The notes under the pieces are model-generated. The model made no database searches. It worked only from the letters and a program-made list of their open reading frames with translations, and had not been told where the DNA came from. 40,884 nucleotides of DNA, taken from positions 1 to 40,884 of the IMG/VR virus record IMGVR_UViG_3300013131_000097; one strand, 5' to 3'. A program made the translations under genes and the position numbers. Position 1 is the stretch's first letter. Each line of letters begins with the position of its first letter. The stretch is from a virus. Of the stretch, positions 1-40,884 are shown piece by piece.

Positions 1-4
1 CTAT

Positions 5-38
5 GGGGTAGTTAAATAGGGGGGCTATCTACCCCCCT
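5..38 (-). terminator. GC-rich hairpin, possible terminator
   Basis: Six Gs (19-24) and six Cs (32-37) flank a 7-base loop, so a very stable hairpin can form just after the last minus-strand gene. The run after it on the minus strand is only TATTT, so it is a weak intrinsic terminator. GGGGTAG (5-11) can instead pair with CTACCCC (29-35), giving a second, mutually exclusive hairpin. Confidence 0.45.
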
Positions 39-61
39 TCATTCCGTATATACTATATGTC

Positions 62-328
62 TTATGCTTGTGCTCTATGCTTTGCTACACGCTCCTGTAT
101 CATTGCTAAGGCGGCTTGGTTGTCTGGCAATGCATAATCTGTTTCGATGCCTAAGCTTTCCATTAGGGCTATAATGGCACACCATCGACTTCTGTCTGCC
201 TTGTGCATTGTGGACTCTGCACCATATGTCATTTCACTCTTCTTGCACTCTAAAAATGCTGCTGCTTCTTGTTGCTGGATGCCGGCAATTAATCGTGCTT
301 TGGTTAATGTGGTTCTCTCTTTTTTCAT
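62..328 (-). CDS. Small unknown protein, possible HTH
   Basis: 88 residues, no confident family. Residues 8-30 (LTKARLIAGIQQQEAAAFLE and on) have the look of a degenerate XRE-type helix-turn-helix, with a small-residue turn and a following helix, but this is only an impression. The start is supported by the AAAAAAGAGAGT leader directly before ATG, the same leader class used by neighbours. It follows the 357-551 gene by 28 nt and probably shares its transcript. The first codons after ATG repeat the AAAAAAGAGAGAA pattern. Confidence 0.75.
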   Translation of the reverse strand: MKKERTTLTKARLIAGIQQQEAAAFLECKKSEMTYGAESTMHKADRSRWCAIIALMESLGIETDYALPDNQAALAMIQERVAKHRAQA

Positions 329-356
329 ACTCTCTTTTTTATTATTGGTTTATGGG

Positions 357-551
357 TTATGCTAAGTCATCTATTACATCGTCAATTGTCCAACGGGTAA
401 GTTGGCCTATGTATTCTTCAATCTCTTCTGCTTCAAAGCCTGATGCTACTAAGTTGATTGTGATGCTTGCAATTGTGCTTTGCAATCTTTTGGTGGTTTC
501 AATACTTACTAAACCATCCATTCTCTCTAATGCTTCCAATGTTAATGTCAT
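357..551 (-). CDS. Small unknown acidic protein
   Basis: 64 residues, acidic at the C-terminus (EAEEIEEYIGQL then WTIDDVIDDLA), predicted mostly helical. No family recognised. It has its own promoter at 574-605 and a leader AATAAGAGAGATATATG, so it is a real expressed gene in the left-end set. It is followed closely by the 62-328 gene. Confidence 0.8.
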   Translation of the reverse strand: MTLTLEALERMDGLVSIETTKRLQSTIASITINLVASGFEAEEIEEYIGQLTRWTIDDVIDDLA

Positions 552-573
552 ATATCTCTCTTATTAATTTATA

Positions 574-605
574 TAAAGATAAGTATTTTATTTCAATTAT
601 CCTAA
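574..605 (-). promoter_or_regulatory. Class A promoter for 357-551
   Basis: Minus strand: TAGGAT box, 20 nt between TAG and TATCTTTA. The spacer reads GATAATTGAAAT rather than the usual GATCGCATTGA, so this is the most diverged class A copy. The A-tract element AAAAAAAGTTGAC lies upstream. Confidence 0.65.
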
Positions 606-652
606 TTTTTTGTCAACTTTTTTTGAAACTTTTTTATCGGAGCAGTACCGGG

Positions 653-1198
653 TTATAAACCCGATACTACTTGTGAGCGTGGAATCCAAACATCAAATGA
701 TCCAATCTCATTGATGCGCTCTTGCAAGTCTGCTTTAAAGCGTGCAATATCTGCGAGGTTGGTTATATACTTAACTCCTAGCTTCTTTGAACATACTGGG
801 CCTAATCCTGTAGCCTGTGATCTTTCATCAGTCAATGAAGCACCACAACATCTACATACACTAACCTCACCTGCTGTCATCTTCACAGTAGCCTTAACTG
901 CTTTAGCTGACTCTGCATGAATCTCTGTGATGGTAAGAGTGAATGGAGCAAATTGCAACTTCTGATCTCTTTTCAATGCTCGCGCGTACCATTTAGTAAC
1001 TACAATGTCAATTGACACAACTCGGCTTACATGTGCCGGCTTTGGTCTTTCTGCATTAGCTAAACACTTTGCAGCGCCTGCTAATTGCGCCGGTGATAAT
1101 GTTTTGCCTCTTAATACTTTACCCTTAAGGTCTACTAGGAACGAGAACGATCCTTTGTACTCTTTCAATTTTGCTACGGTCTCTGCTGGTGTCATCAT
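653..1198 (-). CDS. DUF6011-type zinc-binding protein
   Basis: 181 residues. Residues about 113-138 carry CRCCGASLTDERSQATGLGP followed by VCSKKLG, a C-x2-C ... G-P-x-C pattern that matches the DUF6011 zinc-ribbon family often seen in phage and plasmid proteins. The N-terminal 100 residues are not recognised; they resemble proteins that combine a helical region with this finger. Function is unknown; nucleic-acid binding is an inference. Two ATGs are adjacent at the start; the first follows the AAGAGAT leader directly. It has its own class A promoter. Confidence 0.85.
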   Translation of the reverse strand: MMTPAETVAKLKEYKGSFSFLVDLKGKVLRGKTLSPAQLAGAAKCLANAERPKPAHVSRVVSIDIVVTKWYARALKRDQKLQFAPFTLTITEIHAESAKAVKATVKMTAGEVSVCRCCGASLTDERSQATGLGPVCSKKLGVKYITNLADIARFKADLQERINEIGSFDVWIPRSQVVSGL

Positions 1199-1222
1199 AT
1201 CTCTTATTTTTTAATTATAAAA

Positions 1223-1254
1223 TAAAGATAAGAAATAAATCAATACGATCCTAA
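1223..1254 (-). promoter_or_regulatory. Class A promoter for 653-1198
   Basis: Minus strand TTAGGATCGTATTGA, then TATCTTTA with exactly 20 nt between TAG and the downstream box. One base differs from the common GGATCGCATTGA. Confidence 0.75.
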
Positions 1255-1258
1255 TCTT

Positions 1259-1456
1259 TTAGCAACTTTTTTTCAACTTATTTACGCGGCGTGTTGCTGC
1301 ACCGTCCTTGTACATTACAGAGAATACTACATCCTGAATCATCTCATCAATGATAGTTTCTGCTACGAAGCCGTTGCAGTCTTCTTGCTTAAGTTCTTTT
1401 ACAAGCCGGATCGTTGCTTCAATGAATTCTTGCTGTGCTGTGAGTGTTGTTTGCAT
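1259..1456 (-). CDS. Small unknown protein
   Basis: 65 residues, helical, with a basic end (RRVNKLKKSC). No family recognised. It has no promoter or AAGAGA leader of its own: upstream lies a strong RNA hairpin (1470-1508) and then the stop of the AAA+ ATPase gene, so it is probably co-transcribed with that gene. The last codons run into the A-tract element used upstream of the next promoter. The start is less certain than for neighbours because the usual leader is missing. Confidence 0.65.
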   Translation of the reverse strand: MQTTLTAQQEFIEATIRLVKELKQEDCNGFVAETIIDEMIQDVVFSVMYKDGAATRRVNKLKKSC

Positions 1457-1469
1457 ACAATGTTTTTTA

Positions 1470-1508
1470 CAGCAGAAATCCGACGCCTTTCGACGCCGGT
1501 CCCTGCCG
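1470..1508 (-). other. Two-tier RNA hairpin with GAAA tetraloop
   Basis: On the minus-strand RNA, CGGCAG pairs with CTGCTG, and inside it CCGGCGTC pairs with GGCGTCGG around a GAAA tetraloop. Several pairs are G-U on the minus strand but would be mismatches on the plus strand, so the structure belongs to the minus transcript. It sits between the ATPase stop and the next ATG with no T-run after it, so it is not a standard terminator. Confidence 0.7.
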
Positions 1509-1519
1509 AGAGATATATT

Positions 1520-2458
1520 TTAGATTGCTATAATTTGTTCTGCTATCATCATCTTCGGATCCTCAAAGCCCATTGCACATATGCGGGCTGCTTTAATAAA
1601 GCTTCTGAGGTTAATTTCTAATCCGTCAAATTCTTTATCCAATTGACGCATTAACTCCAATGCTTGTTGCTTAGCCGCCAAAGGAATACGAGACTCCATT
1701 TTAGTCATAAGCTGTTCCATTCTGGCAAACATTTGATCCGTTGTCAGGTCCACATCTGCTACAAAGCTACGGCTTCGGATTGCTTCGTCAAGCTTGCTTT
1801 GGCTGATGTTGCTGATGAATATTATTCTGCCTGTGAATTCAAAATGACGTGGCACTTCGCCGCCAAATTCGTCTTTGAGGGACTTTGTGGTGATGTAACT
1901 AATTTTGCGAGTGTCATAAGAGTCTAAGGCACCTTTAAGAATATTAACTGCATCATCATCTCGGAACACGGAGTCACAGTCATCCAACACGATGATCTTG
2001 TCACTGTTCTCATACAAGGTAATAAACAATCCTGCTGCTGTGGCTCTACCTTTAAAGTGAACGAAGTCATAGGATTCTTTTAAGCCCATACCTTCTAATG
2101 TATTCTTAACTAGGTGTGTCTTGCCCATACCAGCGCCTCCTGTGATTACCAATGACGGTTGAATGCCACGCCCTACCATTTTGGTTAAGCGTTCAATGTT
2201 CGTAAACATTACCTCCGGATCCTGCGTTTGCTTAACTGACATAAACGACATCTTTTGTGCCTCGGGAGCTACACCTGCTTGTGCTTGTGGTAAACGTGTT
2301 ACTCTACCATTAGCACTTACAAACAACACTTCGTTGTTCTTCTCAGCATTCAACAATTGAATGTGGCGGATTGTCTCCTTACCTGCAATCTCTCCGGTTG
2401 CAACATTCTTACCAAACAATTTTCCTTTAATTCTAACTGGCTTAAATACATTTGTCAT
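1520..2458 (-). CDS. AAA+ ATPase
   Basis: 312 residues from the start chosen here. Walker A GGAGMGKT is at about 107-114 and Walker B IIVLDDCD at about 155-162. A sensor-1-like stretch GRIIFISNIS follows, then RSRS, which may hold the arginine finger. The N-terminal 90 residues are not recognised. Single-domain AAA+ proteins of this kind are common in large phages; a role in remodelling DNA or protein complexes is inferred, not shown. An upstream in-frame ATG at 2515 would lie inside the promoter, so the ATG after the AAAGAGAGAGT leader is preferred. Confidence 0.88.
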   Translation of the reverse strand: MTNVFKPVRIKGKLFGKNVATGEIAGKETIRHIQLLNAEKNNEVLFVSANGRVTRLPQAQAGVAPEAQKMSFMSVKQTQDPEVMFTNIERLTKMVGRGIQPSLVITGGAGMGKTHLVKNTLEGMGLKESYDFVHFKGRATAAGLFITLYENSDKIIVLDDCDSVFRDDDAVNILKGALDSYDTRKISYITTKSLKDEFGGEVPRHFEFTGRIIFISNISQSKLDEAIRSRSFVADVDLTTDQMFARMEQLMTKMESRIPLAAKQQALELMRQLDKEFDGLEINLRSFIKAARICAMGFEDPKMMIAEQIIAI

Positions 2459-2484
2459 ACTCTCTCTTTTTTTAATTAATAATA

Positions 2485-2515
2485 TAAATTTAAGGAAAAA
2501 ATCAATGCGATCCAA
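2485..2515 (-). promoter_or_regulatory. Class A promoter for AAA+ ATPase
   Basis: Minus strand GTTGGATCGCATTGA then TAAATTTA, 20 nt between TTG and the downstream box. Uses the TAAATTTA version of the downstream box. Confidence 0.75.
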
Positions 2516-2533
2516 CCTTTTTGCAAACTTTTT

Positions 2534-2758
2534 TTAAACTTTTTTTGGATCCAATTGTTCCAATGCTTTTAAGCATCCCGGGCAACCTACTATGGTTACT
2601 TTTGATAAAAATGCGTGATTGGCGCTTAATGCCGGAGTACCACATAAGTTGCCTGTACCTAATTTGTATGCGTGAGCTGTGTTGCTCCATACATTACCTT
2701 TGTTACCGAAGATCATAAATCCTCTTCCTAGGTCCTTTACATTTACGTAATTTTTCAT
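2534..2758 (-). CDS. Small putative zinc-binding protein
   Basis: 74 residues. HAYKLGTGNLCG near the middle and GCPGCLKAL near the end give an H-x8-C ... C-x2-C pattern. This is like short actinophage and phage proteins in which a histidine, a CG pair and a CPxCL motif bind one zinc. Function unknown. The leader AAAAAATAAGAGATATG and a full class A promoter fix the start. Confidence 0.8.
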   Translation of the reverse strand: MKNYVNVKDLGRGFMIFGNKGNVWSNTAHAYKLGTGNLCGTPALSANHAFLSKVTIVGCPGCLKALEQLDPKKV

Positions 2759-2780
2759 ATCTCTTATTTTTTAATTTATA

Positions 2781-2811
2781 TAAAGATAAGCATTTTTTCA
2801 ATGCGATCCTA
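2781..2811 (-). promoter_or_regulatory. Class A promoter for 2534-2758
   Basis: Close to the consensus copy: TTAGGATCGCATTGA, 8 more bases, then TTATCTTTATATAA on the minus strand; 20 nt between TAG and TATCTTTA. Confidence 0.8.
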
Positions 2812-2829
2812 ATCTTTTGCAAACTTTTT

Positions 2830-3015
2830 TTAAACTTTTTTCAGGCCTAATTCAGATGCTACGTAATTGACGTGCTTAGTAGTAGTCTGGCTCCATGTAC
2901 CTAATTCTCGGATCGTGCCGGCTTCTAAGTTAATAATGGCTACACAGGTTGTGTATGAAATAACTTGATCTCCATCTATTCGAAGATTCTCTTTGTAACG
3001 ATTCAATTTTTTCAT
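2830..3015 (-). CDS. Small phage protein, DUF8033-like
   Basis: 61 residues from MKKLNRYK. The pattern SYTTCVAIIN ... GTWSQTTTKHVNYVASELGL resembles a widespread short phage family in which a protein transcript level or DNA-related role is unproven (I think DUF8033, not certain). The longer frame from 3048 would translate the hairpin and is rejected; the chosen ATG follows AAAAAGAGAGCAT. It has no promoter of its own, so it depends on the 3083-3490 transcript, and its start lies inside an RNA stem (3013-3081). Confidence 0.8.
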   Translation of the reverse strand: MKKLNRYKENLRIDGDQVISYTTCVAIINLEAGTIRELGTWSQTTTKHVNYVASELGLKKV

Positions 3016-3081
3016 ATGCTCTCTTTTTACGTCCGCATGGGCCAACATTGCTGTGGCCCCGGGACTATGTTGAGAGATATG
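3013..3081 (-). promoter_or_regulatory. Start-codon-sequestering RNA hairpin
   Basis: On the minus RNA, CAUAUCUCUC (3081-3072), directly after the upstream stop, pairs with GAGAGCAUAUG (3023-3013), which is the leader and start codon of the next gene, with only one bulged C. Inside, GUCC pairs with GGAC, and GGGCCA with UGGCCC. A ribosome ending the upstream gene would open the outer stem, so translational coupling is the simplest reading. Confidence 0.7.
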
Positions 3082-3082
3082 T

Positions 3083-3490
3083 TTACTCCTCCGATGCAGC
3101 TTGCTCTGCTTCTATTTGTGCCTCAATAAATCCGTCTGTCTGCGCAGGGACATCTTCATCTTCTTCAACTACAAAGCTTTCAATTGAAGCCGTCACATGT
3201 TCCATAATTTCTCTGACATCAACATCGGCACTAGTCAATGTTATCTCGTTCCTGTAACTAAGTTCAAACTCAGCTGAATCAAAATCAATCAAACTATTTG
3301 AATTGTAATCCAAGCTTCTTTCAATCTTGTCAGCAATCTCCTCTGCTAACTCTTGCGTGATGCCAAACACTTTTTCAACGCGCACCTCAGGCTCCAATTG
3401 CTGGATAAGTGCAATAACATTGTCGATTGATACTACTGAGGTTAGCGCCTTTGCTCCCTCCAACTGCGAAATCAATTGTTCTTTTTTCAT
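3083..3490 (-). CDS. Unknown acidic protein
   Basis: 135 residues, strongly acidic in the C-terminal third (VVEEDEDVPAQTDGF, then IEAQIEAEQAASEE). Mostly helical by eye, no catalytic motif and no recognised family. Start follows AAAAAAAAGAGAGA. A small hairpin GGGA-ATAA-TCCC lies in its 5' leader between promoter and start. It may be translationally coupled to the downstream 2830-3015 gene through the RNA hairpin at 3013-3081. Confidence 0.8.
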   Translation of the reverse strand: MKKEQLISQLEGAKALTSVVSIDNVIALIQQLEPEVRVEKVFGITQELAEEIADKIERSLDYNSNSLIDFDSAEFELSYRNEITLTSADVDVREIMEHVTASIESFVVEEDEDVPAQTDGFIEAQIEAEQAASEE

Positions 3491-3539
3491 TCTCTCTTTT
3501 TTTTGGTTTTGTGGGATTATTCCCTTTTTATTAATAATA

Positions 3540-3570
3540 TAAAGATAAGGACTTTTTCAATGCGATCCAA
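3540..3570 (-). promoter_or_regulatory. Class A promoter for 3083-3490
   Basis: Minus strand GCTTGGATCGCATTGA, then TATCTTTA, 20 nt between TTG and the downstream box. Confidence 0.78.
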
Positions 3571-3587
3571 GCATTTTGCAAACTTTT

Positions 3588-3809
3588 TTATTCCTCAATT
3601 ATTTCAAATAATTTTTTATCGATAAAGCCAACCGAGCCATCTCCAAACTGTATTTGGATGAATTCTGTTTCAACAATGTCATGTACAATTTCTTCTACCT
3701 CAAATATTTCTCCTTCAACAATTCGCTCTTCTTCCATTAATGGCTCTTCATTGTCATCAAAACCAACACATACCTCAATGTAACAATCTTTCAAAAATTT
3801 AATTTTCAT
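3588..3809 (-). CDS. Small unknown acidic protein
   Basis: 73 residues, very acidic, with a beta-rich pattern (KFLKDCYIEVCVGFDD, EGEIFEVEEIV, FIQIQFGDGSVGFI) that could be a small barrel. No family recognised. Typical left-end gene: own class A promoter and AATAAGAGATATG leader. Confidence 0.8.
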   Translation of the reverse strand: MKIKFLKDCYIEVCVGFDDNEEPLMEEERIVEGEIFEVEEIVHDIVETEFIQIQFGDGSVGFIDKKLFEIIEE

Positions 3810-3834
3810 ATCTCTTATTTTTTAATTAATAATA

Positions 3835-3865
3835 TAAATTTAAGAAAAAAATCAATGCGATCCTA
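3835..3865 (-). promoter_or_regulatory. Class A promoter for 3588-3809
   Basis: Minus strand ATTAGGATCGCATTGA then TAAATTTA, 20 nt between TAG and the downstream box. Confidence 0.78.
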
Positions 3866-3895
3866 ATCTTTTTGAAACTTTTTTTAAACTTTTTT

Positions 3896-4168
3896 TTAAT
3901 TAAGACTTGGGGTAAATCTAGGATCCTCAATAACATCTGCTGTGGCATCTTTACCATGCTGAATGCGTTTGTCAATCAATCCAGCTAACGCTTCCATAAA
4001 CTCTAGCATATCGCCCTTTGCTTTTGCTGTTAAGCCTATTTGAAGGAACATTGCTAATAATTTGAAGTCATCGTCCCCTGTGGTAATAGCTAGGAACTCA
4101 CATTGTGCAACAGCATCTCTAACACTGTCTACTAACGCCGAAGCGGCTCTTTCATTTGCATTTCTCAT
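3896..4168 (-). CDS. Small unknown helical protein
   Basis: 90 residues, alternating hydrophobic and charged residues suggesting a helical bundle (ALVDSVRDAVAQCEFLAIT, MFLQIGLTAKAKGDMLEFME). No family recognised. Own class A promoter and leader. The stop lies in the A-tract that precedes the next promoter. Confidence 0.8.
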   Translation of the reverse strand: MRNANERAASALVDSVRDAVAQCEFLAITTGDDDFKLLAMFLQIGLTAKAKGDMLEFMEALAGLIDKRIQHGKDATADVIEDPRFTPSLN

Positions 4169-4190
4169 ATCTCTTATTTTTTTATATACT

Positions 4191-4221
4191 TAAAGATAAG
4201 CATTTTTTCAATGCGATCCAA
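4191..4221 (-). promoter_or_regulatory. Class A promoter for 3896-4168
   Basis: Minus strand GCTTGGATCGCATTGA then TATCTTTA, 20 nt between TTG and the downstream box. Confidence 0.78.
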
Positions 4222-4250
4222 GCATTTTGGTAACTTTTTTTACTTTTTTT

Positions 4251-4340
4251 TTACTTGCGGATTGCTTCGATCGATAATGATATTAACACAACGATCCCTA
4301 CTAACATAACGATCCCTAAGATTGCTTTTACTATGATCAT
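4251..4340 (-). CDS. 29-residue membrane peptide
   Basis: Reads MIIVKAILGIVMLVGIVVLI then SLSIEAIRK: one membrane segment with a short basic tail. Its ATG lies 5 nt after the stop of the 41-residue membrane peptide (4346-4471), so the pair forms a tight two-gene unit behind one promoter. Function unknown; peptides of this form in phages may act on the host membrane, but nothing here proves it. Confidence 0.65.
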   Translation of the reverse strand: MIIVKAILGIVMLVGIVVLISLSIEAIRK

Positions 4341-4345
4341 GTCTT

Positions 4346-4471
4346 TTATTTTTGTGATAAAACAAATAATGGTAATACACACAATGCACCAACGATTGGA
4401 TTACCCATTGCTAATACAAACATCCCGGTTACTGCTAAACCTACGGATCCGATTTCAACTGCTTTTTTCAT
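4346..4471 (-). CDS. 41-residue membrane protein
   Basis: Reads MKKAVEIGSVGLAVTGMFVL, then AMGNPIVGALCVLPLFVLSQK. Two hydrophobic stretches separated by GNP suggest a membrane hairpin. It has the exact AAAAAATAAGAGATATG leader and a class A promoter, which makes it one of the best-supported genes here despite its size. Function unknown; small phage hairpin proteins include holin or superinfection-type proteins, but no match is claimed. Confidence 0.85.
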   Translation of the reverse strand: MKKAVEIGSVGLAVTGMFVLAMGNPIVGALCVLPLFVLSQK

Positions 4472-4493
4472 ATCTCTTATTTTTTAATTTATA

Positions 4494-4524
4494 TAAAGAT
4501 AAGCAAAAAAAGAATGCGATCCTA
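4494..4524 (-). promoter_or_regulatory. Class A promoter for membrane peptide pair
   Basis: Minus strand ATTAGGATCGCATTCT then TATCTTTATATAA, 20 nt between TAG and the downstream box. The last two bases of the GGATCGCATTGA element differ. Confidence 0.76.
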
Positions 4525-4565
4525 ATCTTTTGCAAACTTTTTTTGCTTTTTTTGAAACTTTTTTT

Positions 4566-5306
4566 CTACAAGTATTGCTCCAATAACGTGATGCCTGGCA
4601 TAGCTTGTAATCCTTTCTCAGCCAATCTAACCAATTGACGTGCACGCTCTCCGGTAACACCTAACTCTTCAGCTATCTGCTCCATTGGCTTCGCATACTC
4701 ATAACCGATGCCATAATTCATACACAATGCTACACGCTGCTTCTCAGGTAACTGATTCAATGCTCTTTGCAAATCAAACACAAAGTCTGCCTTGTCTCTG
4801 CTAGACTTGGTAGCCTCAGCTTCTAAGAAGCGATCCGCATATGTTTCTTTGTTGTCATCATCGCCTACTGGTGTGTGGATGCTTTTGGTTGAGAATGCTT
4901 CGGTACCTGTCTTGTGTGAAGGGATCCTAACTACGCGGGATAAATCATTGAGTGCCTTTTGCAACTCGGCTCTGATATACCATACAGCAAATGTAATGAA
5001 TTTAAAGTCTTTGCTAGTGTCAAAGCGTTCAACTGCTTCAAACAAACCTATATTTGCAAATGCAATCAAATCTTCTAACTCTAAGCCCATGCCCTGATAA
5101 CCGCGCGCTACCTGGATTGCAAATCGTAAATTTGCTTTGATTAACACATCGCGTGCTTGAATGTCTCCTGCCTGAGCTGCGATAATTAACGCCTTCTCAT
5201 CTGCTTTGGTTAAGGTTGGTGATTTCTTTGTCTCTTTGACATACTGACGGATACTTGCCGTTTCTGTTACAATTGCTCCGTTACTTACACTAATTCTTTT
5301 TGCCAT
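4566..5306 (-). CDS. Sigma-70 family RNA polymerase sigma factor
   Basis: 246 residues. Region 1.2 is seen as SIRQYVKETKKSPTLTKADE, region 2 as LIKANLRFAIQVARGYQGMG through LEDLIAFANIGLFEAVERFD and FITFAVWYIRAELQKAL, and region 4 as LNQLPEKQRVALCMNYGIGY through PMEQIAEELGVTGERARQLV. The region 3 segment is short and atypical, with an insertion rich in D, K and T. It would direct RNA polymerase to phage promoters; the class A set is the obvious candidate target. Its own upstream region lacks the GGATCGCATTGA element, so it is probably not self-driven. Start follows AATAAGAGAAAGAGTT. Confidence 0.93.
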   Translation of the reverse strand: MAKRISVSNGAIVTETASIRQYVKETKKSPTLTKADEKALIIAAQAGDIQARDVLIKANLRFAIQVARGYQGMGLELEDLIAFANIGLFEAVERFDTSKDFKFITFAVWYIRAELQKALNDLSRVVRIPSHKTGTEAFSTKSIHTPVGDDDNKETYADRFLEAEATKSSRDKADFVFDLQRALNQLPEKQRVALCMNYGIGYEYAKPMEQIAEELGVTGERARQLVRLAEKGLQAMPGITLLEQYL

Positions 5307-5325
5307 AACTCTTTCTCTTATTTAT

Positions 5326-5356
5326 ATAATATAACCAACATTTTCTGTAAATCTGA
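5326..5356 (-). promoter_or_regulatory. Probable promoter of sigma factor gene
   Basis: Minus strand TATATTAT, with TCAGAT (not TTGGAT) 20 nt upstream. The class A element is absent. A-tracts AAAAAAGTTTAAAAAAAG lie further upstream. The upstream box is weak, so an activator could be needed. Confidence 0.5.
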
Positions 5357-5394
5357 CACTTTTTTAAAACTTTTTTTAAACTTTTTTAGCCCGC

Positions 5395-5580
5395 TTATCT
5401 TACAAAGCGGGGAGTTCTTTTAGCTTCTTGCTCGGCTCTATAAATTGCATTTCTTTCTGCTTGTGCCATTGCAGCTTTAACAATTGCATTAACTTGTTGC
5501 GGTTTGCGGGCATCTGCTGTGAAGCGACCAATTACTGCATCTTGCTTGTAAAATCCTGAATTACGTGTTCCTTTTGCCAT
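5395..5580 (-). CDS. Small basic unknown protein
   Basis: 61 residues, basic (MAKGTRNSGFYKQDAVIGRF ... EQEAKRTPRFVR), with an Ala-rich helix in the middle. Could bind nucleic acid by charge only; no family recognised. Own class A promoter; the 5' leader holds a small TAGGG / CCCTA hairpin before the AATAAGAGA leader. Confidence 0.78.
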   Translation of the reverse strand: MAKGTRNSGFYKQDAVIGRFTADARKPQQVNAIVKAAMAQAERNAIYRAEQEAKRTPRFVR

Positions 5581-5632
5581 TTCTCTTATTTTTTAAATTT
5601 ATGCTCTAGGGCCTTTCCCTAATTGCTATACA

Positions 5633-5663
5633 TAAAGATAAGGAATAAATCAATGCGATCCTA
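5633..5663 (-). promoter_or_regulatory. Class A promoter for 5395-5580
   Basis: Minus strand ATTAGGATCGCATTGA then TATCTTTA, 20 nt between TAG and the downstream box. Confidence 0.78.
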
Positions 5664-5688
5664 ATCTTTTGCAAACTTTTTTTGCTAA

Positions 5689-6081
5689 TTAGTAAACATT
5701 TTTTGCAACCGCATCAAACGGAATTCCGTGGATCCTTCTTTGGTTTGTAATGTGTCGTTCCACTACACGTAATTTATCCTCAGGTGTCATGCACTTGAAT
5801 TGGAAATATTGCTTACCTAACTTTAATACTCCATATTGGAATATGCGCCTATAGTTTCCATTAACAAATGCTATGCTAGGTGTCAATCCTTTAACTGTAA
5901 CCCAACCTGTGGATTCAAAACCTCCGCGGACAAAATATTCGCGGCCGGTATATGTGTCTGTGATTTTAATTGTTTTTTGGGTACAGCTTGGAGCCGTGCC
6001 AATCAATTCTGCTTTGATGCCGCGCATTCCAATTGCTTCGGCTGTCCCTAGGAAAAAATCCTTCATTTTCAATTTTGTCAT
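5689..6081 (-). CDS. Unknown protein, 130 residues
   Basis: Beta-rich middle (AELIGTAPSCTQKTIKITDT, YFVRGGFESTGWVTVKGL) and a basic C-terminus (RVVERHITNQRRIHG). No recognised family. Unlike its neighbours it is not behind a class A promoter: the upstream box is replaced by a perfect inverted repeat (6126-6144), so its control should differ. Start follows AAAAAGAGAGAAA. Confidence 0.78.
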   Translation of the reverse strand: MTKLKMKDFFLGTAEAIGMRGIKAELIGTAPSCTQKTIKITDTYTGREYFVRGGFESTGWVTVKGLTPSIAFVNGNYRRIFQYGVLKLGKQYFQFKCMTPEDKLRVVERHITNQRRIHGIPFDAVAKNVY

Positions 6082-6099
6082 TTTCTCTCTTTTTATTTT

Positions 6100-6107
6100 A
6101 TATTATA
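6100..6107 (-). promoter_or_regulatory. Downstream promoter box for 5689-6081
   Basis: Minus strand TATAATAT, the class B downstream box. At the usual 20-nt distance there is no TTG; the inverted repeat 6126-6144 occupies that place. Confidence 0.45.
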
Positions 6108-6125
6108 ACCTAAAATTTCAAAAGG

Positions 6126-6144
6126 GTTACCCTTTTTGGGTAAC
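6126..6144. promoter_or_regulatory. Inverted repeat, probable operator
   Basis: GTTACCC and GGGTAAC are perfect 7-bp arms around five T/A bases. It lies exactly where the upstream promoter box of the 5689-6081 gene should be, which suggests a dimeric regulator. On the plus strand it is followed by seven Ts and would look like a terminator, but no plus-strand gene is seen to need one. Confidence 0.55.
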
Positions 6145-6154
6145 TTTTTTTAAA

Positions 6155-6346
6155 TTATTTTTCCGGAATGTCTTCCGTGTCATATAACTCATAATCGCCA
6201 TCGCCATTACTGTCAGTAAATGCTTCTTGGAATCCTTTGCCGGACTGCACCATTGCTAATGCTTCTTCTTCCGTCTCTGCTTCTACTTCGAAGTATTGGA
6301 AAATTGTTGCTGGAATTTTTTGTTCAAACTTAAATAACTTTGCCAT
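6155..6346 (-). CDS. Small unknown acidic protein
   Basis: 63 residues. FEVEAETEEEALAMVQSGKG is a common pattern in short phage and plasmid proteins with a beta strand followed by an EEA-L helix; the tail is acidic (TDSNGDGDYELYDTEDI). Function unknown. Class A promoter and AATAAGAGATATATG leader. Confidence 0.8.
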   Translation of the reverse strand: MAKLFKFEQKIPATIFQYFEVEAETEEEALAMVQSGKGFQEAFTDSNGDGDYELYDTEDIPEK

Positions 6347-6371
6347 ATATCTCTTATTTTTTAATTTATTA

Positions 6372-6402
6372 TAAATTTAAGAAAAAAATCAATGCGATCC
6401 TA
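6372..6402 (-). promoter_or_regulatory. Class A promoter for 6155-6346
   Basis: Minus strand ATTAGGATCGCATTGA then TAAATTTA, 20 nt between TAG and the downstream box. Upstream tracts here read AAACTTTTTT on the minus strand, the reverse of the copies further left. Confidence 0.78.
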
Positions 6403-6438
6403 ATCTTTTTCAAAAAAAGTTTCAAAAAAGTTTGCTGG

Positions 6439-6816
6439 CTAATTAAAGCCAACAAACCCTTGTTTCAAATCTAATTCTAAATCTTCGGCAATTTCCTTTA
6501 AGCGATAATAAGGAGCATCTTCTAAATCTTCTTCTACTATGCTAGACACACTAGCTACATCATATCCATACCCGAAGCCATACCCGGTAATAGCTACTTG
6601 TATATCCTTTAAGCTTTTAGGTGCTTCCGAGATCCATTCCATATCAGACATAAACTCTTCTCCCATTTCTGCTTGGAACTTATTGCATGCATCCATCCAC
6701 ATTTGGTGCACTGCGGCTTTAACTTGCTCTGCAACCTGATCATTGTGGTCATACATTTCCTTGCTCCAAGGCTTCGTGATCTCAATTCCAAATTCAACTT
6801 TTTTCTCTTTTTTCAT
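6439..6816 (-). CDS. Unknown protein, 125 residues
   Basis: Acidic, mostly helical protein with a glycine/aromatic stretch (ITGYGFGYGYDVASV) in the middle. No family recognised. Class A promoter and AATAAGAGATATG leader support it. Confidence 0.8.
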   Translation of the reverse strand: MKKEKKVEFGIEITKPWSKEMYDHNDQVAEQVKAAVHQMWMDACNKFQAEMGEEFMSDMEWISEAPKSLKDIQVAITGYGFGYGYDVASVSSIVEEDLEDAPYYRLKEIAEDLELDLKQGFVGFN

Positions 6817-6839
6817 ATCTCTTATTTTTTAATTATACA

Positions 6840-6870
6840 TAAATTTAATGAATTAATCAATGCGATCCAA
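6840..6870 (-). promoter_or_regulatory. Class A promoter for 6439-6816
   Basis: Minus strand GCTTGGATCGCATTGA then TAAATTTA, 20 nt between TTG and the downstream box. It overlaps the stop region of the 6876-7280 gene. Confidence 0.78.
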
Positions 6871-6875
6871 GCATT

Positions 6876-7280
6876 TTAGGAAAAAAGTTTGGAAAAAGTT
6901 TTTGCTGTCTTAATAGGCTCTTTAAAGTCATTCTCACGTCCCCAAATCTCAGCTAAGCCACTATGGCCACATTTTGGAGTAACTGTATATAACACGTTGC
7001 CTGTGGTTAAGTCACAAATTCTAAAATCATCATATAACGGGCCATTCAACGGACAATTATTCTTAAAGAACACATACGTTTCCAAAATGTCAATCTGAGG
7101 ATTATGTTTGATAAACGTCTTTACTTGCTTCATCAGGTTCCAGGATTTGCGTTGCAGGCTAGAATCTTTACAAAACCAATCGTAAAAATTATAACATTCA
7201 TCATTACGGCCCGACGAGTCTAATATTAACCCGTTTTCGAATCCATTTAATTGCGTTGCTAAATTTGCTGTCTTTGTCAT
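6876..7280 (-). CDS. Unknown protein, 134 residues
   Basis: Starts at MTKTANLATQLNGFENG, right after AAAAATAAGAGATATG; the longer frame from 7334 would read through the promoter. Cys and aromatic residues are frequent (NDECYNFYDWFCKDSS, CPLNGPLYDDFRICD, CGHSG). No family recognised. Its last residues (KTFSKLFS) are encoded by the A/T-tract element that precedes the next promoter, so coding and regulatory sequence overlap. Confidence 0.78.
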   Translation of the reverse strand: MTKTANLATQLNGFENGLILDSSGRNDECYNFYDWFCKDSSLQRKSWNLMKQVKTFIKHNPQIDILETYVFFKNNCPLNGPLYDDFRICDLTTGNVLYTVTPKCGHSGLAEIWGRENDFKEPIKTAKTFSKLFS

Positions 7281-7303
7281 ATCTCTTATTTTTAAATTAT
7301 ACT

Positions 7304-7334
7304 TAAAGATAAGGAAAATAATAATGCGATCCAA
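7304..7334 (-). promoter_or_regulatory. Class A promoter for 6876-7280
   Basis: Minus strand GCTTGGATCGCATTAT then TATCTTTA, 20 nt between TTG and the downstream box. Rightmost class A copy. Confidence 0.76.
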
Positions 7335-7393
7335 GCAAAATGCAAAAAAAGTTTAGAAAAGTTATTCACAATTTTATTCACAAAGTTATTCAC

Positions 7394-7433
7394 AAAAAAA
7401 GCACCCGGGAATAAGAGAGAAACCCGAGTGCTT
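7394..7433 (-). terminator. Intrinsic terminator with anti-leader loop
   Basis: On the minus RNA, AAGCACUCGGG pairs with CCCGGGUGCUU (one U-G pair), followed by a run of Us (the plus strand has seven As at 7394-7400). The 13-base loop reads UUUCUCUCUUAUU, complementary to the AAUAAGAGA leader of the left-end genes. Confidence 0.88.
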
Positions 7434-7438
7434 AAGCC

Positions 7439-7465
7439 GCCTGGAAATAAGAGAGAGAACCAGGC
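7439..7465 (-). other. Hairpin with anti-leader loop
   Basis: Stem GCCTGG / CCAGGC with a 15-base loop that reads UUCUCUCUCUUAUUU on the minus strand. Stem sequence differs from the terminator hairpin 7 nt away, while the loop is shared, so the loop is what is conserved. Confidence 0.8.
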
Positions 7466-7586
7466 CGGTCCAATGCGTGGTAGGATCAACGGTGTTCGGA
7501 GCGTTGCGGCATCCTGTGGTTGTGATCCTACCGTTACGATCCGCCGGGTGTGTCTGGTTGGAGCACATGTATCCCGGACCCCGTCG

Positions 7587-7673
7587 TTAAATATTCCAAT
7601 TGTCTTGGTTAAAGCGCCAATCCAAGTAAGCACCGATCCCTAATACTACTGCTATTAATATGATTATTTCCAT
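7587..7673 (-). CDS. 28-residue membrane peptide
   Basis: Reads MEIIILIAVVLGIGAYLDWR then FNQDNWNI: one hydrophobic segment with a polar C-terminus. It is the first frame on a short transcript from the class B promoter at 7695-7725 and is preceded by AATTAAGAAGATAAC. The rest of the transcript is the structured RNA 7394-7586, so this may be a dual-function RNA. Function unknown. Confidence 0.6.
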   Translation of the reverse strand: MEIIILIAVVLGIGAYLDWRFNQDNWNI

Positions 7674-7694
7674 GTTATCTTCTTAATTACACTT

Positions 7695-7725
7695 ATATTA
7701 TATGATAACGCGCGCACATATCCAA
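7695..7725 (-). promoter_or_regulatory. Class B promoter for peptide/structured RNA
   Basis: Minus strand TTTGGTTGGATATG, 20 nt between TTG and TATAATAT. This is one of the best matches to the class B form. The expected start near 7688 gives a transcript of about 295 nt to the terminator. Confidence 0.78.
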
Positions 7726-7752
7726 CCAAATGTGCAAAAATGTTTACTCTGT

Positions 7753-8062
7753 ATAGCTAGTGATTCCAACTAAAACCGTTCTAACGGGGCTAAAAATAAG
7801 GCCTGGACTAAAAATAGGACTAAAAATAAGGCCACTTCGTCTAAAAATAAAAGGCTGTTTTTTCTAAAAATAGCCTGAATTTCGTCTAAAAATAACCCGG
7901 GGTGGGGAAGATCTGCTAAAAATGTACGGATATTGCTCTAAAAATAGGACGCTCAATAGCTAGTGATCTGAACATGACCAGCACTACATGCACTATATAC
8001 GCGATACCAGGTTACTCGCTATATACGCAAGATCGCATCTAAAAGCAAAATCACTATATACG
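7753..8062. repeat. Accessory repeats: ATAGCTAGTGAT and CTATATACG
   Basis: ATAGCTAGTGAT occurs at 7753-7764 and 7956-7967. CTATATACG occurs at 7993-8001, 8019-8027 and 8054-8062. They lie between two groups of CTAAAAATA repeats and suggest more than one bound protein in this region. Confidence 0.6.
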
Positions 8063-8424
8063 AGGACTAAAAATAACTGCACATTGGTCTAAAAATAAGG
8101 CCGCTCCTTCTAAAAATAAAACCAGGTTCCGATCTAAAAATAAGGCCACTTCGCCTAAAAATAGCCGATACCCTCTCCCGCGCCATACAGTTCGTTTAAG
8201 AACATCGAGGCCGTTTTAAGGGTTTGAATCCATTAGAACCGTAATATAGAGACTATGCCCCGCGAGACTGCGTAGGACCGGTAGGGAGATATATAACCTC
8301 GCCAGTCTGATGCTACTAGACACTAAACATTGCTTTTATTCTAAAAATGCGTCTAGCACTTTTACTGACAATGCAACTAAAAATAACGTGGGGCGGGGAA
8401 GGTACTAGACTCTGCCTTAAAAAT
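7790..8424 (+). repeat. CTAAAAATA iteron-like array
   Basis: About 15 copies of CTAAAAAT(A), usually CTAAAAATAAGG, start at 7790, 7808, 7820, 7841, 7864, 7886, 7916, 7938, 8067, 8089, 8110, 8134, 8155, 8341 and 8377, with weaker copies at 8039 and 8415. Many steps are 21-24 bp, two helical turns. All are in the same orientation. Longer units recur: GGCCACTTCG before copies at 7841 and 8155, and a GGGGNGGGGAAG block after those at 7886 and 8377. Iterons of a replication origin or a partition site are the best-known elements of this form; the role is inferred. Confidence 0.75.
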
Positions 8425-8636
8425 ACACCACCTAGTAACCTGGGTACGGGATCATCATGTTACGTATGCTTATACTTATTACATGTACTTGCATTACTTA
8501 CATTATACTTATTATGTGTATTGTCTTATGCTGTGTTCTTTATATGCTTCTTCAGTATCCGTAAACATTGCATTCCTACGGCTACTTGTTAGTTTGCAGT
8601 CAGTTCACGTGTATCAGCTTAAGTTAGATAACACGA

Positions 8637-8855
8637 TTATTCAAAAGGTGGTGGTGTTGGTACAGGGTGATAATCAATAAGTGGCAAGTCTTTTACCCAC
8701 ATAAAGTCAGGGTTTACACATTGCTGCATTTCTTCTTGTGAAATTACCCATTCAGCATCAGCTGTAACTATGGGATTAAAAAAGCTGTCAGGAGCATACC
8801 ATTGTCCTTGTAATTCGTCTTTTTGTACTTCTGTTAATAGTCCTACTTGTATCAT
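8637..8855 (-). CDS. Small fibre-associated protein
   Basis: 72 residues. VTADAEWVISQEEMQQCVNP followed by DFMWVKDLPLIDYHPVPTPP is like short proteins encoded directly after phage tail-fibre genes, where they may help fibre assembly. Its ATG overlaps the stop of the 8852-10588 gene (ATGA), so it is translationally coupled to the fibre. Role inferred from position. Confidence 0.75.
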   Translation of the reverse strand: MIQVGLLTEVQKDELQGQWYAPDSFFNPIVTADAEWVISQEEMQQCVNPDFMWVKDLPLIDYHPVPTPPPFE

Positions 8856-10588
8856 ACGTTTCTATTTAATGCTGTTTGAAATGTGGTTACTCGGCTGTTT
8901 AGGTTGGTTGCATCTGTATCAGTTAAACCATCTGATAAAAAACCAAAAGCTAATTGATGGTTGCTATAAAAATCAGTTCCTGCTGTATTATTTCTTGCAC
9001 CTAAATACATATTCCCATCAAATACTGCTGTCGTATTAGTAGTGTTTGTTCCCAAACTTACACCTGAACGATATGCTTGAAAATCTGTTGCGCTTCTTCT
9101 TGTACCAATTAACAATCCAGTAGTAGGGTTTGCCGTATAAGATATTAATGTTGAAGACGTACCGCTAATAAAGTTAGGAGATGTAAAATTATTTTGAACA
9201 AATAAACTTAATGCAGAATCAAAGCCTCCCCATACTTTTATGCCTGTTGTGTCATTAGTTCTTGAATAAACTCCGTATGCGTGACTTGTAGCTGAAATAT
9301 TTGTTTGTACTTTTAACTTAGTATCAGCATATCCATTAGTTCCATTAGGTGTTGCACCTGTACTTGAATGAGTCCATCCACCGTTGAATACCAATCTAAA
9401 TGCTCCGTCAGTATCTTGAGGGTCTTTAAGGTTGTATTTGTGAGTTGTACTTGTTCCACCCACAAAAGGATAGACAGCTTTCATTTTAGTCCACAAACTA
9501 TCTGCTTTAAGTCCTATTACAAGGTTGTTAATAGCGTTTGCTTCTACTTGGTCTTGAATATCTGCTGCCGTTACAAAGGCTTGTGCATCTGCATCACTTA
9601 CTGTTTGTGTGCCTATTGACCTTCCTAATGTTGTTTGAAATGCTTGTACTGCTGTGTAAAAGTTGGCTGCTTCTGTGTCATCAAATCCATCTCCTATTGA
9701 AGCGAAGGCACATTCTAACGTTGAATAAATGTTGTCAGGATAATTTCTTTTACCTATATAATAAGATACATTTGGTTTTGTTGTTCCCGCTGCCCCTGTT
9801 GATGTAGTTAAAATTGTAGTTCCATTCTTAATATATTTAAACAAATTAGATGCCGTTCTTGAATTTATAAGAAAATATCTACTATCACTTGTAGCTGGTA
9901 TATTAGCATTTGCAGCCATATTCCACATTGTGCTTCCGCCAGCTCCACTTCCATAACGTAAATTCAAATCAACTAAAGGAACTGGGCCACCACCCATTTC
10001 AATTCCACCTTGTGCATTTGTTCTTGAATAAAAACTTATGTGATTAGAATTTATATTTGTTAAATGTGAACTTGGTGTATAAAAAGTATCGGCATATCCA
10101 TTTGTTCCATTTGGTTTTGCTCCTGTACTTGAGTGTGTCCAACCTCCATTAAACACTAATCTAAATGCTGCATTTGTGTCTAAAGGATTTTTTAAATTAA
10201 ACTTATGTGTCGTTGCTGTTCCACCAACAAACGGATATAACGCAGAAAACTTAGTCCAAATGCTATAACCTTTTAAGTCTACTACTAATTGATTAATAGC
10301 ACTTTGTTCAGTAGGGTCTGTTATTGCCGCTGCTGTTATGAATGCTTGTGCATCTGGGTCAATACTTGCCGCAGCATCTTCTCCACCCGTACTAGTGACA
10401 CTAGCAAATATCCTAGCTTCTAATTCAGCACGTAATACACGCTGATAGTCAGCAAAACGTTTTGCATTTTGTTGTTGTATTGTCTTGCTACGAGATGTTG
10501 CAGCTTGTTGTTCTTTGATGCGTTCTCTTTCAACTTGATTGTGAACCAAATCAACCCGCTTAAGAAATTTATTATACTTATCATTCAT
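8852..10588 (-). CDS. Tail fibre-like protein with duplicated module
   Basis: 578 residues. Residues 1-65 form a charged coiled coil (VHNQVERERIKEQQAATSRS). Two copies of a module of about 240 residues follow. Each begins DAQAF(I/V)TAA and continues with (F/Y)PFVGGT-TTHK(F/Y)NLK, AFRLVFNGGWTHSSTGA, PNGTNGYADT and SRTN, then strand-rich sequence and a closing DGxxDTxAxN stretch. The modules look like lectin-type jelly-roll domains, as in receptor-binding fibres. The N-terminal half of each repeat is far better conserved than the C-terminal half, as expected if the latter contacts the host. No catalytic site seen. Confidence 0.8.
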   Translation of the reverse strand: MNDKYNKFLKRVDLVHNQVERERIKEQQAATSRSKTIQQQNAKRFADYQRVLRAELEARIFASVTSTGGEDAAASIDPDAQAFITAAAITDPTEQSAINQLVVDLKGYSIWTKFSALYPFVGGTATTHKFNLKNPLDTNAAFRLVFNGGWTHSSTGAKPNGTNGYADTFYTPSSHLTNINSNHISFYSRTNAQGGIEMGGGPVPLVDLNLRYGSGAGGSTMWNMAANANIPATSDSRYFLINSRTASNLFKYIKNGTTILTTSTGAAGTTKPNVSYYIGKRNYPDNIYSTLECAFASIGDGFDDTEAANFYTAVQAFQTTLGRSIGTQTVSDADAQAFVTAADIQDQVEANAINNLVIGLKADSLWTKMKAVYPFVGGTSTTHKYNLKDPQDTDGAFRLVFNGGWTHSSTGATPNGTNGYADTKLKVQTNISATSHAYGVYSRTNDTTGIKVWGGFDSALSLFVQNNFTSPNFISGTSSTLISYTANPTTGLLIGTRRSATDFQAYRSGVSLGTNTTNTTAVFDGNMYLGARNNTAGTDFYSNHQLAFGFLSDGLTDTDATNLNSRVTTFQTALNRNV

Positions 10589-10640
10589 GCAATAATAAAT
10601 ATGATGCTTAGCAGAAAGGGATGTTATTCTGATTTAAAGG

Positions 10641-10763
10641 TTATCGATTCACTGCACATTGATCAATCATTTCTGATAATCGATAAAGCTCATATGTTTG
10701 ATATGCTAACGCTATTGCAATTGCTATCAAAATAATTGTATTGATTTTTTTACCTGTATCCAT
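10641..10763 (-). CDS. 40-residue membrane protein
   Basis: Reads MDTGKKINTIILIAIAIALA followed by YQTYELYRLSEMIDQCAVNR: an N-terminal membrane segment and a short helical tail. Its start lies directly after the stop of the 10765-11136 gene (TAATATG). Function unknown. Confidence 0.7.
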   Translation of the reverse strand: MDTGKKINTIILIAIAIALAYQTYELYRLSEMIDQCAVNR

Positions 10764-10764
10764 A

Positions 10765-11136
10765 TTAATATTCTACTTCTTCTTGTTTGTTTAATTCTTC
10801 TTGCCGTATACGATCCTCTGCATATTCATATACTGCAAAGAAATCATCACGCTCCGGTTTATTTAATTGCAATAGTCTCGGGCCTACGGTGCGCATATCA
10901 CAGCATCCTTCGTCACCATCATAATGCAATGTGGCAACGGTATAGCAAGACTCTGGATTCACGAAACAATTTTCATGTATACTAACATTGTCATTTCTAT
11001 AGAAGCCTCCGCTTAATTCCCAACCGTTGTCAACGTATTCTTGCTCTTTTCCGTAATAACGGTTAGGATACCATTTAATGATTTCATAACGACCTTGACT
11101 AAAACGGCATTCAATTTGATTGATTCTTATTCTCAT
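10765..11136 (-). CDS. Unknown protein, 123 residues
   Basis: Start at MRIRINQIECRFSQGR, whose ATG overlaps the stop of the SWIM-protein gene (ATGA); the longer frame from 11172 would overlap that gene more. Aromatic-rich (RYEIIKWYPNRYYGKEQEYV) with several cysteines (ECRF, NCFV, SCYT, GCCDMR). No family recognised. Confidence 0.75.
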   Translation of the reverse strand: MRIRINQIECRFSQGRYEIIKWYPNRYYGKEQEYVDNGWELSGGFYRNDNVSIHENCFVNPESCYTVATLHYDGDEGCCDMRTVGPRLLQLNKPERDDFFAVYEYAEDRIRQEELNKQEEVEY

Positions 11137-11492
11137 TTGTGTTGTTGTTTTGCTTGTTCTAAATGCCGGCAACGTTTTCTAAAGCCAAACCCGGCACATG
11201 TACATGACCATCTAGCATTTTGCAATGTCACGGTATATGTAGATCCAGACGAACTTGCAATTTGATACTGTGCATCTCCGTTAAAGACGCGTTGTTTAAA
11301 TTGCCGTCTAACCCATATAGCATTTGCATCTTCTGCCGTAACGTCTTCTGCTACTCGTATGCTACCTCCTTCGGCATCATGAAATATCATGGTACGACCT
11401 GTAATAAAATTAACAATGATAGGAGGAAATAAAGACTCACCTCTTTGCATTGATCTAACTTGTTGTTTGCTATGAATTACATGTTGATGCAT
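11133..11492 (-). CDS. SWIM zinc-finger protein
   Basis: 119 residues. The C-terminus carries WSCTCAGFGFRKRCRHLEQA, a C-x-C ... C-x-H zinc site of the SWIM type, which usually mediates DNA or protein binding. The N-terminal part is strand-rich and not recognised. It opens a transcript of small genes: class B promoter at 11509-11539 and leader AATAAGAGT directly before ATG. Confidence 0.82.
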   Translation of the reverse strand: MHQHVIHSKQQVRSMQRGESLFPPIIVNFITGRTMIFHDAEGGSIRVAEDVTAEDANAIWVRRQFKQRVFNGDAQYQIASSSGSTYTVTLQNARWSCTCAGFGFRKRCRHLEQAKQQHK

Positions 11493-11508
11493 ACTCTTAT
11501 TTTATACT

Positions 11509-11539
11509 ATAATATAAGAAATAATGCATTACAATCCAA
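11509..11539 (-). promoter_or_regulatory. Class B promoter for SWIM gene
   Basis: Minus strand AGGTTGGATTGTAATG, then TATATTAT; 20 nt between TTG and the downstream box. It lies between the 11541 stop and the SWIM start. Confidence 0.75.
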
Positions 11540-11540
11540 C

Positions 11541-11960
11541 CTATTCGTCATCTAATCCGTCTAGCATTGTTACGTCCCAATCCAATTCATCATCACTTCC
11601 CCAATCCGATGCATCAGATACATCATGATGGAATAAAGCTTCTTTTAACGTTTTTATATCAAACTCTATAGGTCCATACTCACCATCAGAACAATCAAAG
11701 ACAACTTGATCTCCTACTAGTTTTAAATAGGCAGGACGATGCCATTGTGCATCTCCTTGATATACTATAGTTTCTCCGCTCATTGTTTTTACTTGTTTTT
11801 GTTGTTCTTGATATTTCCAACCATAATCCGAATTATTCTTCCATAATTCAAACATCACTAGTATCCATTCTACAAAGTCTTTTTCGTAGGTTAAACCTTC
11901 AACTTCGGCGTGAGTATTGCGAAGGACCCAACCTGTCCAATTTAATGTCCAATCTTCCAT
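11541..11960 (-). CDS. Unknown acidic protein, 139 residues
   Basis: Trp-rich N-terminus (MEDWTLNWTGWVLRN) and strongly acidic end (DASDWGSDDELDWDVTMLDG). The mix is like small phage inhibitors or DNA mimics, but this is only composition. Start overlaps the end of the 11960-12202 gene by one base. Confidence 0.75.
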   Translation of the reverse strand: MEDWTLNWTGWVLRNTHAEVEGLTYEKDFVEWILVMFELWKNNSDYGWKYQEQQKQVKTMSGETIVYQGDAQWHRPAYLKLVGDQVVFDCSDGEYGPIEFDIKTLKEALFHHDVSDASDWGSDDELDWDVTMLDGLDDE

Positions 11961-12202
11961 TATTTAATATCCTTTAAAGCATTCATACACATTTCTTTTA
12001 ATGCATCTAATTCAATCTCTGGTACTGTATCTGCATTAAAACATTGAAAGCCGGCAGTCTCAACATGATTATCGACCATTGACAATACATGATAATCATC
12101 TAGTTGTGTTTGCAAGCCTTTAGTTATTTCCGTTAACTTATCGCTACCCATGGTTTCTAGAGCTGATACTGGAATACGTATTATGAATATTGGTTTTGCC
12201 AT
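11960..12202 (-). CDS. Small unknown protein, 80 residues
   Basis: Begins MAKPIFIIRIPVSALETMGS, a pattern seen in short phage proteins with a beta strand then a helix (KLTEITKGLQTQL). No named family. Tightly packed between two other small genes in the same operon. Confidence 0.75.
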   Translation of the reverse strand: MAKPIFIIRIPVSALETMGSDKLTEITKGLQTQLDDYHVLSMVDNHVETAGFQCFNADTVPEIELDALKEMCMNALKDIK

Positions 12203-12203
12203 A

Positions 12204-12617
12204 TTATTTTTTTAACCAACCTAATTTAATCAATAGATCTAGAAAGCCTCGGAATTTAGCAATGCCTTCCAGTGTCATCATTTTTTTAGCTTCTCGCATA
12301 CTTAACTCATCGCCTTCATATACTCCCAGCATCCACGTTGGATTGTCTATGCTATGTTCAATCCAACTATCATTTGTGTCGCCAACCTTTTCAGTAATTG
12401 TTAACCAACAATCGCCCCACGTATCTTCTAATGCTATGCCATCTGGAGCTAACAATATTTTTGCTTCAAATGCATATTCCGAATCTTCCCATACGCGATG
12501 CAAACTACGTGTTACATCAAACTCGGCAATGTCTATCATGCTTACCGTGTCGGATATTATAGGCTTTGTTGTTTCTTTAACATACCAAACGCCATTAACT
12601 TGAATTCGATCTTCCAT
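12204..12617 (-). CDS. Unknown protein, 137 residues
   Basis: Strand-rich N-terminus (VNGVWYVKE) and C-terminal helix (IAKFRGFLDLLIKLGWLKK). Acidic overall. No family recognised. Ends 2 nt before the next start. Confidence 0.75.
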   Translation of the reverse strand: MEDRIQVNGVWYVKETTKPIISDTVSMIDIAEFDVTRSLHRVWEDSEYAFEAKILLAPDGIALEDTWGDCWLTITEKVGDTNDSWIEHSIDNPTWMLGVYEGDELSMREAKKMMTLEGIAKFRGFLDLLIKLGWLKK

Positions 12618-12628
12618 CTTGTTATTAT

Positions 12629-12838
12629 TTAATCAAACCATTTTTTAAATATCGTTGCATCAGCAACAGATTCTGTATTCTTTGTAACCTTTGTCTTTCT
12701 AGGAGCCGCTTTGCCGCTTTTAGGTTTTCTAAAACGTTCATAAGCTGATTTCAATTCGCCCGACATAATCTTAGAATATGGCACATGGACTTTGTGCTCG
12801 TTATCAAAATTCATGTTAGGTCTATTTACTGCACTCAT
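12629..12838 (-). CDS. Small basic unknown protein
   Basis: 69 residues with a lysine/arginine-rich middle (FRKPKSGKAAPRKTKVTKNT). Could bind nucleic acid by charge. Its ATG overlaps the stop of the 12835-13008 membrane protein gene (ATGA). Confidence 0.72.
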   Translation of the reverse strand: MSAVNRPNMNFDNEHKVHVPYSKIMSGELKSAYERFRKPKSGKAAPRKTKVTKNTESVADATIFKKWFD

Positions 12839-13008
12839 TTACTGTAATACATTCGTTGTTGTTCTAAAATAACTTCACGTAACATTGCATTCTCACGTTT
12901 TAATTCTTTACACGAGTCATAACGTTTCATAGTTTTAGTAACAATATATACGCCTAATACACTTCCTATAAGTGCCCCAGCAATCATTGCCCAATATTCT
13001 GTTTTCAT
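12835..13008 (-). CDS. 57-residue membrane/coiled-coil protein
   Basis: Reads MKTEYWAMIAGALIGSVLGV then YIVTKTMKRYDSCKELKREN and a helical tail: one N-terminal membrane segment followed by a coiled coil. This form resembles small spanin-like or membrane-anchored proteins, but no lysis role is shown. It overlaps genes on both sides by 4 nt, as is usual in this operon. Confidence 0.72.
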   Translation of the reverse strand: MKTEYWAMIAGALIGSVLGVYIVTKTMKRYDSCKELKRENAMLREVILEQQRMYYSK

Positions 13009-13157
13009 AATCCATTAATGTATTGATTAGCAAAAAGTAACCGAGCCAATTTAAACTCTCGAGCTACATATAATTTTAACCCATGTGCATGAGCTATTGG
13101 CTTAAGCATCGGCAGAATCTTGCTCAACGGCTGTTTGCCTAGCTGCGTTTTGTTCAT
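13005..13157 (-). CDS. Small basic unknown protein
   Basis: About 50 residues from MNKTQLGKQPLSKILPML. The C-terminus (LKLYVAREFKLARLLFANQY) is amphipathic and basic. The start is uncertain: a later ATG at 13109 overlaps the preceding stop by 8 nt and fits the local packing better, giving 34 residues; an earlier one at 13229 overlaps much of the preceding gene. Low to moderate confidence. Confidence 0.45.
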   Translation of the reverse strand: MNKTQLGKQPLSKILPMLKPIAHAHGLKLYVAREFKLARLLFANQYINGL

Positions 13158-13401
13158 AGTCAAATCTTTGAATGATAAATTTTCTTTGTGCGGAGCTTCT
13201 GGCGCTAGTCTTTTGTTGTACTTGCTCATACTCCGTTGTTAATTGTTCCATGGTTAATTCTGCAATTTCACGCATCGAGGGTGTCATGAATTCGCGTGGG
13301 TCAATTGTTTGTTGAAGCTGTTCTAACATTTTTTGTACTGCTTCATCTGTAGAGTCAATGCCATTTACTTGCATGAACTTTTGAAATTGTTCTTCTGTCA
13401 T
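13102..13401 (-). CDS. Unknown helical acidic protein
   Basis: 99 residues, rich in Gln and Glu (MTEEQFQKFMQVNGIDSTDE, AELTMEQLTTEYEQVQQK). Helical; resembles small phage coiled-coil proteins. No family recognised. Confidence 0.7.
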   Translation of the reverse strand: MTEEQFQKFMQVNGIDSTDEAVQKMLEQLQQTIDPREFMTPSMREIAELTMEQLTTEYEQVQQKTSARSSAQRKFIIQRFDYEQNAARQTAVEQDSADA

Positions 13402-13402
13402 T

Positions 13403-13603
13403 TTATTTTCTTAAAGTTAAAATTTTACTTACTGTGCCACCACAAATGAATGCGTATAACATAAAGATTACACCTGCGGATATCTTGTATCCAATATGCA
13501 AATTTGATGCAAATAACATGGCTACTACATCACTAACTAATAGTATCGATACTAATAGCAATGTCATATAAATTACTTTTTCTGCGCTTCTTCTATTTCC
13601 CAT
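13403..13603 (-). CDS. Two-TM small membrane protein
   Basis: 66 residues from MGNRRSAEKVIYMTLLLVSI. Two hydrophobic segments (YMTLLLVSILLVSDVVAMLF and SAGVIFMLYAFICGGTV) separated by a short loop. The chosen ATG overlaps the preceding stop by 11 nt; a longer frame from 13648 overlaps that gene more. Function unknown. Confidence 0.7.
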   Translation of the reverse strand: MGNRRSAEKVIYMTLLLVSILLVSDVVAMLFASNLHIGYKISAGVIFMLYAFICGGTVSKILTLRK

Positions 13604-13892
13604 AACTGTATGATTTTGTATTTTTAATTCCACAACCTTCTCTAGCAAATTGATCTAATGAACGCTTACCACATACGCAACTATGACTATTTTCATCAAA
13701 CATACAGTTTTTAAATGCAGATTTCTTGTTTTGAATAAAAACATGCACTTCCGAATCTAAATCATTGGAATACCCATCGGGATACACCGTACGAACTATA
13801 CGCATAGGACGCATCGGTACAGGCTTTTTGCATAATAAACCTATACTACGCATTGATCTCAATACTAGTAATTTTAAATTTCTTTTTTTCAT
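13593..13892 (-). CDS. Unknown Cys-containing basic protein
   Basis: 99 residues. Basic N-terminus (MKKRNLKLLVLRSMRSIGLL). The C-terminal region has HSCVCGKRSLDQFAREGCG, possibly a metal site. First gene behind the class B promoter at 13908-13938, with leader AAAATAAAGAGTT. Confidence 0.72.
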   Translation of the reverse strand: MKKRNLKLLVLRSMRSIGLLCKKPVPMRPMRIVRTVYPDGYSNDLDSEVHVFIQNKKSAFKNCMFDENSHSCVCGKRSLDQFAREGCGIKNTKSYSYGK

Positions 13893-13907
13893 AACTCTTT
13901 ATTTTCT

Positions 13908-13938
13908 ATAATATAGTAAAAAAGGGCCTGGAATCCAA
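13908..13938 (-). promoter_or_regulatory. Class B promoter inside a terminator
   Basis: Minus strand GCTTGGATTCC, 20 nt, TATATTAT. The TTGGAT box forms part of the stem-loop of the terminator at 13918-13942, so ending one transcript and starting the next use the same bases. Confidence 0.75.
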
Positions 13939-13942
13939 GCCC
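13918..13942 (-). terminator. Intrinsic terminator after 13967-14374
   Basis: Minus RNA GGGCUUGG-AUU-CCAGGCCC (8 bp with one U-G) followed by six Us. On the plus strand the U-G pair would be C-A, so it acts for minus transcripts. Confidence 0.85.
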
Positions 13943-13966
13943 TAAACACACAAAACTTAAGTTATT

Positions 13967-14374
13967 TTATCCTTTAATTAATTTTTTAGAACCCATCATA
14001 TCAAAATAGGTATCAATAGCTTTGTCAATTCGTGAATCAGTATATCGCTTTGCATTTTCATTCAACTCGGCGCCAATGCGATGCAACTCATCGATAGCTT
14101 GATCTGTTTCTTTTCGAGTCTTATCAATTTGATTCATAATGGTTTTTTCAACCATCGTTACGTCTCGTCCTGCAGCTTCAAATTGTCGCCAAATTGATTC
14201 ATGTTCGGATTGCATGTTGCGATATATGTTATCTGTATCACGTTCTAACCTCAGGGTTAAATCGTTTAGTTGTTTGTTTAGTTTTACAATCTTAAGCAAA
14301 CCTACAACAATTACTGATAGCATTGCTACCAAAACAATCGTAAGCATACCTAAAACATATGCTGTTACTTCCAT
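13967..14374 (-). CDS. Membrane-anchored coiled-coil protein
   Basis: 135 residues. Residues about 5-30 (AYVLGMLTIVLVAMLSVIVV and on) form one membrane segment; the rest is a long charged coiled coil (QLNDLTLRLERDTDNIYRNM, KTRKETDQAIDELHRIGAEL). Membrane-anchored periplasmic coils occur among spanins and tail-associated proteins, but no motif decides this. It is last in its operon, directly before a terminator. Confidence 0.75.
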   Translation of the reverse strand: MEVTAYVLGMLTIVLVAMLSVIVVGLLKIVKLNKQLNDLTLRLERDTDNIYRNMQSEHESIWRQFEAAGRDVTMVEKTIMNQIDKTRKETDQAIDELHRIGAELNENAKRYTDSRIDKAIDTYFDMMGSKKLIKG

Positions 14375-14404
14375 AATTTTACCTTTCTTTTTGTTTTGTG
14401 TGTT

Positions 14405-14644
14405 TTATTTTATTTTGTGATATGCTCTTTCAATTGGTATTCTAAGTTCAACAGTATCCTTCAAGTATATGATTTCTTTAGGAACATATATGCAGTGTCG
14501 TTTATTATCAAATTCTACATGTTCGTGCCATTGTGACACAATGATAGAATCATTAAATGGAATTTGGTATACTGAATATGCATCACACGTTGATTTTGAT
14601 TTACAGGCAACCAATAATGGTAACAATAATAGTAACTTTCTCAT
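14405..14644 (-). CDS. Small lipoprotein
   Basis: 79 residues. MRKLLLLLPLLVACKSKSTC has a basic start, a leucine-rich core and a lipobox LVAC, so it should be cleaved before Cys14 and lipidated. The mature part (about 65 residues) is strand-rich and unknown. Phage lipoproteins may act in superinfection exclusion or as outer-membrane spanins; neither is shown here. Confidence 0.8.
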   Translation of the reverse strand: MRKLLLLLPLLVACKSKSTCDAYSVYQIPFNDSIIVSQWHEHVEFDNKRHCIYVPKEIIYLKDTVELRIPIERAYHKIK

Positions 14645-15117
14645 TATAAATATTTTTTTCTTAATATTAAATCGTAATAATTGATTGTTTCTTCTTCATC
14701 TTTTGAATGTCTAGTCCAAACATTTGGAAATTCCTGTTTACATTGCTCAATACGCTCTGCTTTTGATTTTGTTTTATCAGTACAATATTCATAATATATC
14801 CATGACTCCCAATAATGGTCTTGTTCGGGTGCATTCCATATAATTGCTATTTGGTATCCAAAAAATACAAATGACCAAATAGGTGCCCATTCAAAACGAA
14901 TATCTTTAGCTGTCCATTTTGTTTTCCATCCTAAACCAACAATATCAAATCCAATACGTTTAGGAACAAATTCTGACCATCCTGGTTTTGTTTTGGATCT
15001 AACTGTTTTACGTGGATAGAAATATGGTGTGCCAATAGCTATTTTTCCAATATAAAACCTTGGCGTAAGTGGTTTAAATGGAGAAAAATACGTTTTTAAA
15101 TATCTAAAATCTTTCAT
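14644..15117 (-). CDS. Unknown aromatic-rich protein
   Basis: 157 residues rich in Trp, Tyr and Phe (KTKWTAKDIRFEWAPIWSFV, FFGYQIAIIWN). The FEWAPIWSFVFFGYQIAI stretch is hydrophobic and might touch membrane. I recall similar proteins in Bacteroidota phages but cannot name a family. It is packed end to end with genes on both sides. Confidence 0.75.
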   Translation of the reverse strand: MKDFRYLKTYFSPFKPLTPRFYIGKIAIGTPYFYPRKTVRSKTKPGWSEFVPKRIGFDIVGLGWKTKWTAKDIRFEWAPIWSFVFFGYQIAIIWNAPEQDHYWESWIYYEYCTDKTKSKAERIEQCKQEFPNVWTRHSKDEEETINYYDLILRKKYL

Positions 15118-15440
15118 AGTTTAAATAATTCGTAGTTACTATTTTGTGTTTTAAATTTAATGTAGTCTTCTCTTTGCTCTACAATTTCAGTTACAGCCGT
15201 AGTTTGCCAAGTAAAGAAATCATTGAATGGAGACATTAACAATGATCTGCCTTCGGCGGGGTCTGTGTGCTTATCTCTGAAACGTCCTTCTTCATTCCAT
15301 TCCAGCCACATAACATCAACTGAGTGTTTTGTTAACCCATCTCGTTCTCTAACAAGTTTCCAATTTGGTTTACCTTGTGTCAACAGTTCAGCTAAGTCTT
15401 CTAGCTGTACGGGCAGTTTAGTTTGTTTTAGTTTACTCAT
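15114..15440 (-). CDS. Unknown protein, 108 residues
   Basis: Helical start (KLPVQLEDLAELLTQGKPNW) and a middle like GLTKHSVDVMWLEWNEEGRF. No family recognised. Overlaps both neighbours by a few bases. Confidence 0.72.
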   Translation of the reverse strand: MSKLKQTKLPVQLEDLAELLTQGKPNWKLVRERDGLTKHSVDVMWLEWNEEGRFRDKHTDPAEGRSLLMSPFNDFFTWQTTAVTEIVEQREDYIKFKTQNSNYELFKL

Positions 15441-15732
15441 TTGTTGTCCAGTTTAAATCTGAAAATTTTAAGCCCCACATTAGTCCAATCATTGCCATTT
15501 GACGCTCTGCATACTTTGCATAGTATCTGAAATTCTTCATGAGATATTTTTTACCCCATTTCTTCCACTCATCATATTGAGCTTCAGTCATTGTCCATTC
15601 TTGAAACCAATTATCCTTACGATCCTTTACATCATCATAAGTAACTGCATGTCCTGCAATTTCAAACATTTTGTTAATCATATCCGGAACTAAGTTTTGC
15701 TCCTTCTCATAACGTGTCATTCTCTTTTTCAT
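15433..15732 (-). CDS. Unknown basic aromatic protein
   Basis: 99 residues from MKKRMTRYEKEQNLV; the ATG follows AAAGAAAAAGTT, while the longer frame from 15777 would run into the previous gene and promoter. C-terminal half rich in Trp, Tyr and Lys (DEWKKWGKKYLMKNFRYYAK). No family recognised. Confidence 0.72.
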   Translation of the reverse strand: MKKRMTRYEKEQNLVPDMINKMFEIAGHAVTYDDVKDRKDNWFQEWTMTEAQYDEWKKWGKKYLMKNFRYYAKYAERQMAMIGLMWGLKFSDLNWTTNE

Positions 15733-15742
15733 AACTTTTTCT

Positions 15743-15773
15743 TTAATATAAAAAATATGTTTTAATTTTACAA
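15743..15773 (-). promoter_or_regulatory. Possible class B promoter for 15433-15732
   Basis: Minus strand GGTTGTAAAATT then TATATTAA with the exact 20-nt spacing. The upstream box overlaps the last codons of the phosphoesterase gene and lacks GGAT, so it is weaker than most. Confidence 0.5.
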
Positions 15774-16484
15774 CCATTTAATTTCATTTGTTACATTGTT
15801 CCATTCCATTGTTAATGGCTCATTCTCATACTGATATTGTTCATTGAGAATACTTGCATTAATGAAATGTGTATGTCCATTAAAATAATATCCTGCTGAT
15901 CCATGAATGTGTCCAAATACGTGTATCTTGGGACGAAATTCATCAACACGATGACGTAGCATTTCACAACCTACTCGCACACTTTGTCCTCCAGGAATAT
16001 CCAAATATCCAAATGCAGGCCCATGTGTGATTAAGATGTCAGTGTTATCAGGTATTGCATCCCAACGAGCTTTCATGGCTTCACCATTACGGGGTAAATT
16101 GAATGCCCAATTATGAAATTCCGGCTGCCATGGCGAACCATAAATACGAATATTGTCTTCTGGATATTCTCCGTTAGGTCCATCATTGTAATCAACCCAA
16201 TCTTCGTCTTGCAGATAGTCTATTGTTTTATATTCATCCAGAATCATTTTTCTCCAATCAGCATCATGTTCAAACAAACGATCATGATTACCTGCAATGA
16301 ATATTTTGTTCTTGTAGTTATTTATTCCTTCAAACCAATCTAAGAAATCTGTAGCTTCATATTCATATCGGCCCGAATTCATAAAGTCTCCGGCATGAAT
16401 AAGAATATCACCACCTGGTAAATCCTTTTCACAATAACGATGTTTGGTATGTGTATCCGATATAAATGTTAATACAAGCTTCAT
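15768..16484 (-). CDS. Calcineurin-like metallophosphoesterase
   Basis: 238 residues. All hallmarks of the two-metal phosphoesterase fold are present: SDTHTKH near residue 9 (D-x-H), HAGDFMNSG near 30 (GD), AGNHDR near 63 (GNHD), ITHGPAFG near 150 (GP after H) and FGHIHG near 190 (GH-x-H). The substrate may be a nucleotide, nucleic acid or protein phosphate and cannot be told. It is the first gene after the RNA-gene region, behind its own class B promoter. Confidence 0.9.
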   Translation of the reverse strand: MKLVLTFISDTHTKHRYCEKDLPGGDILIHAGDFMNSGRYEYEATDFLDWFEGINNYKNKIFIAGNHDRLFEHDADWRKMILDEYKTIDYLQDEDWVDYNDGPNGEYPEDNIRIYGSPWQPEFHNWAFNLPRNGEAMKARWDAIPDNTDILITHGPAFGYLDIPGGQSVRVGCEMLRHRVDEFRPKIHVFGHIHGSAGYYFNGHTHFINASILNEQYQYENEPLTMEWNNVTNEIKWL

Positions 16485-16487
16485 AAT

Positions 16488-16518
16488 ATAATATATAAAA
16501 ATAATTCAACTATTCCAA
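16488..16518 (-). promoter_or_regulatory. Class B promoter for phosphoesterase
   Basis: Minus strand TGGTTGGAATAG, 20 nt between TTG and TATATTAT. It starts 5 nt after the U-run of the terminator at 16524-16569. Confidence 0.75.
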
Positions 16519-16523
16519 CCAGT

Positions 16524-16569
16524 AAAAAACCCTTAGCAGTTTCCGATGATCAGTCAGTCTTACTAAGGG
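16524..16569 (-). terminator. Terminator of structured RNA
   Basis: Minus strand CCCTTAG pairs with CTAAGGG across a 26-base loop that can fold further, then TTTTTT. It ends the RNA transcript from the tRNA region. Confidence 0.82.
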
Positions 16570-16853
16570 GCGATACTGGTTATAGGATTGTTCAGCGAGG
16601 ATGCGTCCATCACCATCTGAAGCAGGTTCCACTTCCCGGCACCAAGAAGGCCATACAAGTGAGCTGATCTTACGGTAAGCCCGATGGCACTGGGCCTATG
16701 GCTATCTCACCACAGGGGGGCAAAAGATCTACCCTGGTACGCTCGACCGTGGTCACCACAATCCAGAAGCGTGGTAGATACTAATATAAATATCTGAACT
16801 TGTAAAACCCATCTCCTATGAGGTAAGGAAACTCCATTCCATGTTTTTTGCGT
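16524..16853 (-). ncRNA. GC-rich structured RNA, family unknown
   Basis: No protein frame with local codon habits; GC content well above the surroundings. Minus-strand hairpins include GATG-GACG-CATC (16600-16611), GAAG/CTTC (16619-16635), GCCC/GGGC (16679-16695), CTTA/TAAG (16669-16679) and an enclosing GTGAG/CTCAC (16659-16710), with the terminator at the end. Large phage RNAs near tRNA genes are known (GOLLD and ROOL type, from memory), but length and motifs here do not let me assign one. RNase P and tmRNA signatures are absent. Confidence 0.6.
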
Positions 16854-16930
16854 AGTCAGGGTAGGATTCGAACCCACAATGAGCAACCTTTTTACGGGAC
16901 TCGGTACCATACCTCATTACGCTCCTGACT
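16854..16930 (-). tRNA. tRNA-like element, anticodon unresolved
   Basis: The 7-bp acceptor stem AGTCAGG / CCTGACT is perfect. The T-arm GTGGG-TTCGAAT-CCTAC is good, and the D-loop region has GAGGTA. The anticodon arm does not fold normally: around CCCGTAAAAAGG no 7-base loop with U33 closes with five pairs. It may be a degenerate tRNA, a tRNA with an unusual anticodon arm, or a tRNA-like domain of the neighbouring RNA. No CCA is encoded. Confidence 0.5.
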
Positions 16931-16935
16931 ATGTA

Positions 16936-17021
16936 ATTACAGATAATAAAGTGCCTGATCCATGTACTACCGTGGGCACTTTTAGTTTGATAAGTTACGC
17001 TTCATGGTCACTACCTGTAAT
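16936..17021 (-). other. Closed RNA stem between tRNA genes
   Basis: On the minus strand ATTACAG pairs with CTGTAAT at the ends of this stretch, and inside AAGTGCC pairs with GGCACTT. There is no TTCGA T-loop, so it is not a tRNA. It lies between tRNA-Glu and the tRNA-like element and could be a processed spacer or a separate structured RNA. Confidence 0.5.
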
Positions 17022-17025
17022 TTGT

Positions 17026-17096
17026 ATTCCCACGGAGAATCGAACTCCGATTTTTAGGATGAAAACCTAATGTCCTAACCGTTAGACGATGGGAAC
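17026..17096 (-). tRNA. tRNA-Glu (UUC)
   Basis: 71 nt without CCA. Acceptor GTTCCCA / TGGGAAT (one G-U), D-stem GTCT / GGAC, anticodon stem TTAGG / CCTAA around TTTTCAT, giving anticodon TTC, and T-arm CGGAG-TTCGATT-CTCCG. It would add capacity for GAA/GAG codons, which suits an AT-rich phage. Confidence 0.9.
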
Positions 17097-17100
17097 GTAT

Positions 17101-17256
17101 TTAACTCATCATCAAAATAAATTCTTCTCGTAACCTTGCTTCTTCTTCAGCATACATTACTAATTGGCAATCTTCCTGCGTACCTTGATATACAACTAGA
17201 GCTGTTGCTTCATCTATTACCTGATAAGTGTCGTTCATTAAATGTTCTACTGTCAT
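17101..17256 (-). CDS. Small unknown protein, 51 residues
   Basis: From MTVEHLMNDTYQVIDE; the ATG follows AAAATAAAGAG. The first 30 residues have a strand pattern (TYQVIDEATALVVYQGTQED) typical of small phage proteins; the rest is a charged helix. Its stop is 5 nt before tRNA-Glu, so mRNA and tRNA are probably on one transcript. Confidence 0.75.
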   Translation of the reverse strand: MTVEHLMNDTYQVIDEATALVVYQGTQEDCQLVMYAEEEARLREEFILMMS

Positions 17257-17274
17257 CTCTTTATTTTTATACTT

Positions 17275-17305
17275 TAAATATATAAAAAATAACAATACAA
17301 TCCAA
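17275..17305 (-). promoter_or_regulatory. Class B promoter for 17101-17256 and tRNA region
   Basis: Minus strand AGGTTGGATTGTATTG, 20 nt between TTG and TATATTTA. Probably drives the small gene, tRNA-Glu and the structured RNA to the terminator at 16524. Confidence 0.72.
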
Positions 17306-17308
17306 CCT

Positions 17309-17872
17309 TTATCGTAAAATTGTTACATGTCCATGAATCAATCTACGTTCATCTGTACCTAGAATGCCAAAGTCAATCACCCAAGTATAAACACCATCAT
17401 GTACATTCTGACCACTATAAGTTCCATCCCATCGAGCTTCAGCATCCCAACTTTCCCATATCAAATTACCCCATCGATTGAAAACAACTAGGTGAAAGTC
17501 TGCTGCTTCATAAGGCCCACTGAACACCGGCCCCCACGTGGTATTGTATTCATCTCCATTTGGTGTAAATGCGTTAGGTACCCAATATACCAATGGATCA
17601 CATTCTGTTACGGTAACTGTATATGTTTGTGGCACACTAGGACAACCTGCAGCAATTGCCGTTGCTGTAAGTGTATACGTACCCGGGCTGTCCCATGTAA
17701 TTGTTATTTCATCTCCGTAATAATACGATCCATCGCAATACCATTCTATGTTGCTAGCAATATCCGATGATGTTGAATAGTTAAAAGTCTTCGTATCGCC
17801 ACATATTTCCAAGGTCTGCTGCGTGATTGCGGCAAACGGCATCAAGAATGCTATGTATCGAAACAACTTCAT
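17309..17872 (-). CDS. Secreted protein with T9SS type B sorting domain
   Basis: 187 residues from MKLFRYIAFLMPFAAITQQT, a Sec signal peptide. Residues about 25-95 form a PKD-like domain (WYCDGSYYYGDEITITWDSP, GTYTLTATAIAAGCPS). From about 100 to the end is the gliding-motility-type C-terminal domain: VPNAFTPNGDEYN, FHLVVFNRWGNLIWES, WDGTYSGQNVHDGVYTWVID and HGHVTILR. In Bacteroidota this domain sends proteins through the type IX system to the cell surface. The start overlaps the stop of the upstream secreted-protein gene (TAATG). The longer frame from 17944 is rejected because it lacks the signal peptide start. Confidence 0.88.
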   Translation of the reverse strand: MKLFRYIAFLMPFAAITQQTLEICGDTKTFNYSTSSDIASNIEWYCDGSYYYGDEITITWDSPGTYTLTATAIAAGCPSVPQTYTVTVTECDPLVYWVPNAFTPNGDEYNTTWGPVFSGPYEAADFHLVVFNRWGNLIWESWDAEARWDGTYSGQNVHDGVYTWVIDFGILGTDERRLIHGHVTILR

Positions 17873-18429
17873 TAATTGTGCTGTATTGGGGATAATACCG
17901 GTGTTGGATTTACTGTGGCGCCTGTCACTGCAGTAAATGTACATCCACTTTGTGTATATGTATATGTTATCAATGAATTAGTTATACCGGGGCAGAATTG
18001 ATTGCCCGTTACTCCTGTTCCAGACCACACGCCACCCGCAGGTGTTGCTGCTAAAGTCACACATGGATCGTTAGCACAAAAAGGTCCTACCGGAGTTATG
18101 GTTGGCACTACCTGATAAATTAATACGTTAAGTGTTACTGGAGTTGCTGCACAGCCACTAGTGCTTGTAAATGCTACGGTAATTGCATTGTTAATCAGGC
18201 CTGCAGGACATGCTGACCAATTGACTTGTATTGAATTAGTTCCTTGACCTGATACTAAAGTAGCACATGGTGGGATCGTCCAAGTATATGTTCCTGTACC
18301 AGCAGATGGTACTTGATAAGTAGATAAGGCAGTTGTTTGATAACAGACTGTATCTGGGTTTGTTGTTGTTAATTGTGACCAAGTAATACTTGATATCAAC
18401 ATTGCGGCAATAAGTAATAATCTTTTCAT
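17872..18429 (-). CDS. Secreted PKD/Ig-like protein
   Basis: 185 residues. Signal peptide MKRLLLIAAMLISSITWSQL, then Thr/Gly/Pro-rich beta sequence with Ig-like cysteines (TVCYQTTALSTYQVPSAGTG, CATLVSGQGTNSIQVNWSAC, CANDPCVTLAATPAGGVWSG). This composition is typical of Bacteroidota surface adhesins and SprB-like repeats. It ends TPVLSPIQHN, close to the TPIVLGAIQHN end of the next protein. No sorting domain of its own, so it may associate with the type B protein encoded directly downstream. Confidence 0.82.
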   Translation of the reverse strand: MKRLLLIAAMLISSITWSQLTTTNPDTVCYQTTALSTYQVPSAGTGTYTWTIPPCATLVSGQGTNSIQVNWSACPAGLINNAITVAFTSTSGCAATPVTLNVLIYQVVPTITPVGPFCANDPCVTLAATPAGGVWSGTGVTGNQFCPGITNSLITYTYTQSGCTFTAVTGATVNPTPVLSPIQHN

Positions 18430-18438
18430 AGTTCTCCT

Positions 18439-19026
18439 TTAATTGTGTTGTATTGCCCCTAATACTATGGGCGTAGTGTTAATTGTTCCATTAAATACTG
18501 TGAATGGTGTTACTGCATCACACGTAGAGCTATTATAACTTCCCCATACACCATCCGAGCCAGGTGTTACTTGTAGCAATAGACTTTGTGGCGTACACAC
18601 ATTAGCTACTGTGAGTGTTATACAAAATGTCCATGTACATGATCCGGCATCTCCAAAGTCATTTCCTGCATTTCCGTCGTTATTCAAATCAAAGAAATAT
18701 CCAGGTCCTACTGTTGTTATAGGGGTTGTTGTTGAAGTTACAGATGTCATCCATATCCATTGTCCACCGGTGGCAGCGCCTCCACAATTTGCTGGAGCCG
18801 TTTGTGGTGTAACAGATGCCCAACCTGCACCTAATGTCAAATCAAATCCTTCGATCCAATTTGTTCCTGCCTGAGAATATCCCGTCATTGTGTAACATGC
18901 AGTTACAGTTTGACCAGGAAGATATGTTCCTGCAACAGGTGGAGGAGTTAATGTAAATGATTGAGTTCCGTTGCATTGTGAGAATGCATAACTCCAAAGT
19001 AACGATATGAATAAAATGAAGCGCAT
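18439..19026 (-). CDS. Secreted surface-type protein
   Basis: 195 residues. Signal peptide MRFILFISLLWSYAFSQ. The body is strand-rich (FTLTPPPVAGTYLPGQTVTA, ACYTMTGYSQAGTNWIEGFD, FFDLNNDGNAGNDFGDAGSC), with a possible Ca-binding DLNNDGNAGND. It ends TPIVLGAIQHN, shared with the 17872-18429 protein. It is first in a three-gene secreted set (10-nt gap to the next). Confidence 0.8.
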   Translation of the reverse strand: MRFILFISLLWSYAFSQCNGTQSFTLTPPPVAGTYLPGQTVTACYTMTGYSQAGTNWIEGFDLTLGAGWASVTPQTAPANCGGAATGGQWIWMTSVTSTTTPITTVGPGYFFDLNNDGNAGNDFGDAGSCTWTFCITLTVANVCTPQSLLLQVTPGSDGVWGSYNSSTCDAVTPFTVFNGTINTTPIVLGAIQHN

Positions 19027-19041
19027 ATACTAATAAATACC

Positions 19042-19368
19042 TTATATGATTTTTTCAACATATGTACACGTTTCGCCAGCATCAAATCCTTTTTCTAGAA
19101 GAAGTGGTAATGATGCGGGTTTGCACCATGCGTATGCTAACCATCCGGGATATTTGGTTTGTACATATTCCCAACGAGCATCCCACAACATTCTGAAGAT
19201 GCCTTTACGGCGATGTTCTTCATGTACCCAAGCATCTAAGAATTTAATCTTTTGATCTCGTTCTCGTTCCATATAGATATGTCCTACAATGTCTCCGCTA
19301 ACCATAGCGATCCACGTTTCTAACTGCTGAGCATTGCTTTTTAAATGTACTATTTTTACGTCTTCCAT
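19042..19368 (-). CDS. GNAT family N-acetyltransferase
   Basis: 108 residues, short for the family. Motif A is seen as LDAWVHEEHRRKGIFRMLWD, where the R-R-x-G-x region binds the acetyl-CoA pyrophosphate. IVGHIYMERERD before it is the usual strand. The C-terminus (LPLLLEKGFDAGETCTYVEK) matches motif B. Substrate unknown. Its start overlaps the thioesterase stop by one base, so the two acyl-CoA enzymes are coupled. Confidence 0.82.
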   Translation of the reverse strand: MEDVKIVHLKSNAQQLETWIAMVSGDIVGHIYMERERDQKIKFLDAWVHEEHRRKGIFRMLWDARWEYVQTKYPGWLAYAWCKPASLPLLLEKGFDAGETCTYVEKII

Positions 19369-19772
19369 TACTTTAATTCTGATAATAAACGATTGATTCT
19401 TGTAATAGACTTATCCTTTAAGGGCAATGGGGTGCCATCTTCATCAATATAAACAAATTTCATATGTGTTTGCAATACAACATATTGCTTACCAGTACGA
19501 ACATTATGAGCTCGAGCTTCTATGTATATAGTTACAGACGTTGTTCCTATAGCAGATGGTTTGCCAAATATTTTAAGAAGTTGTCCTTCTTTACTAGGTT
19601 TTTCGAATACACATTTATCAATGCTTACTGTAACCATTCGTGGCGTATCGCAAAGTTGCATTGCGTACGCAACTGCTGCAGCATCTAGCCAGCTGAGTAA
19701 TTTGCCTCCAAAAAGATTTCCATGGAATCCTAAATCTGATTTTTTAATCGGATGGGTTGTTAAATGTTCCAT
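19368..19772 (-). CDS. Acyl-CoA thioesterase, hotdog fold
   Basis: 134 residues. LGFHGNLFGGKLLSWLDAAA is the N-x-x-G-G ... W-(L/M)-D signature of YciA/cytosolic acyl-CoA hydrolases, and VTVSIDKCVFEKPSKEGQ and TSVTIYIEARAHNVRTGKQY follow the fold. It would hydrolyse acyl-CoA to free acid. As a phage auxiliary gene this could alter host lipid or CoA pools. It lies directly downstream of thyA with a 2-nt gap. Confidence 0.87.
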   Translation of the reverse strand: MEHLTTHPIKKSDLGFHGNLFGGKLLSWLDAAAVAYAMQLCDTPRMVTVSIDKCVFEKPSKEGQLLKIFGKPSAIGTTSVTIYIEARAHNVRTGKQYVVLQTHMKFVYIDEDGTPLPLKDKSITRINRLLSELK

Positions 19773-19774
19773 AA

Positions 19775-20833
19775 CTAATTTATTAATGGTGCTTTAATTG
19801 TCGGGTGTGATTCGTAGTCGTCAATCTGAAAGTCTTCTATAAGCATTGATAGAATTTCAACACTAACATTGTAGTCTTTGACATCATCTACCGTAGCCCA
19901 AAACTCATCATTTATGTACAAATTTGGTAATCGATATGGTTGTCTTACAATTTGTTCGCGTGCTTGTGATAGATGATCTTGATATAAATGCGCATCTCCC
20001 AAATTACCAATAAGCTCATCAGGTATCATGTTAGTCATCTTTGCTAGCATATGAAGCAGCAATCCATAAGATGCTATATTGAATGGTAAACCTAAAAATG
20101 TATCTACTGAACGTTGATTCCACATTAAAGAGATTGCTCGGGTTGGTGCTAAATCTAATGGATCAATATTTGGAGTATAGCCACGTTTAAAATATTCTGC
20201 CTTTCGTTCTTCTATACTCAACTCTCTTGTATAAACTTGAAACCCATAATGACAGGGTGGAAGTGTCATTTGGTCTAATTCGCCTACATTCCAAGCTGAA
20301 ACCATTAGTCGTCTAGAATCTGGATTTGTCCTGAGGTCACGGATTAGGTTTGCGATTTGGTCTATTTGTTCAGGTACCCAAGCAGTATGAGCATTGAGCT
20401 CTTCCGATTTATCAACTAATTTACCTTTCCAAGCTCTCCACTGCTTACCATATATTGGTCCTAAATCACCCCACCGTTCTGCAAATTTAAAATCTGATTT
20501 CATTTGTTCAATAAACCAATCTTGATTTGGAACGTCTTCATGCCCAATAAAATGTTCTGAGTATTTTTTGTATGCGTCTCCTGTCCAGATGTTGCAATCA
20601 TTGTCTATAAGATATTTGATATTTGTATCACCACGTAAAAACCATAACAACTCCGTTACAATTCCTTTCCAGTACATCTTCTTTGTGGTAAGCAACGGAA
20701 AACCATCTTTCATCTTGTGTCGGATCTGACGTCCGAACAATGATACAGTTTTGCCATTGCGTGTACTCTTCACGGTACCAGATGTTATTAGTTCAAACAA
20801 AAGATCCTGATATTGTCTATCTAAACTATTCAT
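19775..20833 (-). CDS. thyA: Thymidylate synthase
   Basis: 352 residues from MNSLDRQYQDLLFEL. It makes dTMP from dUMP with methylene-tetrahydrofolate, to supply phage DNA synthesis. Seen are the N-terminal LFGRQIRHKMKDGFPLLTTK, WFLRGDTNIKYL, the catalytic cysteine in LPPCHYGFQVY, the RSVDTFLGLPFNIASYGLL and GDAHLY motifs. It is longer than the 264-residue E. coli enzyme because of inserts around residues 95-115 and after the active site (SIEERKAEYFKRGYTPNIDP). The start is fixed by overlap (ATGAATAG) with the small membrane gene upstream; the longer frame from 20866 is rejected. Confidence 0.95.
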   Translation of the reverse strand: MNSLDRQYQDLLFELITSGTVKSTRNGKTVSLFGRQIRHKMKDGFPLLTTKKMYWKGIVTELLWFLRGDTNIKYLIDNDCNIWTGDAYKKYSEHFIGHEDVPNQDWFIEQMKSDFKFAERWGDLGPIYGKQWRAWKGKLVDKSEELNAHTAWVPEQIDQIANLIRDLRTNPDSRRLMVSAWNVGELDQMTLPPCHYGFQVYTRELSIEERKAEYFKRGYTPNIDPLDLAPTRAISLMWNQRSVDTFLGLPFNIASYGLLLHMLAKMTNMIPDELIGNLGDAHLYQDHLSQAREQIVRQPYRLPNLYINDEFWATVDDVKDYNVSVEILSMLIEDFQIDDYESHPTIKAPLIN

Positions 20834-20966
20834 CGCGTTTCTTAGAAAATAAAGATTCAATTGCAATTACAAATGCTGCTATAGGATATATTATAAATCC
20901 TATCCAAAATGCACGTATGCCAATCAACATACGTTTAATTTTACTGGGTCTTTTTCTTTTAATCAT
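20826..20966 (-). CDS. 46-residue basic membrane protein
   Basis: Reads MIKRKRPSKIKRMLIGIRAF then WIGFIIYPIAAFVIAIESLF and SKKRDE. Strongly basic N-terminus, one membrane segment, basic tail. It overlaps the 20963-21247 gene (ATGA) and thyA by 8 nt, which supports translation. Function unknown. Confidence 0.72.
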   Translation of the reverse strand: MIKRKRPSKIKRMLIGIRAFWIGFIIYPIAAFVIAIESLFSKKRDE

Positions 20967-21247
20967 ACAATTCTAGAATTAAGTAAATTGATAAGAGCTT
21001 GTACTTCTCCAAACTCAGTGAATCGAATATTAGGATGAGTATCAAACAATTCTACATACCATTGACCCGTCTCATCTACTTCATCACTTGCACACGAAAT
21101 AAATCCGAAACCAATAACTACATCGTGAGTATAATAATAAAATGATGAATCGGTAGTTGTTTCCCCCGTCTCTGTATCTGTAATCGTAATGGTATCCGAA
21201 CTGTCTTCTCGTTTGAATCCTAGCAATTGAAGTTGTTTTTCAGTCAT
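20963..21247 (-). CDS. Unknown acidic protein, 94 residues
   Basis: Begins MTEKQLQLLGFKREDSSD. Thr-rich strand segment, then GFISCASDEVDETGQWYVEL and a C-terminal helix. This layout (LGF ... W-V-E-L-F ... V-x-x-L-I) resembles small phage proteins with an immunity-like fold, unnamed. Probably behind the weak promoter at 21251-21280. Confidence 0.75.
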   Translation of the reverse strand: MTEKQLQLLGFKREDSSDTITITDTETGETTTDSSFYYYTHDVVIGFGFISCASDEVDETGQWYVELFDTHPNIRFTEFGEVQALINLLNSRIV

Positions 21248-21250
21248 AAC

Positions 21251-21280
21251 ATATTATATTAATTTATTCACACATTTCAA
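21251..21280 (-). promoter_or_regulatory. Possible promoter before 20963-21247
   Basis: Minus strand TATAATAT with TTGAAA 19 nt upstream. The one-base-short spacing and poor upstream box make it weaker than the others. Confidence 0.35.
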
Positions 21281-21472
21281 AATCTACATCTGGAATTGTT
21301 TCACAAAAAAGAAAGTGGGTTGAGTTTCTCAATACATGATCTGCCCCAACCCAGTCTCTATATATTTGTACATATTCCATGTTTGGTTGTTCGTCTAATC
21401 TAGGAGCAAAGTGTGAAATGAATTGCGTCCTTAGTATTTTATATGCTACGTCGTTATGTACTTGAATTTGCA

Positions 21473-21473
<1 letters not shown>
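21264..21473 (-). CDS. Small unknown protein, 69 residues
   Basis: MQIQVHNDVAYKILRTQFIS; ends FLFCETIPDVDFEMCE. No family recognised. One-base overlap with the groEL stop, so it is co-expressed with the chaperonin. Confidence 0.72.
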
Positions 21474-23095
<1,622 letters not shown>

Positions 23096-23112
23096 TTATA
23101 ACTTTTATATAA

Positions 23113-23143
23113 ATATTATATTGTTTTATTCGGCCATTTCCAA
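23113..23143 (-). promoter_or_regulatory. Class B promoter for groEL
   Basis: Minus strand CTTGGAAATGG, 20 nt, TATAATAT. The upstream box is inside the last codons of the VWA gene. Confidence 0.68.
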
Positions 23144-25192
23144 GAACTTTTGATTAACTGTTCTGGATACTTGTGACATATTCACCGGGTCAATAAATTG
23201 AGCATCTGGCCCGTACATTGTATGAAATGCGTGTTTTGTTCCGGCCCATATTGTCCCTTGGTAAATAAAATATGAAATAATATTCATTCCTATTTCTCGG
23301 AAACCGTTTATGACTCTACGGGTATATTCTTCTCCATTATAAGAATATTGCGTTCCATATACATTAGAAGGTTCACCATCTGAATAGTTTATAAAAATAC
23401 ATTCATCGCCTTTTGCATCTTGCTTGATGTCTTTTTCAATACTTTTAAATGCAATGCCCTCTGGAGTACATCCAAATGCGTCTAGATACTTAAACAATGA
23501 TTTAATCTTAGACATTTTGTCATGTGCAGAATCATATGCATACAATGTAACTGTCTTTTCTCTAGATGCAGATAAACAGTCTGTTCCTCGCAATGATATT
23601 TGAACTCTAATACCCGTTGTCATTGAAGCTGCTTGTGCTATAGCTACTGCAGATGTTATTGCATTTCTTAGTTTATCTCCACTCATTGATCCCGATGCAT
23701 CAATTGAAATATGTATGAAATAATTTTTATAACGATCCGTAACGATTCGATGAAATACATTGACATTATCATAACCTAATTGAGAAACTAAACGTCTATC
23801 AATTTTACCAGCTGCCAATCTTGTAGTCTTAAGAGTTCGATCTGAATCTCGTACTTGCAATTTACGACCCAATTGTTTGCCTAAAATGATGCCTCTCTGA
23901 ACTGCTTCATCATTACGCTGAATGTGTTTAACTCTATTCGGATTTGCAATTACATCTGCTTCATAATTTCTTGAACCATTAATGTATTCATCAGACATAT
24001 TACTAAATAAACTTGGCATCGTGCAAATAATGTTTGAAGTCAATTTTTTAATAACAACTGATTCAATTGAATTCATTGGGCCGCCCATCGAAGTATCTAC
24101 CATTCTAACTTCGGTGCCTGATTCTCGCAATGCATTAACGGTAGCTGCTTGTGCTTTTGATAATTTACCGGTTTTTTTCATGTCCCCGGAAAGAAAATCT
24201 TTTTGCTTTTGCAAAGCTTTTTGCAATTTTTCAAGTTGTCGTTCGGATAATGATTTAGATTGAGTATCTTCGCCATCGCCTTCTTCACCTTCTCCTTCGA
24301 TATCATCATCAGCATCCTCGCCTGCACCTGACATTGAAGTTCCTTGTTCACTGCCAGACTCGCTAGGTGTAATTTGTGTTGATGCTGTCTGTTGTTCTTG
24401 TTCCTTAACTGCACCAATAATCAATTTATATACTTGGCACGCTACATCTAATGCCTCATTTGTATTGCGTAAACGACTTATGTTTTGCAAATCAATTACA
24501 TTCCATATAGATCTCAACTCTTTTAAAGCATCCAATTTTCTTTTTGGATTAGTAAAATTGATGATATGAAAAAAGTAATCATCAATTGACTCATTACATT
24601 TTTCACCACATTCTAACGCCGTGTCAATGATTTTATCATTGAAGTATTTGTTATACATTGCTTCATAATACATACGATAACCTGGAGCATTTGTATAAAT
24701 ATAATAATCGATGCGACGGTCTTCAATCCAATTCAATAAGTCTTTTATCAAACCAAATTGTGCTCTAGTCATTGTCATGTCCGGATCAAATCCTTTCATT
24801 CGTATTGCATTAGCAAATACCGTATTTTCTAAGTATGAAGTATTTGAGCCTGTGGTTGTTTTGAACAATGTAAAGTCCGTAAGCAATATGTGCGAACCTT
24901 CATGAAGAGCTAATCCTACTGCGGGGTCAAAGTCTTTATCTTTAAGACTAGTTCCAATAACAACACGCTCGCCATCTGTATAACTTGAGTCATTGCTTTG
25001 AAAAACTACTGGAATTTGTTTACCCGTAACAATATTGACAAAATTACCTATAGCTCGTTGAGCAGCTGCTAACTTAGTTAAATCTACACCGCCATCTTCT
25101 CGTTTAAAATCAGTATCGAAATCTCTATCTAACCAAAAGCTAGATGCATACTTGGGAACATATGTTGTAATTATTTTGCCTGCTTGTTTCAT
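23126..25192 (-). CDS. VWA-domain protein with HExxH, CobT-like
   Basis: 688 residues. Residues 97-101 are HEGSH within LALHEGSHILLTDF, a zincin-like motif. The middle has a Glu/Asp-rich linker (EDADDDIEGEGEEGDGEDTQ) and a coil (SERQLEKLQKALQKQK). From about 490 lies a VWA domain with the metal site DASGSMSG (D498, S500, S502), GTD near 536 and NYSDGEPSN near 605. The order (helical part, acidic linker, VWA) recalls CobT of cobaltochelatase and phage CobT-like proteins. It is paired with the upstream MoxR/CobS-like ATPase, which usually remodels a VWA partner. Metal chelation, protein remodelling and peptidase activity are all possible. Confidence 0.85.
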   Translation of the reverse strand: MKQAGKIITTYVPKYASSFWLDRDFDTDFKREDGGVDLTKLAAAQRAIGNFVNIVTGKQIPVVFQSNDSSYTDGERVVIGTSLKDKDFDPAVGLALHEGSHILLTDFTLFKTTTGSNTSYLENTVFANAIRMKGFDPDMTMTRAQFGLIKDLLNWIEDRRIDYYIYTNAPGYRMYYEAMYNKYFNDKIIDTALECGEKCNESIDDYFFHIINFTNPKRKLDALKELRSIWNVIDLQNISRLRNTNEALDVACQVYKLIIGAVKEQEQQTASTQITPSESGSEQGTSMSGAGEDADDDIEGEGEEGDGEDTQSKSLSERQLEKLQKALQKQKDFLSGDMKKTGKLSKAQAATVNALRESGTEVRMVDTSMGGPMNSIESVVIKKLTSNIICTMPSLFSNMSDEYINGSRNYEADVIANPNRVKHIQRNDEAVQRGIILGKQLGRKLQVRDSDRTLKTTRLAAGKIDRRLVSQLGYDNVNVFHRIVTDRYKNYFIHISIDASGSMSGDKLRNAITSAVAIAQAASMTTGIRVQISLRGTDCLSASREKTVTLYAYDSAHDKMSKIKSLFKYLDAFGCTPEGIAFKSIEKDIKQDAKGDECIFINYSDGEPSNVYGTQYSYNGEEYTRRVINGFREIGMNIISYFIYQGTIWAGTKHAFHTMYGPDAQFIDPVNMSQVSRTVNQKFLEMAE

Positions 25193-25210
25193 ATCTTTAT
25201 TTTTATATAA

Positions 25211-25241
25211 ATATTATAAGAAATTATCCAGTAATATCCAA
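25211..25241 (-). promoter_or_regulatory. Class B promoter for VWA gene
   Basis: Minus strand CCGGTTGGATATTAC, 20 nt between TTG and TATAATAT. It sits just after the U-run of the terminator at 25250-25287, so the VWA gene can be made separately from its ATPase. Confidence 0.78.
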
Positions 25242-25249
25242 CCGGAAAT

Positions 25250-25287
25250 AAAAAAAAAGAGAGGCAGACGTTTAGCGACCACCCCTC
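25250..25287 (-). terminator. Intrinsic terminator after MoxR-like gene
   Basis: Minus-strand stem of about 12 pairs with one mismatch and some G-U (GAGGGGTGGTCG with CGTCTGCCTC, loop CTAAA), then nine Ts. Confidence 0.85.
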
Positions 25288-25303
25288 TTCGAGCTATGAA
25301 AAA

Positions 25304-26476
25304 TTAAAACGGTGTTGCTTCGTTTGAAGCATCATTCCCTGTATTAAATATATCTTTCATTTCAGTTGCCATATGCTTCTGAATGATTTGTTTAACAAAT
25401 GTTCTTTCGGAGTCAGCACCGCCCGATGCATCAAAGAAAGGAATAATTGCAACCTCGGAAGCTTCTGACAAAGAAAATCCGTCGGCTAACAATTCACATA
25501 CTCTAACTGTCATACGCGTTGATATCATTGTTGATAGTTTGCCTTCTTCTGATCTCCATTCTTTGCGGGTTGCATCTGCAATATCTGCGACTGCATGAAT
25601 CAAACTAGCTGATACTTTGTTGCCATATCGCTTTTGTAATAAGTCTTCTTCTTGAGACAATGACAATATATCAACTTCGATAATTTCAAAACGATCCATC
25701 AATGCTCTATCCAATACGCGCGTTGAAGTATACTCCGTACCAATGTTTGCTGTAGCAATAAAGGATACATTTGCTGCAACTTGTATAGTTGGTGAGTCAA
25801 CATCTTCATCTAATCGCAAATAGCGTTGGCCTTCGTCAAGCACTGTCATTAAAATATTCCATGCTTCGGGGTGAGCTCTAGACAACTCATCCAATAAAAT
25901 AACTGCATTCTCTGTTTGAATTGCTCTAACAAATGCTGACTCATCAAAGGTAGTTTCGCCTTGCTTGAAGTGTGTGTTACCAATAAGAGTTGCTCGAGGA
26001 TCTTGCGTAGCACCCAAATTAAAATAAAAGAATGGACGATTAGTTGCTATAGGTAATTCTTTAGCTGCCTGTGTCTTACCACATCCTGCAGGGCCAACCA
26101 TCATGATGTTTTTACCTCGCACGGCTGATCTAACTAGATACTTCCATTTAATGTCAGACATTTCTAAGCTAGCAGGTTTAATTTTATGTGCATTTTGAAT
26201 CAATGCTAATACTGGATCGGCTTCTTGTTTAGTTTGAGGTTGAAGATCTGCACCATATGTTGCTTTCAACTCTTCTTGATTGATTTGATCTAATGCGACA
26301 CGTCTCGCGCGACCCGTTTCATGATCAAAAATTAATGCTTCATCATTTGCAATTGCATGTTGCACCATGATGCTTCGAAATAACGTTGTAATATCATTAC
26401 CGGTTACTAACTCGGAAATGTAAGCATTTCCATCTTGCGTATACTTAACTACGCCAATTGATTTTGTTTTTTTCAT
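25304..26476 (-). CDS. MoxR/CobS-like AAA+ ATPase
   Basis: 390 residues. The N-terminal 100 residues are specific to this protein. Walker A GPAGCGKT is at 128-135, Walker B VILLDELSR at 192-200, sensor 1 SFIATANIGTEY near 255 and the arginine finger in LDRALMDRFEIIEV near 275. The ATLIGNTHF loop and overall spacing place it in the MoxR/CobS/NorQ group. Members act with a VWA partner to insert metals or mature complexes; the partner is encoded directly downstream at 23126-25192. Class B promoter and leader AAAAATAAAAGAGCT fix the start. Confidence 0.9.
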   Translation of the reverse strand: MKKTKSIGVVKYTQDGNAYISELVTGNDITTLFRSIMVQHAIANDEALIFDHETGRARRVALDQINQEELKATYGADLQPQTKQEADPVLALIQNAHKIKPASLEMSDIKWKYLVRSAVRGKNIMMVGPAGCGKTQAAKELPIATNRPFFYFNLGATQDPRATLIGNTHFKQGETTFDESAFVRAIQTENAVILLDELSRAHPEAWNILMTVLDEGQRYLRLDEDVDSPTIQVAANVSFIATANIGTEYTSTRVLDRALMDRFEIIEVDILSLSQEEDLLQKRYGNKVSASLIHAVADIADATRKEWRSEEGKLSTMISTRMTVRVCELLADGFSLSEASEVAIIPFFDASGGADSERTFVKQIIQKHMATEMKDIFNTGNDASNEATPF

Positions 26477-26494
26477 AGCTCTTTTATTTTTCTA

Positions 26495-26525
26495 TATTAT
26501 ATGAAATAAAGAGCTAACATCCAAC
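26495..26525 (-). promoter_or_regulatory. Class B promoter for MoxR-like gene
   Basis: Minus strand TAGGTTGGATGTTAG, 20 nt between TTG and TATAATAT. Confidence 0.78.
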
Positions 26526-28544
26526 CTATTTTATGATTTTTTTTGATGTACCATCTTCGTACAATTCGAATACAAGGCCTGTATATGATTCATCAACTCG
26601 TTGTCCTAACATGTTATAGTAACCTATAATTTTCTTTTCACGAGTTCTGTTATCTAATGCAACCGGGCCATATATTTCATATTGTCCATCAACGTCATAC
26701 TGGATTAGACGATAATAGTGGATTGCATGTTGATCAATATTATCTGAATGGTAGTAATTTATTTTTTCTGTTGAATTACCTGCTGCTGTTTTAGTTGCTA
26801 CTTGAATCCAATTTTCACCATCACGTGATCTTTCAATGCAATAATGAGATGAATTATGTTCAGATGCTGTTGCCCATTTTAAAGAATTCCATAATGGATA
26901 CTCAACACCATCAAAATATAGAAGTTCTACCGGAAGTGGAACAGATATTCTAACAGTATACTCCTCTATCTCACCCCAGCGATAAGCAGTAGTTGAGTAA
27001 GCATCAGTTGATGGTGTTGTATTCCAAACGGATAAAACTCTCATCAAAACATCACCGGTTATGGCGTCTGTTGGTACTGTTATATTTTGTGAAACACTAT
27101 TTGCTGGTGCAGATTGTAATACGTTTTCAGTTACTTGAAACACACCATCACCATTCCAATCAATCCACGCAGCATACCCTTGACCAGGATCGAAAGTATT
27201 TGTTGCAGTAACTGATAGTGCGTATTGGGTTCCTTTGGTTACTTCAATTATCTGATTTGTAAAATCTTCATAAGAATCTCCATCATCTGTTGAGGTATTG
27301 TTTATGTTTGCTAAAGTTACGTTAGAGATATGATCGCCATCTTGTATTCCATAAGTTCCGCTAGTGGTGGTGTATGGTGTTGCGTTATTCAAGTTGACCG
27401 TTACAATGTTTGAGTTACCCGAGGGGCATGTACCGTCTTTTGATGTTGTTCTGAAATAAATCTGCGATTGTTGCACATTCATTATGATAGTATATGGATT
27501 AGAAGGACTTGACACAGACTCCGCAACACTTGTAAAGTTATTAAAAGACCATTCTAATTTAGTTATAGTTCCACCATTTCCGGAAGTTGTAAGTGTTGTT
27601 GCATCATTAACTGTCGTGTTAGTTTTTGTTGATGTTAACGTACCTCCTACAGTCGGTGTCGTACATATAGCTACTGATGTAATGCTTGCTAAAAATCCAT
27701 CCCAAGCACCTATATTTGATATGTCAGTTGTCCATCTTATTGTTAATTGTCCTGATGCATTTTCAGCGGTTATTGCACTTGGTAGCGTTGTACCATTTAG
27801 TGTTGCTAATAGAGGTGCTGATGTGTTTGCTCCGTCGTAGATATACAAATAATCGTAACTCGTTTCCAAGTCCAATTGACTAAAATTTAATTGTAGTTTT
27901 TTTGTATTGTCAGATGGTGTTAATGTGATTGTTCTATTTACACTATTACCATATCCCGTTGACATCGGCCCAGCTGGACCACCGTCATCAGACAGTGAAT
28001 ATGTTAAAGATGAATTTAGTGTTTGAGAACAAGCACTTAAAATAGGTATCAATGTATTAGTAGATGCTGAGGTTGAAGTAATACCTAGATCATCAATGTA
28101 TCTTGAATGTGTCCCTGAACCTCTAGCGTCTACCAATCTAATAAAAACATTTGTAAGACCTAGAGCTCCAATGTTTAACGTATATTGTTGGTATGTTGTT
28201 GTAGATGTGGTTACAGAACCTCTAGTTGTCCATGTAGTTCCATCGGGTGATGTTTGTACATTTAAAGTCCAAGCAGTTGTATTTGAACTTCTTCTATACC
28301 AAAAAGTTAATACTCCTGGATTTGCAATTTGTGGTGTTCTAATCGCATCACTTGCGGCATTAAAAGTTAACATATTAGTTCCTGTTCTTACAGGTGAAGT
28401 TCCATAAGGAACCGAAGTATTTACCCAAGTACCACCTTGTGTGGGCAGAGTGCTAGTGAAACTTTCATAGATTTGATACATGTTGCATTGTGATAATACA
28501 AATGTAGCAAGAAAAAATTGTGTAACAAATAAAAATGTTTTCAT
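26526..28544 (-). CDS. Large secreted protein, GEVED and T9SS type A domains
   Basis: 672 residues. Signal peptide MKTFLFVTQFFLATFVLSQC. Residues about 25-155 resemble a jelly-roll adhesion domain (LTFWYRRSSNTTAWTLNVQT, YIDDLGI). About 170-290 is CUB-like (DYLYIYDGANTSAPLLATLN). About 300-390 is Ig-like. About 400-530 is a GEVED domain (AAWIDWNGDGVFQVTENVLQ, RWGEIEEYTVRI). A fibronectin-like module follows (LPVELLYFDG, LKWATASEHNSSHYCIERSR), then a short T9SS type A end (GYYNMLGQRVDESYTGLVFE, YEDGTSKKIIK). It should be exported to the host surface rather than placed in the virion. Unlike its neighbours it is a single long gene with its own promoter. Confidence 0.88.
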   Translation of the reverse strand: MKTFLFVTQFFLATFVLSQCNMYQIYESFTSTLPTQGGTWVNTSVPYGTSPVRTGTNMLTFNAASDAIRTPQIANPGVLTFWYRRSSNTTAWTLNVQTSPDGTTWTTRGSVTTSTTTYQQYTLNIGALGLTNVFIRLVDARGSGTHSRYIDDLGITSTSASTNTLIPILSACSQTLNSSLTYSLSDDGGPAGPMSTGYGNSVNRTITLTPSDNTKKLQLNFSQLDLETSYDYLYIYDGANTSAPLLATLNGTTLPSAITAENASGQLTIRWTTDISNIGAWDGFLASITSVAICTTPTVGGTLTSTKTNTTVNDATTLTTSGNGGTITKLEWSFNNFTSVAESVSSPSNPYTIIMNVQQSQIYFRTTSKDGTCPSGNSNIVTVNLNNATPYTTTSGTYGIQDGDHISNVTLANINNTSTDDGDSYEDFTNQIIEVTKGTQYALSVTATNTFDPGQGYAAWIDWNGDGVFQVTENVLQSAPANSVSQNITVPTDAITGDVLMRVLSVWNTTPSTDAYSTTAYRWGEIEEYTVRISVPLPVELLYFDGVEYPLWNSLKWATASEHNSSHYCIERSRDGENWIQVATKTAAGNSTEKINYYHSDNIDQHAIHYYRLIQYDVDGQYEIYGPVALDNRTREKKIIGYYNMLGQRVDESYTGLVFELYEDGTSKKIIK

Positions 28545-28558
28545 GGATCGGTTTATTA

Positions 28559-28589
28559 TAAATATAAATTACATGTATAATAAATCCTA
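28559..28589 (-). promoter_or_regulatory. Promoter for large secreted protein
   Basis: Minus strand TTTAGGATTTATT, 20 nt between TAG and TATATTTA. It has the class A-like TAGGAT box but lacks CGCATTGA. Confidence 0.6.
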
Positions 28590-28616
28590 AAAAAACATAA
28601 CTAGATTAATATTTCT

Positions 28617-28739
28617 TTAATCTAAATTATTATTTTGCGATTTATGCTTAGATTTTCTAGTATATTTCTTGCGATTCTTCTGAACCGCCGGCCTAGTTGC
28701 TTGCCAAATCTCCTGCATAGTTAATTCAATCTTTTCCAT
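28617..28739 (-). CDS. 40-residue basic protein
   Basis: Reads MEKIELTMQEIWQATRPAVQ, then KNRKKYTRKSKHKSQNNNLD. Very basic C-terminus, which could bind nucleic acid. Lies between the homing endonuclease and the large secreted protein gene. No family recognised; modest support from codon pattern and a clean frame only. Confidence 0.55.
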   Translation of the reverse strand: MEKIELTMQEIWQATRPAVQKNRKKYTRKSKHKSQNNNLD

Positions 28740-28775
28740 ACAAATAAATATATGAAAATACGTTCAAAATTCAAA

Positions 28776-29399
28776 TCACCAGTTTTCGATAGTATGCCAT
28801 TTTTTTACTACATCATATGAAACATTAAGTTGTTTTGAAATTTCTTTTAAAGACAAATTTTGTTCCTTAAGTTGTTTAATCATTATAAATTGATATTCAG
28901 TTAAAGAACGTCGGGTTAATGATCTAGATCGTATTTGTTCTGGTGACCATTTTACCCATGGTTTTTTCTTATTTTTATGAGCTTGGCTGATTTTCTTTTT
29001 TGTTTCCGTTGAATGAGTTTTTCCCAACATCCTATTATAAGTTTTTGATTTGCCTTTAGCTGATAAACTTCGTTTTAGATTAGATTCAGCTGACATACAA
29101 ATACAATTGTTACCATCGCCGCCTTTTGTTGAATTATATCCAGTATTATACGTATCATATAACGCAATCATTTCAATTTCTTTTATTTTTGCATCAGAAT
29201 TTGATTTACATTCAAATAAAATTTTATGTTCCCAACATTCAACGCCATATTTTCTTAAAGCATTTTGAAATTTTGTATTTGTTATTTTTTTAATCGATTC
29301 CCGTACATGTTGTTCCCAACGGCCTTCCATGGAATTAGAAGTCCATCCAATATAACTTTTTTTAGTTATCAAATTAATATGTTGATATACTATTGCCAT
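28776..29399 (-). CDS. GIY-YIG homing endonuclease
   Basis: 207 residues. VYQHINLITKKSYIGWTSNS is a variant GIY-YIG nuclease start, with RWEQHVRES and the following catalytic Glu region (ALRKYGVECWEHKILFE). RMLGKTHSTETKKKISQAHK is a NUMOD3 DNA-binding repeat, and the C-terminus (LSLKEISKQLNVSYDVVKKW) is a helix-turn-helix. It is free-standing, not inside an intron as far as I can see, like the Seg endonucleases of T4. It is inserted between late genes and probably spreads to the same site in related phages. Confidence 0.9.
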   Translation of the reverse strand: MAIVYQHINLITKKSYIGWTSNSMEGRWEQHVRESIKKITNTKFQNALRKYGVECWEHKILFECKSNSDAKIKEIEMIALYDTYNTGYNSTKGGDGNNCICMSAESNLKRSLSAKGKSKTYNRMLGKTHSTETKKKISQAHKNKKKPWVKWSPEQIRSRSLTRRSLTEYQFIMIKQLKEQNLSLKEISKQLNVSYDVVKKWHTIENW

Positions 29400-29857
29400 T
29401 ATACAATTTTAGAAACAGGTGTTGATGACCACATTCTACATGACCAATATCTAGCACTAGTTCGATCTTTTGCTGTACTACATTTATGTCTTGCTCTAAA
29501 TGATTTTCGTCGCTTTGGATTATCGCGTTTTATTTCCATATTAGGATCGCCAAAGTTAACCTTTACAACATTTCCTTTAGAATTTTTTACATAAACTTTA
29601 TACTTGCGAACGTCACCGCGCATTGGTTTACCTAATTGAACTTTGCGGCCTTGATATTCGGCTTCATTAAGTCCAGGCTCAACTAGTTCTATATACTCCG
29701 GCTTATCAGTCGCGTATGCTTCTTTAATTGTTTCAATTAGACATTGCGGACAATATCCGGCTGATTCCGGTATACAATTTGGAACTTGCTTACCACCTTT
29801 TTCTTTCATTCCTCGTTGTTGGTATCCTTTCCAACAAGCTTCATCAATATACTGCAT
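29399..29857 (-). CDS. Conserved phage protein with RARHxC motif
   Basis: 152 residues. N-terminal CWKGYQQRGMKEKGGKQVPN then a CPQCL pair. The C-terminal half has VVKVNFGDPNMEIKRDNPKR, FRARHKCSTAKDRTSARYWS and CRMW. I recall this C-terminal block from many T4-like marine phages, sometimes within head-maturation proteins, but the function is not known to me. Cysteine pairs suggest metal binding. Confidence 0.8.
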   Translation of the reverse strand: MQYIDEACWKGYQQRGMKEKGGKQVPNCIPESAGYCPQCLIETIKEAYATDKPEYIELVEPGLNEAEYQGRKVQLGKPMRGDVRKYKVYVKNSKGNVVKVNFGDPNMEIKRDNPKRRKSFRARHKCSTAKDRTSARYWSCRMWSSTPVSKIV

Positions 29858-30597
29858 TACAACTCCTGCCTTATTGCTAATTTTGGTAAACGGCTACGCC
29901 AAACATCAAGTATTGATTCTTTGTCTTGCATGGTAATAGTACCGTTATTGACCCATATATTTAAATAATTATCTACTGTAGTTTTAAATGGTTGCTTGCT
30001 TTTCTTAGCACGATAATACAATCCTTGAATCATTGCATCTAATTCTTTTGGCAATGTAAAGTAACGTGCTGCTGGCAATTTTCCAGCTTCTATTTTGTTG
30101 CGTAATGCTTGATCCGATCTGATATATTTTCCGTCAATAGTATTCCAACCACTTTGTGTTAAATGTTCTATTTCATGGCGAAGCGTGTCTCGCAAATCTA
30201 TTGCAACTTCACTTAATATGCCCGGATACTCTGCTGGATCAAGTTTAAATCGTATTTCTATAAGTGGCAATTCCGCCGAGTTTGGTTTTGTATCATTGAA
30301 TGCATCACCACCTACCCGTAAATCTTTATAGCCATCAATCCATTGTACTTTGAGTTGCAAATAAAATTCTATAGGAATATCGGCGTTTTCTATTTCTTCA
30401 AAATAAATATGACGATATTGATCATCATCTAATATTTCCGGGACTTTTTCACCTTGTTTGAAATAAATCTTTTCTCCGGCAAATTGACCCGCAGCATCTT
30501 GAGTTGCTGCCCAACTGTCTTTGATAATAGCTAGAAGTTTATTAGATAATTTAGTAACTAAACTATCATATCTACCTTCAATTAAAAGTGCCTTCAT
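29857..30597 (-). CDS. Putative internal virion protein with HExxH
   Basis: 246 residues from MKALLIEGRYDSLVTKLSNK (an ATG nine bases earlier is also possible). The end of MKALLIE-G matches the (L/I)-x-E then small residue site cut by T4-type prohead protease, so this may be a capsid-targeting peptide. LRDTLRHEIEHLTQSGW near 160 holds HEIEH, a zinc metallopeptidase motif. The body is a mixed alpha-beta domain. I recall similar GRYD-starting proteins in marine myoviruses. A peptidase packaged with the DNA is a reasonable inference, not shown. Confidence 0.78.
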   Translation of the reverse strand: MKALLIEGRYDSLVTKLSNKLLAIIKDSWAATQDAAGQFAGEKIYFKQGEKVPEILDDDQYRHIYFEEIENADIPIEFYLQLKVQWIDGYKDLRVGGDAFNDTKPNSAELPLIEIRFKLDPAEYPGILSEVAIDLRDTLRHEIEHLTQSGWNTIDGKYIRSDQALRNKIEAGKLPAARYFTLPKELDAMIQGLYYRAKKSKQPFKTTVDNYLNIWVNNGTITMQDKESILDVWRSRLPKLAIRQEL

Positions 30598-30618
30598 TGA
30601 TATCATCTATAATAAATA

Positions 30619-31173
30619 TCACTCAAGCAAATTGTAATTCCAATAACGTTCTTTATCTTGATTAAAAGGATTCCCAGATTGCTGATAGTAACAATTCATA
30701 CAAAGCATTTGCAAATTTTCTACCCGATGATTTGTTTCATCGCCATCTATATGATCTAACAGCAATGGCACTGTATCATCTGTTACTCTGCGTTCGTCAT
30801 AGCCGCAAGATGCACATTCTTCTCGAAATATACCTAATGCTAACAGTCTGTTACGAAGTTTCCATGTTGGATAGTTAGGATGCTTACCTTCTAGAATATT
30901 TGTTATGCTGTATATACCTTTTGCAGCTTTCTGTACATCTTTGGGTATGCCGATGCCGAATTGATTTTTATGAAGTTCATAAAGAGTCTTACCGGATTCT
31001 CGGTCTGTATATAAACGAGCATATTTTTTATAAGTAGTAAAAGACACTTTGAGAAAGCGAGCAGCTTCTGCATTAGATTTTGTATTTTCCATTGCATAGC
31101 GAATCTCACTTTCCGGTATGTCTAGGGCTGTTTTGCCTATACCATATATGTATTTATACTGTTTATCGGCCAT
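30619..31173 (-). CDS. HNH endonuclease
   Basis: 184 residues. The N-terminal half has a helix-turn-helix-like segment (KSNAEAARFLKVSFTTYKKY). The C-terminal half is an HNH site: CASCGYDERR, then LLLDHIDGDETNHRVENLQM and LCMNCYYQQSGN, with two Cys-x2-Cys pairs holding zinc and the catalytic DH ... N ... H-like array. Probably a homing endonuclease, or else a nuclease with a packaging or host-DNA role. Lies between small late genes. Confidence 0.88.
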   Translation of the reverse strand: MADKQYKYIYGIGKTALDIPESEIRYAMENTKSNAEAARFLKVSFTTYKKYARLYTDRESGKTLYELHKNQFGIGIPKDVQKAAKGIYSITNILEGKHPNYPTWKLRNRLLALGIFREECASCGYDERRVTDDTVPLLLDHIDGDETNHRVENLQMLCMNCYYQQSGNPFNQDKERYWNYNLLE

Positions 31174-31559
31174 TAATATACTCCGTGCTTTCTAAGCTGT
31201 CTAACAGCTTCTTTTGGGTCTGTGCATGCATCAAACATTTCCTGAAGCATTGTTTTTAATTTAAGAGCTTGTGCCGTAAAGAATGAAGGATGTACTTTGC
31301 TTTGTCGTTGAACTTCAGAAATCCAATATGAATATGCTGGATATGATTCGTTAAATCGATCCGCATCACTTCTTGTTTCCCAATATTCAATTTGGTCTTT
31401 CAAAGGCCATAAGTGAATTGGCAAATTTGCATCTTTGCGAATACCTGATTTAAATGGTTGATTCTTATCTCGATTTATGTTTTTCGAAATAAATTTGTCC
31501 ATGATGTTGATAGAACGATCCTTCGGAGACTCTCCGGTGTGAGCTGATTTTTTACCCAT
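31173..31559 (-). CDS. Unknown protein, 128 residues
   Basis: Basic N-terminus (KNINRDKNQPFKSGIRKDAN), then WPLKDQIEYWETRSDADRFN and a C-terminal helix (PKEAVRQLRKHGVY). No family recognised. Overlaps the 31552-31737 gene by 8 nt and the HNH gene by one base. Confidence 0.72.
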   Translation of the reverse strand: MGKKSAHTGESPKDRSINIMDKFISKNINRDKNQPFKSGIRKDANLPIHLWPLKDQIEYWETRSDADRFNESYPAYSYWISEVQRQSKVHPSFFTAQALKLKTMLQEMFDACTDPKEAVRQLRKHGVY

Positions 31560-31737
31560 TTTGTTTGTTTTTTTCCATTAATATAACTAATTTACGCCAC
31601 GCATCTTCTGCGGCATATACATATTTTTTAAATTTTAAGATGTCTTGATCAGAACGAGCCGTTTCCGCTTTTCGCATATTGCGATGGTATGCTGCATGAA
31701 GCAATCCAATTCTAACTTTTCGAATTATGTTTATCAT
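31552..31737 (-). CDS. Small basic unknown protein
   Basis: 61 residues, basic and helical (MINIIRKVRIGLLHAAYHRN, FKKYVYAAEDAWRKLVILME). The amphipathic form could be membrane- or nucleic-acid-binding. Overlaps the clpS stop region by 26 nt. Confidence 0.7.
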   Translation of the reverse strand: MINIIRKVRIGLLHAAYHRNMRKAETARSDQDILKFKKYVYAAEDAWRKLVILMEKNKQNG

Positions 31738-31990
31738 CTTTTTCTAGTGTAACCGTTAAACCTTGTTCTGTTAGCAATTCCCTTACAGATTCGCATACTA
31801 CATAACTATCAACAAATACCGCACAACGCTTTTTATTGTGTGTAATCAATGCACATTGATGAGCTTGAAATTCATTGTGACTACAATAATCTATCAAACA
31901 ATTGATGACATGATCAAACGTAATGTTGTTGTCATCATGCAAAATGACTCGCCATGTGCCACGCTTACTTCTCGATTTCTTTTTTAACAT
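31712..31990 (-). CDS. clpS: ClpS-like N-degron adaptor
   Basis: 92 residues from MLKKKSRSKRGTWRV; the longer frame from 32035 overlaps the previous gene more. WRVILHDDNNITFDHVINCL, then IDYCSHNEFQAHQCALITHN, KKRCAVFVDSYVV and LTEQGLTVTLE follow ClpS of Bacteroidota closely (H/N-DD, T-F-D-H-V-I-N, Q-A-x-Q-C-x-L-I-x-H-x-K-x-x-C). ClpS feeds N-degron proteins to ClpAP or ClpCP and can inhibit other substrates. The phage copy could redirect host proteolysis. It follows a UVR-motif gene. Confidence 0.87.
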   Translation of the reverse strand: MLKKKSRSKRGTWRVILHDDNNITFDHVINCLIDYCSHNEFQAHQCALITHNKKRCAVFVDSYVVCESVRELLTEQGLTVTLEKDDKHNSKS

Positions 31991-32165
31991 CTCTAATGAT
32001 TGCACATTGTTCATACAATTCTCGTTTTTCTGCATATTGTAATGAATCGTCTAGAAATTTATTTTTGCGTTGTATGTCCCACGCATCAGGCCATTGCCAA
32101 TCATCTGTCTTCATAACATTGATTGAGTCAACAAATAATCTTGTTATAAAATTTTCTGCGATCAT
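31965..32165 (-). CDS. Small UVR-motif protein
   Basis: 66 residues. The C-terminus LQYAEKRELYEQCAIIRDVK-KEIEK matches the UVR helix-hairpin of UvrB, UvrC, ClpC and McsA (A-x-E-x-E-D-Y-E-x-A-A-x-I-R-D-x-I pattern). The N-terminal half (FITRLFVDSINVMKTDDWQW, PDAWDIQRKN) is not recognised. It has its own class B promoter and precedes clpS with an overlap, so the two act together; a link to Clp proteolysis is the natural inference. Confidence 0.75.
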   Translation of the reverse strand: MIAENFITRLFVDSINVMKTDDWQWPDAWDIQRKNKFLDDSLQYAEKRELYEQCAIIRDVKKEIEK

Positions 32166-32168
32166 AAC

Positions 32169-32199
32169 TTATAATATGTATTTTTTTAGAATTATCCAA
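32169..32199 (-). promoter_or_regulatory. Class B promoter for UVR-clpS pair
   Basis: Minus strand ATTTGGATAATTC, 20 nt between TTG and TATTATAA. It is the only clear promoter of this type inside the late block. Confidence 0.65.
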
Positions 32200-32205
32200 A
32201 TTGAA

Positions 32206-32763
32206 TTAAAGTTTATCAAAAATAGTTTGTGCAGATTCCATTCTAGATTTTTTGCTTAATTCTAGTTCCTGCTTACCCATTCGTTCTGAAAGCTTTGCAA
32301 ATCCTAATGCTTTTTCTTGAATCGTTGGGCCATATAACATTGCTGCATTAAACATGTTTTTTTCATAGTTTGGAGTATTAACAATGCCTTTTGGTAATCC
32401 GGGGATAAGTTTTCCTCCGCTTTGTTTACTAGTATAACCATTTTTAAGTTCAACTTTAAGAAACCAAATTTGTGTTTGAGTATCAGCTTCAGATTTTCCT
32501 AGTAGTTTAACATATTGTTTTAATGCTATTTTTCTATCACTGCGCCATTGAATTAAGCCAAATGCACCACTACCATCTAACGTTCCTTCGGTTGGATCGA
32601 ATGTAGATTCAGCCCACATATTTCCAACTATTGCTGCAGCTTCAATTTTAGTAAATCCTACTGAAATTAAAGATTTTGCTAGTTGTATTCCAGTATTGAT
32701 AGATTCGGGATGTTTCGATAATGGTGTATTACTTTCCTTCAACAAAGACTTTAACCGAATCAT
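32206..32763 (-). CDS. Phage tail lysozyme-type protein
   Basis: 185 residues. MIRLKSLLKE-SNTP is a capsid-targeting-like start. Residues about 40-75, AAAIVGNMWAESTFDPTEGT and GSGAFGLIQWRSDRK, match the phage tail lysozyme fold with the catalytic Glu in WAES. It should cut the peptidoglycan glycan strand, during DNA entry if packaged in the virion. A longer C-terminal helical region follows (EKALGFAKLSERMGKQELEL). The ATG overlaps the stop of the 32760-32906 gene. Confidence 0.85.
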   Translation of the reverse strand: MIRLKSLLKESNTPLSKHPESINTGIQLAKSLISVGFTKIEAAAIVGNMWAESTFDPTEGTLDGSGAFGLIQWRSDRKIALKQYVKLLGKSEADTQTQIWFLKVELKNGYTSKQSGGKLIPGLPKGIVNTPNYEKNMFNAAMLYGPTIQEKALGFAKLSERMGKQELELSKKSRMESAQTIFDKL

Positions 32764-32906
32764 TTTCCTTGTCCTCGATACAATTTTTTATAGTTTTTTG
32801 ATCTTTTGCTTTTAGACGTATTGCATTTTGAATGAACACCCGGACGACTTACTTTTGGTCGTTTTAAGAATGCTGCGGTTGAAGATGCTTTTACTTTTGC
32901 TGCCAT
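32760..32906 (-). CDS. 48-residue basic conserved protein
   Basis: Reads MAAKVKASSTAAFLKRPKVS, then RPGVHSKCNTSKSKRSKNYK and KLYRGQGK. I recall this RPGVHSK ... SKNYKK-YRGQG pattern as a short, very basic protein repeated across Bacteroidota phages and metagenomes. Function unknown; charge suggests nucleic-acid binding. It overlaps the lysozyme start by 4 nt (ATGA). Confidence 0.78.
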   Translation of the reverse strand: MAAKVKASSTAAFLKRPKVSRPGVHSKCNTSKSKRSKNYKKLYRGQGK

Positions 32907-32909
32907 TAT

Positions 32910-33242
32910 CTATCCTTTTTGTTCTCTGATAATCAATTCACCTAATACTTCCAATCGTCCTACCTCACGTTGAAACTCTGTTTGAGACATTGAAGTAGAT
33001 ATTTTTTTGTATGTTTCTTCAAATTCCTTTTTGGCTTTTTCTACGTCAAACCGTCCTGCAGCTGCTCGTTTATAGTAAGGCAATTTAACTTTGAAATGAT
33101 GCCATGTTAAAAGTGCTAATCCACCTTTCTTATGTGCGGTGTTAGCAATCTTTTCTGCACCAGCTTCTCGGGTATCGGCAAATGATTCAAAAGTATCTTT
33201 CTTTGCATCTTTTGATTCAAAAAGTAAATTCATTAGTTTCAT
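32910..33242 (-). CDS. Putative internal virion protein
   Basis: 110 residues. MKLMNLLFE-SKDA at the start fits an L-x-E capsid-targeting site. The rest is a helical, basic protein (GAEKIANTAHKKGGLALLTW, HHFKVKLPYYKRAAAGRFDV) seen by memory in T4-like marine phages. Internal head location inferred only. Confidence 0.75.
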   Translation of the reverse strand: MKLMNLLFESKDAKKDTFESFADTREAGAEKIANTAHKKGGLALLTWHHFKVKLPYYKRAAAGRFDVEKAKKEFEETYKKISTSMSQTEFQREVGRLEVLGELIIREQKG

Positions 33243-33253
33243 ATTAATAAATA

Positions 33254-33892
33254 TTACTTGTTTGTTTTATCTTGTTTGAATTCGGTCATATATGAATAAT
33301 CTGTTTCATATCCAGCTTTACCTTCAACTGAATAAACTGTCATATCAATTTTATAACCTGGATTCTTATCAATTCTATTAAATGTCCAAGCATTATCCAT
33401 CCATATGATTCTGTTATTAGGATAAATAAAATAATTTCCATTATCCATTTTAAATACATGTCCGCACTTATGTTCCGGGGTTTCAGAAAAATTAGTATCT
33501 AATACATTCCGATTTTCATGACTCCAATCCAACGTAAACATGTATACGCCTTGTCGTTTAACTCCAGTAATGCTAATTAAGTCAGCACGTAATCCAGACA
33601 TTCGTTCTCGTACTTGAACATCAATATAAGAAGAAAAACAATCCCAGTATACGTGTTCTGTTAGTGGCAATTTTTCAGCATCTTTTTTCCAACAAAATGC
33701 GTGAATAGGTCTTCGGGTCCAATTAACTCCATTTTCTAGAAATACTTCAAATAATGGTGATCGTTTTTGAATTGATGCTACAGAATGGACATCTGCTGCA
33801 GTAAACTCGCCAAAATCTTTTTCATGATTAAATAAAAATTCATTACGTATAAAACATGTAATGGTTGGAATGTTTGCGTTTAAGTAAGCCAA
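33254..33892 (-). CDS. Unknown conserved-looking phage protein
   Basis: 212 residues, strand-rich, aromatic and charged (WTRRPIHAFCWKKDAEKLPL, GVYMFTLDWSHENRNVLDTN). The HKCGHVFKMDNGNYFIYPNN stretch is distinctive. No family name recalled. It overlaps the SET gene by 13 nt in the late block, so a virion or assembly role is likely. Confidence 0.75.
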   Translation of the reverse strand: MAYLNANIPTITCFIRNEFLFNHEKDFGEFTAADVHSVASIQKRSPLFEVFLENGVNWTRRPIHAFCWKKDAEKLPLTEHVYWDCFSSYIDVQVRERMSGLRADLISITGVKRQGVYMFTLDWSHENRNVLDTNFSETPEHKCGHVFKMDNGNYFIYPNNRIIWMDNAWTFNRIDKNPGYKIDMTVYSVEGKAGYETDYSYMTEFKQDKTNK

Positions 33893-34281
33893 TCGATTTC
33901 CTCTTTAGTATAAGTACATGTTAATTCATGCCCTGGTTGAATATTTGTTATTGTAACATATCGATCTAAAGTCAAATCATGAAATACATTAGGTGTGTCT
34001 GAATGATTGATATAATATGACATATTAATATTATTATATGTTCTAGAAAGCCAAATTCCAAATTTATCTGAATTACATGTAGAAGTTAAATATGAACGTA
34101 TTTCTTGATTATCGATTGCATTGTATGGAATATGGATTGTATCTGATTCAACATCTTGAAATAAAATAAATCCTGCAGGAATATCCGTAAGTGCGAAAAC
34201 ACCAACTCCGTCACATACAAGCGACGGAGCTAATTTAGTTTTACCAAATTGATTGATACTATGTAGTATCTGTTCAAACAT
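33880..34281 (-). CDS. SET-domain protein
   Basis: 133 residues, close to a minimal SET domain. The N-terminal part is VCDGVGVFALTDIPAGFILF, the central motif YYINHSDTPNVFHDLTLDRY contains NHSxxPN, and the C-terminal ITNIQPGHELTCTYTKEEID contains the G-(E/H)-E-L-T-x-x-Y element. These bind S-adenosylmethionine and the lysine channel in known SET methyltransferases. The final post-SET region is short. A lysine methyltransferase acting on host or virion proteins is inferred. Confidence 0.83.
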   Translation of the reverse strand: MFEQILHSINQFGKTKLAPSLVCDGVGVFALTDIPAGFILFQDVESDTIHIPYNAIDNQEIRSYLTSTCNSDKFGIWLSRTYNNINMSYYINHSDTPNVFHDLTLDRYVTITNIQPGHELTCTYTKEEIDWLT

Positions 34282-34742
34282 TATTTTTTCAATGATTTAA
34301 AATATCCAATTTGTTGATCATGTTTCTTTGTAGCTGAACGTGTATCAAATGTTCCTAGATTTTTGCCTTTGTGACTATATAAACGATATCCATCTTTTAC
34401 TTTGCGAATAATCTCTTTAATGAATTGTTTCATATCACCATTTTGTGGATCGACCGGAACGAATTGTGGTTGTGTGATATTACCGCCAAAACCTGGCATT
34501 GTGTCGCCATGTTGTTTGTAATATGTTAGGTAATCTTTAACTCGGTTCATGTAATCAGCAGCCAATGTTATTTTAGCTTCCAACCACTCCGGAAGATTGT
34601 CAGTTTCGGAAATCATATCAGCAACTGCCTGAGCATCTTCTGCACATTCCATTGCATCATGTTTAGCCATTGACCCTTCGGGCTTTTGACATCCGCCTCG
34701 AGCACCACCACACCCGCAACCACATTCGTTAAGCCGTTTCAC
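34281..34742 (-). CDS. Putative internal virion protein, Cys-rich start
   Basis: 153 residues. MKRLNECGCGCGGARGGCQK is unusual: six cysteines in the first 20 residues, after a possible N-E capsid-targeting end. The middle, MAKHDAMECAEDAQAVADMI and EWLEAKITLAADYMNRVKDY, is a helical block I recall from virion proteins of marine phages. The C-terminal end (KDGYRLYSHKGKNLGTFDTR) is strand-rich. Structural role inferred. Confidence 0.75.
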   Translation of the reverse strand: MKRLNECGCGCGGARGGCQKPEGSMAKHDAMECAEDAQAVADMISETDNLPEWLEAKITLAADYMNRVKDYLTYYKQHGDTMPGFGGNITQPQFVPVDPQNGDMKQFIKEIIRKVKDGYRLYSHKGKNLGTFDTRSATKKHDQQIGYFKSLKK

Positions 34743-34743
34743 G

Positions 34744-34911
34744 TTAAGCCTTTGCTACAATAGACCAAATTGCACCGGTAAGTGTAAGAACACCACCAAT
34801 GATTTCTGTTACTACGGCTTCATCTACTAGACCTTTAGCAACAACAATACCACCTACGAAAGTTAAGGTATGTCGTACAATACCTAATACTTGTTCTTTT
34901 GTTAGTTTCAT
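34744..34911 (-). CDS. Holin-like membrane protein, Pam3 gp28-like
   Basis: 55 residues: MKLTKEQVLGIVRHTLTFVG, GIVVAKGLVDEAVVTEIIGG, VLTLTGAIWSIVAKA. Two membrane segments with VRHTLTF and AKGLVDE between them match, by memory, the Pam3-gp28 family of small phage proteins. A holin or membrane role is plausible. It lies apart from the endolysin and holin genes at 39-40 kb, so it may not be the main holin. Confidence 0.78.
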   Translation of the reverse strand: MKLTKEQVLGIVRHTLTFVGGIVVAKGLVDEAVVTEIIGGVLTLTGAIWSIVAKA

Positions 34912-34945
34912 AATTTTCCTTTTATATAAATATATTAATGTTTAA

Positions 34946-35485
34946 TTAAGGTGTTAGTTGAATATATGTCCAAAACGTACCGTCATATATATACAACGTT
35001 GTGTTTGGTATATCAAAATACATAGAGCCAGTCGTTGCAGATGCCCCTGGACTATTTACTGGTATTTGTAACCCGCCGTTTTTGAATACATTAGACAAGT
35101 TTAAAGATGCGTTCGGATCAAAAGATACTATAGAACTAGATACATTAATATTATTATGTCGCATCGTGAGAATACCATTTGAATCAGAATCAATTACCGT
35201 TCCAGTACCAGTAACCAATTGTCTAAAACTTCCTGTTACCGCTAAAGAACCAGTAATTTGGGCGCTACCAGTAAATGGAAATCCAGCTCCGCCAGCATTC
35301 AATGCAAATGATGCAGTTGTAGCAAATGATGCTGATGTTGCGATACCTGTTAATGATCCAGAGAACGATCCTGTTGCTATTACGGTATCGGTCGATCCGC
35401 CACTCAACGCATCTATAGCTCTAGTTACATGTTCAGCTTGTATTGTACCGCCGCTAGTAATACCTGTTTTATTTATTATTGCCAT
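34946..35485 (-). CDS. Fibre/whisker-like protein with ASF/GS repeats
   Basis: 179 residues. Repeats of the type ATSASFATTASFALNAGG and TGSAQITGSLAVTGSF run through the centre; such short-period repeats form trimeric beta structures in tail fibres. The C-terminus (GSMYFDIPNTTLYIYDGTFW, TYIQLTP) is a compact domain seen by memory at fibre ends in marine and Bacteroidota phages. Virion surface role inferred. Confidence 0.8.
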   Translation of the reverse strand: MAIINKTGITSGGTIQAEHVTRAIDALSGGSTDTVIATGSFSGSLTGIATSASFATTASFALNAGGAGFPFTGSAQITGSLAVTGSFRQLVTGTGTVIDSDSNGILTMRHNNINVSSSIVSFDPNASLNLSNVFKNGGLQIPVNSPGASATTGSMYFDIPNTTLYIYDGTFWTYIQLTP

Positions 35486-35660
35486 TTATGTTCCTTTTCT
35501 TATATATAGGCCAATTTTTTGTTTTTTCATTCAACCATTCTTGACGATCATCACATCCACAATCTTCATCAAGTATTTGTGCAATTCGTTGTGCCAATTT
35601 GTCCAACCCTGTTGCTGCGGTTATTTTTTTAATATCATCACCTAAACCTTTACTAGACAT
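35469..35660 (-). CDS. Small conserved phage protein, CGC motif
   Basis: 63 residues from MSSKGLGDDIKKITAATGLD; the frame also has an earlier ATG at 35684 that overlaps the previous gene. ILDEDCGCDDRQEWLNEKTK carries the C-G-C-x-x-R-x-x-x-L-N pattern found next to tail or head genes in many phages. Function unknown. Confidence 0.78.
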   Translation of the reverse strand: MSSKGLGDDIKKITAATGLDKLAQRIAQILDEDCGCDDRQEWLNEKTKNWPIYKKRNINGNNK

Positions 35661-36717
35661 AACGTGCTCCATTTTGTATTGCATTTCGCAATTGAATTAA
35701 TAATGTATGTTGTTGTGGTGTTACCGGTATTTCAAATACACGGGTACCTGGATATGAATATGTTTGTTCTGGATGCATCATGATGCTATGGCCGGTATCA
35801 TCAATTCCTAAAACTCGATGTGGTACATTCTGCATTGTGATGTTACTGCTAGGTATCATGGTGCAACGACCCGGGTGTAACCATTGTCCTTGAGCATCTT
35901 CAACGCCCCCACTACGTTTAATTATGTCATCCCATCCTGCATCATCTAACATACTCTTCTTTAACATATGAGCAGCTAAAGATTCTGCTATGCTGGGTTC
36001 ATATCCTTCTTGTAATACTTGTTCTAATTGCATATGACCCAATTTAATAGTATCATTTAATTCTTTTAAACGAGCTATTAGACCTTGGCTACGAAGCTTC
36101 TTGAATGCTAAATTTTCTACTGCGTATTCGCCTTCTGCTTCTAATCCAGTTTGTCGCATTTTATATAAACGTTGCAATATGTCTTTGATTTTATGTTCAA
36201 TCCTAGGATCAGATTCTTTTAGTTTTTCGATTTCATATTCAATTGGAGCAGCTTTAGCTTCAATCATTTCATCATCGATGCTAACCGTCTCTGCACTAGG
36301 CTTTTTTATCCATTTACCACGCATTACAGAATATTGGCCTACTGATGAATGCAGTCTATCATTCCAATCTTGGGCATATAATTCAACATCCATTCCTTTA
36401 TATTTAAGTGGATAATTGTTATTCCATATGCTTTTTTTAGCCATCATGTAGTTTTTAACAAGATGTAAATTAGCATCAACAGCTTGATAATCTATAACAA
36501 CATGTAAATCAATATCAGATGCATTAGTCCAATTGTAATTTGCATTGCTACCAATTAGCAAAATATCTAATATCTGTACATTTTCTGGAATTTCTAGGAA
36601 ATCAAAAAATGCTTTTGCAATGCGAATGAATTTTTCAGTAAGGCCACGTTTGATATGATCGCCATCCCAAAGCTTTGGATTAAGAGTGCCATGTGTTCTA
36701 TATTCTAAAATCATCAT
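35653..36717 (-). CDS. Nucleotidyltransferase-domain protein
   Basis: 354 residues. LLIGSNANYNWTNASDIDLH-VVID near 55-75 is the polymerase-beta-type nucleotidyltransferase signature (GS then D-x-D), and MDVELYAQDW gives a third acidic strand. The middle is a long helical region (EYEIEKLKESDPRIEHKIKD). The C-terminus contains a WLHPGRCTMIPSSNITMQNV module. I recall such fusions in T4-like marine phages. It may add nucleotides to RNA or protein (AMPylation); substrate unknown. Adjacent ATGs at the start overlap the upstream stop. Confidence 0.83.
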   Translation of the reverse strand: MMILEYRTHGTLNPKLWDGDHIKRGLTEKFIRIAKAFFDFLEIPENVQILDILLIGSNANYNWTNASDIDLHVVIDYQAVDANLHLVKNYMMAKKSIWNNNYPLKYKGMDVELYAQDWNDRLHSSVGQYSVMRGKWIKKPSAETVSIDDEMIEAKAAPIEYEIEKLKESDPRIEHKIKDILQRLYKMRQTGLEAEGEYAVENLAFKKLRSQGLIARLKELNDTIKLGHMQLEQVLQEGYEPSIAESLAAHMLKKSMLDDAGWDDIIKRSGGVEDAQGQWLHPGRCTMIPSSNITMQNVPHRVLGIDDTGHSIMMHPEQTYSYPGTRVFEIPVTPQQHTLLIQLRNAIQNGARYV

Positions 36718-38618
36718 TTTACCGTAGAACCATATGTATAATCATCTTGAGCTACTTCATAATCAGAAAATTGGCCTGGATCAACACCGACAGCTGTTAA
36801 TGCAGCATTGACAGGACCAGCTCCATATAACTTAACAACGTCTGCCAATTGTTGTCCCGTGTCTTGAAGATCTTCCCATGTATCTCCTAATGCCTGAGCC
36901 ATTATAGTTTTGGTCAATGGCCAAATTACACCATTAACGTCATCACGACTTTTCAAACCTAAATCTTCTGATACATCTTGTATCTCATTCCAAATAATAT
37001 CTGCATTTTTTGCAAATGAGGTATTAATCGCCGATGCAGTTTGTGATGATAATAATTTATTATATTCATCATGTTTATAAACATTCCACAATACGCCGCC
37101 TTCTTTTTTTGTATGAGTAGCCATTGTTCTAGATATATCATCTATTAGTGGTTTGTATGTTTTATTATTACTAGTCCATTTTGCTAATTCTTCTACATCG
37201 CTAGCTGATAATTTATTAAAATTAACAAAGCCTTTACTATTAATAGCTTGAGGATGTAATTGCGTTAATTTATTGCGTAATGCAGTTTGAATCGGAGCAG
37301 GTGCTGAAGATAAGAATGTTTGTACTCTATTATTTAATTTCGGAGCAATTGCTGCAGGATTTGGCATAAGTTTATGCAAAATAGCCAATTGTCCGGGTTT
37401 ATTCATTTTACTTAAAAATCTAGTTTCAGTTGCTTTAGTGATAGCGTTTAGACGCTTTGCTGGAAAAAATGTTGCATTTTTAATTCTAGGTATAATACCT
37501 AATGTTATCGCATTGAATACTTTTTTAGGTAAGCTATTACCCTTCATCGTAGTTTTTAATTCTGCAGGTGATAATGTACTGATATTTTTTACTGCAGCTT
37601 TTTCAGAATCTAATGCCACTTTAGAAGCTGCATTAAGTTCATCAATTGCCATTCCGTTTGCTTTCATGAAATCAGCGCCATTGTCAATAAAATCACCTAC
37701 CGGTTTTGTATTTCCGGGAACAAATCGCAATCCGCCTTTACCTCTTCGTAATACGCGTTCGATATCAACCATACCATCTGCAATCATTTGTAATTGCGTA
37801 GGACTTATTGCTTTTGAGTCTAGTAAGTCTTTATAAAGAGCTTGTAAAATATTAACTCTTTTCGTACTTCTAGCCAAAAATGCACCTTTTATCAATACCG
37901 ATAATTTAGCTAGTCTAGTTCCTTTATAAATTCCTTTAATACTTAATTTTAATACGCTACCAATAACCGGAATAATTGCTAATAATGATAAAAATCCATC
38001 AAAATATTTATCTCTTGCAAAATATATTAATGCATTTATTGCATCAATTGCATCACCTATTACTGGAACTAATCCTGCGAAATCTAATACCGTTTGTATA
38101 GTATCCATCGTATCCCCGGATATACCTAAAAACTCTTTTGGTTCTTCAATAGCTTGTTCTGCATCTAATAATGCAATGTTAACAAATTTGGCAGGCGGTC
38201 CACTTATCGTAGCTAATACCTTTTCATCGGCAATTTTAATTATAGCAGATGGCGTAAAATTAATTAGTTTAATTTGACTATCGTCATATACCCAACCTAG
38301 AGTTCTGCTAAGATTATATGAATAAACTGCGCCATCAGAGTAAAATCTAAATTTATCTTTACGGATTTCGTCAATATCTGTAACTAGTTCATATGCTACT
38401 GGATTAGGGCCCATTAATTGTTCAGTTGCCCCTAGTTTTTTTAAAAATTCTGCTTCTTTAGCTTTATTTACCTTAGGATTTGACCAACTTGTGTCAGCTT
38501 TTTCAGTTTTTTCAATTAATTCTGTTTTGCAAATATTTGCATGTTCTTTAATTAATTCAATCTTTGCAAACACATGTTCTTGATTAATTATTTTTGATAA
38601 ATATACTTTTCTATTCAT
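36714..38618 (-). CDS. Large putative internal virion protein
   Basis: 634 residues. Residues about 175-240, VLDFAGLVPVIGDAIDAINA, LIYFARDKYFDGFLSLLAII, PVIGSVLKLSIKGIYKG, are strongly hydrophobic and closely resemble the pre-toxin (PT-TG-like) region of polymorphic toxins and large ejected phage proteins. The remainder is long, basic and helical (KRLNAITKATETRFLSKMNK, NNRVQTFLSSAPAPIQTALR). No enzyme motif seen. An internal protein injected with DNA, with a membrane-crossing segment, is the best guess. Start follows TAGGACTATT, without the usual leader. Confidence 0.7.
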   Translation of the reverse strand: MNRKVYLSKIINQEHVFAKIELIKEHANICKTELIEKTEKADTSWSNPKVNKAKEAEFLKKLGATEQLMGPNPVAYELVTDIDEIRKDKFRFYSDGAVYSYNLSRTLGWVYDDSQIKLINFTPSAIIKIADEKVLATISGPPAKFVNIALLDAEQAIEEPKEFLGISGDTMDTIQTVLDFAGLVPVIGDAIDAINALIYFARDKYFDGFLSLLAIIPVIGSVLKLSIKGIYKGTRLAKLSVLIKGAFLARSTKRVNILQALYKDLLDSKAISPTQLQMIADGMVDIERVLRRGKGGLRFVPGNTKPVGDFIDNGADFMKANGMAIDELNAASKVALDSEKAAVKNISTLSPAELKTTMKGNSLPKKVFNAITLGIIPRIKNATFFPAKRLNAITKATETRFLSKMNKPGQLAILHKLMPNPAAIAPKLNNRVQTFLSSAPAPIQTALRNKLTQLHPQAINSKGFVNFNKLSASDVEELAKWTSNNKTYKPLIDDISRTMATHTKKEGGVLWNVYKHDEYNKLLSSQTASAINTSFAKNADIIWNEIQDVSEDLGLKSRDDVNGVIWPLTKTIMAQALGDTWEDLQDTGQQLADVVKLYGAGPVNAALTAVGVDPGQFSDYEVAQDDYTYGSTVK

Positions 38619-38649
38619 AATAGTCCTAATTCATATAATATAAATATTG

Positions 38650-38997
38650 CTACTTCCAAAAGAGCTGAATAAGAATGATACAAAATGCTAATAGCAGTGA
38701 CGTAGCCGTTTTTAGATTAATTGCTTCTTCACGGAATGCATACGTCATTATAGTAAAAATGAATATGCCAGCAACGAAAGAAGTAAATCGCCCGGGCCAA
38801 AATAATCCTCCGAATCCACTAACGGTATTTCGTGTTGCTTCCATAAATAGCCACGTTATCGGAACTCCTAGTAACATTAACCATAGCTTATAAGTTTTAG
38901 CCCATGGCCATATCATAGGCCCATTTACTTGAATCCATACGATGATTTGTCCTAGCAAAAACATTGCAAAGGAAATAGCAATATGTTTATAATTCAT
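38650..38997 (-). CDS. Four-TM membrane protein
   Basis: 115 residues with about four membrane segments (IAISFAMFLLGQIIVWIQV, KLWLMLLGVPITWLFMEA, TSFVAGIFIFTIMTYAF, SLLLAFCIILIQLFW). NGPMIWPWAKTYKL and GGLFWPGRFTSF are distinctive, and I recall them in membrane proteins of marine phages. It lies next to the endolysin and holin genes, so a lysis link is possible. Confidence 0.8.
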   Translation of the reverse strand: MNYKHIAISFAMFLLGQIIVWIQVNGPMIWPWAKTYKLWLMLLGVPITWLFMEATRNTVSGFGGLFWPGRFTSFVAGIFIFTIMTYAFREEAINLKTATSLLLAFCIILIQLFWK

Positions 38998-39675
38998 TTA
39001 CAGAGTTTTAAGCATCGCAATCATTCGAGGGCATGGATGAATATCTGATTTGTCTTTACGATAAGAATTATGAGTATATACACCATTCTCCCCGCGTAAT
39101 GCTCGTTTTGATACTGCCCACATATCCACATCTCGATATGTTAAATCAATATTATATAGTTGCTTCCAATATGTTAACAATTGACGAACTGATTCTATTT
39201 GTGCATCTGTATAACGATGATAATATTTATGCCCTTTATACGGAGTTGCTAATTCAGTAACTTGATCAGCAAGAACTTCTCTATCTACATAATTATAAAA
39301 CTTATCACCACGTTTTTCCAACGGCCCCCAACTGCAAATTTCAATTCCTATAGATGTTTTATCTAAATTTTTAGCAGGAACACCGTTTGCACGAAATACA
39401 TCACCTTTAATACCTAAATGATATGCCCAATACTTTGATGAAAATGCTTGACAAATTTCACCATCAAATGTATCTTTTGATAATCCTTTACCAGATATAG
39501 TCACGCAGGTTGCAATGCGACCTCTATCATCCGTGTTCCACATTTTAATTGTAGCCGGGCCTGATGAATTACCTGCAGTATGGTGTAATACAATTTGTGT
39601 TTTTACTGCCTCTTCTTTAAGATATTGTGATTCTGAAAGTGGCACTTGTTTGATTTTTGTAACATCTAAACTCAT
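38998..39675 (-). CDS. N-acetylmuramoyl-L-alanine amidase endolysin
   Basis: 225 residues. TQIVLHHTAGNS gives the first zinc histidine of Amidase_2, KYWAYHLGIKGD the second half of the cleft, SIGIEICSWGP the central strand and THNSYRKDKSDIHPCPRMIA the last zinc ligands (H ... D-x-H-P). It should cut the bond between muramic acid and L-alanine at lysis. No signal peptide, so it needs the holin encoded directly upstream (39678-40106). Confidence 0.92.
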   Translation of the reverse strand: MSLDVTKIKQVPLSESQYLKEEAVKTQIVLHHTAGNSSGPATIKMWNTDDRGRIATCVTISGKGLSKDTFDGEICQAFSSKYWAYHLGIKGDVFRANGVPAKNLDKTSIGIEICSWGPLEKRGDKFYNYVDREVLADQVTELATPYKGHKYYHRYTDAQIESVRQLLTYWKQLYNIDLTYRDVDMWAVSKRALRGENGVYTHNSYRKDKSDIHPCPRMIAMLKTL

Positions 39676-39677
39676 TG

Positions 39678-40106
39678 TTAATCCTTGTTATGTTTTCGTT
39701 CTCCTTTGTGAAGATCTATTTTATCTAATATTTGTGTTAAAAGTTTTGCTTCAATAAAGCCGGCCATTGCTGCATTTTTAAGAGCACTAATGATTTGAAA
39801 AAATACAAATGGAAATATTATAGTTTCACTCAACCATGAAGTTCCTGGATATGCTTGTTCTATAATGAGCAACGTTGTTAAAAATACAATCCATACAACT
39901 ATAGTTTGAAGTACTTTAAGCGCTTTATATGTTTTAAATCCTTCTCGCTTAATTCCAGCAATTACTCCAAAAAATCCATCTAACAATGCTACAGCTACAA
40001 CTGCTAAATACTGTTCTGAATTTTCCATTGTTAAATTCAACAAATACGTGCAAAGAAATGATATTGTTGTTGTGCTTACCAAAAGAAATGTTTTCATTCT
40101 ACTCAT
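39678..40106 (-). CDS. Phage holin, holin_4-like
   Basis: 142 residues with an N-terminal TM (TFLLVSTTTISFLCTYLLNL), a second (LAVVAVALLDGFFGVIAGIK), a third (LQTIVVWIVFLTTLLIIEQA) and a fourth (FPFVFFQIISALKNAAMAGF). LLDGFFGVIAGIKREGFKTYKAL is typical of phage holin family 4-type proteins. It is 2 nt before the endolysin gene, the usual lysis cassette. Confidence 0.85.
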   Translation of the reverse strand: MSRMKTFLLVSTTTISFLCTYLLNLTMENSEQYLAVVAVALLDGFFGVIAGIKREGFKTYKALKVLQTIVVWIVFLTTLLIIEQAYPGTSWLSETIIFPFVFFQIISALKNAAMAGFIEAKLLTQILDKIDLHKGERKHNKD

Positions 40107-40110
40107 ACCT

Positions 40111-40416
40111 TTAAACTACTGGTTGTTCATCTTTTTTTACTGTTTGGTGAGGCGAAAACTTGTCTGCCGTTGTGCTAAACATGGCAGCAATAACAATGTA
40201 CTCTATAGCTGATATTAAATGTTCATTAGGTGCAATAGATTTAGGATATAAAGAGTTTATAAACATCATTACTACTAATGATACGAATCCCGTTACGCCA
40301 ATAAGTCTTCTAGATGATACGTCACCAGACTTTGAGTCTGATACTAAACGTTGAAGGAAACTTTTGGCTTGCTGCATTGCATTCCTTATTTTTAATAACA
40401 TTCGTTTTCGTTTCAT
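40111..40416 (-). CDS. Small membrane protein, second holin-like
   Basis: 101 residues. Basic N-terminus (MKRKRMLLKIRNAMQQAKSF), SSRRLIGVTGFVSLVVMMFI and IEYIVIAAMFSTTADKFS give two membrane segments. SSRRLIGVTGF is common to small phage holin-like proteins. Its start overlaps the preceding stop (ATGA) in the lysis block. Confidence 0.78.
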   Translation of the reverse strand: MKRKRMLLKIRNAMQQAKSFLQRLVSDSKSGDVSSRRLIGVTGFVSLVVMMFINSLYPKSIAPNEHLISAIEYIVIAAMFSTTADKFSPHQTVKKDEQPVV

Positions 40417-40884
40417 AGATAAATATGTTGTTGGTTGAGTTTAATGAGATTTTTTTCATATGTTTCTGTCGACCATATGCTAATAGTTAAATTTCCTAAT
40501 GCAAACTGCATCCCAACTTGATCTAAATTAGATAATGATGCATCTGCTGCTAATATTTCTGGGAGTTGTTGAATGTATTGAAAATCGGTAGCAGTTAAAC
40601 GAGTTGCATCGAATGCTACAATAATATCATTTTCATCTTCCGGTGTATTGAAATTGGTGCATAATACGCGACGGGTTAAATCAAATCGAGTATTTGGTTG
40701 TTCTCGTTCAATATATGCAGTGGTAATTACTTGCATATCATCATCAATATAAATTCGGTCACACCATGGCTCTAATGCATCTAACAACTGCAAGTTACAA
40801 TTACGAACTACAAATGCTATGTTGTATTTAGGAGGAATAATTGGTTTCATGAAATTATCATGTTTTACAAAATGTCCCCATTTA
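40413..40884 (-). CDS. Unknown phage protein, cut by window edge
   Basis: At least 145 residues from the in-frame ATG at 40850 (MKPIIPPKYNIAFVVRNC), but the frame stays open to the edge, reading KWGHFVKHDNF before that Met, which looks like real protein. So the gene probably starts beyond the window. Mixed alpha-beta (CDRIYIDDDMQVITTAYIER, DENDIIVAFDATRLTATDFQ). No family recognised. Confidence 0.68.
   Translation of the reverse strand, partial: KWGHFVKHDNFMKPIIPPKYNIAFVVRNCNLQLLDALEPWCDRIYIDDDMQVITTAYIEREQPNTRFDLTRRVLCTNFNTPEDENDIIVAFDATRLTATDFQYIQQLPEILAADASLSNLDQVGMQFALGNLTISIWSTETYEKNLIKLNQQHIYL

Follow-up and report, generated by a model that had tools for sequence, protein, structure and literature searches.

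RNAIII of Staphylococcus aureus encodes a small peptide and pairs through its hairpin loops with the initiation region of many mRNAs. The c4 antisense RNA sits on the same transcript as its target. In phages P1 and P7, c4 blocks translation of a phage mRNA through loops that pair with the region around the ribosome binding site, and phage VP882 encodes VpdS, a trans-acting, Hfq-binding RNA that works on phage and host mRNAs (PMC12197685). In Listeria, redundant CU-rich motifs of the LhrC sRNAs, located in a stem-loop, a single-stranded linker, and the terminator loop, bind the initiation region; the UCCC motif of RNAIII is noted in the same paper (PMC4132741).

By analogy, the phage RNA proposed here would work like LhrC, RNAIII, or c4 RNA and would be homologous to none of them, LhrC being the closest in design. 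As in LhrC, CU-rich motifs are found in a loop and in the terminator loop, and in relatives also in the linker. This likeness is one of design only: LhrC is a host RNA whose UCCC pairs with the Shine-Dalgarno sequence, whereas the phage RNA would target the SD-less AAUAAGAGA leader of a phage gene arm, and the LhrC covariance model (RF00616) gave the RNA 19.5 bits (gathering score 110, E 1.4), so that it is not a member. With c4 it shares being a phage RNA with loops complementary to the initiation regions of phage mRNAs. However, c4 has one target and the present RNA faces about 14 mRNAs, most of them with their own promoters; Rfam C4 gave no gathering-threshold hit in the window and was not among the RNA-region matches up to E 5. 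The combination of a small peptide gene with loops directed against many mRNA starts recalls RNAIII, from which the RNA differs in organism, size, sequence, and targets; the Rfam search returned no RNAIII match. Like VpdS, it is phage-encoded and proposed to act in trans, but VpdS binds Hfq and is not built on the common leader of one gene arm. The phage antisense RNAs compared here mostly control single genes; what appears to be new is a single phage RNA that would face a whole gene arm, about 14 genes, through one shared leader.

The phage locus and the architecture of the proposed RNA

We analyzed the complete IMG/VR record IMGVR_UViG_3300013131_000097 (40,884 bases, hereafter the window), in which the minus strand holds nearly all likely genes. 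A search of named phages returned no close relative by DNA. Below 7.3 kb lies the left arm, where small genes form an array. Most of these genes have a class A promoter of their own (TTAGGATCGCATTG...CTTATCTTTA) and an A-rich, unstructured leader that ends in AAUAAGAGA(U)AUG or AAAGAGAGA..AUG. The right arm contains longer genes, among them those for GroEL, thymidylate synthase, and an amidase. Because the class A promoters are of the TTG/TAnnTTT type and the GroEL matches include Bacteroides, Flavobacterium, and Cellulophaga phages, Bacteroidota are the likely host group. A gene for a sigma-70-like factor (4566-5306, minus strand) lies in the left arm and carries AATAAGAGA within its own leader; this factor might read the class B promoters, one of which precedes the proposed RNA. 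From the gene content, class B would be later than class A.

The following features were assigned to the RNA locus:

7697 to 7725, minus strand: class B promoter of the RNA, TTGGAT (7725-7720), a 17-nt spacer, and TATAAT (7702-7697); relatives keep GGTTGGAT...TATAATATAA, and the same class precedes right-arm genes
7394 to 7690, minus strand: proposed structured RNA that would begin at the predicted start, run through the U-tract, and measure about 297 nt (bounded by promoter and terminator; syntenic and conserved among relatives)
7587 to 7673, minus strand: 28-codon ORF for the hydrophobic peptide MEIIILIAVVLGIGAYLDWRFNQDNWNI (coding-type codon changes in some pairs of relatives)
7533 to 7589, minus strand: P1, conserved hairpin domain CGACGGGGUCCGGGA...CCCGGCGGAUCG (covariance model R1, compensatory changes)
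7479 to 7532, minus strand: P3 hairpin, with an ACCACA.../AACAC internal loop in several relatives (folding and relatives)
7439 to 7465, minus strand: anti-leader hairpin H2, stem GCCUGG/CCAGGC, loop 7459-7445 UUCUCUCUCUUAUUU (sequence, folding, relatives)
7399 to 7433, minus strand: anti-leader hairpin H1, which is the terminator stem, AAGCACUCGGG/CCCGGGUGCUU, loop 7422-7410 UUUCUCUCUUAUU (sequence, folding, relatives)
7394 to 7400, minus strand: U-tract of the intrinsic terminator, U7 (sequence)

By sequence, the proposed RNA thus has its own promoter and its own terminator. A preliminary description of this DNA had placed a class B promoter and a strong terminator around a transcript of about 295 nt, with two adjacent hairpins that differ in their stems and have nearly the same loop. 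Both elements were found, bounding a predicted RNA of about 297 nt, and H2 and H1 agree with the hairpins described, UCUCUUAUU being held in the loops of both in the minus-strand RNA. The description had overlooked the 28-codon ORF and the structured P1 domain, and the transcript is not purely non-coding. The whole RNA folds modestly better than its shuffles (z -1.97), and its minimum-energy fold does not show H2 as a separate hairpin. Within 7394-7690 there was no Rfam match at the gathering threshold, the only hit of the window being a tRNA elsewhere.

Complementarity between the loops and the left-arm leaders

The window contains 13 copies of the word AATAAGAGA. Eleven lie on the minus strand, in left-arm leaders, and the other two on the plus strand, in the hairpin loops. 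The 11 leader copies identified in this count are the candidate targets:

7282 to 7290, minus strand: leader of ORF 6876-7279
6818 to 6826, minus strand: leader of ORF 6439-6816
6350 to 6358, minus strand: leader of ORF 6155-6346
5582 to 5590, minus strand: leader of ORF 5395-5580
5314 to 5322, minus strand: leader of the sigma-70-like factor gene 4566-5306, farther from the start codon
4473 to 4481, minus strand: leader of ORF 4346-4471
4170 to 4178, minus strand: leader of ORF 3896-4168
3811 to 3819, minus strand: leader of ORF 3588-3809
2760 to 2768, minus strand: leader of ORF 2534-2758
1200 to 1208, minus strand: leader of ORF 653-1198
557 to 565, minus strand: leader of ORF 357-551

By chance 0.77 copies were expected, and 100 shuffles all stayed below 13. 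When the 297-nt RNA was dinucleotide-shuffled, only 2 of 5000 versions contained two separate anti-leader places of 9 nt. Among the 17 left-arm genes, the loop match spans at least 10 nt in 12 and 9 nt in 2. The preliminary description held that each loop is a perfect 9-nt complement of a leader shared by the genes below 7.3 kb; the complementarity was borne out and the length had to be revised, since most leaders match over 10 nt and one over 11. ORF 1259-1456 is the single case among the 17 with no loop match, and 2 further genes match over 7 nt only. The longest perfect loop complement measures 9-11 nt at 14 of the 17 left-arm starts and at most 6 nt at 51 of the 52 right-arm starts, and the mean duplex energy with the loops is -10.6 kcal/mol at left-arm starts versus -3.5 kcal/mol at right-arm starts (p=2.5e-8). 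The pairing of purine-rich leaders with CU-rich loops could partly reflect composition.

Conservation of loops, leaders, and P1 in related phages

Relatives were gathered by using the sigma factor, the first left-arm gene, and P1 as queries. The RNA is syntenic in more than 15 IMG/VR phage contigs, where it lies upstream of the left-arm array and after TATTTTTAG repeats and the GGTTGGAT...TATAATATAA promoter. The loops remain UCUCUCUUA-like while the stems are replaced (mean identity 0.86 for loops and 0.47 for stems), and loop identity exceeded stem identity in all 55 pairs of 11 representative hairpins. Conservation of the loop with divergence of the stem was the comparison proposed in the preliminary description, and its outcome agrees with that proposal: in relatives the loops stay the complement of the leader as the stems change. 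The complementarity to mRNA initiation regions is both conserved and beyond chance, as expected of trans-acting antisense sRNAs in general.

Across about 90 loci, 17 hairpin loops carried an anti-leader of at least 9 nt and 1 was leader-like. Transcription of the plus strand had been suggested as an alternative, in which the hairpins, whose plus-strand loops do read as leader, would display it as a decoy for a leader-binding factor. However, the promoter, the U-tract, and the small ORF all belong to the minus strand, as do the neighboring genes. G-U pairs also outnumber A-C pairs 23 to 2 across the hairpins, a count somewhat favored by allowing G-U when the hairpins were found, and this excess argues that the minus strand is the functional RNA. 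We regard the decoy as having next to no likelihood. A DNA operator was dropped as a candidate because the structure is conserved as RNA.

The anti-leader is placed differently among the phages. A first group (group A) resembles the window, with one copy in a loop and one in the terminator loop, and L025 and L029 have it in the linker and in both loops. The sequence CAUAUCUCUC, the complement of GAGAGAUAUG with the start codon included, is found in the linkers of L025 and L029 and in the inter-domain stretches of L180 and L203. In L032, the single loop UUUCAUAUCUCUCUCUUAUCAUAUCUCUU complements leader, start codon, and second codon AAA, and two leader copies are matched in one loop; by eye, an apparent tRNA-Met gene lies in the middle of the L032 RNA (L032:2768-3140). 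L012 and L016 each retain a single anti-leader loop on a short stem, and the match in L020 is short and weakly structured. The loop-type pattern of L025 and L029 brought these two and five other contigs. Additional matches to the loop pattern were mostly outside hairpins and were taken as chance, with the exceptions of L195, L201, L203, and L207. A search for anti-leader hairpins around the right-neighbor gene in 80 further loci gave one case, beside a terminator, also taken as chance.

In 16 of 17 phages, the duplex energy of the loops with their own leader surpassed that of every one of 200 shuffled loops; in L011, it surpassed that of 197 of the 200. Shifts of the loop fit shifts of the leader in L013 (loop UCUCUCUUUAC, leaders AAAAGAGAGA) and in L026 and L031 (loop ACUCUCUUAU, leaders AAGAGAGUUAUG). 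In a permutation test of own versus other pairing, run on 8 groups with very similar leaders, complement length gave p=0.052 and energy p=0.105. The clearest case of loop-leader covariation, a single distant one, is L070, which has the other leader ACAAUCAACAAAUG and a 12-bp GC-rich hairpin with the loop UUUGUUGAUUGU; this loop is perfectly complementary to 12 nt of two leaders, and in three others the complement spans 8-10 nt. The hairpin of L070, at 1825-1860, appears to be an independent anti-leader hairpin, the differing leader of this phage reading ACAATCAACAAATG.

These comparisons bear on the possibility that the loops are binding sites of a phage or host protein for UCUCUUAUU, their match to the leaders being a by-product of purine-rich leaders. 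Such sites would likewise leave loops far better conserved than stems, and leaders in this phage group are generally AAGAGA-like. However, the complements in relatives are longer and include the CAU of the start codon, L032 matches two leader copies in one loop, the unrelated loop of L070 matches its unrelated leader, and pairing is far poorer for shuffled loops with the same composition. We therefore consider a protein site improbable and favor pairing of the loops with the leaders.

Covariance model R1 found P1 a single time in each phage of the family and in no other of the 73 sources searched; 100% of cells were paired, and 3 pairs had changed on both sides. Its conservation exceeds that of the anti-leader hairpins, and it would represent a new conserved RNA domain. 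Matches to a P1 pattern in 84,980 prokaryote species genomes were scattered over unrelated taxa, mostly at high-GC sites, and were taken as chance.

The transcript might instead serve chiefly as messenger for a small membrane protein, with the hairpins merely forming its 3' UTR and terminator. ORF 7587-7673 encodes a 28-aa hydrophobic peptide of membrane type, its start lies in a leader-like context, and hydrophobic ORFs of similar size occupy the same slot in L008-L012, L026, L029, L031, and L182. In L013, L020, L032, L201, and L203, however, no small ORF was seen in the 5' slot or the peptide is unrelated, while the promoter, P1 or related domains, and the anti-leader loops persist. This indicates that the 5' slot is exchangeable, and we consider a mainly messenger function very unlikely.

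Proposed repression of the left arm and elements in cis

The promoter class of the RNA (GGTTGGAT-N-TATAATATA) is also present before right-arm genes at about 11,539, 13,938, 16,518, 23,143, 25,241, and 26,524. The sequence evidence makes it likely that a trans-acting antisense RNA represses left-arm translation when the right arm comes on. A structured RNA ending in the terminator would be made from the minus strand, beginning at about 7690 and finishing at 7394, and its two CU-rich loops UCUCUCUUAUU would pair over 9-11 bp with left-arm mRNAs at their AAUAAGAGA(U)AUG leaders. The resulting duplex would mask the stretch beside the start codon, with the start codon itself also covered in several relatives, blocking initiation across the set. 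Because the RNA would be transcribed from the right-arm promoter class, it should accumulate with the right-arm programme, building up as right-arm transcription rises and closing the left-arm programme. Right-arm mRNAs, which have no such leader, would escape, and the two loops would provide redundancy, as in LhrC. The main reading of the preliminary description, in which a single RNA pairs through its loops with the leader common to the left-arm mRNAs, gains support from the anti-leaders of relatives that include the start codon and from the match in L070.

Bacteroidia ribosomes do not use Shine-Dalgarno pairing (PMC9976891). If the host belongs to that group, an open leader should therefore matter and its occlusion should be effective. 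Mimicry of the 16S tail was dropped as a candidate, since Bacteroidia keep the usual anti-SD (PMC9976891) and the loop is unlike it.

The same anti-leader is found in cis within the left arm:

3007 to 3082, minus strand: intercistronic cis element, in which CAUAUCUCUC, immediately behind the ORF 3083-3490 stop codon, pairs with GAGAGCAUAUG, comprising leader and start codon of the downstream gene

Folding predicts this conserved hairpin in 7 of 7 relatives (-28 to -34 kcal/mol), and there is no class A promoter before the gene downstream of ORF 3083-3490. A ribosome finishing at the upstream stop codon would expose the next start, suggesting translational coupling.

The evidence for pairing would be identical if the RNA protected or activated the left-arm mRNAs, for example as a shield against nucleases, to which A-rich, unstructured leaders could be sensitive, or by opening an inhibitory structure. 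However, the complement adjoins or overlies the start codon (in relatives the AUG is included), the cis element uses the same sequence to mask a start codon, and the leaders show no structure in need of opening. Protection or activation thus seems unlikely; repression is the more likely outcome because several relatives cover the start codon and the cis hairpin hides one with the same sequence.

More tentatively, and with slightly less than an even chance of being correct, the leader may serve as a 'barcode' that marks a temporal class of mRNAs. An RNA from the promoter class of the other arm would read it and shut off the whole class, the anti-leader word would be reused in cis to hide starts, and word and complement would change together across phages. 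If true, the phages would possess an early-to-late translational switch made of RNA alone, suited to hosts without Shine-Dalgarno pairing, and a compact way to end one phage expression programme by base pairing alone, with about 14 genes addressed. The leader/anti-leader pair is clean and testable.

Other elements were observed near these features. One of them is located after an ATPase-like gene, and the gene that follows has its own promoter in most relatives:

1470 to 1517, minus strand: 3'-UTR element of the ATPase-like gene, UAUCUCUC with the GNRA-capped hairpin GGCGUCGAAAGGCGUC, conserved in relatives

Upstream of the RNA promoter, the gene-poor region 7790-8393 (minus strand) contains 13 one-strand copies of TATTTTTAG. 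Similar arrays are present in relatives, and this one is possibly a replication origin or a regulator-binding array. Within this region, a hairpin-like sequence at 8278-8309 (minus strand) has UAUAUCUCC in its loop region and is kept in L008.
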